DNA of 64,000 nt. It comes from Chaetoderma sp. LZ-2023a. Its lineage: Eukaryota; Mollusca; Caudofoveata; Chaetodermatida; Chaetodermatidae. The notes below the pieces were generated by a model. It did not search any database and was not told the origin of the DNA. It saw only the letters and a list, made by a program, of their open reading frames with translations. A program made the translations under genes and the position numbers. The stretch covers positions 82,445,426 to 82,509,425 of the forward strand of contig CM067367.1 in assembly GCA_034401795.1 (NCBI GenBank), given 5' to 3'. Shown here in pieces: positions 1 to 64,000 of the stretch (positions within the stretch are counted from its first letter, which is position 1; each line of letters starts with the position of its first letter).

Positions 1-950
1 GACTAGCCGAACGCAATGGTTCGAAAGGGTGCTTGGCCAGTACATTAAGCACTAAAGATAGACTACAGGCTGGAATGACTACCGGTTGTCTCGGTCGGAG
101 ATTGCTCATTCCCTTCACCATCACATTTAACTGGGCCACCTCTGGACTATCCCTGTTGGCTAGACAAGGGATAACTGATGCCAAAGCTGACTTGTATCCA
201 GCAATTGTGACGGGAGCTAGTCCTGAAAAGAACAGCTCACAGAGAAAGTCTGCTATTTGCTGAATAGTGGATTGAAAGGTATCAATACCCTTTTCTTCAC
301 ACCAGTCTGCAAATCTGTTAACCTTGTTGTTATATGACTTGAAGGTTGACCTCCTTCTCGCAGCCGCGATGAAATCAGTAGCCTGTCGAGAAAAGCCTTC
401 CGACGTGGAACGTTGTTTGATAACATCCACGCAGTCAATTTGAACATTTCGGGACGCTCGTGTAGGAAGCGTCCCTTGGCCTGAGAGATTATGTTCGGAA
501 TCTCGGGCAACTGCACTGGATTTTCCACCAGCAGATCTAGAAGATCCGTGAACCATGCCCTGCTTGGCCAATACGGCGCTATTAGCAGGACCAGACACGG
601 TTCCTCCCTGATCTTCACCAATACCTTCGGTAGAAGGATGGTGGGTGGGTACGCGTAAGCGTGCATCCCTCTCCAGCTTATCGCCAGAGCGTCTGTATCG
701 ACGGTATTTGGATCTGGAATCGGCGAGACATAAGTCATGATTTGAGCATTTTCCTTTGTGGCGAACAAGTCCACATTGGGTTTGCCCCAATGCTCGAAGA
801 TCCTTCGTAGAACTGGAGGGTTGAGTGACCATTCTGTTGGCAGAATTCTTTGTCTGCGAGACAAAGCATCCGCCAGAATGTTCAATCGACCAGGAATGTG
901 AGCTGCTTTCAAAACAACCGAGTAATTCCTGCACCATTGAATCAAGTGCC
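1..950 (-). pseudogene. DIRS copy 1: distal pol domain and start of tyrosine recombinase
   Basis: Positions about 250-950 encode the domain that follows RNase H in DIRS-like polyproteins. Recognisable words are ADALSRR at the RNase H boundary, a 'NVDLFAT' segment, and 'LIAPYWPSRAWFTDLL'. Positions 1-250 encode the N-terminal, DNA-binding part of the tyrosine recombinase, matching copy 2 around 48,113-48,376. The recombinase catalytic half lies beyond the left edge. In the family the recombinase integrates a circular DNA intermediate, so target duplications are not expected. Fossil, broken. Confidence 0.8.
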
Positions 951-2250
951 ACACTGATACACAGTGTGGGTGACTTGGTCCCGCCTTGGCGATTTATGTA
1001 TGATACTACCGTCGAATTGTCCGACCGTATCAATATCACCTTGCCTCTGATCATCGGAAGAAACTCTTCCAACGCCAGTTCCACTGCCATCATTTCCAAC
1101 AGATTGATATGCAGCTGACTCTCCAGGAGAGTCCATGTGCCCGAGACCTGGTGTTTTCCCAGGCAGGCACCCCACCCTTCCAGCGACGCATCCATGTACA
1201 CGGACAGCTGGGGGCGAGGTAGGTGCAGCGAAACCCCTACTAGGAGATTCTGGTGCTGTTTCCACCATACAAGATGCAATATTATCGGCTCCAAAACTGG
1301 CACCAGTTTTGACAGGGGTTTTGTTCTCTGTTTCCACAGAGACATCAGATACAACTGGATAAGTCTTCACATTAGAGCAGCGTACGGGATCACTTGCTCC
1401 ATGGAGACCATCATGCCCAGCATCTGAAGAAACCGCCTCGCCTGAATGTGGTTTCCCACCCGAAAACTCTTGAGGATGGCTAACAGAGACACCACTCTGG
1501 GCTCTGACGGGTAAACCCTGCCCTCCTCGAGATCGAATCGCATCCCCAAATAAACGAAATGATGAGTGGGTGTCAACTCGGATTTCTCCTTGTTGACTAT
1601 CCATCCTAGAGCTGAAATTAACTTCAGAGTCAGAGCAGTATCCACGTTCAATCTGGCTGCCGAGTCTGCCTTGAGCAGCCAGTCGTCTATGTCGGTGTGT
1701 AGCGCCACGTTCTCTTTTCTGAGAAATGCTGTCACCGCAAGGACCACTCTTGTGAAAACCCTCGGAGCTGTCGACAGGCCAAACGGGAGAACAGTAAACT
1801 CCCATACTTGATTCTGAAACGCAAATCTCAGAAACCTGTGCCAACTCCGGTTCATAGGAATGTGGAAGTATGCATCTTTCAGATCGATCGACACACTCCA
1901 CATTCCCTTCCTCAATCCCGCCATTACTGATCTCGGTGTTTCCATCTGGAACCGAGGCGTATGGATAAACCAATTTAATGGCCTGAGATTGAGTATGGGT
2001 CTCCATCCCCCCGTGCTCTTGGGGACAAGGAACATATTTGAATACAAGCCCGGAGTGTTCTGGTTCGCTGGTTTTATTGCTCCCTTCAGAAGCAAACCCG
2101 ACACCTCATTTTGAACGGCTTCTAACTTGTCTGGGTCCCGTGGTACGGGTGTCCAGACAGGTGCCAAAGACAGATTCTGCGGCGGAAAGTCCCACCACTC
2201 TGGCATGTATCCCTGGGATAACCACCCCAGGACCAGACTGTCTGACGTCA
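950..2250 (-). pseudogene. DIRS copy 1: reverse transcriptase and RNase H region
   Basis: Minus-strand translation gives a DIRS-type RT. Visible blocks are 'STGGWRPILNLRPLNWF', 'SIDLKDAYFHIPM' (motif A with its Asp), 'VLPFGLSTAPRVFT' (motif B), and the IDDW core. 'VYLGMRFDLEEGRVYPS' and an RNase H segment ending in ADALSRR follow. Order and spacing agree with the same blocks in copy 2. The known role is reverse transcription of the element RNA in virus-like particles. Fossil, broken. Confidence 0.85.
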
Positions 2251-2477
2251 CACCTCGCCAGGCCTCGACGAAACGCATGAGCTTTCCACCCCCATAGACG
2301 CCTCGACGTCTAACGAGGTTGTCCGGCTCGCGGTCCGCTCCCCCCCCCCACCCCAACCCCTTTCTTAATGAGAGAGAGAGAAAACCATTTCCGTCTTGGC
2401 TCGGCGGGTATAACTGGCACCGCTGTTCCTGTTGACCAGGTGCGGTCCAGGCGGATATGAAGGGAGCTTTCGTGCCC

Positions 2478-4545
2478 TCAGGTACGATCCGCTCCCTTCT
2501 TTCCGCCCTTGGAGGACTTACCCGTACCCTTCCCCTTGCCCTTCCCGCCTCTAGGGCAATCAGGAGCAACACTGGGGAGGGTAGGGGCCTCCACAACCTT
2601 CCTGGCTTTCTTAGCAGACGAGGCAGAAGTTGCAGCAGGCTTGACTTTCGCCTTGCCCTTCTGCTTCTTCTGCTTCTTCGAAGGTTGGCCAGCTAGTGGT
2701 TTCCCTACAGCCCCGAGTGCGTGCGCTTGTCGCACTAGCTCCAGCTGTAGGTTGACCGCCAACCGATTCTGCGTGATGCTGGCAGTGTCCTCTAAGATGG
2801 CCCGCGCCTGGCCACCGAAGATGCTAGGCCTGTCAGGGGCGTCCCAAGAAGACGCTCCCTGACTGCCGTAGCCGGACGCATATGGTCAAGAACCATTTGC
2901 CTCCTGGACTTTGTCACACACGCTTGCACCCTTGCCAGCGCGCCCATAGACACCACCAAGCCGTCATTGACGCACGAAAGTGCCACAGGTGGCACAGGGT
3001 GGCCTGCCCCCGCTTCAGCCCACAGCGACTGAAGAAAGCGATAGGAATGGTTGACAGCACTCATAGCTGCCCGCACACCCTCATCGCATAGGGACAGGAC
3101 TTCCTCGTGGTGTGCCTGGGACTTATCCACAAGTGCCGGACCGGGGCCACCCGCTCCAGCACTCTGAATGCCCAGAACCCATCGGTCATCCTCGGTGACC
3201 GACAGTACCACACCATATGTGTCGTATTCCCCCCGTGGAATACGACACCTCGCCCGCACCTCCCTGGAGGCCGCAGGGAGCTGGCCCTTGGTCAGGAGCT
3301 GCTTGCTATAAATAGCATCCAACAACCCTATGAACCGTGGATCCAGTCCAACAGACTGGATCTGGGCTGCGGGCAAGATCCCCGTCTGAATCGATGCAAC
3401 CGATGGACGGGGCGCATCCTCCTCGGCCGTGGCCGAAACCACAGACGGGTCAACCCTGGCTAGCCAAGCCAGAGCCTCCGACCAGTCTACTTCCGAGGAG
3501 GACACACCCATGAACACGTCACCCGTTGACGCGTTCACGGACCTGCCAGCCACGGCCTCCCGGCAAGGAGCCGCGGCTGACATGCCAGGCACTCCGGCAC
3601 CAAATGGTTCCGCCGCCACCCCATGAACACCAGTCCATGGGGTAGGTCTGCACAGAAAACCGTGCGGACCCATAGCAGATGCGGAACCATGGCCAAACAG
3701 GGGCGCCAACGGCACCACACGTCCGACCGCCGGACCAGGCGAGATAGGTGAGTACCACGCCCGCCCGGCACACCAGTCACCGTGTCGGCTGGCGTCAAAC
3801 CGACCATCACGGGACCAGTGCCTGGTACCAGATTGGTCTCAACCATGGGCGGAGCCGCTGCTCTGGCTTGCGCCAAGCCAGACAGATGGAGGACGGTTTC
3901 ATCCGGGACGGAATCGACCTCCATATTCTCCACCCGTGGCATCACAGGCTGCAGCAACTTCTCCTCTTCGGCCTCCTCGTCTTCAGACTCCGAAGAGTCG
4001 TCGCTAGACCTGGCGGACGGCTCCCACACCTGACGGACCGGCCACCGCTACTGGACCACTCGGAGGTGGCCGCAGAGATGGAACCCATCAGGCTGGAGCC
4101 CGACATGACAGCCAGGGGGCCGTACAAGACGGCTCCCTCAGTAACCAGTCCAGAACCCTGTCCAAGGACAGGGTCCATACCAGGCGTGGAGAGAAACTGA
4201 CCCCCAACCTTCGGTAGCAGTGACGACACCAGCGTGGGCAGAATGCTATGCAGAAAACCCTGCATAGCCGGACCGAACCATGCCGGCGGTGCCATCTCCG
4301 CCACCTCCAGCCGGGGACGTGGAGCGCCCCCACCGGCCGAACCAGACGCTCCACGATTTACTTTCGCACCGCCTGACCCCGCATCAGACCCAGCCACATC
4401 CTTCTGGGCAAGGGACTTGAGCATCATCTCCGCGGACCACACTGCACACACACTACACCTATCATCTAGGTTACAGGGCGTACACCTAAAACACACATGG
4501 TCCTTGAACAAGACCCGTACAAATTTGTGGCATTCGTCACATGAT
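2478..4545 (-). pseudogene. DIRS copy 1: gag-like gene
   Basis: The minus-strand product starts with a Cys-rich motif (FKDHVCFRC, then CNLDDRCSVCAVW). A long Gly/Ser/Pro-rich linker with an acidic stretch follows, then a more ordered block containing 'LSLCDEGVRAAMSAVNHSYR' and 'SLWAEAGAGHP', and a Lys-rich tail near 2,500-2,760. The same order occurs in copy 2, where the region is shorter. The position upstream of RT is that of gag in DIRS elements, and a nucleic-acid-binding structural role is inferred from that. Several overlapping open frames on both strands here arise from GC-rich low-complexity sequence and are not separate genes. Fossil, broken. Confidence 0.65.
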
Positions 4546-5159
4546 GGCGGGGCTGGCTTGGCCTATAAATAAGCACAAACCTACAATAAGCAAGCGGAAC
4601 GACACACGGATGGAAGGCAGACAATTAATTTTCAAATAATTTGACCATAAATTAACTGCAAACACTCCCGCACCCCACCCCGCAACGTTACAGCAAAGAT
4701 CGCATTGACTATAACGACAAGAACGAAGCGGGCATAAATACACCCATAATTGATCCTCCAGGATGTATAACGGAACCAGGAATCATATCGCATAGCATTC
4801 GGGGTATATTTACCAATTAATATAAATTATACACCTAATGAAAGCCAAAACGATATGTGAAGAAACAACAAAATGTAAACAAACTGCTGTAGCACATGGT
4901 AAAACCGCAGACCACGCATCTTAATCAAGAATTTTGAAACCACCGATCATTGCAAACAGATCGTGACAACACGTAAACTTGAACATTCCAAAGTTTCTGG
5001 TACCATTTTTAGTACGCAGCACCCAGAACACGATGCGCGAATTAATGGAAAATTTTCTTCACATAAAGATCCGAGCACCACTAGCTATCACAATCACAGA
5101 TTATAACAAGACTTAGATTAAATCTTTGTCCACTGCGAAAAGCATGTATTGCACTTGTT

Positions 5160-5343
5160 GCTATGCAAACAAGAACGAGCTCTATGGTAGACGGGTACTC
5201 GGCAGTTGGGAGCTGAGTACCCGGTTCCAAGGAGTCGGTAAAGCTTTCTAAGTCTATAGTCCTAGAACCAGCTGTCAAGGCCAGCTGTCAAGGCCAGCTG
5301 TATATCAGAAGTAACAGAATGGTGAGTATTGATCGAAGGAGAA
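5160..5343 (-). repeat. DIRS copy 1 terminal repeat (element 5' end)
   Basis: This segment matches 54,684-54,866 of copy 2 nearly base for base, and its reverse complement matches 46,690-46,868. It contains the short palindrome 'gggtactcggcagttggg..ctgagtaccc' and ends in 'gtgagtattgatcgaaggag'. The sequence beyond 5,343 differs from that beyond 54,866, which fixes the element border. Confidence 0.85.
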
Positions 5344-5565
5344 ACATACAATCTGTGTAATGTGTCAGACTATTAAGAGTTAAAGACGGGCCTAACAGAG
5401 TCATTTATGACGTAATGATCATGACATCATCTTACATGCCGCTTAGTTGATTATGATGTCATATGATGTCAGATGATGATGGATACTCTGAAAAGGTCAA
5501 TTACCTTCGCCCCGAAAGGCCGGTGTTGCGATCGTGTGCATTCGTGTGTGCATTCGTGTGTGCAT
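5344..5565. other. Unassigned flank between DIRS copy 1 and the TGCG array
   Basis: Unique-looking AT-moderate sequence with several ATGATGTCA-like words (near 5,425-5,475). Similar words recur near 25,985-26,030 ('gacatcataatcaactatgt'), so this is probably also repetitive. No coding signal. Confidence 0.4.
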
Positions 5566-5916
<351 letters not shown>

Positions 5917-6468
5917 TGTGTGTTCCAGGGCTGTATATCAAAACCCACTACTGATTCGATGTAGCTCAAATTTTATCTCAACATTGGAAGAATGGAAGAC
6001 ATTGATGCCATAGATCTAATGAAGCAATGTCTTCCAATCCAATTATTATGTTCAAAATATTCAACAGTACGTTTTATTTTGTTTCGGTAACATCCTATGA
6101 TATTTCTGAGCTGTACTGTACTTACTTGTTTTACTCTGACCTTGGTCCATATCGTTGATTTCAGCGACAACAGCAGCAACTTCCTCTTTTTCCTCCTCCC
6201 CTTCCTCGCCTCCAGATACTACAAATTTAGAATTAAAATAATATCTGACAATGAGCGTAATTAACATTTTCAAAATTATAATCCCAGTATCGTGATTCTA
6301 CGCAATGTCTTAGGTAGCATTACAGCTCACGGCGGCCAAATTACTTTAAAACTATTCACCAGACAATTTGTTACGTCATACAAAACATATTATTTAAGTG
6401 TTTTTTCCAGCCTTTGCAGTGGTGTTCAGAAACATCCATTTTTCTAACTGTAACACTAGAACAAGAAG
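5917..6468. other. AT-rich spacer with a possible short host exon (minus, about 6,137-6,230)
   Basis: On the minus strand a 94 bp open segment encodes an acidic peptide containing 'SGGEEGEEEKEEVAAVVAE'. It is bounded by 'aaatttgtag' (acceptor-like) and 'caaggtcaga' (donor-like). No other exon is recognisable nearby. The remainder is AT-rich with an imperfect palindrome around 5,980-6,045 (ggaagacattg / caatgtcttcc). Confidence 0.2.
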
Positions 6469-8493
6469 GTCCAAGGGCCTGTGACGCTCACCTGGACCAT
6501 TAGCATTTGAAACATTTGCATTTAAATATACATGATTCGCTACATTAAACAAGATGGGGAAACAAATTTTCACAGGAAAAATCTACCAATCAAAATTCGG
6601 AATGGAAGTTCTGGCGCCTATGATTATCGTATCATTTTAGCTATAAATTTGGTTGAAATTGCTCAAAGTAGTAAGAAGGAATTTGACAATTTCCGGTAAA
6701 TTTGTAATAAAATGTCAGATTTTCACCCCAAAAATTTGATGAATCAAAATTCTGTATGAAAGCTATGATAATAGGATCGGATCCTTTTTGGCCATATTTG
6801 CATGAAATCAGTTACGTTGACAAGAAGCAATTTGAAAATTTGTCATAAAATCTAATATTTTCACACAAACAATTGATGAATCACAATTCAGAAAAATCTT
6901 CACCCAAAAATTTGATGAATCAAAATTGTGTATGGATGTTCTAGAGCCCATCACCACAAGATCCTTTCAGCCAAATTTGATTGAAATCGCTCAGAATGGG
7001 AAGAAACAATTTGACAATTTCCAGTATATTTTTCATAAAATCTAAGATTTTTTTCACACCAAAAATCGATGAATAAAAATTCCAAATGGCAGTTCTAGAT
7101 CCTATGGCCATAGGATCCTTTCAGTCAAACTTGGTTAAAATCGTTCAGAATGGTAAGAAGAAGCGATCTGACAATTTCTGGTACATTTTTCATAAAACCC
7201 AAAAAATTGAGGAATCAAAATTCTGAATTGAAGTTCTGAGGCCTACGACCATAGGGTCTTTTCAGCCAAATTTGGTTGAAATTTCTCAAAAAGCAATTTG
7301 ACAATTTCCGGTAGATTTTTCATAAAATCTAAGAATTTTACCCAAAAAGTTGATGAATCTAAATTCTGAATAGAAGTTCTGGAGCCAACGATGATAGGGA
7401 CCTTTCTGTCAAATTTGATTGAAATCGCTCAGAATGTTAAGGAGAAGACGCAATGTGACAATTTATGGTACATTTTTCATAAAATCTCAGATTTTCACCC
7501 AAAAAAAATTGAGGAATCAAAATTCTGAATTGAAGTTCTGAGGCCTACGACCATAGGGTCATTACAGCCAAATTTGGTTGAAATCGCGCAGAATGGTAAA
7601 GAGAAGCATTTTGAAAATTTCAGGTACATTTTTCATAAAATCTAAGAATTTTACCCAAAAAATTGATGAATCCAAGTTCTGAATGGATGTTCTGGAGCCT
7701 ATCAACTATTGTGTCCTTTCACCCAAATTTGGTTGAAATTTCTCAAAATGGTAAAAAGAAGCAATTTGACAATTTCTGGTAGATTTTTCATAAAATCTCA
7801 GATTTTCAGCCAAAAAGTTGATGAATCAAAATTCTGAATAGAAGTTCTGGAGCCAACGATGATAGGGACCTTTCAGTCAAATTTGATTGAAATCGCTCAG
7901 AATGTTAAGGAGAAGAAGCAATTTGACAATTTCTGATACATTTTTCATAAAATCTCAGATTTTCAACCAAAAGATTGATGAATCAAAATTCCGAATGGAG
8001 GTTCTGGAGCCTATGATCATAGGGCGCTTTCAACCTAATTTGGTTGAAATTGCTCAGAATGGTAAGGCGAAGAAGCATTTTGACAATTTCCGGTACGTTT
8101 TTCCTAAAATTTAAGATTTTCACCCAAAAAAAATTAATGAAACAAAATTCTGAATGGAGGTTCCGGAGCCTATGACGATTGGGTACTTTCAGCCAAATTT
8201 GGTTGAAATCGGTCAAAATGCTAAGGAGAAGAAGCATTTTGACAATTTCCGTGAAACTTTTAATAATATCTAAGATTTTGGCCCAAAAAATTGAGGAATA
8301 AAAATTCTGAATGGAGTTCTGGAGCCTACGACGATAGGGTCATTCCAGCCAAATTTGGTTGAAATCGGCCAAGTGGTTAATGAGGAGTAGTGTTTTAAAG
8401 CAAAAGTTGACGACGACAGACGAAGGACAATGGACGGACAGACGATTGCCATGGCATAAACTCACTTGGCCATTCGGGCCAGGTGAGCTAATG
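6469..8493 (+). mobile_element. Pearl/CvA-like non-autonomous element with tandem core (Helentron-related)
   Basis: It starts with 'aacaagaaggtccaaggg' and 'gctcacctgg', and ends with 'cacttggccattcgggcc', 'aggtgag' and CTAA. The end forms a small stem (TTGGCC/GGGCCAG) a few bases before CTAA and is followed by T, as expected for a Helitron-type 3' terminus. The centre is about 12 tandem copies of a ~153 bp AT-rich monomer. A conserved head, a tandem core and a conserved hairpin tail match the bivalve pearl/CvA elements and DINE-1-like Helentron derivatives. It has no coding capacity. The class is inferred from structure alone. Confidence 0.6.
6590..8400 (+). repeat. Tandem array, ~153 bp monomer, about 12 copies
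   Basis: The phrase 'ccaaatttggttgaaatc' recurs at roughly 150-155 bp steps (about 6,650, 6,980, 7,270, 7,570, 7,728, 8,040, 8,190, 8,345, with decayed copies between). Each monomer also carries 'gaatcaaaattctgaatg', 'ctatgaccataggg' and 'gacaatttccggta'. Copies differ by many substitutions and small indels, so the array is not freshly amplified. Confidence 0.92.
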
Positions 8494-8504
8494 ACTGGCT
8501 CAAT

Positions 8505-8885
8505 AATATTACACTAGTCATTCCAGCTACAAATGTTTTAAAAAAAGTTTTCACTTGGCCTGCAGATGGACATTACTAAGCAAACAGAAAGGTTTTGACC
8601 ATTAAAGGGTTAAACAGAGATTTATTAACCTTTTAATCCTCAAGTTTACTCAATAAAAAAAAGGTTTTCTCACAGAAATTGTCGATTTGCAGAACAAAAA
8701 CATGTCAAGAAATTTTTTGTTAAACTTTATCACTGGAATGAATGGTGCTGTTTATCCAGCCACAAAGCAAGACATTTATTGCAGTGGTAAATTTTCAAAA
8801 ATAGTCCTCTCCAGGTCTGCAAATGAACATTTCTCAAGATCATTTCAGAAGCCGTTTTTGGTCAGCAAAGCATCAACTACAAATA
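8505..8885. mobile_element. TTAA-ended hairpin MITE, family M2 (a tail fragment plus one copy)
   Basis: A right-hand half (about 8,505-8,615, ending 'accattaaagggttaa') is followed by a fuller copy (about 8,623-8,885) starting 'ttaaccttttaatcctcaag'. The core is the palindrome 'actggaatga..gccac..agtggtaaattttcaaaa'. Related copies lie at 17,787, 24,933, 25,276, 25,691, 29,853 and 30,255. Confidence 0.55.
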
Positions 8886-8945
8886 GCAAGTGAAATAGAA
8901 GTATCATGCCCAAGAAATATCTGACTGTGTATTATATTTTTTATT

Positions 8946-9090
8946 TTAACCATTACCACTCTAACATCAGAGTTTTAAATTTTCAAATTAAATTAAAAGA
9001 TGAACTGGTGTACATTTTTCAACAAATTTGGTGGAAGATGGTGCTGTTGAAGACAGCAACATCATCCACCGAAATTGTTGATAAATGTAC
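8946..9090. mobile_element. TTAA-ended hairpin MITE, family M1, incomplete
   Basis: It begins 'ttaaccattaccactctaac' and runs through 'gaactggtgtacatttttca' and its inverted partner, but the right terminus is missing here. A right-hand end of the same family sits at 10,264-10,334. A 20 bp word 'gcccaagaaatatctgactg' flanks it on both sides (8,910 and 9,100). Confidence 0.5.
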
Positions 9091-9374
9091 TATCGTGCCC
9101 AAGAAATATTTGACTATGTTATAATATTGTTTATATTTAATGTAAAAATAATTTTATCAAAAGAAAAAACCCATTGGTACAGTCTACACTGGTTTGAAGT
9201 CAGTTGCACTAAGCAGCTCATCAAAGAACAATAGCATATGGACAAGGACATATTACCAGTTATTACTGAACTGTTTAATTGTTGAATAATCTGCTGCTTC
9301 CACAGACCACCAGCTAGTATGTCATTAATTGACCCATTGTGTTTGAAGAAACATACAACCAGCTCAGGAGTGTA

Positions 9375-9591
9375 TTAACCCTTTGAGCGTTACGGATACA
9401 TATATGCATTGCAATTTTTTATGTCATACTTATTCTGCTGAACATTTGGGAAATGATTTGATTGAAAGTTGTTGCTGCCAGAGGTAGCAAACATTTTCTG
9501 TTAAATTATTTGAAAAATATTCAATAGTTGCTTTGTATGAATGTTATAAAAAGTAAATACAATTAGTACAGCATTGGAATGAAAGGGTTAA
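9375..9591. mobile_element. TTAA-ended MITE, family M3, copy 1
   Basis: It starts 'ttaaccctttgagcgttacg' and ends 'tggaatgaaagggttaa', so the ends are TTAA plus a short inverted CCCTTT/AAAGGG. The interior holds 'gattgaaagttgttgctgcc' and its partner. A second copy with the same ends lies at 16,242-16,460. Confidence 0.65.
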
Positions 9592-10263
9592 TCCTCATAC
9601 TATGGATATTGATTTTTAAATAGAGATTAAACCATTATACTGCTGAACCCAGATATTAACGATTTAGAATTCTAAAATGGAATCCATATTGCTGGCAGAC
9701 CATAATTTAATTCAATAAATTCAGCATTACAATGGTTAAGTAGCTACATGAGGTTTAACTCTGATATTATTAAGGATTGTATTTAATTGAATATATTGCT
9801 GAAAATTCATGTTTTTACAAATTATTGAGCAGACATGTTTGAATGGTGAAAGTTTGTTCGCCTGGAAACTAGTATGCTATATATGTGTGAAATTATTATA
9901 AAGAAAGGAGTGAGGAGCTTGGAGAGCATGTGAATGAGTACAACTAAAGTTGTATTGTAAAATGATTAGTGAAATTTGAAGTTGAAAAACAAAATACAAG
10001 TTAAGACTGCGTTGTTGTCGCTCTCTGGAATAATTATAGCCAACCTTCAGAATAGAGAAAATAACATCGGTCTATCCAGTAAATAGTCTAATAGACAATT
10101 CATCAGTCAGTCCCTCTGTCACTCCATCCGACAGAACGTATAGTCAGAGGCTCGCCCCCAGAGCCACGAGTACACATTCATCAGTCTGTCCATCTGTCAC
10201 TCCATCCGACAGAACATATAGTCAGAGGCTCACCCCCAGAGTCACAATCTCACCCCGGTTACC

Positions 10264-10334
10264 TTAGTACACCAGTTTCTTTGCTAATGATAGAATAAAA
10301 GATAGACTATTGACATCAGTGTGGTAAGGGTTAA
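10264..10334. mobile_element. MITE family M1, right-hand end only
   Basis: 'tacaccagtttctttgcta' through 'gacatcagtgtggtaagg' and 'gttaa' matches the right ends of the complete M1 copies at 18,545, 25,067 and 28,802. Confidence 0.55.
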
Positions 10335-10455
10335 TGTAATAATAATTTTATCAAAAAAACATTGTGTACAGTCTACACTGGTTTGATGTCAATGCCACCA
10401 AGCAGCTAATCAAGGAACAATAGTATATTTACAAAGTATTAATACCAGTTATTGT

Positions 10456-10795
10456 TGCATATTCACACTAAATGCTTGAAAATAAAATTGTTAAAATTGA
10501 ATACTTTTAGAGGCTTAAATTATTTGGCTAGATGTAAGTAAACGAAATAAATGTTAACATATAATGATTTCGTTCCCTATAAAGTAATATTATTTTTTTT
10601 AGTTGTGAAATTGAATTAGAGGCACGAGCCTCTAATTCAATTTCACAACTCAAAAAATTATATTAATTTATATGGAATTAAATCATCATATGTTAACATT
10701 TATTCTGTTTCTTTATAGCTAGGCCCAAAGTTTAAGCCTCTAAAAGTACACAATTTGGATAATTAAATTTTTAAGCATTCTGGTGTGAATATGCA
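10456..10795. repeat. 340 bp palindrome (fold-back element) centred near 10,624
   Basis: The left arm starts 'tgcatattcacac' and the right arm ends 'gtgtgaatatgca'. The inner arms 'agttgtgaaattgaattaga' and its exact complement are perfect, with a loop of only a few bases (ggcacgagcc). Outer arms are imperfect ('ttttagaggctt', 'aatgttaacata' and partners). It is absent from the paralogous position near 9,250, so it is an insertion. Confidence 0.85.
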
Positions 10796-10887
10796 CCTTT
10801 AATTGTTGAGGAATCTGCTGGTTCTACAGACCACCAGCTAAGTCATTAATTGACCCATTGTGTTTCAAGAAACATACAACCAACGCA

Positions 10888-10890
10888 TTA
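10888..10890. repeat. Target-site duplication TTA, left copy
   Basis: The bases TTA immediately precede the left terminus TAGTCCAG. The right copy is at 16,234-16,236. The paralogous empty site near 9,361-9,375 has one three-base slot here (GGA) and continues straight into 'gtgtattaa'. Confidence 0.75.
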
Positions 10891-11043
10891 TAGTCCAGTA
10901 AAACTACCAATTAACCTAGAACAAATTGCAACAGAATTTATTTCTTTTCTGCGGCATTCATGGGACTGCCAGGTGTCACATATCAAAAGTCCTCCAAAAT
11001 CCCTCGATGGGAAAGTGGGTAAATTCGCATATTTAGCTACCGC
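10891..11043 (+). repeat. Left terminal inverted repeat of the Academ-like transposon
   Basis: Matches the reverse complement of 16,070-16,233 in blocks: TAGTCCAGT, 'gaacaaattgcaaca', 'tatcaaaagtcctccaaaat', 'ggaaag' and 'gggtaaat'. Identity is about 70% by eye, with higher conservation in the named blocks, which are likely transposase-binding sites. Confidence 0.85.
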
Positions 11044-11363
11044 CATTATCCGAATAATGAAACTTCCCTTACCTGCTTCATTCCGCAAATAAACGAAGTA
11101 TAAATGTTGTCTAAGCTCTGAATTTCATGGTCACGGAAGACAGTAAGCAATTGGCAATATTGCCGTGAACCACTTGTACAAATTCTCCAAACCACAGATT
11201 AAATATGGTTGTATGCACAGGGCCGGGGTAATTTAAAAAAATTATATTTAAAGTAAGTTTAATTTTGTTTTTCGCTTTTAAAATTTTATCTAAAATAAAT
11301 TGCATTTTAATTTTCACTTTTATCTCACAATTTGAATAAATCTCTATACAATTCAATCAGAAT

Positions 11364-14300
11364 ATGGACATGGATTTAGATACATGCGTTATTTGTAACC
11401 AGAGCCTAGAAAATGGCTCACAAACTGTTAAGCTTCGAGTTAAAGGCTGTGACGGTATTAACAATGCTAGCAGAGCCTGTGAAAGCGATGTCATAGCTGA
11501 AGTAGGACAGAGGGTTCATGTAAAATGTCGACGGGAGTTCATTGATCCCAAGCGGATTGCCCGTGACGCAGAGAAAATTGAACAATCTCTGCCACCCATG
11601 CGAACACTCCGTTCAGAAAGTCCAACATTCAATTTTAGTGAACATTGTTTGCTATGCGGATACCCTGCAAAAATTCAAGATGGAAAGAAACGTGGCTATG
11701 ATATTTATCCAGTAAGTACTCATGACTTTCAATGTAGTATCGCCGAGGCCTGTGAGCAGTGAAAAGACGAATGGGGCAAACTTGTAGCTGGGCGGCTTGC
11801 CTTCATGCCAGATTTATGCGTTGTCAATGCAGTATACCATCAAAGCTGCAGCGTAAATTTTCGAACCATGAAAAATATCCCTCAGCTGCACTCATCTTGC
11901 TCATCCCAAAAACATGGAAGGCCAGAAGACTTGGACAGAGTAAGAGCATTTAGTGCGACAATGGCATTTCTTGAAAATAATGATGATGAGCAGCTGACCC
12001 TGCACGACCTCGTTAATAAAATGCAAGAGTATCTCGATGATAAAGAGAATAAAGCATACAGTACAAAATACATGCAAGATAAAATAAAGGATAATTATGG
12101 CGATGAAATATTTATTAGCACTGTGAATGGTAAGCCAAACGTTGTTACCCTTCGTTCTAAAGCATCTACTATTTTGACTGACTTCTATAAGGAACAGAAG
12201 AGAAAGGATTCCAAATCAGAGAGCATGCTAATCATCCAGACAGCTGCCAAACTGCTTAGACACGATATTAAGTTAATTGATTCATGCACATCATCTGAAA
12301 GCTATCCATCAAGGGAGCAAATGAGCAACCCAGTAAAGGCATTGAATTATTTACCACAGACACTGCGGGAATTATTGCGGATTTTGTTTACTGGAAAAGA
12401 CACAGAAATGAAACAGGCATCAGTTGGACAGGCTATTATGCAAGGAACTCGTCCTAGAGTTATTTTGGCACCTTTGCAGTTCGGGCTGTCATGTGAGATG
12501 CACCATAAATTTGTATCTAGATTTATTGTTGACACCTTGTACAAGCACAGATTTGGATGTTCATACGCGGAGATACAGAGGTTTGAGCGCAGTGCATCAC
12601 TTCATGGTGGAGATCTACCACAGCCATTATCAGGCGAGTTCATTCAGTTTGTTGCCGACAATGTGGATCACAATATTTGCACAATAGATGGGCATAATAC
12701 ATTTCATGGAATGGGAATCATTGCATCTGTTACACCAGGAAACCTTTCGTGCAAACTTATTCCAAGGATAAATGTAACATCTGAAGATATCAAGCAAGTT
12801 GGCAAGATCTGTATCAGGAACTTTGAGTCTCAGCATACCAGGAACTTCCCATTGACCTTTAAGGAGTTAACTGCGATGGAACAAACAGACCCAACAGCTG
12901 ACATTGACATCCTCTGGGATTTCTCTTTGTTTCTGCGTTCAAGGAGACAGTCATGGTCTGGCATGATGCAAACTGTTCACCAAGGAGTTTATCCAGGTAA
13001 ATTGTCTGTTATTTTCCTTCCGATGATAGATCTAGAGCCAAGTAACATGACCTGCATCTTTTCCACTTTGACTTATGTTTGTGAACAGGCAAACCGATAC
13101 CATGTTGCACCCGTGATTACATTTGATCAGCCCTTATATTGGAAAGCTATGACTATCATAGAGATTGGGCCGAGCTGGAGTCCATTAAAGCAAATTATTC
13201 TAAGACTCAGAGGTCTTCATATGGAGATGAGCTTCCTTGGCTGCATTGGTCACTTAATGGCAGGAAGCGGTCTTGCGCCTATTCTAGAGGTAGTCTACGC
13301 TGAGAATGCTGTCAAACACATTCTTAGTGGAAAGGCGATTTCTCGAGCAGTTCGAGGACACCTCATGGTTTTTGCTTCTCTCAGTACAATCTTGATTGCA
13401 AATGCATACAACCTACCACTACCTACACTTGCAGATGCTGAAGTTGACACAGTAGAATATTCCGCTGCAATGCATTCAAAAGAATTGTTTGACAATGATG
13501 ATAATGTTGCAGGACATGAAACGATTGAAAGTTCCCTAAATAAAAGTCTGGTTAAAGTTGGAGAGCTCTATGATGACATTATCAAAAATCTGTATGTAGC
13601 TACAAGATTGTCCTCGGAAAATGCATTACATGATGTCAAGGACAAACTAGACTCAGAGAAGGTGGTCATGAAAGATAAGAGGACTGCACGACTCTGGCTT
13701 TTGTATATGGAGTTGGTTGACATTCTGCGCAAATTCATTAAGGCAGAACGAACTGGTGATTGGAACATGCACCTTCAGACCGTTCGTGAGATGCTTCCAT
13801 ATTTTGCAGCCGCTGGGCATAATCTGTACGCCAAGTCTGCATATGTATATTTACAAAAGATGTTAGAAATCCCTGAAAGTCATCCAGATATACACACCAG
13901 CTTCCTCAATGGTCATCATGTCATTCATCGAAGTGATAGGTATTGGGCAGGGTTATCTACTGATCTAGTTATTGAGCAGGTCCTTATGAGAAGTGTAAAG
14001 TCAAGTGGTGGTCTAACACGAGGTCATGGAATGACAGAACTTCAGCATCTTGTTTGGTTGTTGTCTATGCCCGCATGTGCAGATGTGTGTAATGCAATGC
14101 AAGAGCTCTCTGGGGTAAACTGTGATTCAAGTGAACAACACAAAGATTCCACACAATCTCGAATAAAGCGTGATATGGATGATACTTACAAAATTATCAA
14201 AATCCTTAGTGAACTGAATCCATTTGGACCAGACCCTTCTCTTAGAGGACTTGTTAGTGGATTGTCTGCACATGAATCAGTCAATGTTGACGATGCTAAA

Positions 14301-15791
14301 GATATTGGAGAATCAATTATTAATTCGATGTGTGGCCAATGTGTATCAAGCATTTCGTTCCAGAGAAAGAGACAAGCTATTAACTTAGCATCCAAAACAT
14401 CTCTCAAGATTGATGATGAATGTGTACAAATTGATCCACAACTCCTATTTCAAAGACTCAGTTTAATTGCTACAAATGGATCAAAGGGGAATCCAGCATC
14501 TTATTTTGAGTATGAGTTGTGCACTCATCCGCCCGCACTCTTTGATAATTCATCTCTTCCATGGGAAGCAAATAAGCCGGCACTTGCTGATGCATTGTGG
14601 AAATTAATTCAAAATGAAGATGCAGTCCTTCCAGATTCTGTCCACTATGTGCTTGATGGAGGAGCTCTATTACACGGTGTTCCATGGCAGCGTGGAGAGA
14701 CATTTGCAAATGTTTGTCAAAGATATGTAAAATATTGCATAAGCAAATATGGAAAGGCTACAGTAGTTTTTTATGGTTATGACCAAGGCCCAGACATAAA
14801 AGATGTAACACATAAGAGGCGAACTCGTGGATCAGGCGCAACTGTTGTACTGACTCCGCAAACAGTTGTAACTCTGAGTAACAAACATCGGTTCATATCA
14901 ATCTTAAGTTCATCTCTCGAACAGGCTGGATGCTTAACGATAAAGGCAAGCGGTGATGCTGATGTCTTAATTACGCAAACGGCTATCTTGGCTTCAAAGT
15001 CAACAAATACTGCTCTTGTTGGAGACGATACCGACCTACTGGTGTTGCTTCTATACCATACTGATATGAATGGCTGTCAGCTATTTTTCAGACCAGAGCC
15101 AAAGCAAAATGCAAAGAAACCCCGACTGTGGAATATCAAAATGGCAAAGGAAAAACTCGGGTTCTGTTTGTGCTCACAGCTGTTATTTATCCATGCTATC
15201 CTTGGCTGTGACTCAACATCTAGGCTTTCTGGAATTGGAAAATCTGCATCCCTTAGCAAAATCCAGTGCTGCAAAGAACTCTCTCAAATTGCTGAAGTGT
15301 TTACAATGACTAATGCGAATAAAGATGACGTGATAAAAGCAGGTGAGAAGGCAATGCTTATTCTATACAATGGCACTTCAATGGATAGTCTAGTTGCTTT
15401 GCGGTACAAGCGATTCAGGGAGAAGGTTGCAAAAAGTTCCAAGTATGTTGAAGCACAAGATTTACCACCAACACCCGCATCCGCAAAGTTTCACAGTCTT
15501 CGCGTGTACTACCAAATTCAAGTTTGGAGAGGAGATGCTGGAGATATGGATCCAACAGAATGGGGCTGGAAAGTTCTCAACCACCAAATGCTGCCTGTTA
15601 AGACTGACATGCTGGCAGCACCTGACGATTTACTGTATACATTTAGATGCAGCTGCAAAACTGGCTGTGAATCAAAGAGATGCACCTGTAGAAAACATGG
15701 GCTCAGCTGCACATCCGCCTGCGAAGACTGTAAGGGTCTCAGTTGCTCGAATTCAATAATGCTCATTGAGGAAGATGACTTGGATAATTGA
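11364..15791 (+). CDS. Academ-like transposase with XPG/FEN1-like nuclease and CXC domains (one internal TGA)
   Basis: One frame of 1,475 codons with a single TGA (codon 133, 11,760-11,762). The start MDMDLDTCVICNQ is chosen because it opens the frame just after the AT-rich leader and precedes the first Cys pair. Domains: Cys pairs at residues 8-11 and about 95-98, then HxxxC near 155-160. The DDE-type core has ADNVDHN (about 431), TFDQPLYW (about 585), FLGCIGHLMAGSGL (about 620) and LEVVYAENAVKHILSGKA (about 641). The XPG/FEN1-like domain has LDGGALLHGVPW (about 1,098), GDADVLI, VGDDTDLLVLLLYH (about 1,219) and GCDSTSRLSGIGK (about 1,281). The tesmin/TSO1 CXC block spans about 1,428-1,465 (CSCKTGC, RCTCRKHGLSC). 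The predicted role is nuclear excision and insertion of the element. Downstream of the stop, a 1,342-codon frame stays open, with a usable Met at 11,805. Assignment of individual catalytic residues is inference. Confidence 0.85.
11760..11762 (+). other. In-frame TGA inside the transposase frame
   Basis: Context is TGT GAG CAG TGA AAA GAC GAA TGG. The frame is open on both sides and the protein reads as continuous family sequence across it, with Arg expected from my memory of homologues. CGA to TGA is the commonest CpG-decay change. A canonical GTAAGT lies just upstream (11,712), but the AG partners nearby (11,737, 11,759, 11,787, 11,811) either give an implausibly short intron, leave the TGA in place or shift the frame. 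Splicing is therefore not a convincing explanation. Confidence 0.85.
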
Positions 15792-15876
15792 TGCAAGATG
15801 AAATTAGTAGAAACCAGGTACCTATGCCATACTATTTCATCTTAGCTTAGCTTAGAAACACACAATACCGTGACAT

Positions 15877-15882
15877 AATAAA
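15877..15882 (+). promoter_or_regulatory. Likely polyadenylation signal (AATAAA) of the transposase gene
   Basis: AATAAA lies 86 bp after the stop codon, inside the AT-rich 3' part of the transposon. A second AATAAA occurs near 16,050. No downstream GU-rich element was evaluated. Confidence 0.5.
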
Positions 15883-16069
15883 ATATAATATGTATTGTAT
15901 CAATATCGATGATGGTATTAGGTAAATTCATGCAAGTGGCATAACACAATACATTTAATTTGTGGAGAATATGTCAATCGTATTCATTTATTACTAAAAA
16001 AAAGTCCAAAAATACCCAGTCACACATATATTACATACCGGTTTTAAAGAAATAAAGAAAAAATGGCCC

Positions 16070-16233
16070 AAATCTGGTAATAATTATGCAAATTTTACCC
16101 TTTCCGCTATTGGAATTTTGGAGGACTTTTGATATGTTGTACATGATGGCCCCCTATACACTGGGCGAGGTAAAAAAATTATGTTGCAATTTGTTCCGGG
16201 TTAAAATATTTTTGGCCTAGATTGACTGGACTA
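16070..16233 (-). repeat. Right terminal inverted repeat of the Academ-like transposon
   Basis: Reverse-complement partner of 10,891-11,043, with 'attttggaggacttttgata', 'gttgcaatttgttc' and the terminal CTGGACTA, followed by TTA. Confidence 0.85.
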
Positions 16234-16241
16234 TTAGTGTA

Positions 16242-16460
16242 TTAACTCTTTGAGCCGTACTGCATACATATATATGTATTGCAATTTATGTCATAATTAT
16301 TCTGCTGAACATTGGGGAAATGATTTGATTGAAAGTTGTTGCTGCCACAGGTAGCAATGATTATCTGTTAAATTATTTGTAAAATATTCAGCAGTTGCTC
16401 TGTATGACTGTTATAAAAATTAAGGACAATTAGTATTAAGCATTGAAATGAAAGAGTTAA
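16242..16460. mobile_element. TTAA-ended MITE, family M3, copy 2
   Basis: Paralogue of 9,375-9,591 with ends 'ttaactctttgagcc' and 'gaaatgaaagagttaa'. It starts only five bases beyond the TTA duplication of the large transposon. Because copy 1 stands at the equivalent place in unit 1, the MITE was there before the segment duplicated. Confidence 0.65.
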
Positions 16461-16869
16461 TTCTCATACTGTGGATATATTTTAGACATAAAGATTTAAC
16501 CATTATACAGCTGAAGCCAGGTACATGTATCAACACTCTTAAATTTGGAATCAGTATGGCTGGCAGACTAATCTGTCTGTAATAATAATTTAAGTCAGTA
16601 AATTCAGCATTACAATGGTTAAGTAGCTACATGAGGTTTAAGTCTGATATTATTAAGGATTGTATTTAATTTAATATATTGCTGAAATTTCATGTTTTTA
16701 CAAATTATTGAACAGACATGTTAGAATGGTGAAAGTTTGTTTGCCTGGAAACTAGTAATATATGTGTGAAATTATTATGGAAGAGTTAGTTATGTAGAAG
16801 TTTGAATATATAAAGTTGCTATGTAACGCTATTGAATTTGAATTTGAAAAACAAAGTACATTAGCTAAA

Positions 16870-17474
16870 GCTGTGTTTACCTGGCACGCGGAAACGAAAT
16901 GTGGAATATACTTCAGATCGCTCTTTACTATTTTCCTTTATCCATTTACCTGCACGCGGTAAGTGGTATGCGGAACGTGGAACGGCGGGATGCGGAAAAA
17001 ATGATCGCTCAGTGTAGCGATTTTTCCGGACGGAAAAGATTCCATTGCGGAATAGAACACATGTAATGAAAGGGTAATCCAAGTAGTTAAAGCTGATGCA
17101 TCTTCTAAAATTATAAGAAATAATTTGTCAAAAACATTAGGAAATCAGTAATATTATAATTACATGTTGTTAGATTTGGCCATGGTATCATTTTGAATCT
17201 AGTCATTAGTATCCAGCCATTTTGGATCTACATCTCTCGCCTCCATACATAAACATTTTGTAATGGTCTCAGTGGAAGGCTAGATATCAAAGTGTAAAAA
17301 AATGTGTTGTCGTTTTTGAAAGAAATTTGGTAGAAATATCGCAATATCACCAATAAAAATGCAATAAAAAACGCAACGATACCGCATGCAGGTAAATGGT
17401 ACACGCAATATTTTACCAGCATTCTGCATACCCGCTTTCCGTTCCGCATTCTGCACGTGCCAGGTAAACGCAGC
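16870..17474. mobile_element. 605 bp non-autonomous TIR element, class unknown
   Basis: The left end 'gctgtgtttacctggcacg' and the right end 'cgtgccaggtaaacgcagc' are complementary with one mismatch over 19 bases. Internal inverted words (tttacctgcacgcgg, gcatgcaggtaaa, 'ggtatgcggaacg') extend the pairing. The paralogous unit 1 runs uninterrupted through this point near 10,000 ('aagttaagactgcg'), so it is an insertion at a TTAA-like site. No coding capacity. Confidence 0.75.
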
Positions 17475-17786
17475 TTAAGACTGTGTTATTGAATAATATT
17501 TATAGTCAACCTCCACAATAGATAAGTGAAAGTAGCATCTGTCTATCCAGTCCATAGCCTAACAAACAATCAATCTGTTCATCCATTACTCCATCCTTGG
17601 ACCGGTATAGTCGGAGGCTCGCCCCCAGAGCCAGCTACAAAAATAACAATCCATCTGTCAATCCATCACTCCATCTAGTGGACTGGCTCAGAGTAAGGCT
17701 CGAACCCAGAGCTACAATCCTCGAAAACCCTGGCTACCTTACAAGCATAAGGATTCCACACAAACCTGTTTCAATTCGGCCTAAGA

Positions 17787-18020
17787 TTAACCCATTAAAA
17801 TAAGTCAAATTTGGTCAAGAAAATTTAAATATTTTGTGATTGAAAGTTCATTTACAGGCCGAGAGAATACAATTTTTGAATATTTATCTCTGGAATGACT
17901 GATTCGGTTATCGAGCCAGTCATTCTAGTGGTAAATTTTCAAAAATTGTATTCTCCTGGCCGGTAAACAGACACTCCACAAGACCATAGCAGAGACTGGT
18001 TTTGACCATTAAAGGGTCAA
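17787..18020. mobile_element. TTAA-ended hairpin MITE, family M2
   Basis: Left end 'ttaacccattaaaataag', right end 'ttttgaccattaaagggt'. The centre is the clear palindrome 'tggaatgactgattcggtta' / 'cgagccagtcattctagtgg', with 'aatacaatttttgaa' repeated inverted. This is the best-preserved M2 copy in the window. Confidence 0.7.
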
Positions 18021-18431
18021 AGACCAGTATTTTAACGATATGTCAAGTCTGCCGACCAAAAATTACAAATTCCATATGATGAACGAATATTCTGTTGAAT
18101 AATTTGAAACTAATTTGACTGGCATGACTGGGCGCAACACATTCCAGTCGAATTTAGGTTTCAAGATATTCAGCAGCTTTCCAGCATAGGTGTCTTCAAA
18201 TTGAGGCACTGGTATTTCAAAGGTTAAAGGAATATATATGACAAGACAGCAGTGTTACACTGACAGGATATTGGAGAAAATCTTGGCATTATGCGTTTGC
18301 AATTGCATATTCTAGATTTGTATCAAGATCAATGACCTTGACCTCAGAAGACTGAATGCTTTTATGCAGCTCAGCTAGACTGGTTGAGGTAACTCAATGA
18401 CCATGCTTATTTCCAATAATTTGGCCAATTC
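18021..18431. other. Non-coding spacer with one hairpin (about 18,085-18,190)
   Basis: 'tctgttgaataatttgaaac' pairs with 'gtttcaagatattcagcag', an arrangement also seen at 28,520, 29,389, 29,519 and 60,000. The rest holds no coding signal. Confidence 0.5.
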
Positions 18432-18544
18432 TGAAACAAGAGGCCCAAGGGGCCTGTGTCGCTCACCTGGAATACTGGCATTTTAAGTAGAAAGGACATA
18501 GATCCTACATGTATAAATTTTTGTCAAAATTGTTGGTGGGTGGT

Positions 18545-18724
18545 TTAACCCTTACCACTCTGTTGTCAAAGTTTTAAATTTTCAGATTAAATTAAAAGAC
18601 GAACTGGTGTTTATTTTTCAATAAATTTGGTGGAACATCGTCCACCAAAATTGTTGAAAAATGTACACCAGTTTCTTTGCTATTGACACAGAAGATAGAC
18701 TATTGACAGAGTGGTAAAGGTTAA
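18545..18724. mobile_element. TTAA-ended hairpin MITE, family M1, complete
   Basis: The ends are 'ttaacccttaccactctg' and 'cagagtggtaaaggttaa'. 'gaactggtgtttatttttca' pairs with 'tgaaaaatgtacaccagttt'. TTAA at both borders suggests a piggyBac-type target. Other copies: 25,067 and 28,802, with ends only at 8,946 and 10,264. Confidence 0.75.
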
Positions 18725-19025
18725 GACTTAAGAGTAGCCTTTTAAACGAGTTTGTGGACATTTTTGGAAGTCGAATATTGTCACCAAACATGATAGATTT
18801 AGATTGGTCCATGCCGGCCATGTTTTTTTATTTTCGTGAAAATTAGGTCATCCAAGATGGCTGCCAAACTATTTGGTCAATTAAGAAATGGCCGAGTTAT
18901 TATTAAAACTCCCGTTTAAATTATCTTCAAAATATTGCTTTGACGTCGCAATCGCCTGTATGCATTAACTGAATGGGGAATGTGCTGTTCACGTGATAGC
19001 TATGTCACCACTTCTGGCTGCACGC

Positions 19026-19093
19026 TGATTGGCTACTGCTCGCCCTCTGATTGGCTGGAGCGTCCTGCCTCTGATGTCACGAGTAGTATAAAA
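19026..19093 (+). promoter_or_regulatory. Pol II-type promoter of X-A: two inverted CCAAT boxes and TATAAAA
   Basis: GATTGG occurs at 19,026-19,031 and 19,049-19,054, then 'ctgatgtcacg' (CRE-like), then TATAAAA at 19,087-19,093 followed by GGGACG. X-E has the same TATA context at 56,647, and X-C has ATTGG boxes and a TATA-like box on the other strand near 43,000. Conservation across copies supports a real promoter. Confidence 0.6.
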
Positions 19094-21679
19094 GGGACGA
19101 AAAAACGAGAATCGATAGCATCATCGGCGGGAAGCCGACACAGTCAGGAAGATTGCTGGACCAGCGCAGTTCAAGATGCGGGACAACTGCTAACCGACTG
19201 TGGTACCAACACCACAGCGGTGCCGTTCAGAATTGAGATCTCCTGCGCCGGTGAGCCGTCTTAAGACTTTTCCGCAAAAACAATTTTGGAAGCTCCCAGA
19301 TGGCCATCCAGGGGCAATAAACTAATATAAGAACGCCCTTTCCGGAACTTTCTCAGAGGAGTTTCCTGCGGATGGGCCTTGCGGGCCCGATGTGATTCCA
19401 CGGGATGCAGAGTGACTCTTGGTGGATAACTCGCCGGATCTTCCGACCACGCTGAAAAGTGGTATCAAACACTCCGCGCTGCATGCCGCGCGTGTGCTAA
19501 TTAACTTTTAGACCACAGTCTGGTGGGACTCTGCTCGGTGCGCCGCAAGAGCTATGTGACGTATCCCGCACCGTGTAGTCATGTACCCAGTTATTGTACA
19601 TGCATATTTAATTACAAATATAGCCCTCCTTCCTTGTTAATGGGCAACTTCCAAACTACCGTCGCCGGACGAAACTTTACAACTGTTTAAATTAGTTATT
19701 AGTTAAACTGACAATCTAATGGGCATCCTTATTACCCGTTCTTCTTCACCGTCATGAGAGTGAGCTGCATCCAGTCTGCCTGTGGAAATCTTCCTGCATT
19801 CAAGATCATGCCATCTCATGCTACTCAACTGTAGCGTATCAATTTCCGTGATTTATGAACTCTTATTGTACCGATGACCAATAGGTACTCAAGTAACTAT
19901 ACTATTGTGCATTTAATTATTTCCGCAAATGTTACTGATGACTAATAGGTACCTACCCGGTCTGTCTGACTGCATTTTTATACTTTCCGTTTCATACTGT
20001 AAATATTATCTTTATTTCCATGTGCTCTCAACTAACAGCACCATTAGGACCTATGACCTGTGATATATCGCTAGCACTGTATTAGTTAGTTGTGTATATG
20101 GCAAGTAGCCATCCTAGTTATTATGTTTTGTTTCTATATAAAAACTCTAGGACACAGTACGCTAGGTAATACTATACAGCAACAGTATATCTGCATCACT
20201 ATATTCCCCCCCCCCCACTCCAATTTTACACTAAGGTCGTGGATCATGCTCCAATTGCTCGAGCCTGACATGTTACCGACTAAACCTGGCTATTCTAGCT
20301 CAATAGCATAGGTTTAAAGTGGTTAGGGTCAATCTCTCCATAAGAGACACATGTGTACGCCTCTTTTCCGGCTGTAGTGGATATGTAACACCACGCACTG
20401 GCTAAGTTGTGTAAAATTGGCCTAATACCTTAGGGACTCTTATTAATATCGAGTTATTGTCTCTTTCCACACTCATCGAGCCTCACAGCTTGCTAATTGT
20501 TTGGACTCCCCATCGACACATTAGCAGGATCTAACTCTGGGAAACTATTGGGGTTTCTGAGCGGTGACAACTAAAGTGCCGATTTACACACACCTCCCCC
20601 TGTATCTTCGGATACTGGTTAGTTTAGATTCCCCCGCCAATATACGAAGCACTGTGAAAAGAAATTATATTATTTATTAATTATTATGTGACACCGGCCT
20701 GCAGTGCATCTCTGGGCATTCTGGAACTTAACCCTAATGATAGGTAATATGACGGACGAGACGCAGATCTCCATCCAACTCGTTGTAGTGTCTGGGTGAG
20801 GTCTTAGAACCCACCACATCCTCACGGAAAGGTCACTAGCGATGGATATCTGTCTCTTACTCCCCACCGTAAACGATATTGCGCTTTCTAAATTGCTTTT
20901 GTGAACTGCAACCTTGCCCTAGTGATGTTATATGTGGTTGCAGAACAAGGGTTACCGGATCGTCATATGACTCGGGAGCTATTGCTCCGCAACATGTATG
21001 CACGCTGTCTTTCTGTGGGGCGACCTTCGGGAAGCTGGGCATCTTTGCCAGTCAGATATATGTGTTGAAAGATAGGTAAGAATCCTTGCCACTTGCGACC
21101 AAAGCTTGTAATCGTATCTAATAACCAAATGGTAGGTTAGAATGTAGCAGAAGGCCCGCATAGATAAAGCAGCAACTAACAATGCAATATCTTTGGACCT
21201 ACATAAGACGGGGACCTGTGAATTCTTCGGAAATCATTCAACCCATCTTCACATAAACCAGTGTGCATCAAATTAATTATGGCTTCACTAGGATTGACCA
21301 GCACTTAGCTTTTTGTTTGAACAAAAGAGTGGCACTTTTTGCCATCTCTTTTACTCTGCTTCGGCGGTGAAGGCATTTTCCCGTGATGGAGGCCCACGCG
21401 AGGCACGTTCCTCTCGCAACCACAATGTTTTGTGTGTTAGGGGTGTAATTAGTTTATATTAAACTATCAAGTAGCCCCATTGTGATGCTCCCTTGCGGGG
21501 ATACCTCTGCGGATTTACGGATCTGTGTGCTACCTTCGGCGAGACCACGTAGAAAGAACACTGAATAGATCTATGTACTGTATTATTTGCTCATTACTGT
21601 CAAACGAATAGCATTGTTTGTATAGTTATTAATTGTGACTATTTAATTATATCATCGTATCCAGACTTATAAGTTAGTA

Positions 21680-21817
21680 ATGGACCGTCATACCGGTGAC
21701 ACCAACAGTTGGGACGAGACAGTGAGGGTCTATCTCGGTGGCAATGGTCACACGGCCCCACTGGAACGTGAACGTTCCACCGGCTCTAGAGGCTGGTCTT
21801 TGTACCTTCCAGAGACG
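21680..21817 (+). pseudogene. X-A conserved terminal short frame
   Basis: It opens MDRHTGDTNSWDETV and continues into 'NGHTAPLERERSTGSRGW'. X-B (MDSHTDDTNSWDETI, then NNGRTAPPER), X-D (MQRHTGYTNSRDDPV, then GNGRLASLECERSTSPRGRS) and X-C show the same pattern at the same distance from the element end. Shared residues despite DNA divergence suggest the frame once coded for protein. Function unknown. Confidence 0.45.
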
Positions 21818-23105
21818 TGATACGGGATCCGCAACCCCGAGAACCGCAGCTAACCAGTCCTCCCATGCATCCTGTACATGCAGTGCAGTGCAGTGGAGTG
21901 GAGTGACATGGCGGACCAGCACATACCCCCGCGAGCTACATTCAGCTCCAAAATCGATCAAACAAAAAAATTCCAATATAGCCACCGGCAAACACGTAAC
22001 ATTTTTATTGGTGCATGGCGGCCATGGTTTTTTTATGTATCAACTTTCATTGAACAAACTTTAACAGCCCTTAGTTACTTATCATATCTCCCAAAGTTCG
22101 GCCCAATCCATTCAGCGGCTCTGGAAAAGAATTTGTTTTCACAAAAACTAGCTCATCCAAGATGGACAATCAAGTTTCTTTAAACAAACTTGATTCAGCC
22201 CTTGCCCTAGATGATATTTCATGAGTTTTGAATAAATCTGCCAAGTGATATTAGAAGATTTTTAAAGACATTTCTAAAAATTGGTCAAAATCCAAGATGG
22301 CCACTGGCCAAATTGGCCGATCATCTTCCATTGACTAAAGTTAGATCCCTATGACCTGCCACATATGATTGCAATTGGCTCATTGGTTCTCGAGAACAAG
22401 ATATTTTGAATTCCCCATTGCTTTAGTATGTGGGCTTTTGGTGGGGAAAAGATCCAAGATGGCCGCCAAAGCATTTATCCGACAGTTTTGTAAATGTCAA
22501 ATTTGAAATCAAAATATCCCAGAAAAATATTTAAAACCAATTTCGGGTTCAAAATCCACCAAATTTAAAAATTCAATATGGCCGCTAGACACGCCACATT
22601 TTGACTGGTCCACGGCAGACATGTTTTATATGTATCAACTTCCCTTGAAACAATTTTTATTACCCTCAGTCCCTGATCATATCTCCCAAATTTTGGCCAG
22701 ATATGTTTAGCAGTTCTGGAGAAGTCGTTTTCACAAAAACTACGTCATCCAAGAGGGCTGCCAAACTATTGGGCCAACCAAGTTCTCTTGAACAAACTTG
22801 ATTCAGCACTTGCCATAGATCATATATATTTCATGCATTTTCAATCGATCCTCTCAGTGATCTTGGAGAGGATTTTTAAAGATGTTTCTAAAAATCAGCC
22901 AAAATCCAAGATGGCCACCGGGCAAATTGGCCAATCAGCTTTATTTCAACAAACTTGACTCTCAATACCCAAAGGATGCTCCTGCCAAATATAATTGAAA
23001 TCAGTCCAGTGGTTCTTGAGAAGAAGTTGATGGACAGACAGACACACGGGCGATGGGCGGCCACCACAGCATAAGCTCACTTGGCCATTTTGACCAGGTG
23101 AGATA

Positions 23106-23379
23106 ATAAAGGTAAAATGAGCTAAGCTGAAGAATCTTCCAGTACTGTTATTCTGCATATTATACAAGTCAAATGGTACACTGACCTTGAGCTTTGACAT
23201 CAATATCATATATATGTTTTTCATCTGATTGATATAAGGAAGCATGTGTCCAAGTTTAGTCACAATAGAGTGAAGCCATACCAAGATATAACACAAACGG
23301 CGCATAATACCCCGCCATGATGACAAACCAATGAATGACAGGTATCATAAAATATTTATTTCTTCCTCAAACCCAGACC
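23106..23379. repeat. Mollusc-type interspersed repeat unit
   Basis: 'gatataaggaagcatgtgtc' and 'caagtttagtcacaatag' recur at about 24,580 and 24,765, so this is a further copy of the ~165 bp unit found at 24,500-24,830. Confidence 0.55.
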
Positions 23380-24470
23380 AGTCATCCTTATGAAGTGTCA
23401 AATCGATCCGTGAAATGGTCAAGGATGTATCATCCAGAAACCAATTTTCAAGATGGCCACCCCTGACTGGCGGCCATATTGGATTTTGGATTATCATAAA
23501 TTTCGATAAGTTTCTTCACCAGACATATTTCAACCACCCTATGAAGCGATCCAATAAATGTTAACTGAGATATCATCCAGAAATGAACTGGCTGCCATCT
23601 TGGAGTTCAGATCATCATCAATTTCAATACATGTATGTTTCTTCTCCAGACCTAGTCCAATCACCCTATGAAGTTTCAGAAGCGATCCGATAAACGGGAA
23701 CAGAGTTATCATCCAGAAACCAATTTTCAAGATGGTGGCCGACGGCCATCTTGAATTTCAGATCATTGTCAATTTTGATAGGTTTCTTCTCCACGTATAG
23801 TCCAACCACCCTATGAAGTTTCAAAGCGATCCGATAAATGGTAACAGAGTTATCATCCGGAAACCAATTTTCAAGATGGCCACCAGTGGCTGGTTGCCAT
23901 CCTGAATTTCGGATCATCGTTGATTTCGATAGGTTTCTTTCCCAGACCTAGTCCAACCACTCTATGAAGTTTCAAAGCGATCCGATAAATGGTAACAGAG
24001 TTATCATCCGGAAACCAATTTTGAAGATGGCCGCCAGTGGCTGGCGGCAATTTGGATTTCGGATCATTATTGATTTCGATAGGTTTCTTCTCCACATGGA
24101 GTCTAACCACCCTATGAAGTTTCAAAGCGATCCGATAAATGGTAACGGAGTTATCATCCGGAAACCAATTTTCAAGATGGCCGCGGGTGGCTGGCGGCCA
24201 TCTTGGATTTTGAATCATCGTTATTTTGATAGGTTTCTTCCCCAAACATAGTCCAACCACTCTATAAAGTTTCAAAGCGATCCGATAAATGGTAACTGAG
24301 TTATCATGAAACCAATTTTGAAGATGGCCGCCGGTGGTTGGCGGCCATCTTGGATTTCGGATCATCGTCGATTTCGATAGGTTTCTTCCCAAGACCTAGT
24401 CCAACCACCCTATGACGTTTCAATGCGATCCGATAAAGAGTAACAGAGTTATGATCCAGAAACCACCATT
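23380..24470. repeat. Tandem array, ~149 bp monomer, about 7 copies
   Basis: 'gataggtttcttc' recurs at about 23,500, 23,635, 23,786, 23,929, 24,077, 24,229 and 24,377. Each monomer includes 'tttcaaagcgatccgataaa', 'gtaacagagttatcatcc' and a near-palindrome 'aagatggccgcc..ggcggccatctt'. The centre copies are the most alike, as expected of arrays maintained by unequal exchange. Confidence 0.92.
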
Positions 24471-24499
24471 ACATAATACCCCACCAAATCTTTTGGCGG

Positions 24500-24830
24500 A
24501 GTATAAAAAGCAGTTTTAGACCAACGTTACAGTGACATTGAACTTTGACCTCATGACCTCAATATCGTTGTGCTCCATCCCCTTGATATAAGGAAACGTG
24601 TGTCTAAGTTTAGTCCCAATAGGTTGAAGCCATGCCGAGATAGAAGACAATATGTTGAGCTAAAATCAAAGCTTAACCGTAAAAAGTAGTTTTATACCAA
24701 GGTCACTGTGATCTTCAACTTTGACCTCATGACCTCAATATCGGTGTGCTCAATCGCATTGATATAACAAAGCATGTGTCCAAATTTAGTTCCAATAGGT
24801 TGAAATCCTGCCAAGACAGAAAGTTAACTG
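24500..24830. repeat. Two ~165 bp units flanking the 149 bp array
   Basis: 'aactttgacctcatgacctc' followed by 'gatataaggaaacgtgtgtc' and 'tagtcccaataggttgaa' occurs twice, near 24,540 and 24,716. A related single unit lies at 23,150-23,300. The sequence ends in 'gacagacagagagatggag', typical of these mollusc repeats. Confidence 0.7.
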
Positions 24831-24932
24831 AGATTGGACACCGACAAACAGACAGACAGAGAGATGGAGTAACGGAAACCATAGACATATTGGTGAAAAT
24901 TCTAATATTCCCCAATAATAAGTAAACATTTA

Positions 24933-25475
24933 TTAACCCTTTAACCTTCAAACAAAGTCATTTCATATTTCAATTTTATCATATAAAATGTCCATTTGCA
25001 GACCAACAGTTTATTTTGGAAAATGTATTACTTTAATAACTGGCTCGATTATCAGCAGTCAGACAATTAGCCCTTACCACTCTGATGTCAAAATTTTTAA
25101 TTTTCAAATTAAAGTAAAAGATGAACTGGTGTTCATTTTTCAACAAATTTGGTGAAAGATGGTGCTGTCGTAGACAACAACCTTGTCCACCAAATTTGTT
25201 GGAAAATATATAACAGTTTCTTTGTTATTGACACAGTAAAGGATAAAATATTGACACCGGAGTGGTAAGAGTTAATTGTCAAGATGGTCAGAACTGTACT
25301 TTTTGTGGCCAAACAAAACCTTTTGAAAACTTTACCACTGAAATAACCGCCTCAATAGCAGAGCCAGTTATTCCAGTGGTAAATTTCCAAAATACCCTTC
25401 TATTGGCCTGCGAATGGAGATTCGCTAATGAAAGATTGTAATATATTTGACAATTCTCGCTGATTAAATGGTTAA
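24933..25475. mobile_element. MITE cluster: M2 half, complete M1, M2
   Basis: 24,933-25,066 is the left half of an M2. 25,067-25,275 is a complete M1 (ends 'cccttaccactctgatgtc' and 'gagtggtaagagttaa'). 25,276-25,475 is a second M2 containing 'gagccagttattccagtggt'. The M1 appears to have landed at the TTA junction between or within M2 copies. Confidence 0.6.
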
Positions 25476-25605
25476 TAGTTTGAAAATTTACTATATCATT
25501 ACCCGGGGTGAAAATACTGTAAAATCAAATCTGTCTGAAGTGAATCAGTAAACACACAGGTGGTCTCTTAATACACGTCACTCACCATAGGATACACGTA
25601 TGATT

Positions 25606-25653
25606 CAGGGGTGGGGGTTAGGGTGGGGGTGGGGGGGGGGGGGGGGGGGGGGG
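25606..25653 (+). repeat. G-rich tract with a 23 G run
   Basis: Runs of 4-6 G precede an uninterrupted 23 G run (25,631-25,653). The string satisfies the simple G-quadruplex rule on the plus strand. No gene lies near enough to suggest a role. Confidence 0.9.
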
Positions 25654-25690
25654 ATCACTCTGTTGCGAGATAATTGATGATGAAAACGCT

Positions 25691-25931
25691 TTAACCTCTT
25701 ACCTTTTAATACTCTCGTCGGCCAAAAATTACTTCTGCAGCAGTCTTGAGAAATAGAAATTTCTGTTTGCAGATCAAGCGAAGATAATTTTGAAAATTAA
25801 CAACTGGAATGACTGATAATCGAGCCATTCATTCCAGTGGAAAATTCTCAAAAAATATCTCTTCGGTCTGCAGACGGGTATTTTCTATGGAGATTGAAAT
25901 TTTCTTGACGAAGTTTTGAATATTAAAGGGC
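25691..25931. mobile_element. TTAA-ended hairpin MITE, family M2
   Basis: It contains 'actggaatgactgataatcg' and its inverted partner 'agccattcattccagtgg', with 'tctgtttgcagatc' and 'ggtctgcagacg' paired further out. Confidence 0.6.
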
Positions 25932-26100
25932 AGATAGTAATTCAGGACATAATGGAGGAATCCAGTTTTTTGATCAATCAAATGACATCATAATCAACTA
26001 CATCACATGTACGCTGACATCATAATCAACTATGTCATGAATATCGTGATTTAGTCCATCATAAACAGTTAATAGTTCATTAAGTTGTACTAATCAGGGT

Positions 26101-26202
26101 CCATGTTCCCGAAGCTCTTGTTATGTTAGCAATATCGTTACATCATACTAAAGCAATGGGTATAACGATATCGCTAGCTAACGATAGCTTCAGGAACATG
26201 GG
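26101..26202. repeat. 102 bp fold-back sequence
   Basis: Left arm 'ccatgttcccgaagct', right arm 'agcttcaggaacatgg', with further pairing 'gcaatatcgtta' / 'taacgatatcgc'. Spacer of about 20 bp. Resembles the paired ends of a small MITE. Confidence 0.7.
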
Positions 26203-26974
26203 CGCAGGACTTGAAATTGATTTTGTCATGGCACAAAAATTCTGTGGCAGAACTGGTTCACCACTGACCACGACACTATTATTTTTTCAAATTTCCTTAA
26301 CTATAATCTTTTTTATACTTTTGGTGAATTGAAGAACCTTGCTTTAATGTGACATCACGATTGATACCTTGTATCTATCATGTTTAAATAGCTAGGCTTG
26401 CAATTTTCTACCCCGGCAAATATGTGCTGTAGCAAATTAAGTTTACCGTGTAGCTTTTACCACGGCCTTGCTGATTGTAGTGGTGAATTTCAAGGGTTGT
26501 ATTGAATATAGGCAGCAACATCACCCAATCAAATTAGTTTCAAAATATTCAACAGCTTACCTGTATATTGAGATTCAGAGGGTGCAGGGATTGATTGATC
26601 TTAACATGGATGAAGCGTGGGTGGAGATTAGCGGTGCATAGCTAAAACTGGCTTCCTCCATTTACAGGTGGTTACCTCACCACCACACCCACCTCAAGCT
26701 ACGTATAGCTTGGACTAAGTAACGCTAAGAGGTGCGTGTAAGCTTAATTTTTATAATGCGCAGTATTTATAATTAACCCATTAAACCCAGCATTTACAAT
26801 ATATGAAATATGCTGTGACTATTTTAAAGTCATTTGACTGAATTTGGTACTGGTGTCTGTCACATTAGGTTCAAACTATATAAGTGTGCACATGCACGTA
26901 TGTGTGCGTACGTGTGTGCCTATGTGGGTGTAAGTCTGAGCGTAGGTGTGTGGGGGGGGAGGTAATGAAATGTT
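26203..26974. other. Non-coding spacer
   Basis: AT-rich sequence with no convincing frame. Near 26,880-26,950 it becomes GT-rich (alternating 'gtgtgcgtacgtgtgtgc'), leading into the minisatellite. Confidence 0.4.
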
Positions 26975-26984
26975 GCTATGGTGA

Positions 26985-27720
26985 GGTGGTAGTGCCGTCA
27001 GTAGTGAGGTGAATCGAGGTTACAGTAAGGTGGAACCAGTAGCAAGGTGGTGTCAGTAGTGTCAGGGGAAGCCAGTAGTGAGGTGGAACCAGTAGCAAGG
27101 TGGTGTCAGTAGTGCCAAGGGAAGCCAGTAGTGAGGTGGAACCAGTAGCAAGGTGGTGTCAGTAGCATCACGGGAAGCCAGTAGTGAGGTGGAACCAGTA
27201 GCAAGGTGGTGTCAGTAGTGTCAAGGGAAGCCAGTAGTGAGGTGAAACCAGTAGCAAGGTGGTGTCTGTAGTTTCAAGGGAAGCCAGTAGTGAGGTGGAA
27301 CCAGTAGCAAGGGGGTGTCAGTAGTGTCAAGGGAAGCCAGTAGTGAGGTGGAACCAGTACAAAGGGGGTGTCAGTAGTGTCAAGGGAAGCCAGTAGTGAG
27401 GTGGAACCAGTAGCAAGGGGGTGTCAGTAGTGTCAAGGGAAGCCAGTAGTGAGGTGAAACCAGTAGCAAGGTGGTGTCAGTAGTGTCAAGGGAAGCCAGT
27501 CAAGGGAAGCCAGTAGTGAGGTGGAACCAGTAGCAAGGTGGTGTCAGTAGTGTCAGGTGAAGCCAGTAGTGAGGTGGAACCAGTAGCAAGGTTGTGTCAG
27601 TAGTGTCAAGGGAAGCCAGTAGTGAGGTGGTGTCAGTAGTGTCAAGGGAAGAAAGTAGTGCGGTGGAACCAGTAGCAAGGTGGTGTAAGTAGTTATGGGA
27701 AGCCAGTAGCGAGGTAGAAC
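26985..27720 (+). repeat. Minisatellite, ~53 bp unit, about 13 copies
   Basis: The unit is 'gtgaggtggaaccagtagca' + 'aggtggtgtcagtagtgtca' + 'agggaagccagta'. Copies are 90% or more alike in the middle and decay at both edges. One unit near 27,490 carries a duplicated 'agtcaagggaagcc', and one near 27,620 lacks the middle, showing unequal exchange or slippage. Confidence 0.95.
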
Positions 27721-28300
27721 CAGTTCAGTACAGAAACAGATCCAGTAGGAGCCAAATAAAAAGTTTTGTCCTCATACATCAGAGGCAAGGTGAATATAGA
27801 CATTGAGATGGATCCAATATTGAAGTCAGGATCCAGTATTGAGGTTGTCTCTGTAGTGAGGTTGATCCTGTATTGAGGTGGGTCCAATATTGAGGTTGAT
27901 CCTACAGTGAGGTGGATCCAGTAGTGAGCTCGTACCTGTAGTGAGGTGGTGCCTATAGTCAGGTTGATCCAGTGGTGGTGAGGTTGATCCAGTAGTGGTG
28001 AGGTTGATCCAGTAGTGGTGAGGTTGATCCAGTGGTGGTGAGGTTGATCCAGTAGTGGTGAGGTTGATCCAGTATTGAGGCGAGTCCAATATTGAGGTGG
28101 ATCTTATAATGAAGTACATCCAGTCATGAGGTGGATCCAGTTGTGAGGTGGATCCAGCACTGAAGAGTATCTAATATTACGGTAGATCCAGTATTGAAGG
28201 GGATCTGGTGCTGAGGTGAATCCAATAGTGAGATGGATCTAGTAGCGACGTGGCTCCAATAGTGAGGTGGATCCAGTAGTGGGTTGTTGTTACGGCTGAC
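27721..28300 (+). repeat. Degenerate minisatellite, ~17-18 bp unit
   Basis: Variants of 'gaggttgatccagtagtg' repeat some 25-30 times, cleanest at 27,960-28,075. The shared 'gtgaggtgg..ccagtag' word suggests this is the ancestral unit from which the 53 bp minisatellite grew. Confidence 0.9.
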
Positions 28301-28801
28301 GTTGTACCCGTGTTCAGGTGGTGAGTTTTATTGGTCAAGTAGGTTCAGTAATGAGGTAGTTTTAGGGATAAGGTTGTGCCACACTTGGTACGGTGCTGTC
28401 AGTGGTTAGGCTGACGTCACAATAAAAATGAGTTCTGAATGATGTATATAGCCCAGTCATGAAAATTCAATCAGCCATCAACTGTACGAATTGTATGTCT
28501 TTACTATTTAATAAAGTCTGGTGAATATTTTGAAACTAACTTGACTAGGCCCTGTTGCTGCCACCCAGGCAAATTTTTTTCGAAATATTCAACAGCTTAC
28601 CTACATACATGTACCTACCTTCATATTGCGATTCTGGGAATTTTGGATTCGATCGATGCCAACACAAACAAGCAAAGCATTGGTAGAGCTTAACTAGAAA
28701 TGGGTGGTGCATAGTAAGCAATGGATCCCCTCTATTGTGAGGCAATTTTAATGCAGTTGTGAGAGGTTTCAATGGTGAGGTGGCTTTAGTGGTGGGGTTG
28801 T
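28301..28801. other. Non-coding spacer with one hairpin
   Basis: A hairpin of the 'gaatattttgaaactaactt..ttcgaaatattcaaca' type lies at about 28,520-28,595. Scattered 'gtgaggtgg' words (28,730-28,800) are stray minisatellite units. No frame worth reporting. Confidence 0.4.
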
Positions 28802-28997
28802 TTAACTCTTACCAGTCTGATGTCAAAATTCAAATTAAATTAAACGAAGAACTGGTGTACATTTTTCAACAAATTTGGTGGAAGATGTTGCTGTCATAGC
28901 CAGCAACATCATCCATCAAAATTGTTGAAAAATGTACACCAGTTTACTATTGACACAGTAAAAGATAGAATATTGACATCAGAGTGACAAGGGTTAA
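28802..28997. mobile_element. TTAA-ended hairpin MITE, family M1, complete
   Basis: Ends 'ttaactcttaccagtctga' and 'catcagagtgacaagggtt'. The centre has 'ggtggaagatgttgctgtc' and 'cagcaacatcatccatc' paired, as in the copies at 18,545 and 25,067. Confidence 0.75.
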
Positions 28998-29388
28998 TAG
29001 TGATGTTGTTTCAACAATTCAGCGATTTCAAATTGTGAAGTTGTGCTGGTGGTGCCAGTAGTGTGCTGATTTAACCAATGATGTTGTCTCAGTTTATGAG
29101 GTGGTTCCAATTGTGAGGTGGTTCCCGAGTTAAATAGATAGGCGCTTTTAGTACTATCTTTGGAATGATACTGTTTACTGGTGAAACAGTATGAGGGCTC
29201 ATGGTGAGATAGAGCAGGCCTCTGACGGTGTCAGCAGGCCTCTGATGGTGTCAGCCGTCTCTTATGTTACATGTACATGTGATATTGGTGGTGAGATTGA
29301 CCAGTGTGGCTATCGATTTATGGATCAATGGTCCCTTGGTAACTGTTTGACTGCTGCACGCCACCAGACAATAATTACAATGGGCAAT
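28998..29388. other. Non-coding spacer
   Basis: Stray minisatellite-like words (gtgaggtggttcc) near 29,095-29,125 and a 19 bp duplication 'caggcctctgacggtgtca' near 29,216-29,253. No supported gene. Confidence 0.35.
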
Positions 29389-29612
29389 AACTCTGGAGTT
29401 GCTGAACATTTTGACAACAATTTGACTGAAAGTTGTTGGTGGCTTAGCCACCAACAACTTTCGGTCAAATTGTTTTTAAAATATTCAGTAGGTCCAGAGT
29501 TGGCAATAACTCTGAATCTGTTGAATATTTTGAAAACAATTTGACTGAAAGTTGCTGGTGGCTTAGTCACTAACAACTTTCAGTGAAATTGTGGTCAAAA
29601 TATTCAGCAGTT
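29389..29612. repeat. Two adjacent hairpin repeats
   Basis: 29,389-29,501 and 29,519-29,612 each fold on themselves through 'caatttgactgaaagttg' and 'caactttcggtcaaattg', with a short 'gtggcttagccac' loop. They are ~85% alike, so one is likely a local duplicate of the other. Related hairpins occur near 18,100, 28,550 and 60,000. Confidence 0.8.
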
Positions 29613-29852
29613 GACAAAACTCTGGACATTGTGAATATTTTGAAAACCAACAGGTCCATAGTTGAGCACCGCGGATAATGTAGTCACAGAAATTTGGCAT
29701 GGAGACAGGTAATAACCTGTGAAAACAAAATATCCCTGCAAAGAGCTCTTTGGAAAACAATCAAAATTGCACACCTTTATGGTGTGGAAATCTAAAAAAA
29801 AATAAAAGCTGTTGCAAATATTCAGAGCAGAAATAATAATTTTTAACAGTTA

Positions 29853-30485
29853 TTAAACCTTTATCCTCAAATTTGTTCAAGAAAATATCAATTTTCTCAT
29901 AGAAAATGTCCATTTGCAACCAAGTGAGGATTATTTTATCAAATTTATTACTGGAATCACACTGGCTTGGGTATTGAGCCAGTCATTCCTGGGATAAATT
30001 TTCCAAAATAGTTCTCTAGGTCTGCAAATCAATTCTGATTCTGGGTTTAACTGAGTCGGCTGTGTTTTTTGCAGACAACATATTCCAAGCCCAAGGCTTA
30101 TATCTTAGGACTAGGCCACTAATGACTTTCAGTCAAATTGTTTTCGAAATATTCAACAGGTCAGGAGTTTTTGCTCATTGAATTCTTGAATCTTGACAGC
30201 TAAATGGTTAATTTGGGATTAACATTCGGCAAGTTTCAATATAACATGTTTTCATTAACTCTTTAATGATCAAGAGGTGTCAGGAAAATCCTAATTTTTG
30301 CTCAGTGTCCATATTTGCAGGGTTGTTTTTCAAAATTTATCTCTGAAATGGCTGGCTCATTTATTGGGCCACCCCTTCCAGTGGTAAATTTTATAAAGTA
30401 GTCTTCCCATAGCCGCCAAATGGACATTTCTCACTAACATTAGAGAAGTCATTTTAGCCACTTGACCAGTATAGTAAATGGTTAA
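29853..30485. mobile_element. Two M2 MITEs (29,853-30,054 and 30,255-30,485)
   Basis: The first has 'ttactggaatcacactggct' with inverted 'agccagtcattcctggga'. The second has 'ctctgaaatggctggctcat' with 'gccaccccttccagtggt' and ends in TTAA at both borders. Between them (30,110-30,160) is a fragment of the 29.4 kb hairpin family. Confidence 0.55.
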
Positions 30486-30996
30486 TCACCTGAGCACATA
30501 TCACACAAATTTGAGCACAAATTACAAGTTTGCTAACCCTTACAGTGCACTGGCATAAATATGGGTGTACACTTTCGAAACAATGTTGCTGAAACCTGTT
30601 GCTGAGCAAGCAAAATTGTTTCCAAAAATGACAGCTGTATAAATTAATGCATACCTTTAAATGATCTCGGTCTGGCCTGTTTCCTTCTTGACATTCTGAA
30701 CTGATTTCAAGAATTTATAATTAATCAAATGGGAGAGGAGCCATCTGAAATTTACGTTTATATATCAGCATATTAATATAAGTTTGGATACTCTTTTCAC
30801 AGGTACTTTGCACAATCAATGAGTTTATGAGAATGTGTATGCGAATAAATGTTCTAACTCAGCACCCAATGCACAAACTGACCAAAGGCCCTGGTCAACA
30901 GGATACGGCTTAAACGCGGTTCAAGTTAGTCACTGTTTCAATACACCACTTGATTTTTTCTAAATGGCAAAACCTGTCTAAAGCAGTGTCTTTCAT
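30486..30996. other. Non-coding spacer
   Basis: AT-rich, no coding signal. A 'gaaacaatgttgctgaaacc' / 'aaattgtttcc' pairing near 30,580-30,620 is another remnant of the hairpin family. Confidence 0.35.
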
Positions 30997-31803
30997 TCAC
31001 CTCTCTGGTGTACGCCAAACAAAATGTTCAAACAGTATAAAGTGTCTCGATCTCACCGGGCAGATCACAGCGTGTGGGCCCCAAACCACGTCTAAAATAG
31101 CCTGCTTCTCCACGACTATAGGGTCTATATGGTGATCATATAGGACTAACATTGCCAGTGATATTCCTAAGTCGCGGGATAAATATTGGATAGCGAGGCG
31201 AGTTAAGGCCCCCCTGAGGTTCGCCCCTGGGGACAGAGCTCGAGCGAGTAGTCGCCATGAAATGCGTGCCCTGGCAACAGCGATCTCCAGTTGAGTCTCT
31301 GAGAGCATTCTTTCTGTCAGTGTGATTCTCGCTGGCCGATCGAATATTATTCTGCTTTGCTGTTGCCCCCGGTTGCAAGCTAATGCCAGATAGTCGAGTC
31401 TGCCTTGTGAGCGGTATTACAGTATGTACTTGGAATGAACGGGCTGGCTGGCCCCTTGGGGCGTCCTCGACGCTGGCTGATGAAAGCGGAATAGACGACT
31501 CCCTGGAGAGCTCGCGCAGCTCGCTTTCTTCGCAACAACAGGCAACTTCGTGAGCTGGATATTATCAATGCCACACAAACCAGCAGCGATATTGTAAAGG
31601 CCACAGCGCCACACAGTAATTCTCGCGCAGTATTGCCGTCTCTAAGTAGATAAGCAAAACGAAAGTCAATATCCAAATCAAATGTACTAGATGAACAGCA
31701 TAAACGATTTTCTTCTTAACGTTTCTACTTCCGCATTTAGACACAGGCTGGTACCCGGTCTCTATAAACCATTTCGTAGCGGCATTCTGGAAATAGACCA
31801 CCT
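30997..31803 (-). other. GC-rich patch with overlapping minus-strand frames, possible unrecognised host exon(s)
   Basis: Base composition rises above its AT-rich surroundings. Minus-strand frames include 30,997-31,308 (with 'LGISLAMLVLYDHHIDPIV') and 31,565-31,803. The latter contains a hydrophobic stretch, 'HLIWILTFVLLIYLE', that could span a membrane, and begins right after an acceptor-like 'cctacattttag'. The frames overlap and no domain is recognised. It could equally be a decayed repeat. Confidence 0.2.
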
Positions 31804-32340
31804 AAAATGTAGGTTATGTCGCAGTGTGGGGACCTATATCAGAAATTAGTTCCATACGTATTATAAGCATGTGTCATTTTAAATATGCGAAAACATTGGC
31901 GATCGGAGCGCGTGCGCGTGCGTGCGGTGCGCACCTTGATCTGGATTTAAAAAAATGTTTTTCACCCACTTTCCGTGGATGCACTGGATGCAGAGACAAT
32001 ATCCGCGGAGACAATTTCGCAGACAAGCAAGGGTTCATATTTTTATACCACCAAAAACACAGTCCTGAGATGTCATCAGAGCGTGTCTAAAATTTTTTAA
32101 TTTCCCGTCGAAGACCCCCCCCCCACCCTGACACTACCCCCCCCCCACGCCGCACCCCCACCACCTCCGCTTTTGTAAAGGGGCCGCCCCCTCCCAGAAC
32201 CACCCACCTGTTTAGTCACCTCATTTGGCGAATTTCGTGCGGCCTCTCATGCGCAAAAAGAATATTAGCCTATGTTAAGCTACACCAACCTGAAATTGTA
32301 TTAAAATAGCAATAGAGGTGCATAAATTATAACAATACCC
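31804..32340. other. Low-complexity spacer
   Basis: A GCGC/GTGC-rich stretch at 31,905-31,940 and two C-rich tracts at 32,108-32,165. No supported gene. Confidence 0.4.
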
Positions 32341-32349
32341 GTCAATCAA

Positions 32350-32590
32350 ATTATCGATTACCCCTATAGCGATGGACGCGCAATTTGATGGGTGGATCGA
32401 TGATGGACGCACAACTATTAATCAGAGCTGTAGTGATCGATGTGCATAAAGTATTGATTACCCCTGTAGTGATGGACACACAATCTGATTGGCTGAGCGA
32501 TGAATGCACAATTATCGATTATGGATGTAGCGATAGAAGTGCATAAATTATCCATTACCCCTATAGTGATGGATGTGCAATGTGATTAGC
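32350..32590 (+). repeat. Minisatellite, ~100 bp unit, about 2.5 copies
   Basis: 'attacccctatagcgatgga' recurs at about 32,357, 32,457 and 32,556, with 'gatgtgcataaa' between copies. GATC/ATCGAT words are frequent. Confidence 0.75.
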
Positions 32591-32885
32591 TGTGAGTGGT
32601 CATGCACTTGTCTTATCAGACCACCCAAGCAGGTAGTCTTAGCAATGGTTGTTGGATGATTATATAGTGGGCAGGTGTATTAACGGACCACCTAAGCAGG
32701 TGGTCTTAACAATGATTGTTGCCAGATTGTATAGTGGACAATTGTCTTTACGGACACCTAAGTATGTGGTCTTACAATAGGTTTGGTTGATCGTACAGTG
32801 GTCATGCACTTGTCTTAACAGGCCACCCAAGCAACTGGTCTTAACAATAGTTTGTGGCTGATTACATAGTGGCCAGTTAGTTCAC
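32591..32885 (+). repeat. Minisatellite, ~70 bp unit, about 4 copies
   Basis: 'accacctaagcaggtggtct' and variants recur near 32,620, 32,685, 32,750 and 32,820, each itself a small palindrome (accacctaagcaggtggt). Adjacent to, but different in sequence from, the 100 bp repeat. Confidence 0.8.
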
Positions 32886-33251
32886 TGATTGTAATCACGT
32901 GTCCACCTCATCGTCGCATCTTATGTCAACAATGAGTATAAGACACAGGCGAGAAAGAATAAAAAACGGGACTAGAAATAAATTAGTCAGTTAAAAAGCA
33001 ATAGTCGGCCTATGAATGAATGACCACGTCTAGGCCGACTTGACTTTTAGTAAATCGGGCCGACTTGACTTTTTATTCTAGGCCGAGTTGACTAATTTAA
33101 GTAGGCCGGGTTGGCAATTGGTCTGACTTGACTCGAATTCCTTTGCTGCAGGTTCCGGTCTTAAATGTCGTAATTGTGGACGAAATTACCCGCATAAAGG
33201 GGTATGCAGGAATGTCCTGCTAAGGGGTAGAATGCTATCGATGTAATAAAA

Positions 33252-34090
33252 GTGGTGATTTTGCAAAGTTTTTTCTCGGAAAATCCAATTTTCCTAAAAA
33301 AATTTGATTTCCCGAAACAATCAGCAAGACAAAAGCTCAATACAAGGTGGAAAACACATGTAAACCATCAGGTTGTGGAAACAGATTCAGAAGATGAATA
33401 TGTATTCAATATAAGCAGCGGTGTTGAAATGTTGCAGCAACCTAAATTTTATGGTAGTATAAATCACAATCCAGTTATCAGTACTGCTGATAGTGGTGAA
33501 ATGTGTAACATATTGGATATGACAGCATACAATTCTATGAACCCCAAACCTAAACTAATGCTTACAAAAACACAGATCAGACCCTATGGTGGTAAACCAT
33601 TACATGTATTGGGAAAGTTTAATGCACGCATTGAATCGCGTGGTAAAATGGTCAAAGATAAGTTCTATGTAGTCCTAGGTGGAAAATCATCTCTGTTAAG
33701 TTTTCTTAATTCAAGGTAACTTGGTTTAATAACTGTTGCAGATCATGTGATAAAAAAGAATGTAGTACACAGTGTATGCGGAAATGGTGTTGCAAACAAG
33801 TACATCAAAAAACATCCAGAACAGGTCCATCTTATCGGTAAACTGGAAGGTTATCAAGTTCAATTGCATATCGATGACTCTATTCGGCCCATAGCGCAAC
33901 CAGATCGTAGAATTCCTTTCCACCCTAGGAAGAAACTTCAAGCTGAACTGGAGAGATTGGAGGAGATGGATATCATTGAAAAAGTCAATGGTCCAACTCC
34001 CTGGGTATCGCCCATTGTTATTATTCCAAAACCAAAGTGTCAAAATGAAATTAGGATGTGTGTGGACATGAGGCGACCAAACAGAGCTGT

Positions 34091-34157
<67 letters not shown>

Positions 34158-35200
34158 CACGTGACCCCGACTGTCCATGACATTCAGAATAAGCTGAATG
34201 GAGCTAGTAAATTCTCAAAGTTAGACCTCAAGAATGGCTACCACCAGCTAGAGCTTGATCCTGAGTCGAGAAACATCACAACTTTCTCAACTCACATAGG
34301 TCTGAGGCACTACAAAAGTTTATCCTTTGGCGTAAACAGTGCTTCTGAAGTGTTCCAGAATGTTATTAGTCAAGTGATCGAGGCATAACAGGTGTCATCA
34401 ATGTATCAGATGGCATTCTCATCTTTGGTAACGACCAAGCATCTCCTTATAGCAACATTTGACAGTCTGATTCAGAAAGGTTTGACTTTAAATGCAGCCA
34501 AATGTGAGTACAATAAGTCATCACTTGAATTTTTTGGATTTGTGTTTTTTGAGCAAGGAATGTCTCCAGATCCACGGAGAATTGAATCTTTAACCAATAT
34601 GTCAGAGCCAAAATCAAAACAAGAAGTTCAAAGTCTACTAGGTATGGTGAACTATAGTGCGAAATTTATCCCAGATTATTCCACAGTTACAGCCCCTTTA
34701 AGAAAGTTGGCATGCAAAGATGTCAAATTTGAGTGGCGCAAAGAACAGCAAGAAGCAGTTCAGAAGATTAAGTCAGTTCTGTCTTAGAAACCAGTTTTGG
34801 CATATTTTGATGTGGAGAAACAAACAGAAGTGATTGTTGATGCATCACCAGTGGGCCTAGGTTGTGTTTTGGTGCAGTACAGTGTACCAGAAAAGTCAGA
34901 AGTTGTGGCATATGGTAGTCGATCGTTAACCCAAGTAGAACAGAACTATTGTCAGCTGGAGCGTGAGGTGTTAGCTGTAGTCTGGGCTTGCGAGTATTTC
35001 CATCTATACACATATGGTTACAGTTGTAACAGATCACAAACCACTGCTGGGTATGTATGGCAATGACAAGGCCAAATTGCCAACAAGACTTGAGCGCTGG
35101 TCCCTCAGGCTACAACCATATGAGATTAAGTTGGTGTACCATAGTGCTAAGAGTAACCCAGCTGATTATTTGTCTCATCATTCGTATAGAATAGAGGACA
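33252..35200 (+). pseudogene. Gypsy-like element: protease, RT and RNase H region
   Basis: The protease-like part has 'ISTADSGEMCNILD'. RT is marked by 'RIPFHPRKKLQAEL', 'PWVSPIVIIPKPK', 'SKLDLKNGYHQLELD' and 'FFGFVFFEQGMSPDP'. RNase H has 'VDASPVGLGCVLVQ' and 'LTQVEQNYCQLEREVLAVVW', and ends near 'SNPADYLSHH'. These are standard blocks of metazoan Gypsy pol proteins. The (GA)n tract at 34,094-34,156 lies in the RT region. Fossil, broken. Confidence 0.85.
34094..34156 (+). repeat. (GA)n microsatellite within the Gypsy-like element
   Basis: About 31 uninterrupted GA units. Confidence 0.95.
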
Positions 35201-35509
35201 ATTCCAGAGAACAGAAAATAGCAGAGGAATATATAGATTTCATTTGCAACGAAGTGGTCCCAAAAGCAATGTCATTGGAGCAAGTTAAAGAAGAAACTTG
35301 TAAGGATGTGACGTTGAAGTCAGTAGTTCAGCTCATCAAGAATAACCAATGGCATACAATTGACATGTCGAGACCAGATTACTATGTTTTGCTGTCATTC
35401 AGCAAGCTTCGGAATGAGCTAACAGTCTACCTTGAGGAAGATTTAGTTCTGAAGAGTAATCGAGTAGTATTACCCGCAAGTCTTCAAGAGAGGGCTGTTG
35501 ACCTTGCCC

Positions 35510-36652
35510 GTTAAGGTCATCAAGGAATCAACAAAACCAAAGCCTTGTTGAAAGAGATTTGGTTTTCTGGTATAGACAATATGGTAAAAGCGAAAGTAGA
35601 ACAATGCCATGCCAAGCCAATGTGAGTGGTCTAAAAAGAGAGCCAGTACAGATGACAGAGCTGCCAAATGGTTCATGGAGAGAACTTAGCATTGACTTCT
35701 GTGATCCATTTCCACATGGTAATTACCTTTTAGTCGTCATCGATGATTACAGTTGGTATCCAGAGGTGGATTCTGTTCGATCAACATCAGCCAGGATTCT
35801 AAAGTTGGATAGAATCTTTTCAACTCATACCAGAGATAGTAAGGAGTGCTAATGGTCCTCTCTTTCAAAGCAAAGAATTTCGTGATTTTGCAGAGAGATA
35901 TAGTTTCAAGCATCGGAGAGTAATCCAGTATTGGCCAGAAGCTAATGGCGAGGGCGAGAGTTTTATGAAACCCCTTGTGAAAGTGTGTGTAAGTCAGCCC
36001 AGCTTGAAGGGAAACCTTGGAAGCAAGAGACGTTCTCCTTTCTCAGGAACTACCATGCGACTGCACACAGTACAACAGGTCAGTCTCCTGCAACAGTATT
36101 GTTTGACCGACCCATCAAGACCAAGTTACCAAAACTTAAGTCAAAGCCAGATGATGTCGAGTTCAGAGCTAGAGAAGAACAAGAGTAAGATGAAGAGCTA
36201 TGCAGATATGCGCAGAAATATCAGAGACTCTAAGTTGTCTATCGGTGAGAAGGTGATTTTGAAGAACCACAACAAAGGCAAACTGCAGCCACATTTTTCT
36301 ACAGACCCATTCCAGGTGATTGGTCTGAAAGGTTTTATGGTCATTTGCCAGAGAGGCGGTGAGGTAAAGGCTAGAAATAGTTCACATGTCAAGCTGGTGA
36401 CAAGTTCTGAAGAACCAGTTCTAGTTGAAGATGACTGTGATGAAACTGGATCCGAGATGCAAGAAGTTCCATTGTCAGCAAATTCTCCTGAGCTGCAAGA
36501 AATTCCAGTGTCAGCGGATGCTCCTGTGTTGGGTGACTCATGTCTATTGCCATCAAACTGATAATAGTAATACAGTAGTCCGTCGTGATTCATCTATGTT
36601 TACCCAGAAACTAAATATCCCAGTAAGATTCAAGGATTACATACTTACCTAA
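35510..36652 (+). pseudogene. Gypsy-like element: integrase and pol C-terminus
   Basis: An HHCC-type start ('GHQGINKTKALLKEIWFSGI') is followed by an integrase core with 'ELSIDFCDPFPHGNYLLVVI', a 'LFQSKEFRDFAERYSFKH' block and a C-terminal 'KVILKNHNKGKL' region. The pol end 'RFKDYILT' is typical of Gypsy pol tails. The integrase of the family inserts the DNA copy. Fossil, broken. Confidence 0.82.
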
Positions 36653-36870
36653 TCCTGTGTTCTTTGTGGCATCCATGCATTTTCTCATCTTAACCCTTAT
36701 TGTGGTAATTTAGTTAGTTCTAAGGTACTAATTCCATAATCATTAGTTGAGTAGTAGTGTGATAGAACAAGCACGCTTGTCTATCTGTTATTTTTATTAA
36801 GTTTATCCGTATGGTGATTTGTCTGTTCGTCCATCCACTCCTATAGTTTATTTTATGCCTTCTACTTTTC

Positions 36871-36884
36871 AAAGAGGGGAGGGA
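36871..36884 (+). promoter_or_regulatory. Polypurine tract
   Basis: AAAGAGGGGAGGGA directly precedes the TG of the terminal repeat, the expected plus-strand priming site. Confidence 0.7.
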
Positions 36885-37046
36885 TGTAATGGAGTTATAC
36901 ATCGTTCCTGATACTCTGTATTTCAGGGCACTCAATTAGACGTACATCGGATGATGGATATGTTTGATTGATTTTCACGAATAAAGTAATTAATAGTTAT
37001 TATTTGATGTGTTATTAATCAAATAAAGAACCCCAACAACTCTACA
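36885..37046 (+). repeat. Gypsy-like 3' terminal repeat, about 162 bp
   Basis: Starts TGTAATGG, ends CTCTACA, and carries AATAAA at 37,022. The right border abuts LINE sequence (minus strand). No second copy is found in the window. Confidence 0.6.
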
Positions 37047-37378
37047 GTGTTCTCTCGCTTAGATAATTTTGAAATCAGTTGAGTGCACTTCCCCGGATTC
37101 CATATTAGGCAAATTTTTCCAATAAAATCGAAAGGTCCAAGAAAATGCTTATTATGTGCTTTTTATTTTCAATTGAATCAATTATTTTTTCTGTCATTTC
37201 AATTAGTGCTAGCATTGTTGAATGTCTCACAAAACCCGTATTGTGATGTATACAGGATTGACTTTTTGTTTAAATAGCTAATAAGCCAATTATACATAAG
37301 TCGTTCCATTAATTTGGAGAAAAGTGGACGTATTGAGACAGGTCTATAATTTGTGAAGTTAGATGAATTGTAGTTCGG
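37047..37378 (-). pseudogene. LINE L1a: reverse transcriptase fragment (fingers/palm start)
   Basis: Minus-strand translation gives 'NFTNYRPVSIRPLFSKLMER' and 'SILYTSQYGF', then after a small break 'IENKKHIISIFLDLS', the motif A region of Jockey/CR1-group RTs (usually FLDLSKAFD). The fragment continues, in frame and without extra bases, the LINE piece at 39,842-40,078 across X-B. It ends where the Gypsy terminal repeat begins. Confidence 0.8.
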
Positions 37379-39841
37379 ATCGACCGGTCAGGTACCGACC
37401 ATACCACCTAAGCTGGGTACGTGCCACCCGTCCTAGATTCGTTCCCTGAACACCCCCCCCCCCCCCCCTGTTTGCGGGAACTGACATGTGGGAACTTTCC
37501 AGCTTCCAGAGAACGAGTTAACTCACGTCACACCAAGGATGACGTATCAATTTCAGTAACACGATAGCCCGTCATTAAGAATGGCTACTGATTATTCAAG
37601 TAACTATACTTAACATCTTAATCATTCCGTTAGTTACATTTGTAATTATTATACTTTATTTGTGTAAACAGTTCCGATGACTAAAAGGTACCATAACAGT
37701 CTTAGGACCGCTAGTTATAATTTCTTTATCTGTTTATAGTTATTCTTATTTTACTGTAGGGTATTTTTTACTAACCGCACCATAATAGGTCTGCCATTAG
37801 ACTGCCAACCTGTACTTTATATATTATTCTAATCATTTCACACCATATTGCTTGTACTGGTTAGTTTTATATATGGCAAGCAGCCAATCGTTCATATGTT
37901 TTGTTTATTTGCAGAAAACGTAGGACTGCAGTGCACGTAGGAAACACTATACAGCAAAATTTATTTATGCATCACGTTCTCCCGCCACCAACAATTTTTC
38001 ACAGAGGTCGCTGTCCATGCTATAACTTTGTTTAGCCCGGCATGCCACCGACTAAAAAGCATTTCTATTTAGCTCAATAGAATAGGTTTAATATGATTAG
38101 AGACAATTTCTTTATTAAGAGACACATAGTGTACGCCTCTTTTCCGGTAGTTGCGATAATCTAGCCCTGCACTCCGGCAAGGTTGTGTAAAATTGGCCAA
38201 CATACTTATTGGGCCTCACATTTATATGTTATTGTCTCTCTTCATGTTCCACTAAGCCTTATGGCATCTAAATTGGTGGGATGTCCCTATCCGCACCATG
38301 GACTGATCCGACCCTGGGAAACTATTGGGGTTTCCGAGCGGTGATTGGTGTCATACACATTTCCCGTGTATCTTCGGATACCTAGTAGTTAGTTACCCTT
38401 GCCAGTGTAGGAAGCACTGCGAAAACATATTATAATTATTAATTTCATTCTCATCCTCTAAGAAAGTCTCCCCCGCACCGCAGTGCATAACTGGGCAACT
38501 TGCGTTTAAACCTAACATCAGGTTAACAGGTTAGCTTCATAGGACCTGGTGACGGGTGAGATATGCATCCCCACCGAATTCTGTAAGAATGTCTGGGCAA
38601 GATGTTAGGATCTGCTACGCTCTCACGGGAAGGACATTCACTGTGGGTATTCGTCTCTCTTACCCCAACCATAATGATAGATCAGTTGCCTAAACTTGCT
38701 TATGTGAAAAATAACCCTTTGTACTGTGACGTTTTATGTGGTTTTGGAGCAAGATGTCCGGATTCTCACCCAGTTCGGAGATCTTGCGAAATAACATGTA
38801 TGCACGCTGTCTTGAGTATTGATGTCTTAGGACATTCGCTGTCAATGACAGCCATATCTAAAAGCTAGGTAGGCGCCGGCCATTTGCGGCCTAAAATAGT
38901 TCTTGTCTCTAAAAACTAAATGTTAGGTTAGGCATAGAAGAAGGCCTGCATAAATAAAAGCGGCAACTACTAATTCAGCATATTTAAAAATACATAAGAC
39001 AGTGATGGGGGAATCCCTCGGTAAAACAGCACGCAACGTTATAGTCATAATTTCACTAGGTATGGTCTTTTCTTTGTAGCATTTTGGTTGAATATTAGAG
39101 TGGGCCATTTTCTGGCCAATGCTCTTCTCCCACTTTAAGCGGTGGCAGCATTTTTCCATGACAGAGGTCCGTGCGAGGCACTTGCCTCTCGGAAGGATTC
39201 AGCGATGACGGACCGCCCGAAGCTACTACTTCTCACCCAAAACGAGCACCCGGAGTAGTGCCCGCATGAGGCACATAGCTTTTCAACACTATAAAAGATG
39301 ATTTTCTTTCCTTTCAGCTTAGAGGTATAATAACTTATATTAAGTTAAATAGTGATCTCATGTACGGGAGCCTCCCTTGCGGGGATACCTCTGCGGACCT
39401 GCGTGTCCATGTGGTACCACATTTGAAAGTTCATCAGGCTGTCTCTGTGTCTTGAATTTTCGTTTGCTCATTTTATTATCTAGCGTACTTGATGGTCTGT
39501 TTAGGTAAAACTCTTGCATAGACTTATTTTGGTTAGGTCACCAAATCAAATATTGTAAGTCCATAGATCACGAAATTGCTATGGACAGTCATACCGATGA
39601 CACAAACTCTTGGGATGAGACCATTGTGTTTAATGTTCACAACAATGGTCGCACGGCCCCACCGGAACGATTGAGTTCCACCGGCCCTAGGAGCCGGTCT
39701 TTGTTACCCATAGGGCAGTATCGAATGGGATCCATAACCCTGAGACCGGGAGCTAGCCAACGTCATCACTCATCATGTACATGCGACGCGGCGAGTTGAC
39801 AGTACACACCAGAACGGCCTGACACTACCCCGCAAGCTACA
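37379..39841 (+). mobile_element. Family X element, copy B, about 2.46 kb
   Basis: Inserted in LINE L1: removing 37,379-39,841 (give or take 1 bp) joins the LINE codons for SKGF directly to NSSNF. No target-site duplication longer than one base is visible. From about 37,530 to the end it is collinear with X-A 19,835-21,940. The right end is AGCTACA. Its first 150 bp ('aagctgggtacgtgcc', 'gattcgttcc') instead resemble 56,190-56,260. It lacks the TATA region of X-A. Confidence 0.72.
39581..39799 (+). pseudogene. X-B conserved terminal short frame
   Basis: 72 codons starting MDSHTDDTNSWDETI and containing 'NNGRTAPPERLSSTGPRSRS'. It is the longest version of the conserved frame at the right end of family X and stops 42 bp before the element end. 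No known domain recognised. Confidence 0.45.
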
Positions 39842-40078
39842 GAATCCTTTGCTTTTGTATATAGGTGTTACTTGTGCAACTTTTAGTTTTGATGGAAATA
39901 TGCCTTGCGTGATTGATGGATTACAAATGTGGTTGAGGGGAATTAGCAGGTCTAAGGTGCAGTGCTTGAAAATACCCACGTAAGTCCATTGGGGCCAGCA
40001 CATTTTTGCAGGGTTTAGTTTGTTAAGAATGTTAAAATTTTCTTCATTGCTGACTAGGTTAGTGAAAAAAGAGGATGT
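39842..40078 (-). pseudogene. LINE L1b: N-terminal RT fragment between X-B and X-C
   Basis: Minus-strand frame with 'SFFTNLVSNEENFNILNKLN', 'GIFPSKLKVAQVTPIYKSKG'. This is the stretch that precedes NYRPVSI in Jockey/CR1-group LINEs. It sits as a 237 bp island between two oppositely oriented X elements. Confidence 0.8.
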
Positions 40079-41833
40079 TGTAGCTCCGGTGTCACGCTGC
40101 CCCCACAGTTCTTCCTCGGTATCCAATGAGTACTCGGCGTACTCGCCAGCCCAACGATGCTGATTAGCTAACCTCCGGGATGGAGATAGAAGCGTGCACA
40201 CCACCGGTGACCAGAAAGACCGACCTCGAAGGATCACAATCCAGTGAGGCCGGGCGACCGTTGCCGCCTGTGGCAAACATCACCATATCATCACGACTAT
40301 TTCTGTAGCCAGTGTGTCTGCATTATTATTTACTTAAATTTAGATGTATTTTAGCATGGGAGGTCATAAGCCAGCTTTTAGATGAAAGGATACTGGATTA
40401 ACAATAAGAAATCGTTATCTGCAATATAAATATAATGATGTATTGGCCATCTGTGTTATGTCTTGCTGTAGATACCTAACCTATCCTTATTTATCTAAAA
40501 GGCACCCCTGTAAAGGAGGCGTCCCTAGCGCAGCTAATTAATTTAATATAAACTAATGCCCCACATGGGCCAATAAATTGGCTTTGCGAGAGGAAAGTGC
40601 CTTATGCGGGCCTCCGTCACAGGAAAATGCCTACAGCACCGAAGCAGAGGAGTTACGGCCGAGGCCGCACTCCCATCTACATCAATGCCAAAGTGTGCTA
40701 AGTGATATATGTATATAATTATTTAGCGAAGGGGTGCAAGCTAATTGCATGGAGATGGAGTGCCGGCTTCAACAGAATCTGATGCAATCTCTTAAGCTAG
40801 TCGCTAGTCTCTGGTTTAGTCGACGCCGTGTTATTTTGTCAGTCCTTCTTGAGGAGCTAGGCTAACCTTAAATTATTACGTCCAAACACATATGAGTGTA
40901 TGCCTCCAACGGCTTATGCCTACTTAACTTTAGAGGAGGTTGCCCTCCTGGTGGATGAGCCCAGGTAGCCATCTCGGCACGTACCCATTGGACTACTCCC
41001 TCAGGCTGGCGGCACATACATGTTGCCGGTCGATGAGCACAGAGCAGAAGAGCGACACCTAGCCACATGTCAGAACACCGACGAATAACAAGACATGGAC
41101 AGATAACACACAAAATCATTGAGCAAGCAATGTATCTAGTCACGGCGAAGGCTGAAGAAGCGGACATCGGCGAGCTTCCTAGAAGGCATGGAGAGGTAAT
41201 TCGCTTCTCTCAGTCACCATGGAGTTAGTCTGCGAACCGCGTTTTCAGCCTATGCATAGCGTGGCGCGAGGAAACCATATGAGATTCGCTCCCTGGAGCT
41301 AACACTTAGCTGCATTTAGGGTTATGTAACTGCTGTGAGGTCCACTTCTAGAACGTACCTACTATAATTATTGTTTGTGCAGTGAATCCTGATTTGGCTT
41401 AAAGACTAGCTACCAGTGAAAGTACAGCGCCAGTGTGTGAAGCATCACTATTTCGTTTCTCACCATCTAGAAGTCTCTGCGATTTCTCAGGTCAGCGCTA
41501 CCCAAACTGGCAGAGGGGACTACCAAACAATTAGAAGGACATAAAGTTGGTGGTCAATTATGGAAGCGCCGGTCTGCTTATGTAACGGAGCAGCAGTTCT
41601 GGAACAGAGGCTTTACAATAAACATCACTCCATTATTTGAGCAGTCGTCCCTATCTACTCTACCCGAACAAAATATCTGAGGTTAATACTAGTTAGGATT
41701 AGTCACCGTATCTCAAGCGTTTTGACAAGGCACGAGAGACGACTCTAGTGAAAAAGTGTTACCGTATTTTAAGAAAGTAAGTTTTGTTATTAGTGAAGCT
41801 ATTTAGTAACGTTTAAGATTCTGCACATTTAGA

Positions 41834-41990
<157 letters not shown>

Positions 41991-42980
41991 CAACTAATTA
42001 ACCTAACAAAAGTAATACTGAAAAAGTAGTAACATCTAAAAACAGCACTCGCCAGATTACAGTTCTATAAAGTACATAAAATAGCGAATATTAGTCATCA
42101 GCACAATGTTCATTCTTACAGCACAAAACGGTCTTGGTTAGCGCTTGTTAGTCATCAGCACATTTCACCCACTGTTGGCGAAATTCAATGTTGGCGTGGG
42201 TGGGCGAAGTTCGAAGCTGGCATTGGTTGGCAAAGCTCAATGTTGGTGTCTGTTGGCGAAGCTCTTTGGAATGAGTGAAGTAATATCAATTGTTGGTGCT
42301 TCCTAGTCACTGGCATCAAGTAAACATAAGCTATATAGCAGTCTAATTCACTACTAGGTGTAAGCACACAGAACTTGGTGCTTATTGAAGATGCCGCCAT
42401 TGGTGGCTGGTTATAGATTTATGGCACAAGACGATTCCACGTCACTTAGCTCATTGGCGACGCAGAAGGGAATGTTCGTAGACAGAAATGAAAGTTCAAA
42501 TCATAATGATGCATTAAATACATGCTACTTCTAGTCTCCACTGGTTGGAGTGGTATGGCAGGCTCGGTGAAACATCAGCACATGCCAATCGTTTCACATA
42601 CTAGTTCCGGGTGATACAGGCCAAAAATGGCGACTCGGCTCATAGAAGATCCCTGAAGTTGGTAAATGGGAAACCTTCTTTCAATTTAGTTTATTAGCCC
42701 CTGTTGGCATCTGGGCTGTAAAAATTGAGCCGGTTGCATGGTATTGGCGAGCCGGCAAAGCAAGTACTGGAACTGAAATAAGCTGCATTGGTGTAGATTG
42801 CTAGAACAGCGAGCTCTATGCAGTAAGTATGGATAAAGTTCCTTCCCCCAGGCGACCCCTGGTCCAACTGAGGAATATTTGTGTGTGTGTGTTGTAATAT
42901 TTGAGGCGTTTATATGCTAGTTCCCAATGCTAGGGTCTAGACTCACGCCTGTAACTGAGGAATATTGCCAGAGCGAGTCC

Positions 42981-43031
42981 TTTTATCCTGTATGGTGACC
43001 AATCAACAGCCACGACAGCAGCTCAACCAAT
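42981..43031 (-). promoter_or_regulatory. Probable promoter of X-C: TATA-like box and two CCAAT boxes
   Basis: On the minus strand: ATTGG at 43,027-43,031 and 42,999-43,003, then GGATAAAAGG ending near 42,981. Same order of boxes as X-A, although the surrounding sequence differs. Confidence 0.45.
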
Positions 43032-43511
43032 CATCGCGGACTTCGTAGTGAGATAGCACATGACGATCACGTGTTTATTACGTCACGCTACCAACACATG
43101 CGCGATGGTGATCCAAGCCAACTTTGGAGAATTATTCAGACTAATTTCCCTTTGCTGATATCTCAGCCAATACTGAACCGATTTCAAATCTGTAAAGAGA
43201 TTCGTCTGTCCCAACGGATCCTGGTGTCGATTCACCCCAGGATGGCTGGACAGGGCCTAGTATTAGGGATTCCTCAGGAATGCCAACCCCACACTCTCTC
43301 TACAGCGTGGGTGAGCTATCTCTTACTGGCGTGGATGCACGCTAGGTGTTCACATGGACTTTATTATTTTGAGCTCTCAGTATGGTGGCTACATGCGCTG
43401 ACCTATAGATCCAACGGAGGTGTAGCTTGGAGCAACTCAGACAGGGCTGTTTCATACCCGGCTAACATGGGTTGGTTCATACCTGACCGAGCAATCAGCA
43501 CTACACCATAA

Positions 43512-43772
43512 AGAAACTGTATTTGTTGTGCTTTACCATTGATTTTATTCAAAAGTGATTTAATTATTTTCCATGTTTCAATTATATCATTCTTACATTG
43601 TTAAAATTTGTTGTGGTAATAGGCTTTTTTGGCTGTTCTTATTATTTGGTCCAACTTGTTTCTATATTTCTTAAATTTCAGTTCACTATGCTTTGTTTGA
43701 CATTTGATAAATGTAAAAAAAAGTTTGTTTTTTATGACAGGCAGCTATTAGTCCAGTCGTTAGCCATGGTTT
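43512..43772 (-). pseudogene. LINE L1c: region upstream of RT
   Basis: Minus-strand translation 'KPWLTTGLIAACHKKQTFF', 'KFKKYRNKLDQIIRTAKKAY', 'IIETWKIIKSLLNKINGK' is the linker between endonuclease and RT in Jockey/CR1-group LINEs (usually PWIT.GI...KN.L). Bounded by X-C on one side and X-D on the other. No endonuclease domain is seen beyond X-D. Confidence 0.75.
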
Positions 43773-45431
43773 TGTAGCTCCAACATCACGCTTCCCTCTT
43801 AGTTCCTCCTCGGAATCCGATGATTACTCGCCGGCCCAACGATGCTGCTTACCTAGCCTCTGGGACGGACAGAGGAGCATGTGAGGCACTGGTGACCACA
43901 CAGACCGACCTCGAGGGCTGGTGGAACGTTCACATTCCAGTGAGGCCAGGCGACCATTGCCGGCTTTGGCGAATGCCACTGGATCATCCCGACTATTGGT
44001 GTAGCCAGTATGTCTCTGCATTATTATTTACTTATATTTAGGATGCATATTAGCTCGGTGAGTCGTAAGCCAGCTTCTAGCTGAAAGTATGCTAGATTAA
44101 CAATAAGAAATCTTTACCTGCACTATAAATATAGTGACGTATTGGCCGCCTGCATTACATATTGGCCACCTGTATTATGTTTCGCCAAAGATACCAACCT
44201 CTCCATATATATCTGAAAGGTACCCCTGCAAGGGAGGAGTCCCTAGCGTGGCTAATTAATTCAATATAAACTAACACCTCACGTGGGCTAATAAATTGGT
44301 TTTGTGCAAGGCAAGTGCCTCGTGCAGGCCTCAGTCACAAGAAAATTCCTACAATGCTGAAGCAGAAGAGGAGTTATGGCTGAAGTCGCACTTCCATCTA
44401 GATCAATATCAAAGTGTGCTAAGAGATATATATATATAATTATTTAGATGAGGGGTGAGCTGAGTTACATGGAGGTGGGGCGCCGGCTTCAATAGAATCT
44501 GACACTGTCATCTCTTAAGTTTGTCGCTGGTTTAGTCGGCACTGCATTATTTTAGCAGTCCTTCCTGAGGAGCTAGGCCAACTTTTAGTTGTTAAGTCCA
44601 GACACATATGGAGTTATGCCTCAAACAGCTTATGCCTACTTAGCTTTAAGGGAGGTTGCCCTCCTGATGGATGATCTCCGGTAGCCATCTCGACACGTAC
44701 CCATTGGTGTACTCCCTCAGGCTGGCACCACATACATGTTGCCAGTCGATGAGCCCAGAGCCGATGAGCGACTCCTAGCCAACCACGAATAACAAGACAT
44801 GGGCAGATACCACACAAAAGCATTAGGCAAGCAATGTATATAGTCACGGCGAAGGTTGAAGAAGTGGGTAGTAGACATTGGCGACCTTCCAGGAAGGCGA
44901 GGAGAGCTGATTGGCTTCTTTCAGTTAGCACAGAGTTAGTCTGTGAACCACGTCTTAAGCCCACGTGTGGAGAGAGCAAACCATATGAGATTTGCTCCCT
45001 GGAGCTAACATTTAGCTGCGTTAGGGCTATGTAATTGCCTTGAGGTCCACTGCTAGGATGTACCTACTATAATTAACATTAGCACAGTGAATCCTACTTT
45101 GGCTTAAAGACTAACTAAAGGTACCCGTGAAGGTACTGGGGAAGTGTGTGTGAAGAATCGCCATTCTGATTCTCACTATCGAGAAACCTCTGTGATTTCC
45201 CAGATCGGCGCTAACCAAACCAGTGAAGGGCATTACCAGACAATTAGTTGGACAGAGGTCGAAGAGTCATAGAAAGCGACAGCTGCTCTACGAATTTAAA
45301 AGACCGGAAAGTTAGTGGACAATTATGGAAATGCCAGTCTACTTATGTAACAGAGCAGCAGTAGTGGGAAAGAGGCTTTACAATAGACAGCACTCCTTCA
45401 TTCGAGCAGTCGTCCCTATCTACTCTATCTG
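43773..45431 (-). mobile_element. Family X element, copy D (3' part), about 1.66 kb
   Basis: Collinear with X-C 40,079-41,658 and ends at the same AGCTACA. At 45,431 it stops at the point where X-C continues into the sequence found at 55,431. This indicates that X-D and X-F (55,431-56,170) are two halves of one X element split by later insertions. Confidence 0.7.
43824..44021 (-). pseudogene. X-D conserved terminal short frame
   Basis: 65 codons, starting MQRHTGYTNSRDDPV and continuing GNGRLASLECERSTSPRGRS. It ends near a donor-like AGGTAAGC (about 43,848), compatible with splicing onto a downstream exon if the family was once larger. This is inference. Confidence 0.4.
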
Positions 45432-46670
45432 TAGTAAGCTAAAGTAGATTTAGTCACGTGACGGCAACAATAGTTGCCGTATATCTGGGTCTTTTGCCAA
45501 GTGCTTCTTCACCGGGCTGGTCCACGTTGTCGCGTTATGGATCAATTTGACAAAATTTCAAAACAATTAACAAGTGCAGATAAAGTTTAAGAAGAAGTTT
45601 TCAAACCGAGATAGAGTCAATCTCACAGAGAGTAAAAGGTTTAAAAGTGAAATCTAACAGCTTAAATGCAGTACGTAAAACTGATTTGATACCAGATTTT
45701 TCAAATTCAGGCGGCCATCAAGCAGGCCATATTCAGAATGAAATGCTGTCATCAGCTCAGACGTTTGGCCCAGATTTGGGTCACCTCGGTCCCGGTACTC
45801 CGATTATAGCAGGCGCCACAGCTGTGGATATACAGGTGACATACGCCTCCATCAAAGATGGTTTAACTGGAGTTCAACTACCGGTTGGCTGGAAACTATA
45901 TGATAGCCGTAAAGGCATACAGAAAGATGACCAAGGAATGTACGAGGTAATCAATAGAAATGCCAGGTACGGTGAAACTGCTCTAAGAATTATCAGGTGT
46001 TCTCAAGAACAATTTTCTAAATCAGACCTTAATGATTGCGATTTCAGTTTTGTTAGCAAACCTTCTGATTCTAGAGGACAAATATTCCTCATTATTGGTT
46101 ATGGCTAGGCATAACAAAGATGTGTCAGATTATTGTGAAATGTATAACAATGGAACATCTATCTGTCTGATCGACACCCGCAAAAACTAATGTTATAGGT
46201 ATAGACGTCACCTCCTGCCCTTTCCCCCATCGGTAACCCCGAGAGATGGGGATTTACTCAGTACAGATCTAGACCGACATCTATAACAGTAATTACGGCG
46301 GATATTTTAGGTGTGGCCGAGAGGTGTATATGCAGGCAGCATCAGCTAGGCCCACAACTCAACAGCCTCAGTATTATAACAATGCCAATGAGTGACCTAT
46401 TTTGTTTATCATCGGTTTGCTAAAAATAGACTTAAATGTGTTTTGCGAGAACAGATTCGTTTACAGCAGGGTCGCTCCGGAAATGTGCTACAGTATGGCA
46501 GAATAAAAACCTTGGTAACTTTGCCTGTAATATTGTCACTCGTGGCGTGCGTATTGATTTTGATTCAAATCTAAAACCATTTCATTTTGAAAATCCCCAG
46601 TTTAATATTTAAAAAAACGACAGACTTTTTACGTGACGAAATTAACACTTTTTTATGCGAAGATGTTATA
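45432..46670 (+). mobile_element. Second tyrosine-recombinase-type retroelement, left part (gag to start of RT)
   Basis: The plus strand opens with 'MDQFDKISKQL' (45,538), followed by a gag-like protein (about 45,600-46,110, 'LGHLGPGTPIIAGATAVDIQ', 'RYGETALRIIRC'). A zinc-knuckle remnant lies near 46,300-46,390. An RT N-terminal segment ('FLRDEINTFLCEDV') ends at 46,670, where DIRS copy 2 begins. The right part of the same element lies beyond DIRS copy 2 at 54,867-55,430. The assignment relies on the right part's RNase H. Broken, several breaks, fossil. Confidence 0.6.
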
Positions 46671-46868
46671 GAATGCAGGAAATGTCAATTTCCCTTTCTC
46701 CGAGATCTAACAATACTCACCATTCTGTTACCTCTGATATACAGCTGGCCTTGACAGCTGGCTCTAGGACTATAGACTTAGACAGCTATACCGACTCCAT
46801 GGAACCGGGTACCCGGCTCCCAACTGCCGAGTACCCGTCTACCATAGAGCTCATCTTGTGTGCATAGC
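46671..46868 (+). repeat. DIRS copy 2 inverted terminal repeat (element 3' end)
   Basis: 46,690-46,868 is the reverse complement of 54,684-54,866. The first ~60 bp are an extension specific to this end. Shared words include 'gatatacagctggccttgac', 'gagtacccg' and 'ccatagagctca'. Confidence 0.88.
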
Positions 46869-46922
46869 CACCAAACAAGATAAATCCATGGCTTGCCTCC
46901 GTGGGGCTGGGAGGCTGGGTCC

Positions 46923-47026
46923 GTAACAGAATGGTGAGTATTGTTAGATCTCGGAGAAAGGGAAATTGACATTTCCTGCATTCTCCTTCGATCAATACTC
47001 ACCATTCTGTTACTTCTGATATACAC
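46923..47026 (+). repeat. DIRS copy 2 internal complementary region
   Basis: 46,923-46,983 is a perfect 61 bp reverse complement of 46,671-46,731 (the 3' extremity). 46,981-47,026 is the reverse complement of the 5' extremity (54,82x-54,866). The two halves joined head to tail are the hallmark of the DIRS internal complementary region, which in the family templates the joining of the two ends into a circle. Confidence 0.88.
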
Positions 47027-47523
47027 CAGATTTGATCAGTAACCTGGTGGGAAGGGGCAAGCCATAAATGCTACTTTTGCCCCATGGAGAAAGATTTAGA
47101 CTTATAACTTGACTAACGGAGACCTAAAAGGACCGTCAAGTTTACGGAACCGAATCACATTCGCATCACTGCACCCCCCCCCTTTTTTCTCCTAAGAAAA
47201 GGGAGAGAACTCACGAACATGTATCTCGCCTGAAACACAAATATGCCAAGAGGGTTAACTGCTCCTTGCATATTCACATGTATTAGCCTGGGAATGAGCA
47301 TGAATATATAAGATGAATGAACATGATATATAGACATAATACAAAAAACTCTCACTATTGAATTACCTTATGATAATTGGACTTCAGACGTACCGCCTCC
47401 AACCATTCACCGGTTCGGCCATCAGTGACACAATCTGGTTGACATCCTCTCGCCTGACCATGCCTGCTTTAGGTTCTTTTCTTACCAAAGTGAAAAAAGG
47501 GTGAAGAGCAGTGTGGTCACTAA

Positions 47524-48945
47524 CTATCGTTTCAAAACAGCTAAGGCGAGTGGATTGGCTGAGTCTGACACATCCCTCATATAGTAATCCGTAAATGAGG
47601 ACTCACAGTGCCATTGTGCAATGGCCATGATGTACTCTAACGGAACAGCACTGTAAAGGGCGGTCGAGGCGGCTATTCCTCTAACATCATGTGCCCTTGC
47701 GCATTGCACCTGGTCCCCAGTCGCCATCTCATGAGTAGTCTGAATGCATTCGACTACCCAACGAGAGATAGTATCCATGGATGCGGCGCCATAAGGCTTC
47801 TTATGGCAGATCCACAGATGTCTATCGTTCGACCATAACGAGTCAGTCCGTTTTCTGTAATTAGTCAAAGCACGGACCGGGCACCAGACACTGGCATCAC
47901 GATCAAACCTTGTTAACTTCGGTATTATGATCGGTTTGCCGGGATATCTCAAAGATTGATTCTTTGACATAAACTCTGCACTTGGCAGAAGACGCAAACC
48001 CTCTCAGGAGACAATAAATTGGTCCCTCTCTGCCGAAAGCGCATGGATCTCACTGCGCCTTCTAGCTGAGGAAGCTGCCAATAGAAAAACCGCCTTTAGA
48101 GTCAAATGCTTTAGACTAGCCAAACGCAACGGTTCGAAAGGGTGCTTGGCCAGTACATTAAGCACTAAAGATAGACTCCAGGCTGGAATGACTACCGGTT
48201 GTCTCGGTCGGAGATTGCTCATTCCCTTCACCATCACATTTAACTGGGCCACCTCTGGACTATCCCTGTTGGCTAGACAAGGGATAACTGATGCCAAAGC
48301 TGACTTGTATCCAGCAATTGTGACGGGAGCTAGTCCTGAAAAGAACAGCTCACAGAGAAAGTCTGCTATTTGCTGAATAGTGGATTGAAAGGTATCAATA
48401 CCCTTTTCTTCACACCAGTCTGCAAATCTGTTAACCTTGTTGTTATATGACTTGAAGGTTGACCACCTTCCCGCAGCCGCGATGAAATCAGCAGCCTGTC
48501 GAGAAAAGCCTTCCGACGTGGAACGTTGTTTGATAACATCCACGCAGTCAATTTGAACATTTCGGGACACTCGTGTAGGAAGCGTCCCTTGGCCTGGGAG
48601 ATTATGTTCGGAATCTCGGGCAACTGCACTGGCTTTTCCACCAGCAGATCTAGCAGATCCGTGAACCACGCCCTGCTTGGCCAATACGGCGCTATTAGCA
48701 GGACTAGACACGGTTCCACCCTGATCTTCACCAATACCTTCGGCAGAAGGATGGTGGGTGGGTACGCGTAAGCGTGCATCCCTCTCCAGCTTATCGCCAG
48801 AGTGTCTGTATCGACGGCATTTGGATCTGGAATCGGCGATACATAAGTCATGATTTGAGCATTTTCCCTTGTGGCGAACAATTCCACATTGGGTTTTCCC
48901 CAATGCTCGAAGATCCTTTGTAGAACTGGAGGGTTGAGAGACCAT
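47524..48945 (-). pseudogene. DIRS copy 2: tyrosine recombinase region
   Basis: About 47,524-48,380 encode a tyrosine recombinase. The N-terminal SAM-like part has 'STFKSYNNKVNRFADWCEEK'. The first Arg box is ASSARRRSEIHAL, the HxxR box is ARAHDVRGIAAS, and the Tyr box is FTDYYMRDVSD, so the R-H-x-x-R-Y set is recognisable. The part above 48,380 overlaps the distal pol domain in another frame. In DIRS elements this enzyme inserts the circular DNA copy. Fossil, broken. Confidence 0.85.
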
Positions 48946-50312
48946 TCTGTTGGCAGAATTCTCTGTCTGCGAGACAAAGCATCCGCCAGAATGTTCAATC
49001 GCCTAGGAATGTGAGCTGCTTTCAAAACAACCGAGTAATTCCTGCACCACTGAATCAAGTGCCACACCTTGATACACAGTGTGGGTGACCTGGTCCCGCC
49101 TTGGCGATTTATGTATGATACTACCGTCGAATTGTCCAACTGTATCAATATCACCTTGCCCCTGATCATCGGAAGAAACTCTTCCAACGCCAGTTCCACT
49201 GCCATCTATGCAGCTGACTCTCCTGGAGAGTCCATGTGCCCGAGACCTGGTGTTCTCCCAGGCAGGCCCCCCCCACCCCTCCAGCGATGCATCCGTGTAT
49301 ACAGACAGCTGGAGATGGGGTAGGTGCAGCAAAACCCCTATTAGGAGATCCTGACGCTGTTTCCACCATACAAGATGCGACATTATCGGCTCCAAAACTG
49401 GCACCAGTTTTGACAGGGGTTTTGTTCTCTGTTTCCACAGAGACATCAGATACAACTGGATAGGTCTTCGCATTAGAGCAGCGTACGGGATCACTTGCTC
49501 CATGGAGACCATCATGCCCAGCATCTGAAGAAACTGCCTCGCCTGAATGTGGTTTCCCACTCGAAACCTCCTGAGGCTGGCTAACAGAGACACCACTCTG
49601 GGCTCTGACGGGTAAACCCTGCCCTCCTCGAGATCGAATCGCATCCCCAAATAAACGAAATGTTGAGTGGGTGTCAACTCGGATTTCTCCTTGTTGACTA
49701 TCCAGCCTAGATCTGAAAGTAACTTCAGAGTCAGAGCAGTATCCACGTTCAACCTGGCTGCTGAGTCTGCCTTTATCAGCCAGTCGTCTATGTAGGTGTG
49801 TAGCGCCACGTTCTCTTTTCTGAGAAACGCTGTCACCGCAAGGACAACTCTTGTGAAAACCCTCGGAGCTGTCGACAAGGCCAAACGGGAGAACAGTAAA
49901 CTCCCATACTTGATTCTGAAACGCAAATCTCAGAAACCTGTGACAACTCCTGTTCATAGGAATGTGGAAATATGCATCTTTCAGATCGATCGACACACAC
50001 CACATTCCCTTCCTCAATCCCGCCATTACCGACCTCTGTGTTTCCATCTGGAACCGAGGCGTATGGATAAACCAATTTAATGGCCTGAGATTGAGCATGG
50101 GTCTCCATCCCCCTGTGCTCTTGGGGACAAGGAACATATTTGAATAGAAGCCTGGCGTGTTCGGGTTCGCTGGTTTTATTGCTCCCTTCAGAAGCAAACC
50201 CGACACTTCGTTTTGAACGGCTTCTAACTTGTCTGGTTCCCGTGGTACGGGTGTCCAGACAGGTGCCAAAGACAGATTCTGCAGCAGAAAGTCCCACCAC
50301 TCCGGCATGTGA
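48366..50312 (-). pseudogene. DIRS copy 2: RT/RNase H/distal pol block, second occurrence
   Basis: It contains 'SIDLKDAYFHIPMNRS', 'LHTYIDDWL', 'VYLGMRFDLEEGRVYPS', 'QLDNSTVVSYINRQGGTRSP' (RNase H) and 'LIAPYWPSRAWFTDLL'. Almost the whole block repeats, highly similar, at 50,317-52,140. Fossil, broken. Confidence 0.82.
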
Positions 50313-50316
50313 CCGC

Positions 50317-52230
50317 TCGAGAAAAGCCTTCCGACGTGGAACGTTGTTTGATAACATCCACGCAGTCAATTTGAACATTTCGGGACGCTCGTGTAGGAAG
50401 CATCCCTTGGCCTGGGAGATTATGTTCGGAATCTCGGGCAACTGCACAGGATTTTCCACCAGCAGATCTAGAAGATCCGTGAACCACGCCCTGCTCGGAC
50501 AATATGGCGCTATTAGCAGGACCAGACACGGTTCCTCCCTGACCTTCACCAATACCTTCGGTAGAAGAATGGTGGGTGGGTATGCGTAAGCGTGCATCTC
50601 TCTACAGCTTATCGCCAGAGCGTCTGTATCGACGGCATTTGGATCTGGAATCGGCGAGACATACGTCATGATTTGAGCATTTTCCTTTGTGGCGAACAAG
50701 TCCACGTTGGGTTTGCCCCAATGCTCGAAGATCCGTCGCAGAACTGGAGGGTTGAGGGACCATTCTGTTGGCAGAATTCTCTGTCTGCGAGACAAAGCAT
50801 CTGCCAGAATGATCAATCGGCCAGGAATGTGAGCTGCTTTCAAAACAACCGAGTAATTCCTGCACTATTGAATCAAGTGCCACACTCTGATACACAGAGT
50901 GGGCGACCTGGTCCCGCCTTGGCGATTTATATATGATACTACTGTCGAATTGTCCGACCGTATCAATATCACCTTGCCCTTGATCATCGGAAGGAACTCT
51001 TCCAACGCCAGTTCCACTGCCATCATTTCCAACAGATTGATATGCAGCTGACTCTCTGGGAGAGTCCATGTGCCCGAGACCTGGTTTTCTCCCAGGCAGG
51101 CACCCCACCCTTCCAGCGATGCATCCGTGTAGACGGGCAGCTGGGGGTGGGGTAGGTGCAGAGAAACCCCTAATAGGAGATTCTGACGCTGTTTCCACCA
51201 TAGAAGATGCGATATTATCGGCTCCAAAACTGGCACTTGTTTTGACAGGGGTTCTGTTCTCTGTTTCCACAGAGACATCAGATACAACTGGATAGGTCTT
51301 CGCATTAGAGCAGCGAACGGAATCACTTGCTCCATGGAGACCATCATGCCCAGCATCTGAAGAAACCGCCTCGCCTGAATGTGGTTTCCCACTCGAAAAC
51401 TCTTGAGGATGGCTAACAGAGACACCACTCTGGGCTCTGACGGGTAAACCCCGCCCTCCTCGAGGTCGAATCGCATCCCCAAATAAACGAAATGTTGAGT
51501 GGGTGTCAACTCGGATTTCTCCTTGTTGACTATCCAGCCTAGATCTGAAAGCAACTTCAGAGTCAGAGCAGTATCCACGTTCAACCTGGCTGCCGAGTCT
51601 GCCTTGAGCAGCCAGTCGTCTATGTAGGTGTGTAGCGCCACGTTCTCTTTTCTGAGAAACGCTGTCACCACAAGGACCACTCTTGTGAAAACCCTCGGAG
51701 CTGTCGACAGGCCAAACGGGAGCACAGTAAACTCCCATACTTGATTCTGAAACGCAAATCTCAGAAACCTGTGCCAACTCCGATTCATAGGAATGTGGAA
51801 GTATGCATCTTTCAGATCGATCGATACACACCACATTCCTTTCCTCAATCCCGCCATTACCGACCTCAGCGTTTCCATCTGGAACCGAGGCGTATGGATA
51901 AACCAATTTAATGGCCTGAGATTGAGTATGGGTCTCCATCCCCCTGTGCTCTTGGGGACAAGGAACATGTTTGAATAGAAGCCTGGAGTGTTTCGGTTTG
52001 CTGGTTTTATTGCTCCCTTCAGAAGCAAGCCCGACACTTCCTTTTGAACGGCTTCTAACTTGTCTGGCTCCCTTGGTACGGGTGTCCAGACAGGTGCCAA
52101 AGACAGATTTTGTGGTGGAAAGTCCCACCACTCCGGCATGTAACCCTGGGATAACCATCCCAGGACCAGACTGTCTGACATCACACCTCGCCAGGCCTCG
52201 ACGAAACGCATGAGCCTTCCACCCACCATA
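50317..52230 (-). pseudogene. DIRS copy 2: RT/RNase H/distal pol block, first occurrence
   Basis: Same order as the block at 48,366-50,312: 'LSLAPVWTPVPREPDKLE', 'STGGWRPILNLRPLNWF', 'SIDLKDAYFHIPM', 'LHTYIDDWLLKAD', then 'VYTDASLEGWGACLGEN' and 'SDNSTVVSYINRQGGTRSP' of RNase H. The start of the next block falls where this one's distal pol domain begins to repeat. Fossil, broken. Confidence 0.82.
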
Positions 52231-52439
52231 GACGCCTCAACGTCTAACGGAGTTGTCCGGCTCGCAGTCCACTCTCCCCCCCCCCCGCTTTCTTAACGAG
52301 AGAGAGAGAGAACCATTTCGCTCTAGGCACGACGGGTATAACTGGCACCGCTGTTCCTGTCGCACATGTGCGGTCCAGGCGGATATGAAGGAAGCTTTCG
52401 TACCCAAAGGTACGCTTCGGCCCCTTCTGTCCACCCTTT

Positions 52440-53760
52440 GAGGCCTTACCCTTACCCTTCCCCTCGCCCTTCCCGCCTCTAGGGCGGTCAGGAGCAACAT
52501 TGGGGAGGGTAGGCGCCTCTACAACAGTCCCACTGACTGGATCCGGGCCGCGGGCAAAATCCCCATCCTGATCGACGCAACCGATGGACGGGGCGCATCT
52601 TCATCGGCCGTGGCCGAAACCACAGACGGCTCAACCCTGGCTAGCCACGCCAGAGCCTCTGATCAATCTACCTCCGATGAAGACACACCCGCAAACACGT
52701 CACCCGTTGACGTGTTCACGGGCCTGCCAGCCACGGCCTCCCGGCAAGGAGCCACGGCTGACACGCCAGGCACTCCAGTACCACACGGTTCTGTCGCCAC
52801 CCCATGAAACACTCCAGTCCATGGGGTAGGTCCGCACGGAAAACCGTATGGACCCGTAGCAGTCGCGGAACCATAGCTGGACACGGGCGCCAACGGCACC
52901 CCACGTCCGACTGCCGGACCAGGCGAGATAGGTGAGTACCACGCCCGGCCCGGCACACCCGTTCCCATGACGGCTGGTGCCAAACCAAGCTGCATGGAAC
53001 CGGTGCATGGTACCAGATTGGCCTCAGCCACAGGCGGAGCCGCTGCCCTGGCTTGCGCCAAACCAGACAAATGGAGGCCGGTTCCGTCCAGGACGGAATC
53101 AACCTCAATATTCTCCACCTGCGGCTTCACGGGCCGCAGTAACCTCTCCTCCTCGGCCTCCTCGTCTTCAGACTCCGAAGAGTCGTCACTAGACGAGTCA
53201 ACCGTGGAACCGTCCTGGCGGACAGCTCCCACACCTGACGGACCAGCCACCGCCACTGGACCACCCGGAGGTGGCCGCAGAGAAACAGAACCCATCTGGC
53301 CGGAGCCAGACGGGACTGCCAGTGGGCCGTACGAGACGGCCCCCTCGGTAACCAGTCCAGAATCCTGTCCGAGGACAGGATCCGTACCAGGCATGGGGAG
53401 AAACTGCCCCCAACCTTTGGTAGCAGGGACGATACCAGCGTGGGCAGAACGCTATGCAGAAAACCCTGCATAGCCGTAACCAAACCACGCCGGCGGTGCC
53501 ATCTCCGCCACCTCCAGCTGGGGACGTGGAGCACCCCCACCGGCCGAACCGGGCACTCAATGATTTACTCTCAGACCGCCTGACCCCGCGTCAGACCCAG
53601 CCACGTCCTTCTGGGCAAGGAACTTAACCATCATCCCAACGGACCACACTGCACAAACATTACACCTATGATCAATATTACAAAGGGAACACCTAAAACA
53701 GACATGGTCCTTGAATACGACACGGACAAACTTATGGCATTCGTCACATGATGGCGGGGC
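52440..53760 (-). pseudogene. DIRS copy 2: gag-like gene
   Basis: It has the same Cys-rich start as copy 1 (FKDHVCFRC, then HRCNVCAVW) and the same acidic 'DDSSESEDEEAEEE' stretch in the linker. It is shorter than the gag-like region of copy 1. Fossil, broken. Confidence 0.62.
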
Positions 53761-54683
53761 TGGCTTGGCCTATAAAATAAGCACAAACCTACAATAAACA
53801 AGCGGAACGAGACCCGGATGGAAGGCAGACAATTAATTTTCAAACAATTTGACTCATAAATTAACTGTAACCCTCCCGCACCCCACCCCGCCACGTTACA
53901 ACAAAGATCGCATTGATTATGACGACAAGAACGAGGCGGGCATTAAACACACCCATAATAGATCCTCCAGGATGTGTAACGGCTCCAGGAATCATATCGC
54001 ATAGCATTCGGGGTATAGTTACTAATCAATATAAATTATACTCCTAACGAAAGCAGCACGATATGTGAAGAAAACAACAAAATGGATAACAAACTGCTGT
54101 ATCACACGGTAAAACCGCAGACCACGCATCTACTCAAGAATTTTGAAACCACCGATCATTGCAAACCGATCATGATCGCACGTAAACTTGATCATTCTAA
54201 AGTTTCCGGTACCATTTTTTAGTACGCAGCACCCAGAACAAGATGCGCGAATTAATGAAAAAATTTCTTCTTCACATAAACATCCGAGCGACCGGGTGTG
54301 ACGTCACCCGCTTGGATCCTACAGAGAACGACGTCAGCTGATATTCGTGTTAGAAATACCGTAGCATAACACCTATTTTCATATCTGCCGATCGCCTGTT
54401 GGGGGTTAAAGAAGGCGATCGTCTGGCATATATTGTTGTTAGCACACGTCCCAGATTCTATGGGGTCAGAAATTGGAACATGCGACACAGCGAAATTTAG
54501 AGACCTAAGTCTTTTAACTATGGATAATAAAGAATGATACAACCTGGTTATCCTCGGCGGTATTCTCCATAGTATCCTTTAGTTAATCCTTTTCAAGAAC
54601 ACACAAACTATCACTACAGATTAAAGACTTAGATTTTCTTTCACAAAAAAACCCCACTAAAATCCTCAATGCAGAAAGCATGT
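53761..54683 (-). other. DIRS copy 2 5' leader
   Basis: Non-coding, closely matching 4,546-5,080 of copy 1 for most of its length ('gcatagcattcggggtatag', 'accaccgatcattgcaaac'). About 54,290-54,640 has no counterpart in copy 1 and carries a 'gcgatcg..ggcgatcgtc' pairing, so it may be a small insertion or copy-specific leader. Confidence 0.55.
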
Positions 54684-54866
54684 ATTGCACTTGTTGCTAT
54701 GCAAACAAGAAATGAGCTCTATGGTAATCGGGTACTCGGCTGTTGGGAGCCGAGTACCCGGTTCCCAGGAGTCGGTAAAGCTTTCTAAGTCTATAATCCT
54801 AGAGCCGCTGTCAAGGCCAGCTGTATATCAGAAGTAACAGAATGGTGAGTATTGATCGAAGGAGAA
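54684..54866 (-). repeat. DIRS copy 2 terminal repeat (element 5' end)
   Basis: Inverted partner of 46,690-46,868 and direct match to 5,160-5,343 of copy 1. Ends at 'gaaggagaa'. Confidence 0.88.
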
Positions 54867-55430
54867 GATGGCTGCTCTCCTTGCCATCAAGACGTTCAGC
54901 CAACACTTATAACACCAGAAAGTGCAGGTATTAACAGGTATAACGTGTGCAACTTGAATAAACCAGTTAGGTGGTACATCCGTTCAGCTAACCACAGTAG
55001 CTTCGTCAATATGAGCACATGCTTACAATCACGATATCGAGTTGACAGTCACATACTTACCGGAATGTCAAATTGTGGACGCAGATCAGCTATCACGTAT
55101 CGGGGAACAATACGAGTGGTCCCTCCACTAAGGCTTGTTCAGGATATTAATCAAAAAGTGGAGGCCCAACACCATCGACAGGTTCACGAATATGCACAAC
55201 ACCAAGCAGCCCATTTACAACAGCAGGTATCTGGATCCGGCCGGTGTGGACGCACTCAGTCAACAGGACTGGGGCAACCACAACAATTATGTAAACCCAC
55301 CATTTCGTTTAATAGACGACATTCTCAATGTAGTGTGCGAGCAGGAAGCAGTAGCTACAGTGATTGCTCCCGCTTGAAAGGTGCAAGCATGGTGTCAAAG
55401 ACTGTTGCAGATGAATTGAATAAATATCGG
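54867..55430 (+). mobile_element. Second tyrosine-recombinase-type retroelement, right part (RNase H and following domain)
   Basis: Plus-strand blocks include 'EMAALLAIKTFSQHL', 'AYNHDIELTVTYLPE' and DADQLSR (the RNase H end), then 'KKWRPNTIDRFTNMHN', 'YNSRYLDPAGVDALSQQDW', 'NNYVNPPFRLIDDILNVV', 'AVATVIAPA'. The last set corresponds to the distal pol domain of DIRS/Ngaro-type elements, and the order continues the left part at 45,432-46,670. The central RT is not present on either side of DIRS copy 2. Broken, fossil. Confidence 0.65.
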
Positions 55431-56170
55431 ATCTTAATACTAGTTAGGATTAGTAGCTGTATCTCGAGCCGTATTGGCGAGGCACGAGAGACAACTCTAG
55501 TGAAAAAGTGTTGACATATTTTTAGAAAGTAAGTGTTGTAATTAGTGAAGCTGTTTAGTATACGGTTTGGTTGGCGCATGTTAGTCATCACAACATTCTG
55601 GCCACTGTTGGTGGGTTGCCGTATTGGCGAGGTGGCGAATTGTCAAATTGGCGAGGTGGTGAATTGCCAAATTGGTGAGGTGGCGAATTGTCGAATTGAC
55701 GAAGCTCAATGTTGGCGTCTGTTGGCGAACCTCTTGGAGTGATTGACGTAATAGAACTTGTTGCACTTCATAGTCACTGGCACCAACTAAACATAAGTCA
55801 TGTAACAGTCTAATTTACGACTAGGTAGGAGCACATGAAACTTGGTGCTTGATGAAGATGCTTCCATTTGCTGAAGAGGCTTGGTAATAGACTTACGGCA
55901 AAAGACAACCCGCATCACTTAGCTCATTGGCGATGCTGAAGGCAATGTTCTCATACAGAAACAAAAGTTCAAAACATAATAATGCACTAGATACTTGCTA
56001 CTTCTAGTCTCCACTGGTTGGCGTGGTACAGCAGGTTCGGCGAGACATCAGTATGGACCAATTGTTTCACATACTAGTTTCGGGTGTTACAGGCTGAAAA
56101 TGGTGACCCGGCTCACAGAAGATCCCAGAAGTTGGTGGATTGGGAATTCTTCTTTTAATTTAGTTTTTTG
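55431..56170 (-). mobile_element. Family X element, copy F (5' part of the X-D element)
   Basis: It starts 'ttaatactagttaggattag' and matches X-C 41,690-42,700 ('gcacgagagac', 'gtgaaaaagtgtt', 'gttggcgtctgttggcgaa', 'cttctagtctccactggttg'). Short GGCGA-containing units are expanded at 55,625-55,690 ('gaggtggcgaattgtc'). Together with 43,773-45,431 it makes one X element comparable with X-C. Confidence 0.65.
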
Positions 56171-57330
56171 GTGAAGCACAGATCCACCGGATGGGTACTG
56201 ACCATCCCAGTTAAGCTGGGTGCAGGACGACCACTCCGGATTCGCTCCAAGCACGCCCTCCTCCAGAGTAGGGTAATGCACGTGTATAAAGCCATTTGAG
56301 AGAGGTTTTCATTAAAAAATGGCTACGTCCGTAAGAATGCGTAGCGCGCATGCGCGAGTCAGAGCTTCCCTGACAACCAGTGTCAGGATTGGGAGATAGT
56401 GTATACTTATAGTGTACCGAGTTGGTACTCGTGATTTTCTCAAATCGCACCCTTCTCGTCGTTCTTGGTACTGATCAGGACCAGAATGAAACGAGCATCT
56501 CAGAACTTTTTACTTTGTTAAAATGGGACCAGAAATGGCCACGTTATCTTTAAAACTCCTGGTTAGATTATCTTCAAAATATTGCTTTGACGTCATAATC
56601 GCGTGTATGCATTAACTGAATGGGGAATGTGCTGTTCACGTGATAGTATAAAAGGGACGAAAAACCGAGAGTCAGGAGCATCATCGTCTTGGAAGATGAC
56701 CTGTTAGGAAGACTGCTGTACCAGCGCAGTGCCAGATGCGGGATAACTGTTAACCAACGGTGATTTCATCATCACTGCGGTGCCTCTCAGAATTGAATTC
56801 TCCTGCACTGGTGGGCAGTCTTTGACTTTCCGTGATACAAGAATTTTGGATGCTCCCGGACAGCCATCTGGGAGCAAAAATAAATTAAAGTAAGAACTTC
56901 CGCATCCGAACTTTCCTAAGGGAGCTTTCTTGTGGAAAGGGCCGTACGGCCCGATGTGATTCTATTGGATGTAGAGCTGATGGTGATTCTTGGTGGATAA
57001 CTCGCCGACCATGCTGAAAAGTGGATTCAAATTTCTGCGCTGCATGTCGCGAGTGTTAATTAACTTTTAGACCACAGTCTGGTGGGACTTTGCCCTGTGC
57101 GCTGCAAGAGCTATGCGACACATCCTGCACCATGTACCCAGTTATTGTACCGGCCTAATTTATCATAACTATAGCCCTCTTTGTTAATGGGCAACTCACA
57201 TCTTTTCAACTACTGTCGCCGGACGGAAACTTTACAACACTGTCTAAATCATGTATTAGTTAAGATGACTATCTAAGGCACAACTCATTACCCATTCTTA
57301 TCCGACACCACATGAGACGGGGCCGACGGC
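56171..57330 (+). mobile_element. Family X element, copy E (5' part)
   Basis: 56,540-57,300 is collinear with X-A 18,885-19,700: 'atcttcaaaatattgctttg', 'tgctgttcacgtgatag', 'cttggtggataactcgcc', 'gaccacagtctggtgggac', 'gtacccagttattgtac', 'cgtcgccggac'. 56,190-56,260 resembles the start of X-B. The terminal short frame and AGCTACA end are missing, and the sequence changes near 57,330. Confidence 0.62.
56647..56653 (+). promoter_or_regulatory. TATA box of X-E
   Basis: TATAAAA followed by GGGACGAAAAA, as at 19,087 in X-A. Here the two CCAAT boxes of X-A are absent because ~70 bp between 'cacgtgatag' and TATA are missing. Confidence 0.55.
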
Positions 57331-57715
57331 TTTACATCCCCTCCGAAGGACAGGGAACTGTACAAGTTTATACACCTATTCACATGCCTGAGTACGGGAT
57401 CGAACCTTCTTCTTAGATGGGAAGTTCCTCCCTTAAGTGGGAGCACCCTTGTTGCAAGGTTGAGTTTGTGACTTTAGTTGAGTCAGATGAGTCCATCTTC
57501 ATCGCGTTATATATATAATATATAAACCGAATTGTCCGTATGGTGTATCCAATTGTACCGACATGCTTCTTATGCCTTGTAGACTTCTATTAATACTGTG
57601 TCTGTTGCTTCATTGTATCCCCCGTCCCACCATCTGTGCCCTGACTATCCAGTTCATTTAGTCTATTGAGTCGCGCGTGTGATAGATTGAGAATATTATG
57701 TCTCTGCCTACCTTC
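57331..57715 (-). other. Probable 3' region of the CR1-like LINE
   Basis: Non-coding sequence between X-E and the LINE stop codon. Contains a 30 bp TA-rich tract (57,508-57,528). I cannot fix the LINE 3' end. Confidence 0.35.
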
Positions 57716-59480
57716 TCAATCTGCTGCTGTAATGGTTATGTATGTATCATGGGGAGGGGGGGGGGGTAGACTTTCATGTGTGACATCAAGCAGGATTTGA
57801 ATACGGCTGGATGGGTTCTCCATTACTGATACCAGGTCATAGTCCATTAACAGATCTTTCAACTTCTGCAGGTGGATCTCCTTAACTCTTCCAAACTCTT
57901 CACAATATAGAAGAAAGTGTTCCCGATTCTCCACCTCATCTCTGCACAATCTGCATGTAGGAGATGCTTTCGTGACCTTAGCTTCAAAAGTGTGTAGCCG
58001 TAGAATGCTGCACATGACTTTCGCCGTAATCCTGGGCTTCTTAGTGTCGTATACTGAGTGCAAGGAGCTAAGCCACACATATGTCACAGAATTATAATCC
58101 AGTGTATCTGAGGAGAGGTAGCGCAGACTACTGAGTGGATGTTCTTGCCTCTCCATCATCTGTCTCTCTTTCCAGAATGTGTGTACAGCTCCTTTAAAGG
58201 TCCTTTTCCATTCGACTCTGGACGGAGTACAGATTAACATATCTTGAGCAGGTGGCAGACTGTACTTCTGCAGAATGTTGTTCACATGCACGGACCAGCT
58301 TGATGAATTTGAGAGCTTCACTGCGAGCTGTCGAAATGCAATTTTGTACTCTACACTGTTCTCATCTTGAAGACAGTTTCTAAGCAGTGACAAGATTCTC
58401 TTGTCCACTTCTGCATCGACTGGTAACATTGCCATCAAGCTTAGTGTTGCCATGTTAGCTGTCGTGTCAGGAAGATTTTGCAGCCGTCGCATTTGAGTCT
58501 TCTGAAAGAGCTCAAGCTGAAGAATTTGGCTGTTGTTCAGCATCGAGATCTTGGTCCCATACAAAAATCGAGGGGAAATATATGTACCTCATAGAACTTG
58601 TATCGCTGCAGGAGTAAGACCATTGCGCTCATGACACCCTGCTCCCATTAATTGGAACAGGTCAGCAGTTGTTGACTTGATGTTTTCTGCCACTCTGATC
58701 TTATTAATATGCTGGATTGGTCCTTGGTTAATTCCCAGGTGCACCTCGTGATCCTCTATCCTCACCATCTGAGAGTTCATTTCCAATACCACATCTTTGC
58801 AGAGTCCGCTCTTAGCATTGTCATACAACAGGGCCACTGACTTGCTGCCATTGATTTTAATGCAGTCTTTGTTGAACCTATAATCTGCAATCTTGGTCAC
58901 AACGTACTCTGACAACCCCCAATCACTGGAGTAACAAGGACTATGTCATCTGCCACTGTTGGAGCGGAGCAGTCTAGTGTCCCTACCACAGCACCATGTC
59001 CACTATTTTGCACTTCTTGTAGAATTTCTCGGTTTACCATCTTGAAGTTCGTTGGTGAGATACTGCTGCCTTGTATGCTACCTTACTTCAAGTGGATGGC
59101 CTCCGATAAATGCCCTCTCCACTTAACATGACTCGTAAATCCATTATACCAATTGACCATCAGCTCAAAAATGTTGCCTGGCAGTCCAAGCAGCTTCAAT
59201 TTCCTGATGCCATACTCGATCAGATGCCTTTTCCGCATCTAGTAGCATGACAGCTAGATCTTCACCCCTATCCGTGCACTCCTGGACTACTGGTCAGGAC
59301 CAGGGCCGCGAACATAGGCGAGATACTGCAGGTGAAAACTCTTACTTTGCGCAACATCAAAAATTCTACGATCTTCCCAATGACACTAATAATGGTAATT
59401 TCACGATAGTTTGATGGTAGTCTCTTTGATTACTTTTTCTTCACTAGAGGTATTAGAAGGCCTTCCTTGAACATGGCTGG
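57716..59480 (-). pseudogene. CR1/L2-like LINE, reverse transcriptase and C-terminal domain
   Basis: Minus strand. The RT part (58,589-59,480) has 'GIRKLKLLGLPGNIFELMVN', 'SIQGSSISPTNFKMVNREIL' (motif B region) and VADDIVLV (motif C). It then has 'LGINQGPIQHINKIRVAENI' and 'LFQLMGAGCHERNGLTPAAI'. The C-terminal frame (57,716-58,564) has 'LFQKTQMRRLQNLPDTTANM', 'MLPVDAEVDKRILSLLRN' and the zinc-like CRLC..E..EHFLLYC. A frameshift lies between 58,564 and 58,589 and stops occur in the RT. It is 5' truncated, with no endonuclease. Similar multi-copy genes in molluscs are usually CR1-type, but the clade call is by eye. Confidence 0.8.
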
Positions 59481-59587
59481 TATGAACCTGTAACATTTGG
59501 TTTCGATTCTCGTGGCAGAAGTGAACACTCTAGACCTTTGAGATACGCAGTCCCTACCTGTGTTAACGCACCACTACTTGTGTTTCA
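59481..59587. other. Junction between two LINE remnants
   Basis: Short unassigned sequence between the 5' edge of the minus-strand CR1-like LINE and the plus-strand LINE C-terminus. Confidence 0.4.
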
Positions 59588-61131
59588 TTGAAATCTATGT
59601 GGGAAAATTCCACAAGACCAAACTCCCCCACCCCCACCACCACCCCCATACGTTTATACAATGCAACCTGCGTATCCTTGATGATGTATAACTGTAACAG
59701 TTCGGCAGCTCAAAAGGCAGCTCTAGACAAACTTGATGCCTACCACCACAAACACCTACGCACCATCACTGAACACATATGGCCAGACAGCATAGTTTCT
59801 AATGATACATTATACAAGACGTGTAATAGAGGGTTCATACACCTTGAGCAGAATAAATTTCCATACTTTTTCCATACCTTTTCCATACTAAATTTTTTAA
59901 TTTCCATACCCATTGTGTAAAATTGCCCGGTCATACCAGTAGTTAATACTAAATGGAAAATAGAAAAATTTTCACGGAACCATACAAAACTATTGAAATT
60001 AATTTGACTGGAAGCAGTTGCTGCCCGAGACGGCGATGACTTCTAGTCAAATTAATTTCAAAATATTCAATAGAATAAGCTTTATATTGTGTCAAACTTT
60101 AAGAAAATTTTAATTAACCCTTTCAGTGATTAATTCCCACATTTTAAGGCAACCGTACAAAACTTAAATACTTTGAAATTAATTTGATTGGAAGCAGTTG
60201 CTGCTTCGGTTTTATATCTTGTCAAACTCCCCCAAAAATTTTACAATTAAATATTATTATTTATGATTATACAAAATAAAGTTGGGTTTTTTTTGGACAT
60301 TTAAAATAAATTTATTAATTGTTCAATAATTATTTTTATTTTCACCCACACCAGTTACCCACCCAATAGCTTACAAAATCCGGTGATATCCACTCCTTAT
60401 ACTTATCATTACATATAGAAGAATATTTGCACTTTCCCATGATCGTGACGTTTGTTTAACTCAATCTGCCATACAAACATTATATAATTATAATTGCGTG
60501 GACGTTACTTTCTTGATGGCTATCTAAACACAACTGATTCAATGTTTACAAATTCGAAAAAACAATGGCTTCTTACAATTGACAAGTTCAGACACGTATT
60601 ACTCAAGCCGAAGTGTGTTCCCGGTATAGTTACCATTAACAGCACAGGTTAGCATATACTGGGAACCAATCTCATGTTGCCGATCCTAAACTCCTGCACT
60701 ATAACGGTGAGGTTTTGCGAGACTGGGGAGAATTTGTGTGTGATGGCGTTTTACACAAGCCGAAGTGTGTTCCCGGTATGATTAAATGCAGTTTAGCTGA
60801 CACCGGAACCTAAATGGTGAGATTTAATTTTCCATACATTTTCCATAGCGGTAACGCAAAATATTGATTTTCCATACGTTTTCAAACCCTGGAAAAGGTT
60901 TTCTTAATTTTGCATACTTTTTCCAGACTTCCATACCTGCGTAGGAACCCTGGTAATACGTCGTCGCTGTCTGTAAACGTCTCCCAGCAAAGGTGGTCCA
61001 TGTTTGGCCATGTGCTAAGGATACCAGAAGACCCACCAGCACAGAGCCTTGGAATTCGCCCTACTTGGAGCCAGCAAATACAGAGCCAGATGACATCAGT
61101 GCATAAATCTGTTAAACGTGGTACTAGGTGA
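59588..61131 (+). pseudogene. LINE L2: C-terminal fragment split by a MITE
   Basis: 59,588-59,828 encodes 'RLYNATCVSLMMYNC', 'LDKLDAYHHKHLRTITEHIW' and 'LYKTCN'. 60,959-61,131 resumes with 'SSLSVNVSQQRWSMFGHVLR' and 'EDPPAQSLGI'. These are the last ~130 residues of a non-LTR polyprotein (LYN.s..P.LLYNC ... RRW.LFGHVLR). Removing 59,829-60,952 and one copy of GTAATA restores a continuous frame through the junction. It is followed by a short 'catttggtttcatttgg' tail. Confidence 0.8.
59829..60952. mobile_element. hAT-like non-autonomous element, 1,124 bp, inside LINE L2
   Basis: Left end GAGGGTTC, right end GGAACCCTG (CAGGGTTC-like inverted ends). Both edges carry runs of 'tttccatac' or 'ccatacttt' words in opposite orientation. 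GTAATA occurs on both sides (59,823-59,828 and 60,953-60,958). The interior has two 'aagccgaagtgtgttcccgg' repeats (60,607 and 60,758) and a hairpin of the 'aattaatttgactggaagca' type at 59,990-60,075. A hAT duplication should be 8 bp. Only 6 are evident, so the class is tentative. Confidence 0.68.
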
Positions 61132-61140
61132 CCTCAATGA

Positions 61141-61260
61141 AGCAGGATTAGGTACACTCATTAGGTTTCATTTGATTTCATTTGGTATCATTTGGTTTCA
61201 TTTGGTATCATTTGGTTTTTCATATGGTATTATTTGGATTAATTTGGGTAATAATTCGGC
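61141..61260 (+). repeat. Short tandem tail, (TTTCATTTGG)-like units
   Basis: About eight degenerate 10-11 bp units ('catttggtatcatttgg') directly after the LINE L2 C-terminus, the usual place of a LINE 3' tandem tail. 'gattaggtacactca' occurs both before (61,147) and after (61,268) it. Confidence 0.65.
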
Positions 61261-61317
61261 GTGCCGGGATTAGGTACACTCAAGTCAAGAATGGACCTGA
61301 GGAAGCTAAAGATTTTG

Positions 61318-61450
61318 GCTGAGGACAAGATCTGGGAGTGCATATTGACAGAAACCTCTCTTTTGATATACATATAGGTAATATTGTATGCAAGGCAAAC
61401 AGCACAATAGGACTAATCAAAAGAACCTTTACCAACATAGACCCTGGGGG
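61318..61450 (+). pseudogene. LINE fragment, RT thumb region
   Basis: Plus-strand 'GQDLGVHIDRNLSFDIHIG' and 'NIVCKANSTIGLIKRTFTNI' match the conserved 'DLGV.id..l.F..Hi....kA....GlI.RtF' segment of Jockey/CR1-group RTs. Isolated fragment, from a different lineage than LINE L3 next to it. Confidence 0.75.
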
Positions 61451-61559
61451 AGAAAGATGACACCTTCATGCCGGTCTCCTCCGTAAGTACCAACTTTGTT
61501 GGGAAACTAAGTTATCAAGGATTGTGGGCTGACATCCGCATACAGAGGCAACTCTGATT
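61451..61559. other. Unassigned spacer
   Basis: No feature seen between the thumb fragment and LINE L3. Confidence 0.4.
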
Positions 61560-63755
61560 ATGTACACCCTTCTTCAAACAAGAAACTGTGCTCGACATCC
61601 TCAGGCGATGCAATCTTCTCAGGAGCTTACCATAGCTACGTGGAATGTATGTGGTCTGAGTACAACATCAAAGAGGCAAACCTTAGGTGCAGACGGTGAA
61701 CACTATAACATCGATATTGCATGCATTCAAGAGACTAAAGTAGCTCAACACTCAGAGCAGCAACTACAGACAGGCCATAAGCTAGTGCTTATGGAGCAAA
61801 AACAGACCACATACTGGGGCTTAGGTGTTGCAATCGGACCAAGGATCTGGGATCATATCATTAGTTTTGGATACGTCAGTGATCGCATTGCATTCATTGA
61901 CCTGGTCATGCCTACATGAAAATACACCACCACTAAGTGTCGAATTGTCAACGCATACGGCCCAACTACAGAAAAAGCCAAAGAGAATCCAGCAATATTA
62001 GATTCCTTCGATGCAGAACTGAGCTCCGCCATTACAATCTCAGCGAGATGGCAACTATTCATGTGTAGAGATTTCAACTCCAAGCTGGGTAAACTCAGAA
62101 TTGCGGACAGAAGTTCAGGACTTGGCTTATGCATGGAATCCTATACAGAGGGCACACGCAACAGCAATGGAGATGCACTGGTGGCATTCCTTAGTTCCAA
62201 TCGCCTAATTGTCACAAATACGGCTTTCAAACACCCATGCCATCACCGGACAACATGGACTGGACACATTACTGATCGCAAAGCCCCAAAAGGTTCTAAG
62301 GCTACAACAGCTGTCTTTCAACCAAATAGACTTCATACCATGTAAGACAGAAGCAAAACCCTTACTCTGGAACGCTCGTTCGTATGGAGGCACAGACCTC
62401 AATTCTAACCATAAGCTAGTCACTACACGCCTTCAGATGAAGGATCTCTACCTAATATATAAACACCATACCAGGCAAGAGGGTAGAGTCACCTACAACC
62501 TTCCCAAGCTCATCAGTGACACTGACACTCAAATGTCATACAAAAAAGCCCTCGGGTAGCAGATAGCTAACATCGATGTCAGCTCCGATCCAAATGAAGC
62601 CCTAGCCAAAATACTGAAATCTATGGAATCACCCACTACCAGTACCATAGGTGTTCTTAAAAACAACCAAACTAGGTATACTGATGACCCTCTAGTAGTA
62701 AAACTGTCAGCGGAGCAGAAAGCGTTATGGCTGCACATCTATCAAAGTGGCCAAAGTGAAGACCGCACCAAACTACACCGGGAGCGCAATATTATTCTGT
62801 GCCACATTAGTGAACGCTTAAAAGATCTTGCTATCCAACAGGCAGACTCCCTAGCAGATGAAATCACTGCCACGGATGACTGTCACAAAATGTTTTGGGC
62901 AGCCCGAGCCCTGAGAGTTACTCACTACACACCACCACTCACTGTACACAACTCTGAAGGCCATTTTATCGGGACTGACCAGGGAAAAGCCGATACGATC
63001 CGAGAATGGTTCATGGAACAGTTCACTGACAATGATGAGGAGCACTTGCACCCGTTCTCAGGAGACCCCAGGCAATTACTAACACCAATTAAAACAGCAG
63101 AAGTTGAGAAGGCACTTAAAGCCCTGAAAAATGGACGTGCACCTGGACCAGATGGCATGAGCAATGAACTATTCAAATATGCAAGTGACATTATCTCAAA
63201 ACCGATCATACACCTAATCAATTCGGCTTTTATGCACCACCTTCCCATTGACGCTGTAGGCCAAGGCACCCTTACCACACTACCCAAGCCCAAGAAGCCA
63301 CCTGGCCCCCAGCCAATATGTGACCCATTGTGCTCCTCAGCAGCATACAGAAAATCCTATCCAATGTTACTTTATGCCACATCCGGGATAAGATCGATTA
63401 TTTCACTGGATCATGTCAAAGTGGCTGCAAACATGGACGCAGCTGTGCAGACATTGTATGGGCTCAACGCATGCTTGTGTCGGTAGTCATGTCGAAAGAC
63501 TGGGACTTCCACAAAATGGGCATTGACATGTCACACGCCTTCGACACAATTAAACGCTCAAAGATCCTAAATGTACTATGCCAGGCCAGTTGCAATGAAG
63601 ATTAGCTATGACTAGTGAGACTACTGCTTGAAGACACCAAGCTGAGAGCACGAGTCAAGTCAGTGAAGTCTGTAGAGATTGAGACATCAATCGGCTCCCC
63701 ACAGGGAGATGGTCTATCTCTGGTGCTTTTCACCTGAGTAGTAGTGTCGGAATTA
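61560..63755 (+). pseudogene. LINE L3: endonuclease and reverse transcriptase, broken and 3' incomplete
   Basis: APE-type endonuclease: 'TIATWNVCGLSTTSKRQTL', 'IACIQETKV', 'RIVNAYGPTTEKAKEN', 'MCRDFNSKLGKL', 'TTWTGHITDRK', 'NQIDFIPCK' and 'LNSNHKLVTTRL' (Asn where Asp-His is usual). RT: 'ALKALKNGRAPGPDGMSNEL', 'SIQKILSNVTLCHIRDKIDY', 'GIDMSHAFDTIKRSKIL' (motif A) and 'IETSIGSPQGDGLSLVLFT' (motif B). Similarity stops near 63,755, before the YxDD motif. Frame breaks include a stop at 61,917, a frameshift near 62,300, a stop near 62,557 and a frameshift near 63,315. Probably RTE- or Ingi-related. Clade uncertain. Confidence 0.8.
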
Positions 63756-64000
63756 AAATGATACTGCCTCCCTCAACTGGCCGCCGTTCAGCGATCCGTG
63801 GCCATGGAAGGCCGTGGCAAATATAAAACTCCCGTGTGGCCCCCACTGTCTGGGAGAACCTCCTCAGGATACCAGCCAGTGGCCGGCCTCTCTCTCTCTC
63901 TATTCTGACGGGTATCCTGAGGAGGTGTTTCTATCTGTGAGACACTTTTCTACCTATCCTACCTATCCTACCCCACCTATCTCCTACCCCGTTGCTATTC
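63756..64000. other. Unassigned sequence with a 16 bp perfect inverted repeat
   Basis: 'acctcctcaggatacc' (63,858-63,873) and its exact complement (63,911-63,926) enclose a CT-rich loop, which could be one end of an element continuing outside the window. 'cctacctatcctac' units follow at 63,950-63,985. Confidence 0.55.

Follow-up and report, generated by a model that had tools for sequence, protein, structure and literature searches.

The transposon and its reading frame

The window, by which we mean the whole 64,000-nucleotide stretch of the Chaetoderma sp. LZ-2023a genome that was analysed, contains a DNA transposon whose features are collected in Table 1. The ends, coordinates and flanking TTA triplets that a preliminary description had assigned to this element were borne out by the sequence, and so were its inverted ends, which are imperfect and whose limits were set by eye from matching blocks. 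An intact copy is predicted to code for a single polypeptide of some 1,484 amino acids, in which an N terminus rich in Cys and His would be followed by a DDE-like transposase core, then by a FEN/XPG-like nuclease and finally by a CXC-like tail. The single frame of 1,475 codons described earlier is not open in the window, where an in-frame TGA splits it into two open reading frames (ORFs) that share one reading frame. The N-terminal part runs without a stop in seven of nine sister copies, although an insertion interrupts it in one of these seven (L047); the other two, L050 and L055, carry a stop. Moreover, the window reads VFYG at a site where all nine sister copies that cover it read FDG, and it has lost nine residues that are present in eight of the nine sister copies, the remaining one (L050) having six of them. 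Because of the in-frame TGA, the Tyr in place of a nuclease Asp and the nine missing residues, the window copy is considered broken; the term near-complete, used in the preliminary description, thus applies to its DNA but not to its gene. Among 35 protein matches, the window included, that were scored out of 20,873 candidates, 14 had no stop listed in the match, and six combined the absence of a stop with a frame length of no less than 1,492 codons.

Table 1. Coordinates of the transposon features in the window
Feature	Position	Strand	Remarks
Whole element	10891..16233	+	5,343 bp
Left target-site duplication TTA	10888..10890	none	
Right target-site duplication TTA	16234..16236	none	
Left terminal inverted repeat	10891..11034	+	Imperfect; from alignment; limits approximate
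Right terminal inverted repeat	16085..16233	-	Imperfect; from alignment; limits approximate
N-terminal transposase part	11364..11759	+	132 aa, Cys/His pairs; ends at in-frame TGA 11760-11762
Remaining transposase frame	11805..15788	+	1,328 aa; from ORF listing
DDE-like core (putative)	12657..13226	+	DNVD (D285/D288), FDQP (D441), GLHME (E474)
Stretch weakly similar to Pfam DUF6589	13599..13904	+	E 0.0024 and 0.00059, below cut-off
FEN/XPG-like nuclease domain (putative)	14622..15404	+	VFYG for VFDG (Tyr codon 14772-14774); nine residues missing near 14880
CXC-like cysteine cluster, C terminus	15642..15746	+	

The acids of the DDE-like core, numbered according to the 1,328-aa ORF, were assigned by motif and not by structure. 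The identity of the third one is ambiguous, since it may be either E474 or E724, which lies in LVIEQVLMR (codon 13974-13976). The DDE blocks are kept in part of the relatives; in one of them, L068, the FHLLMS block is devoid of an E. Profile searches with the core gave no match to a transposase, and Pfam scans of the window frame revealed no helicase domain. At the C terminus, the proposed CXC domain stands as a cysteine cluster, but the matches of the window lie below the Pfam cut-offs, both for MSL2-CXC (E 0.24, 12 bits against a cut-off of 26.7) and for TCR (E 0.56, 11 bits against 23.5). The relatives perform better, with TCR found in three of seven members (best E 0.0049).

A young family with 3-bp target-site duplications

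A genome-wide pattern search of the 2.44 Gb assembly found 924 left and 923 right ends of the family, while reversed-pattern controls gave no match. Six full-length copies differ from one another by 1.0-1.9%, and the variable columns of their alignment (5,319 columns) comprise 213 private changes versus eight others. The family is therefore a young burst, recently active and present in high copy number, at some 900 copies. Among paired full-length copies, 14 of 21 measure 5,374-5,388 bp, compared with the 5,343 bp of the window element. The latter was inserted into an older repeat of which empty sites exist elsewhere: its joined flanks matched unoccupied paralogous sites, at 87-90% identity, in all 40 places scored out of 385 candidates.

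An exact 3-bp target-site duplication flanks each of the 18 family copies that have both ends in their stretch (21 copies were examined and three, whose right end falls outside it, were left out), and in none does the duplication reach 4 bp. When the flanks were randomly re-paired in 2,000 control runs, a 3-bp match was obtained on average in 1.8 and at most in nine of the 18 copies. Since 14 different triplets were counted among the 18 duplications, TTA is ruled out as a fixed target. The possibility that other copies might show different ends or no 3-bp duplication was thus checked and came out in favour of the original proposal; the shared ends that it predicted were found, whereas the TTA flanks are not common to all copies.

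Related families are marked by the motif HAxxGCDTT, with 920 matches in the genome versus one in the control. Fourteen of 15 relatives fetched yielded tblastn pieces at 22-61% identity, and these diverged relatives from the same genome repeat the DDE-like, nuclease-like and cysteine-tail blocks. Homology searches of viral_contigs found no homologues, nor did a search of genome_contigs; a pattern search of viral_contigs returned 15 loci, none of them with a tblastn match.

A nuclease-like domain with remote likeness to the FEN/PIN type

The motifs LDGG, GDAD, GDDTDLL, GCDSTSR and GIGK, as well as the C-terminal cysteine cluster, are present as previously described. The reading of this domain as XPG survives only as a remote likeness to the FEN/PIN superfamily, suggested by the spacing of the acids and by a profile comparison in one direction, but was not upheld by searches with Pfam XPG_I or against the PDB. 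Seven acids followed by GxGK occur in order and with FEN-like spacing in the family copy L049 (39/70/2/22/2/59/7) and in the relative L067 (42/72/2/22/2/51/7), compared with 53/72/2/19/2/61/8 in archaeal FEN1; such order and spacing would suggest, and are no proof of, a FEN/PIN fold. A loose version of this pattern, drawn up after the sequences had been inspected, was matched by 1 of 20,000 and 0 of 20,000 shuffles, and by 14 of 18 archaeal FEN1 frames kept from a set of 21. It was matched neither by the window copy nor by three incomplete relatives, and the match of L049 uses aspartates other than those assigned.

When a FEN1 profile was aligned with the nuclease profile, 0 of 200 shuffles scored as well in one direction, and the alignment was in register at DDTDLL and GCD..GIGK, with the GDAD pair either out of register or outside it. 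In the opposite direction 24 of 200 shuffles were as good, which is not significant, and the hhalign probability was 0.3-3.3%. The Pfam scan of the window nuclease region returned no family, and phmmer against the PDB nothing, at E values up to 10; the nuclease profile had a single PDB match, 2qip, at E 0.38. XPG_I itself has three genomic hits, none of which coincides with a listed copy of the transposon, and did not match the nuclease region of the window, so a strict assignment to the XPG family was rejected. NYN matched two of six members (best E 0.0028) and Pox_G5 reached E 0.049; both signals are regarded as weak because four unrelated families reach similar values. A single-sequence AlphaFold model of the window region was uninformative (mean pLDDT 35.6). 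Taken from sequence, the domain would thus be a remote relative of FEN/PIN nucleases, only at the level of the superfamily. With the 5′ nucleases FEN1, XPG, EXO1 and GEN1 it shares a similar acid spacing and the D...GxGK block, and its last two blocks align in register with those of FEN1-like enzymes. In contrast to them, it goes undetected by XPG_I, is joined to a transposase and has D-D instead of E-E as the first acidic pair.

Classification and proposed mechanism

AcademX is reportedly a lineage of the Academ superfamily that goes back to Repbase and to Kojima in 2020. With a probability of roughly 0.83, we regard the window element as a member of a young, high-copy, cut-and-paste family of the AcademX kind that combines a DDE-like core with a FEN/XPG-like nuclease. 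This assignment was made from the features of the element and from the published description, of which it is the best reading. AcademX elements are said, in excerpts of that description, to have 3 or 4 bp duplications, the difference from AcademH being linked to 'helicase and nuclease' (PMC10045372). The window family shares with AcademX the 3-bp duplication, the inverted ends and, putatively, a DDE-type transposase with a nuclease, and no difference of kind was found against the excerpted description; its length is also close to the mean of 5,565 bp given for the Academ consensus sequences that a study of bivalves had curated (PMC10294476). AcademH belongs, according to the literature, to the same superfamily but differs in its duplications of 9 or 10 bp and in having a helicase (excerpts of PMC10045372), in contrast to the 3 bp and the helicase-free Pfam scans of the window family. 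The kind of element is already known, and the window family is a family of its own within it. The earlier naming as an Academ-like transposon agrees with the 3-bp duplication, the inverted ends and the set of domains in one frame, while its XPG component holds only at the superfamily level.

In the mechanism that we propose, the cysteine-rich parts would bind the element ends, and the DDE core would cut the transferred strand and join it with a 3-bp stagger. The nuclease would act on branched intermediates, where it would cut or trim the non-transferred strand and thereby release the element without a hairpin. The host would then repair the donor gap, at times incompletely, giving rise to internally deleted copies. 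Action on the non-transferred strand is tentatively judged the likeliest step for the nuclease, although on its own it is less probable than not. In Tn7, TnsA, a restriction-type nuclease that is a separate protein, works beside TnsB. A similar division of labour, with the DDE enzyme acting on one strand and another nuclease on the second, may be shared by the window family, in which both would lie in one polypeptide and the nuclease would have another fold.

Alternatively, in the same transposon, the nuclease could act after joining and help to set the short 3-bp duplication by trimming flaps or gaps, either at the new insertion site or where the donor was broken. The constancy of this duplication in all 18 copies speaks for such a role, as does the link drawn between the duplication lengths, 9-10 bp in AcademH against 3-4 bp in AcademX, and the different enzymes (excerpts of PMC10045372), but the stagger could simply mirror the geometry of the DDE core, and we consider this role rather improbable. 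An idea close to this one had been put forward in the preliminary description.

It is unlikely that the domain is catalytically idle, a PIN-like fold kept for DNA binding or dimerisation. The statistical link to active nucleases is weak and the relative L072 has EEAN instead of GDAD, yet the FDG Asp is kept in every sister copy that covers the site and only single copies vary at other acids (L052 has GCE, L055 one D of DDTD). Both aspartates of DxD and the GCD are, moreover, invariant in six sequences, among which the relatives show 26-39% identity to the first, and the window copy, which lacks one acid, is also broken by a stop. Very unlikely is an origin outside Academ, in which a DDE element from some other superfamily, also making 3-bp duplications, would have acquired a PIN-type domain independently: the placement was made from features, and the sole Pfam signal in the core is the weak one to DUF6589, of which no mention was found in the literature searched, but the 3-bp duplication, the nuclease and the long single protein fit the AcademX description as excerpted (PMC10045372).

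The AcademX-like family described here is recent and abundant, its ends are known and several of its copies are listed with open frames, which makes it a good starting point for the question of why a DDE core is joined to a nuclease of the repair type in one transposase.

Internally deleted copies

The deletion survey covered those listed ends that lie on C1 and C2, namely 94 left ends and 78 right ends out of 100 listed for each side, every listed place being an exact match; among the matches listed, 66 left ends were paired with a right end and 28 remained unpaired. Lengths were measured end to end, so that an insertion can mask a deletion, and losses below about 80 bp were scored as full length. 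Among the shortened copies, 35 of 38 had lost 1.1-2.65 kb, a range picked after inspection of the data, and copies of near-equal length may represent one lineage counted twice. Uniform random breakpoints were rejected for these deletions (KS p 2e-8 to 7e-5). Independent copying from both ends was also rejected, by a test in which randomly re-paired kept-left and kept-right lengths showed as narrow a spread as the observed ones in 0 of 20,000 runs. This test was run on 11 of 13 deleted copies (L045 was dropped for sharing its junction with L041, and L055 for having lost only 61 bp) and was repeated, with the same outcome, on ten copies without L058, whose stretch does not include a right end and whose kept right length was assumed in the larger set. 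The negative correlation in these data is partly arithmetic once deletion size is narrow.

Such size-restricted internal deletions provide an independent and countable readout of events after excision. We hold it for quite unlikely that deletions of narrow size (about 1.8 kb) and sliding position reflect a post-excision repair measured by length and not by site; if that were true, the flap-type nuclease, or machinery recruited by it, may control the extent to which the donor gap is lost or filled in again. The narrow range of deletion sizes was unexpected.

A recent family, probably of the AcademX kind

The element probably represents a new AcademX-type family, mostly of a known kind, for which insertion with a 3-bp duplication, recent spread and decay of the window copy are established. 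The window lies at 82445426-82509425 of contig C9, in a genome whose size and content suggest a eukaryote. Searches of the assembly (2.44 Gb, 2,753 contigs) with 30-mers from the left and right ends returned 924 and 923 matches, respectively, at up to two mismatches, and the reversed patterns returned none. Duplications were scored in 21 copies (20 fetched copies and that of the window), 18 of which had both ends within the stretch. All 18 were flanked by a target-site duplication of exactly 3 bp that extended to 4 bp in none of them; in 2,000 random re-pairings, a 3-bp match occurred on average in 1.8 of the 18 copies and in 9 at most. The duplicated 3-mers were of 14 kinds, which rules out TTA as a required target. 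When the flanks of the window copy were joined minus one TTA, a match spanning the junction was found at 40/40 places scored out of 385 candidates (87-90% identity). The element is thus inserted in an older repeat, and these empty sites confirm its limits. The ends and TTA flanks proposed in the preliminary description were borne out. The terminal repeats are imperfect, with matching blocks covering approximately 144 bases at the left end and 149 at the right. The spread of the family is a star-like, recent burst, because six full-length copies differ pairwise by only 1.0-1.9% and their variable columns comprise 213 private and 8 other, of 5,319.

Features of the window
Feature	Position	Details
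Element	10891-16233	termini TAGTCCAG and CTGGACTA; TTA flanking each side
ORF	11364-11759	terminated by TGA 11760-11762
ORF, 1,328 aa	11805-15788	same reading frame as ORF 11364-11759
DDE-like blocks	in 1,328-aa ORF	DNVD (D285/D288), FDQP (D441), GLHME (E474); motif reading
Imperfect palindrome	10502-10748	97-nt arms, 82%
Retroelement pieces, DIRS-like	1-2600; 47500-53500	overlapping minus-strand ORFs
Retroelement frames, fragmented	33252-36561	RVT_1 E 4.4e-9
(GA)n run	34094-34156	within one frame of 33252-36561
Tandem array	6899-8367	unit ~157 bp
Tandem array	23637-24465	unit ~150 bp
Tandem array	27024-27724	unit ~53 bp

The window copy is decayed, because it carries an in-frame TGA, an Asp to Tyr change at the nuclease site and a gap of nine residues. 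The single frame of 1,475 codons first described is in fact split by the TGA into two ORFs. The nuclease-site Asp is present in 9/9 sister copies that span the site, and the nine residues in 8/9 (six of them in L050). Counting these residues, the expected protein from ATG 11364 is ~1,484 aa long, and the frame from the upstream stop to the end 1,492 codons. Among 35 protein matches scored out of 20,873 candidates, window included, no stop was listed within the match in 14 (the window among them), and six of the 35 combined this with a listed frame of 1,492 codons or more.

Internally deleted copies

A large internal deletion was found in 12 of the 20 fetched copies (L040-L042, L045, L046, L048, L051, L053, L054 and L056-L058) and a 61-bp deletion in another. 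The ten distinct large deletions in copies with both ends lie at widely different positions, and their sizes fall between 1,542 and 2,387 bp (mean 1,811). The lengths kept on the left and right are correlated at -0.93, and none of 20,000 re-pairings gave as small a spread (ten copies; also run as 11, including L058). On contigs C1 and C2, 66/94 listed left ends pair with a listed right end, giving 21 full-length, 38 shorter and seven longer copies. If the 38 shorter copies are read as deleted, 35 have lost 1.1-2.65 kb (median 1.84 kb) and the remaining three 100, 227 and 4,679 bp; uniform random breakpoints were rejected for these copies (KS p 2e-8 to 7e-5). Genome-wide, internal markers at element positions ~1,390 and ~2,890 occur 715 and 620 times, versus ~924 ends.

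Sequenced junctions (the ten distinct ones and L045) display 0-4 bp of microhomology, as is usual for incomplete gap repair; the junction common to L041 and L045 is complex, with five mismatches at the best split. The narrow size range could result from selection on length, from a property of host repair or from an effect of the nuclease.

Domains of the transposase

The DDE-like blocks recur in part among diverged relatives in the same genome, the last being replaced by FHLLMS in L068. Downstream of GLHME, an IEQxLMRxxKxxGG block contains E724, with E or D at that position in relatives, and could provide the third DDE acid as an alternative to E474. In Pfam, the 1,328-aa ORF matched DUF6589 alone, below its cut-off (E 0.0024; 0.00059, still below, when the piece was searched alone).

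The nuclease-like domain probably belongs with the FEN/PIN superfamily, a likeness suggested by spacing and profile comparison but not proven. The XPG label given to it earlier was not recovered by database searches: at E up to 10, neither a Pfam scan of the window nuclease region nor a PDB sequence search found a match, and XPG_I occurs at three places genome-wide, none coinciding with a listed transposon copy. The assigned acids and GxGK are spaced 39/70/2/22/2/59/7 in sister copy L049 and 42/72/2/22/2/51/7 in relative L067, compared with spacings of 53/72/2/19/2/61/8 among the acids that are invariant in archaeal FEN1. A loose spacing pattern, defined after looking at the sequences, was satisfied by both sequences (in L049 through aspartates other than those assigned) and by 14/18 archaeal FEN1 frames, versus 1/20,000 shuffles of L049 and 0/20,000 of L067; it was absent from the window copy and three incomplete relatives.

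Profiles of the 18 archaeal FEN1s and six nuclease members aligned in register at DDTDLL/QDYDSLL and GCDSTSRLYGIGK/GTDYNPGGIKGIGPK, the GDAD pair losing register when aligned one way and falling beyond the alignment the other way. Real scores were 25.4 and 17.0, versus 12-14 for reversed sequences, and column shuffles scored as high in 0/200 and 24/200 cases. Single members matched NYN in 2/6 (best E 0.0028) and Pox_G5 (E 0.049), and also the unrelated CHCH, T6PP_C, Flavoprotein and FlgD (E 0.008-0.15). The sole PDB match of the nuclease profile was 2qip (E 0.38), an NYN/PIN-like protein.

Matches to the proposed CXC domain are weak for the window copy (MSL2-CXC E 0.24, TCR E 0.56) but clearer in relatives (TCR in 3/7, best E 0.0049).

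Relatives and mechanism

The back-translated motif HAxxGCDTT gave 920 genome matches versus one in the reversed control, and 14 of 15 fetched relatives (all except L062) yielded tblastn pieces at 22-61% identity carrying DDE, nuclease or CXC blocks. Together, these results indicate that the blocks are widespread in the genome and not special to the element. Most of these relatives are decayed, and all three blocks are unbroken in no single one. Viral and prokaryote collections yielded no relatives in pattern-based scans.

One study gives duplications of 3 or 4 bp for AcademX and 9 or 10 bp for AcademH, a difference tied to nuclease and helicase (PMC10045372). Another describes Academ expansion in bivalves (PMC10294476), which is consistent with the present family but proves nothing. 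In the literature searched, Academ and XPG were not found together among the matches listed. An experiment testing the nuclease was not found there either, though one may exist. Mechanistically, DDE chemistry would take place at the element ends, the cysteine-rich parts may bind these ends, and the nuclease may process the second strand or flaps. The odd deletion pattern is an addition to what was first described.

Near one family copy, a different element end, TAGTCCAGTCCTATG..., has the terminal TAGTCCAGT in common and perhaps marks a related family that shares this terminus. The palindrome directly left of the element is perhaps another short repeat. The retroelement pieces with minus-strand ORFs are DIRS-like; those at 47500-53500 matched a reverse transcriptase (RVT_1, E 2.3e-23), an RNase H (E 1.9e-5) and, weakly and below cut-off, the tyrosine-recombinase-type Phage_int_SAM_1 (E 6e-4).
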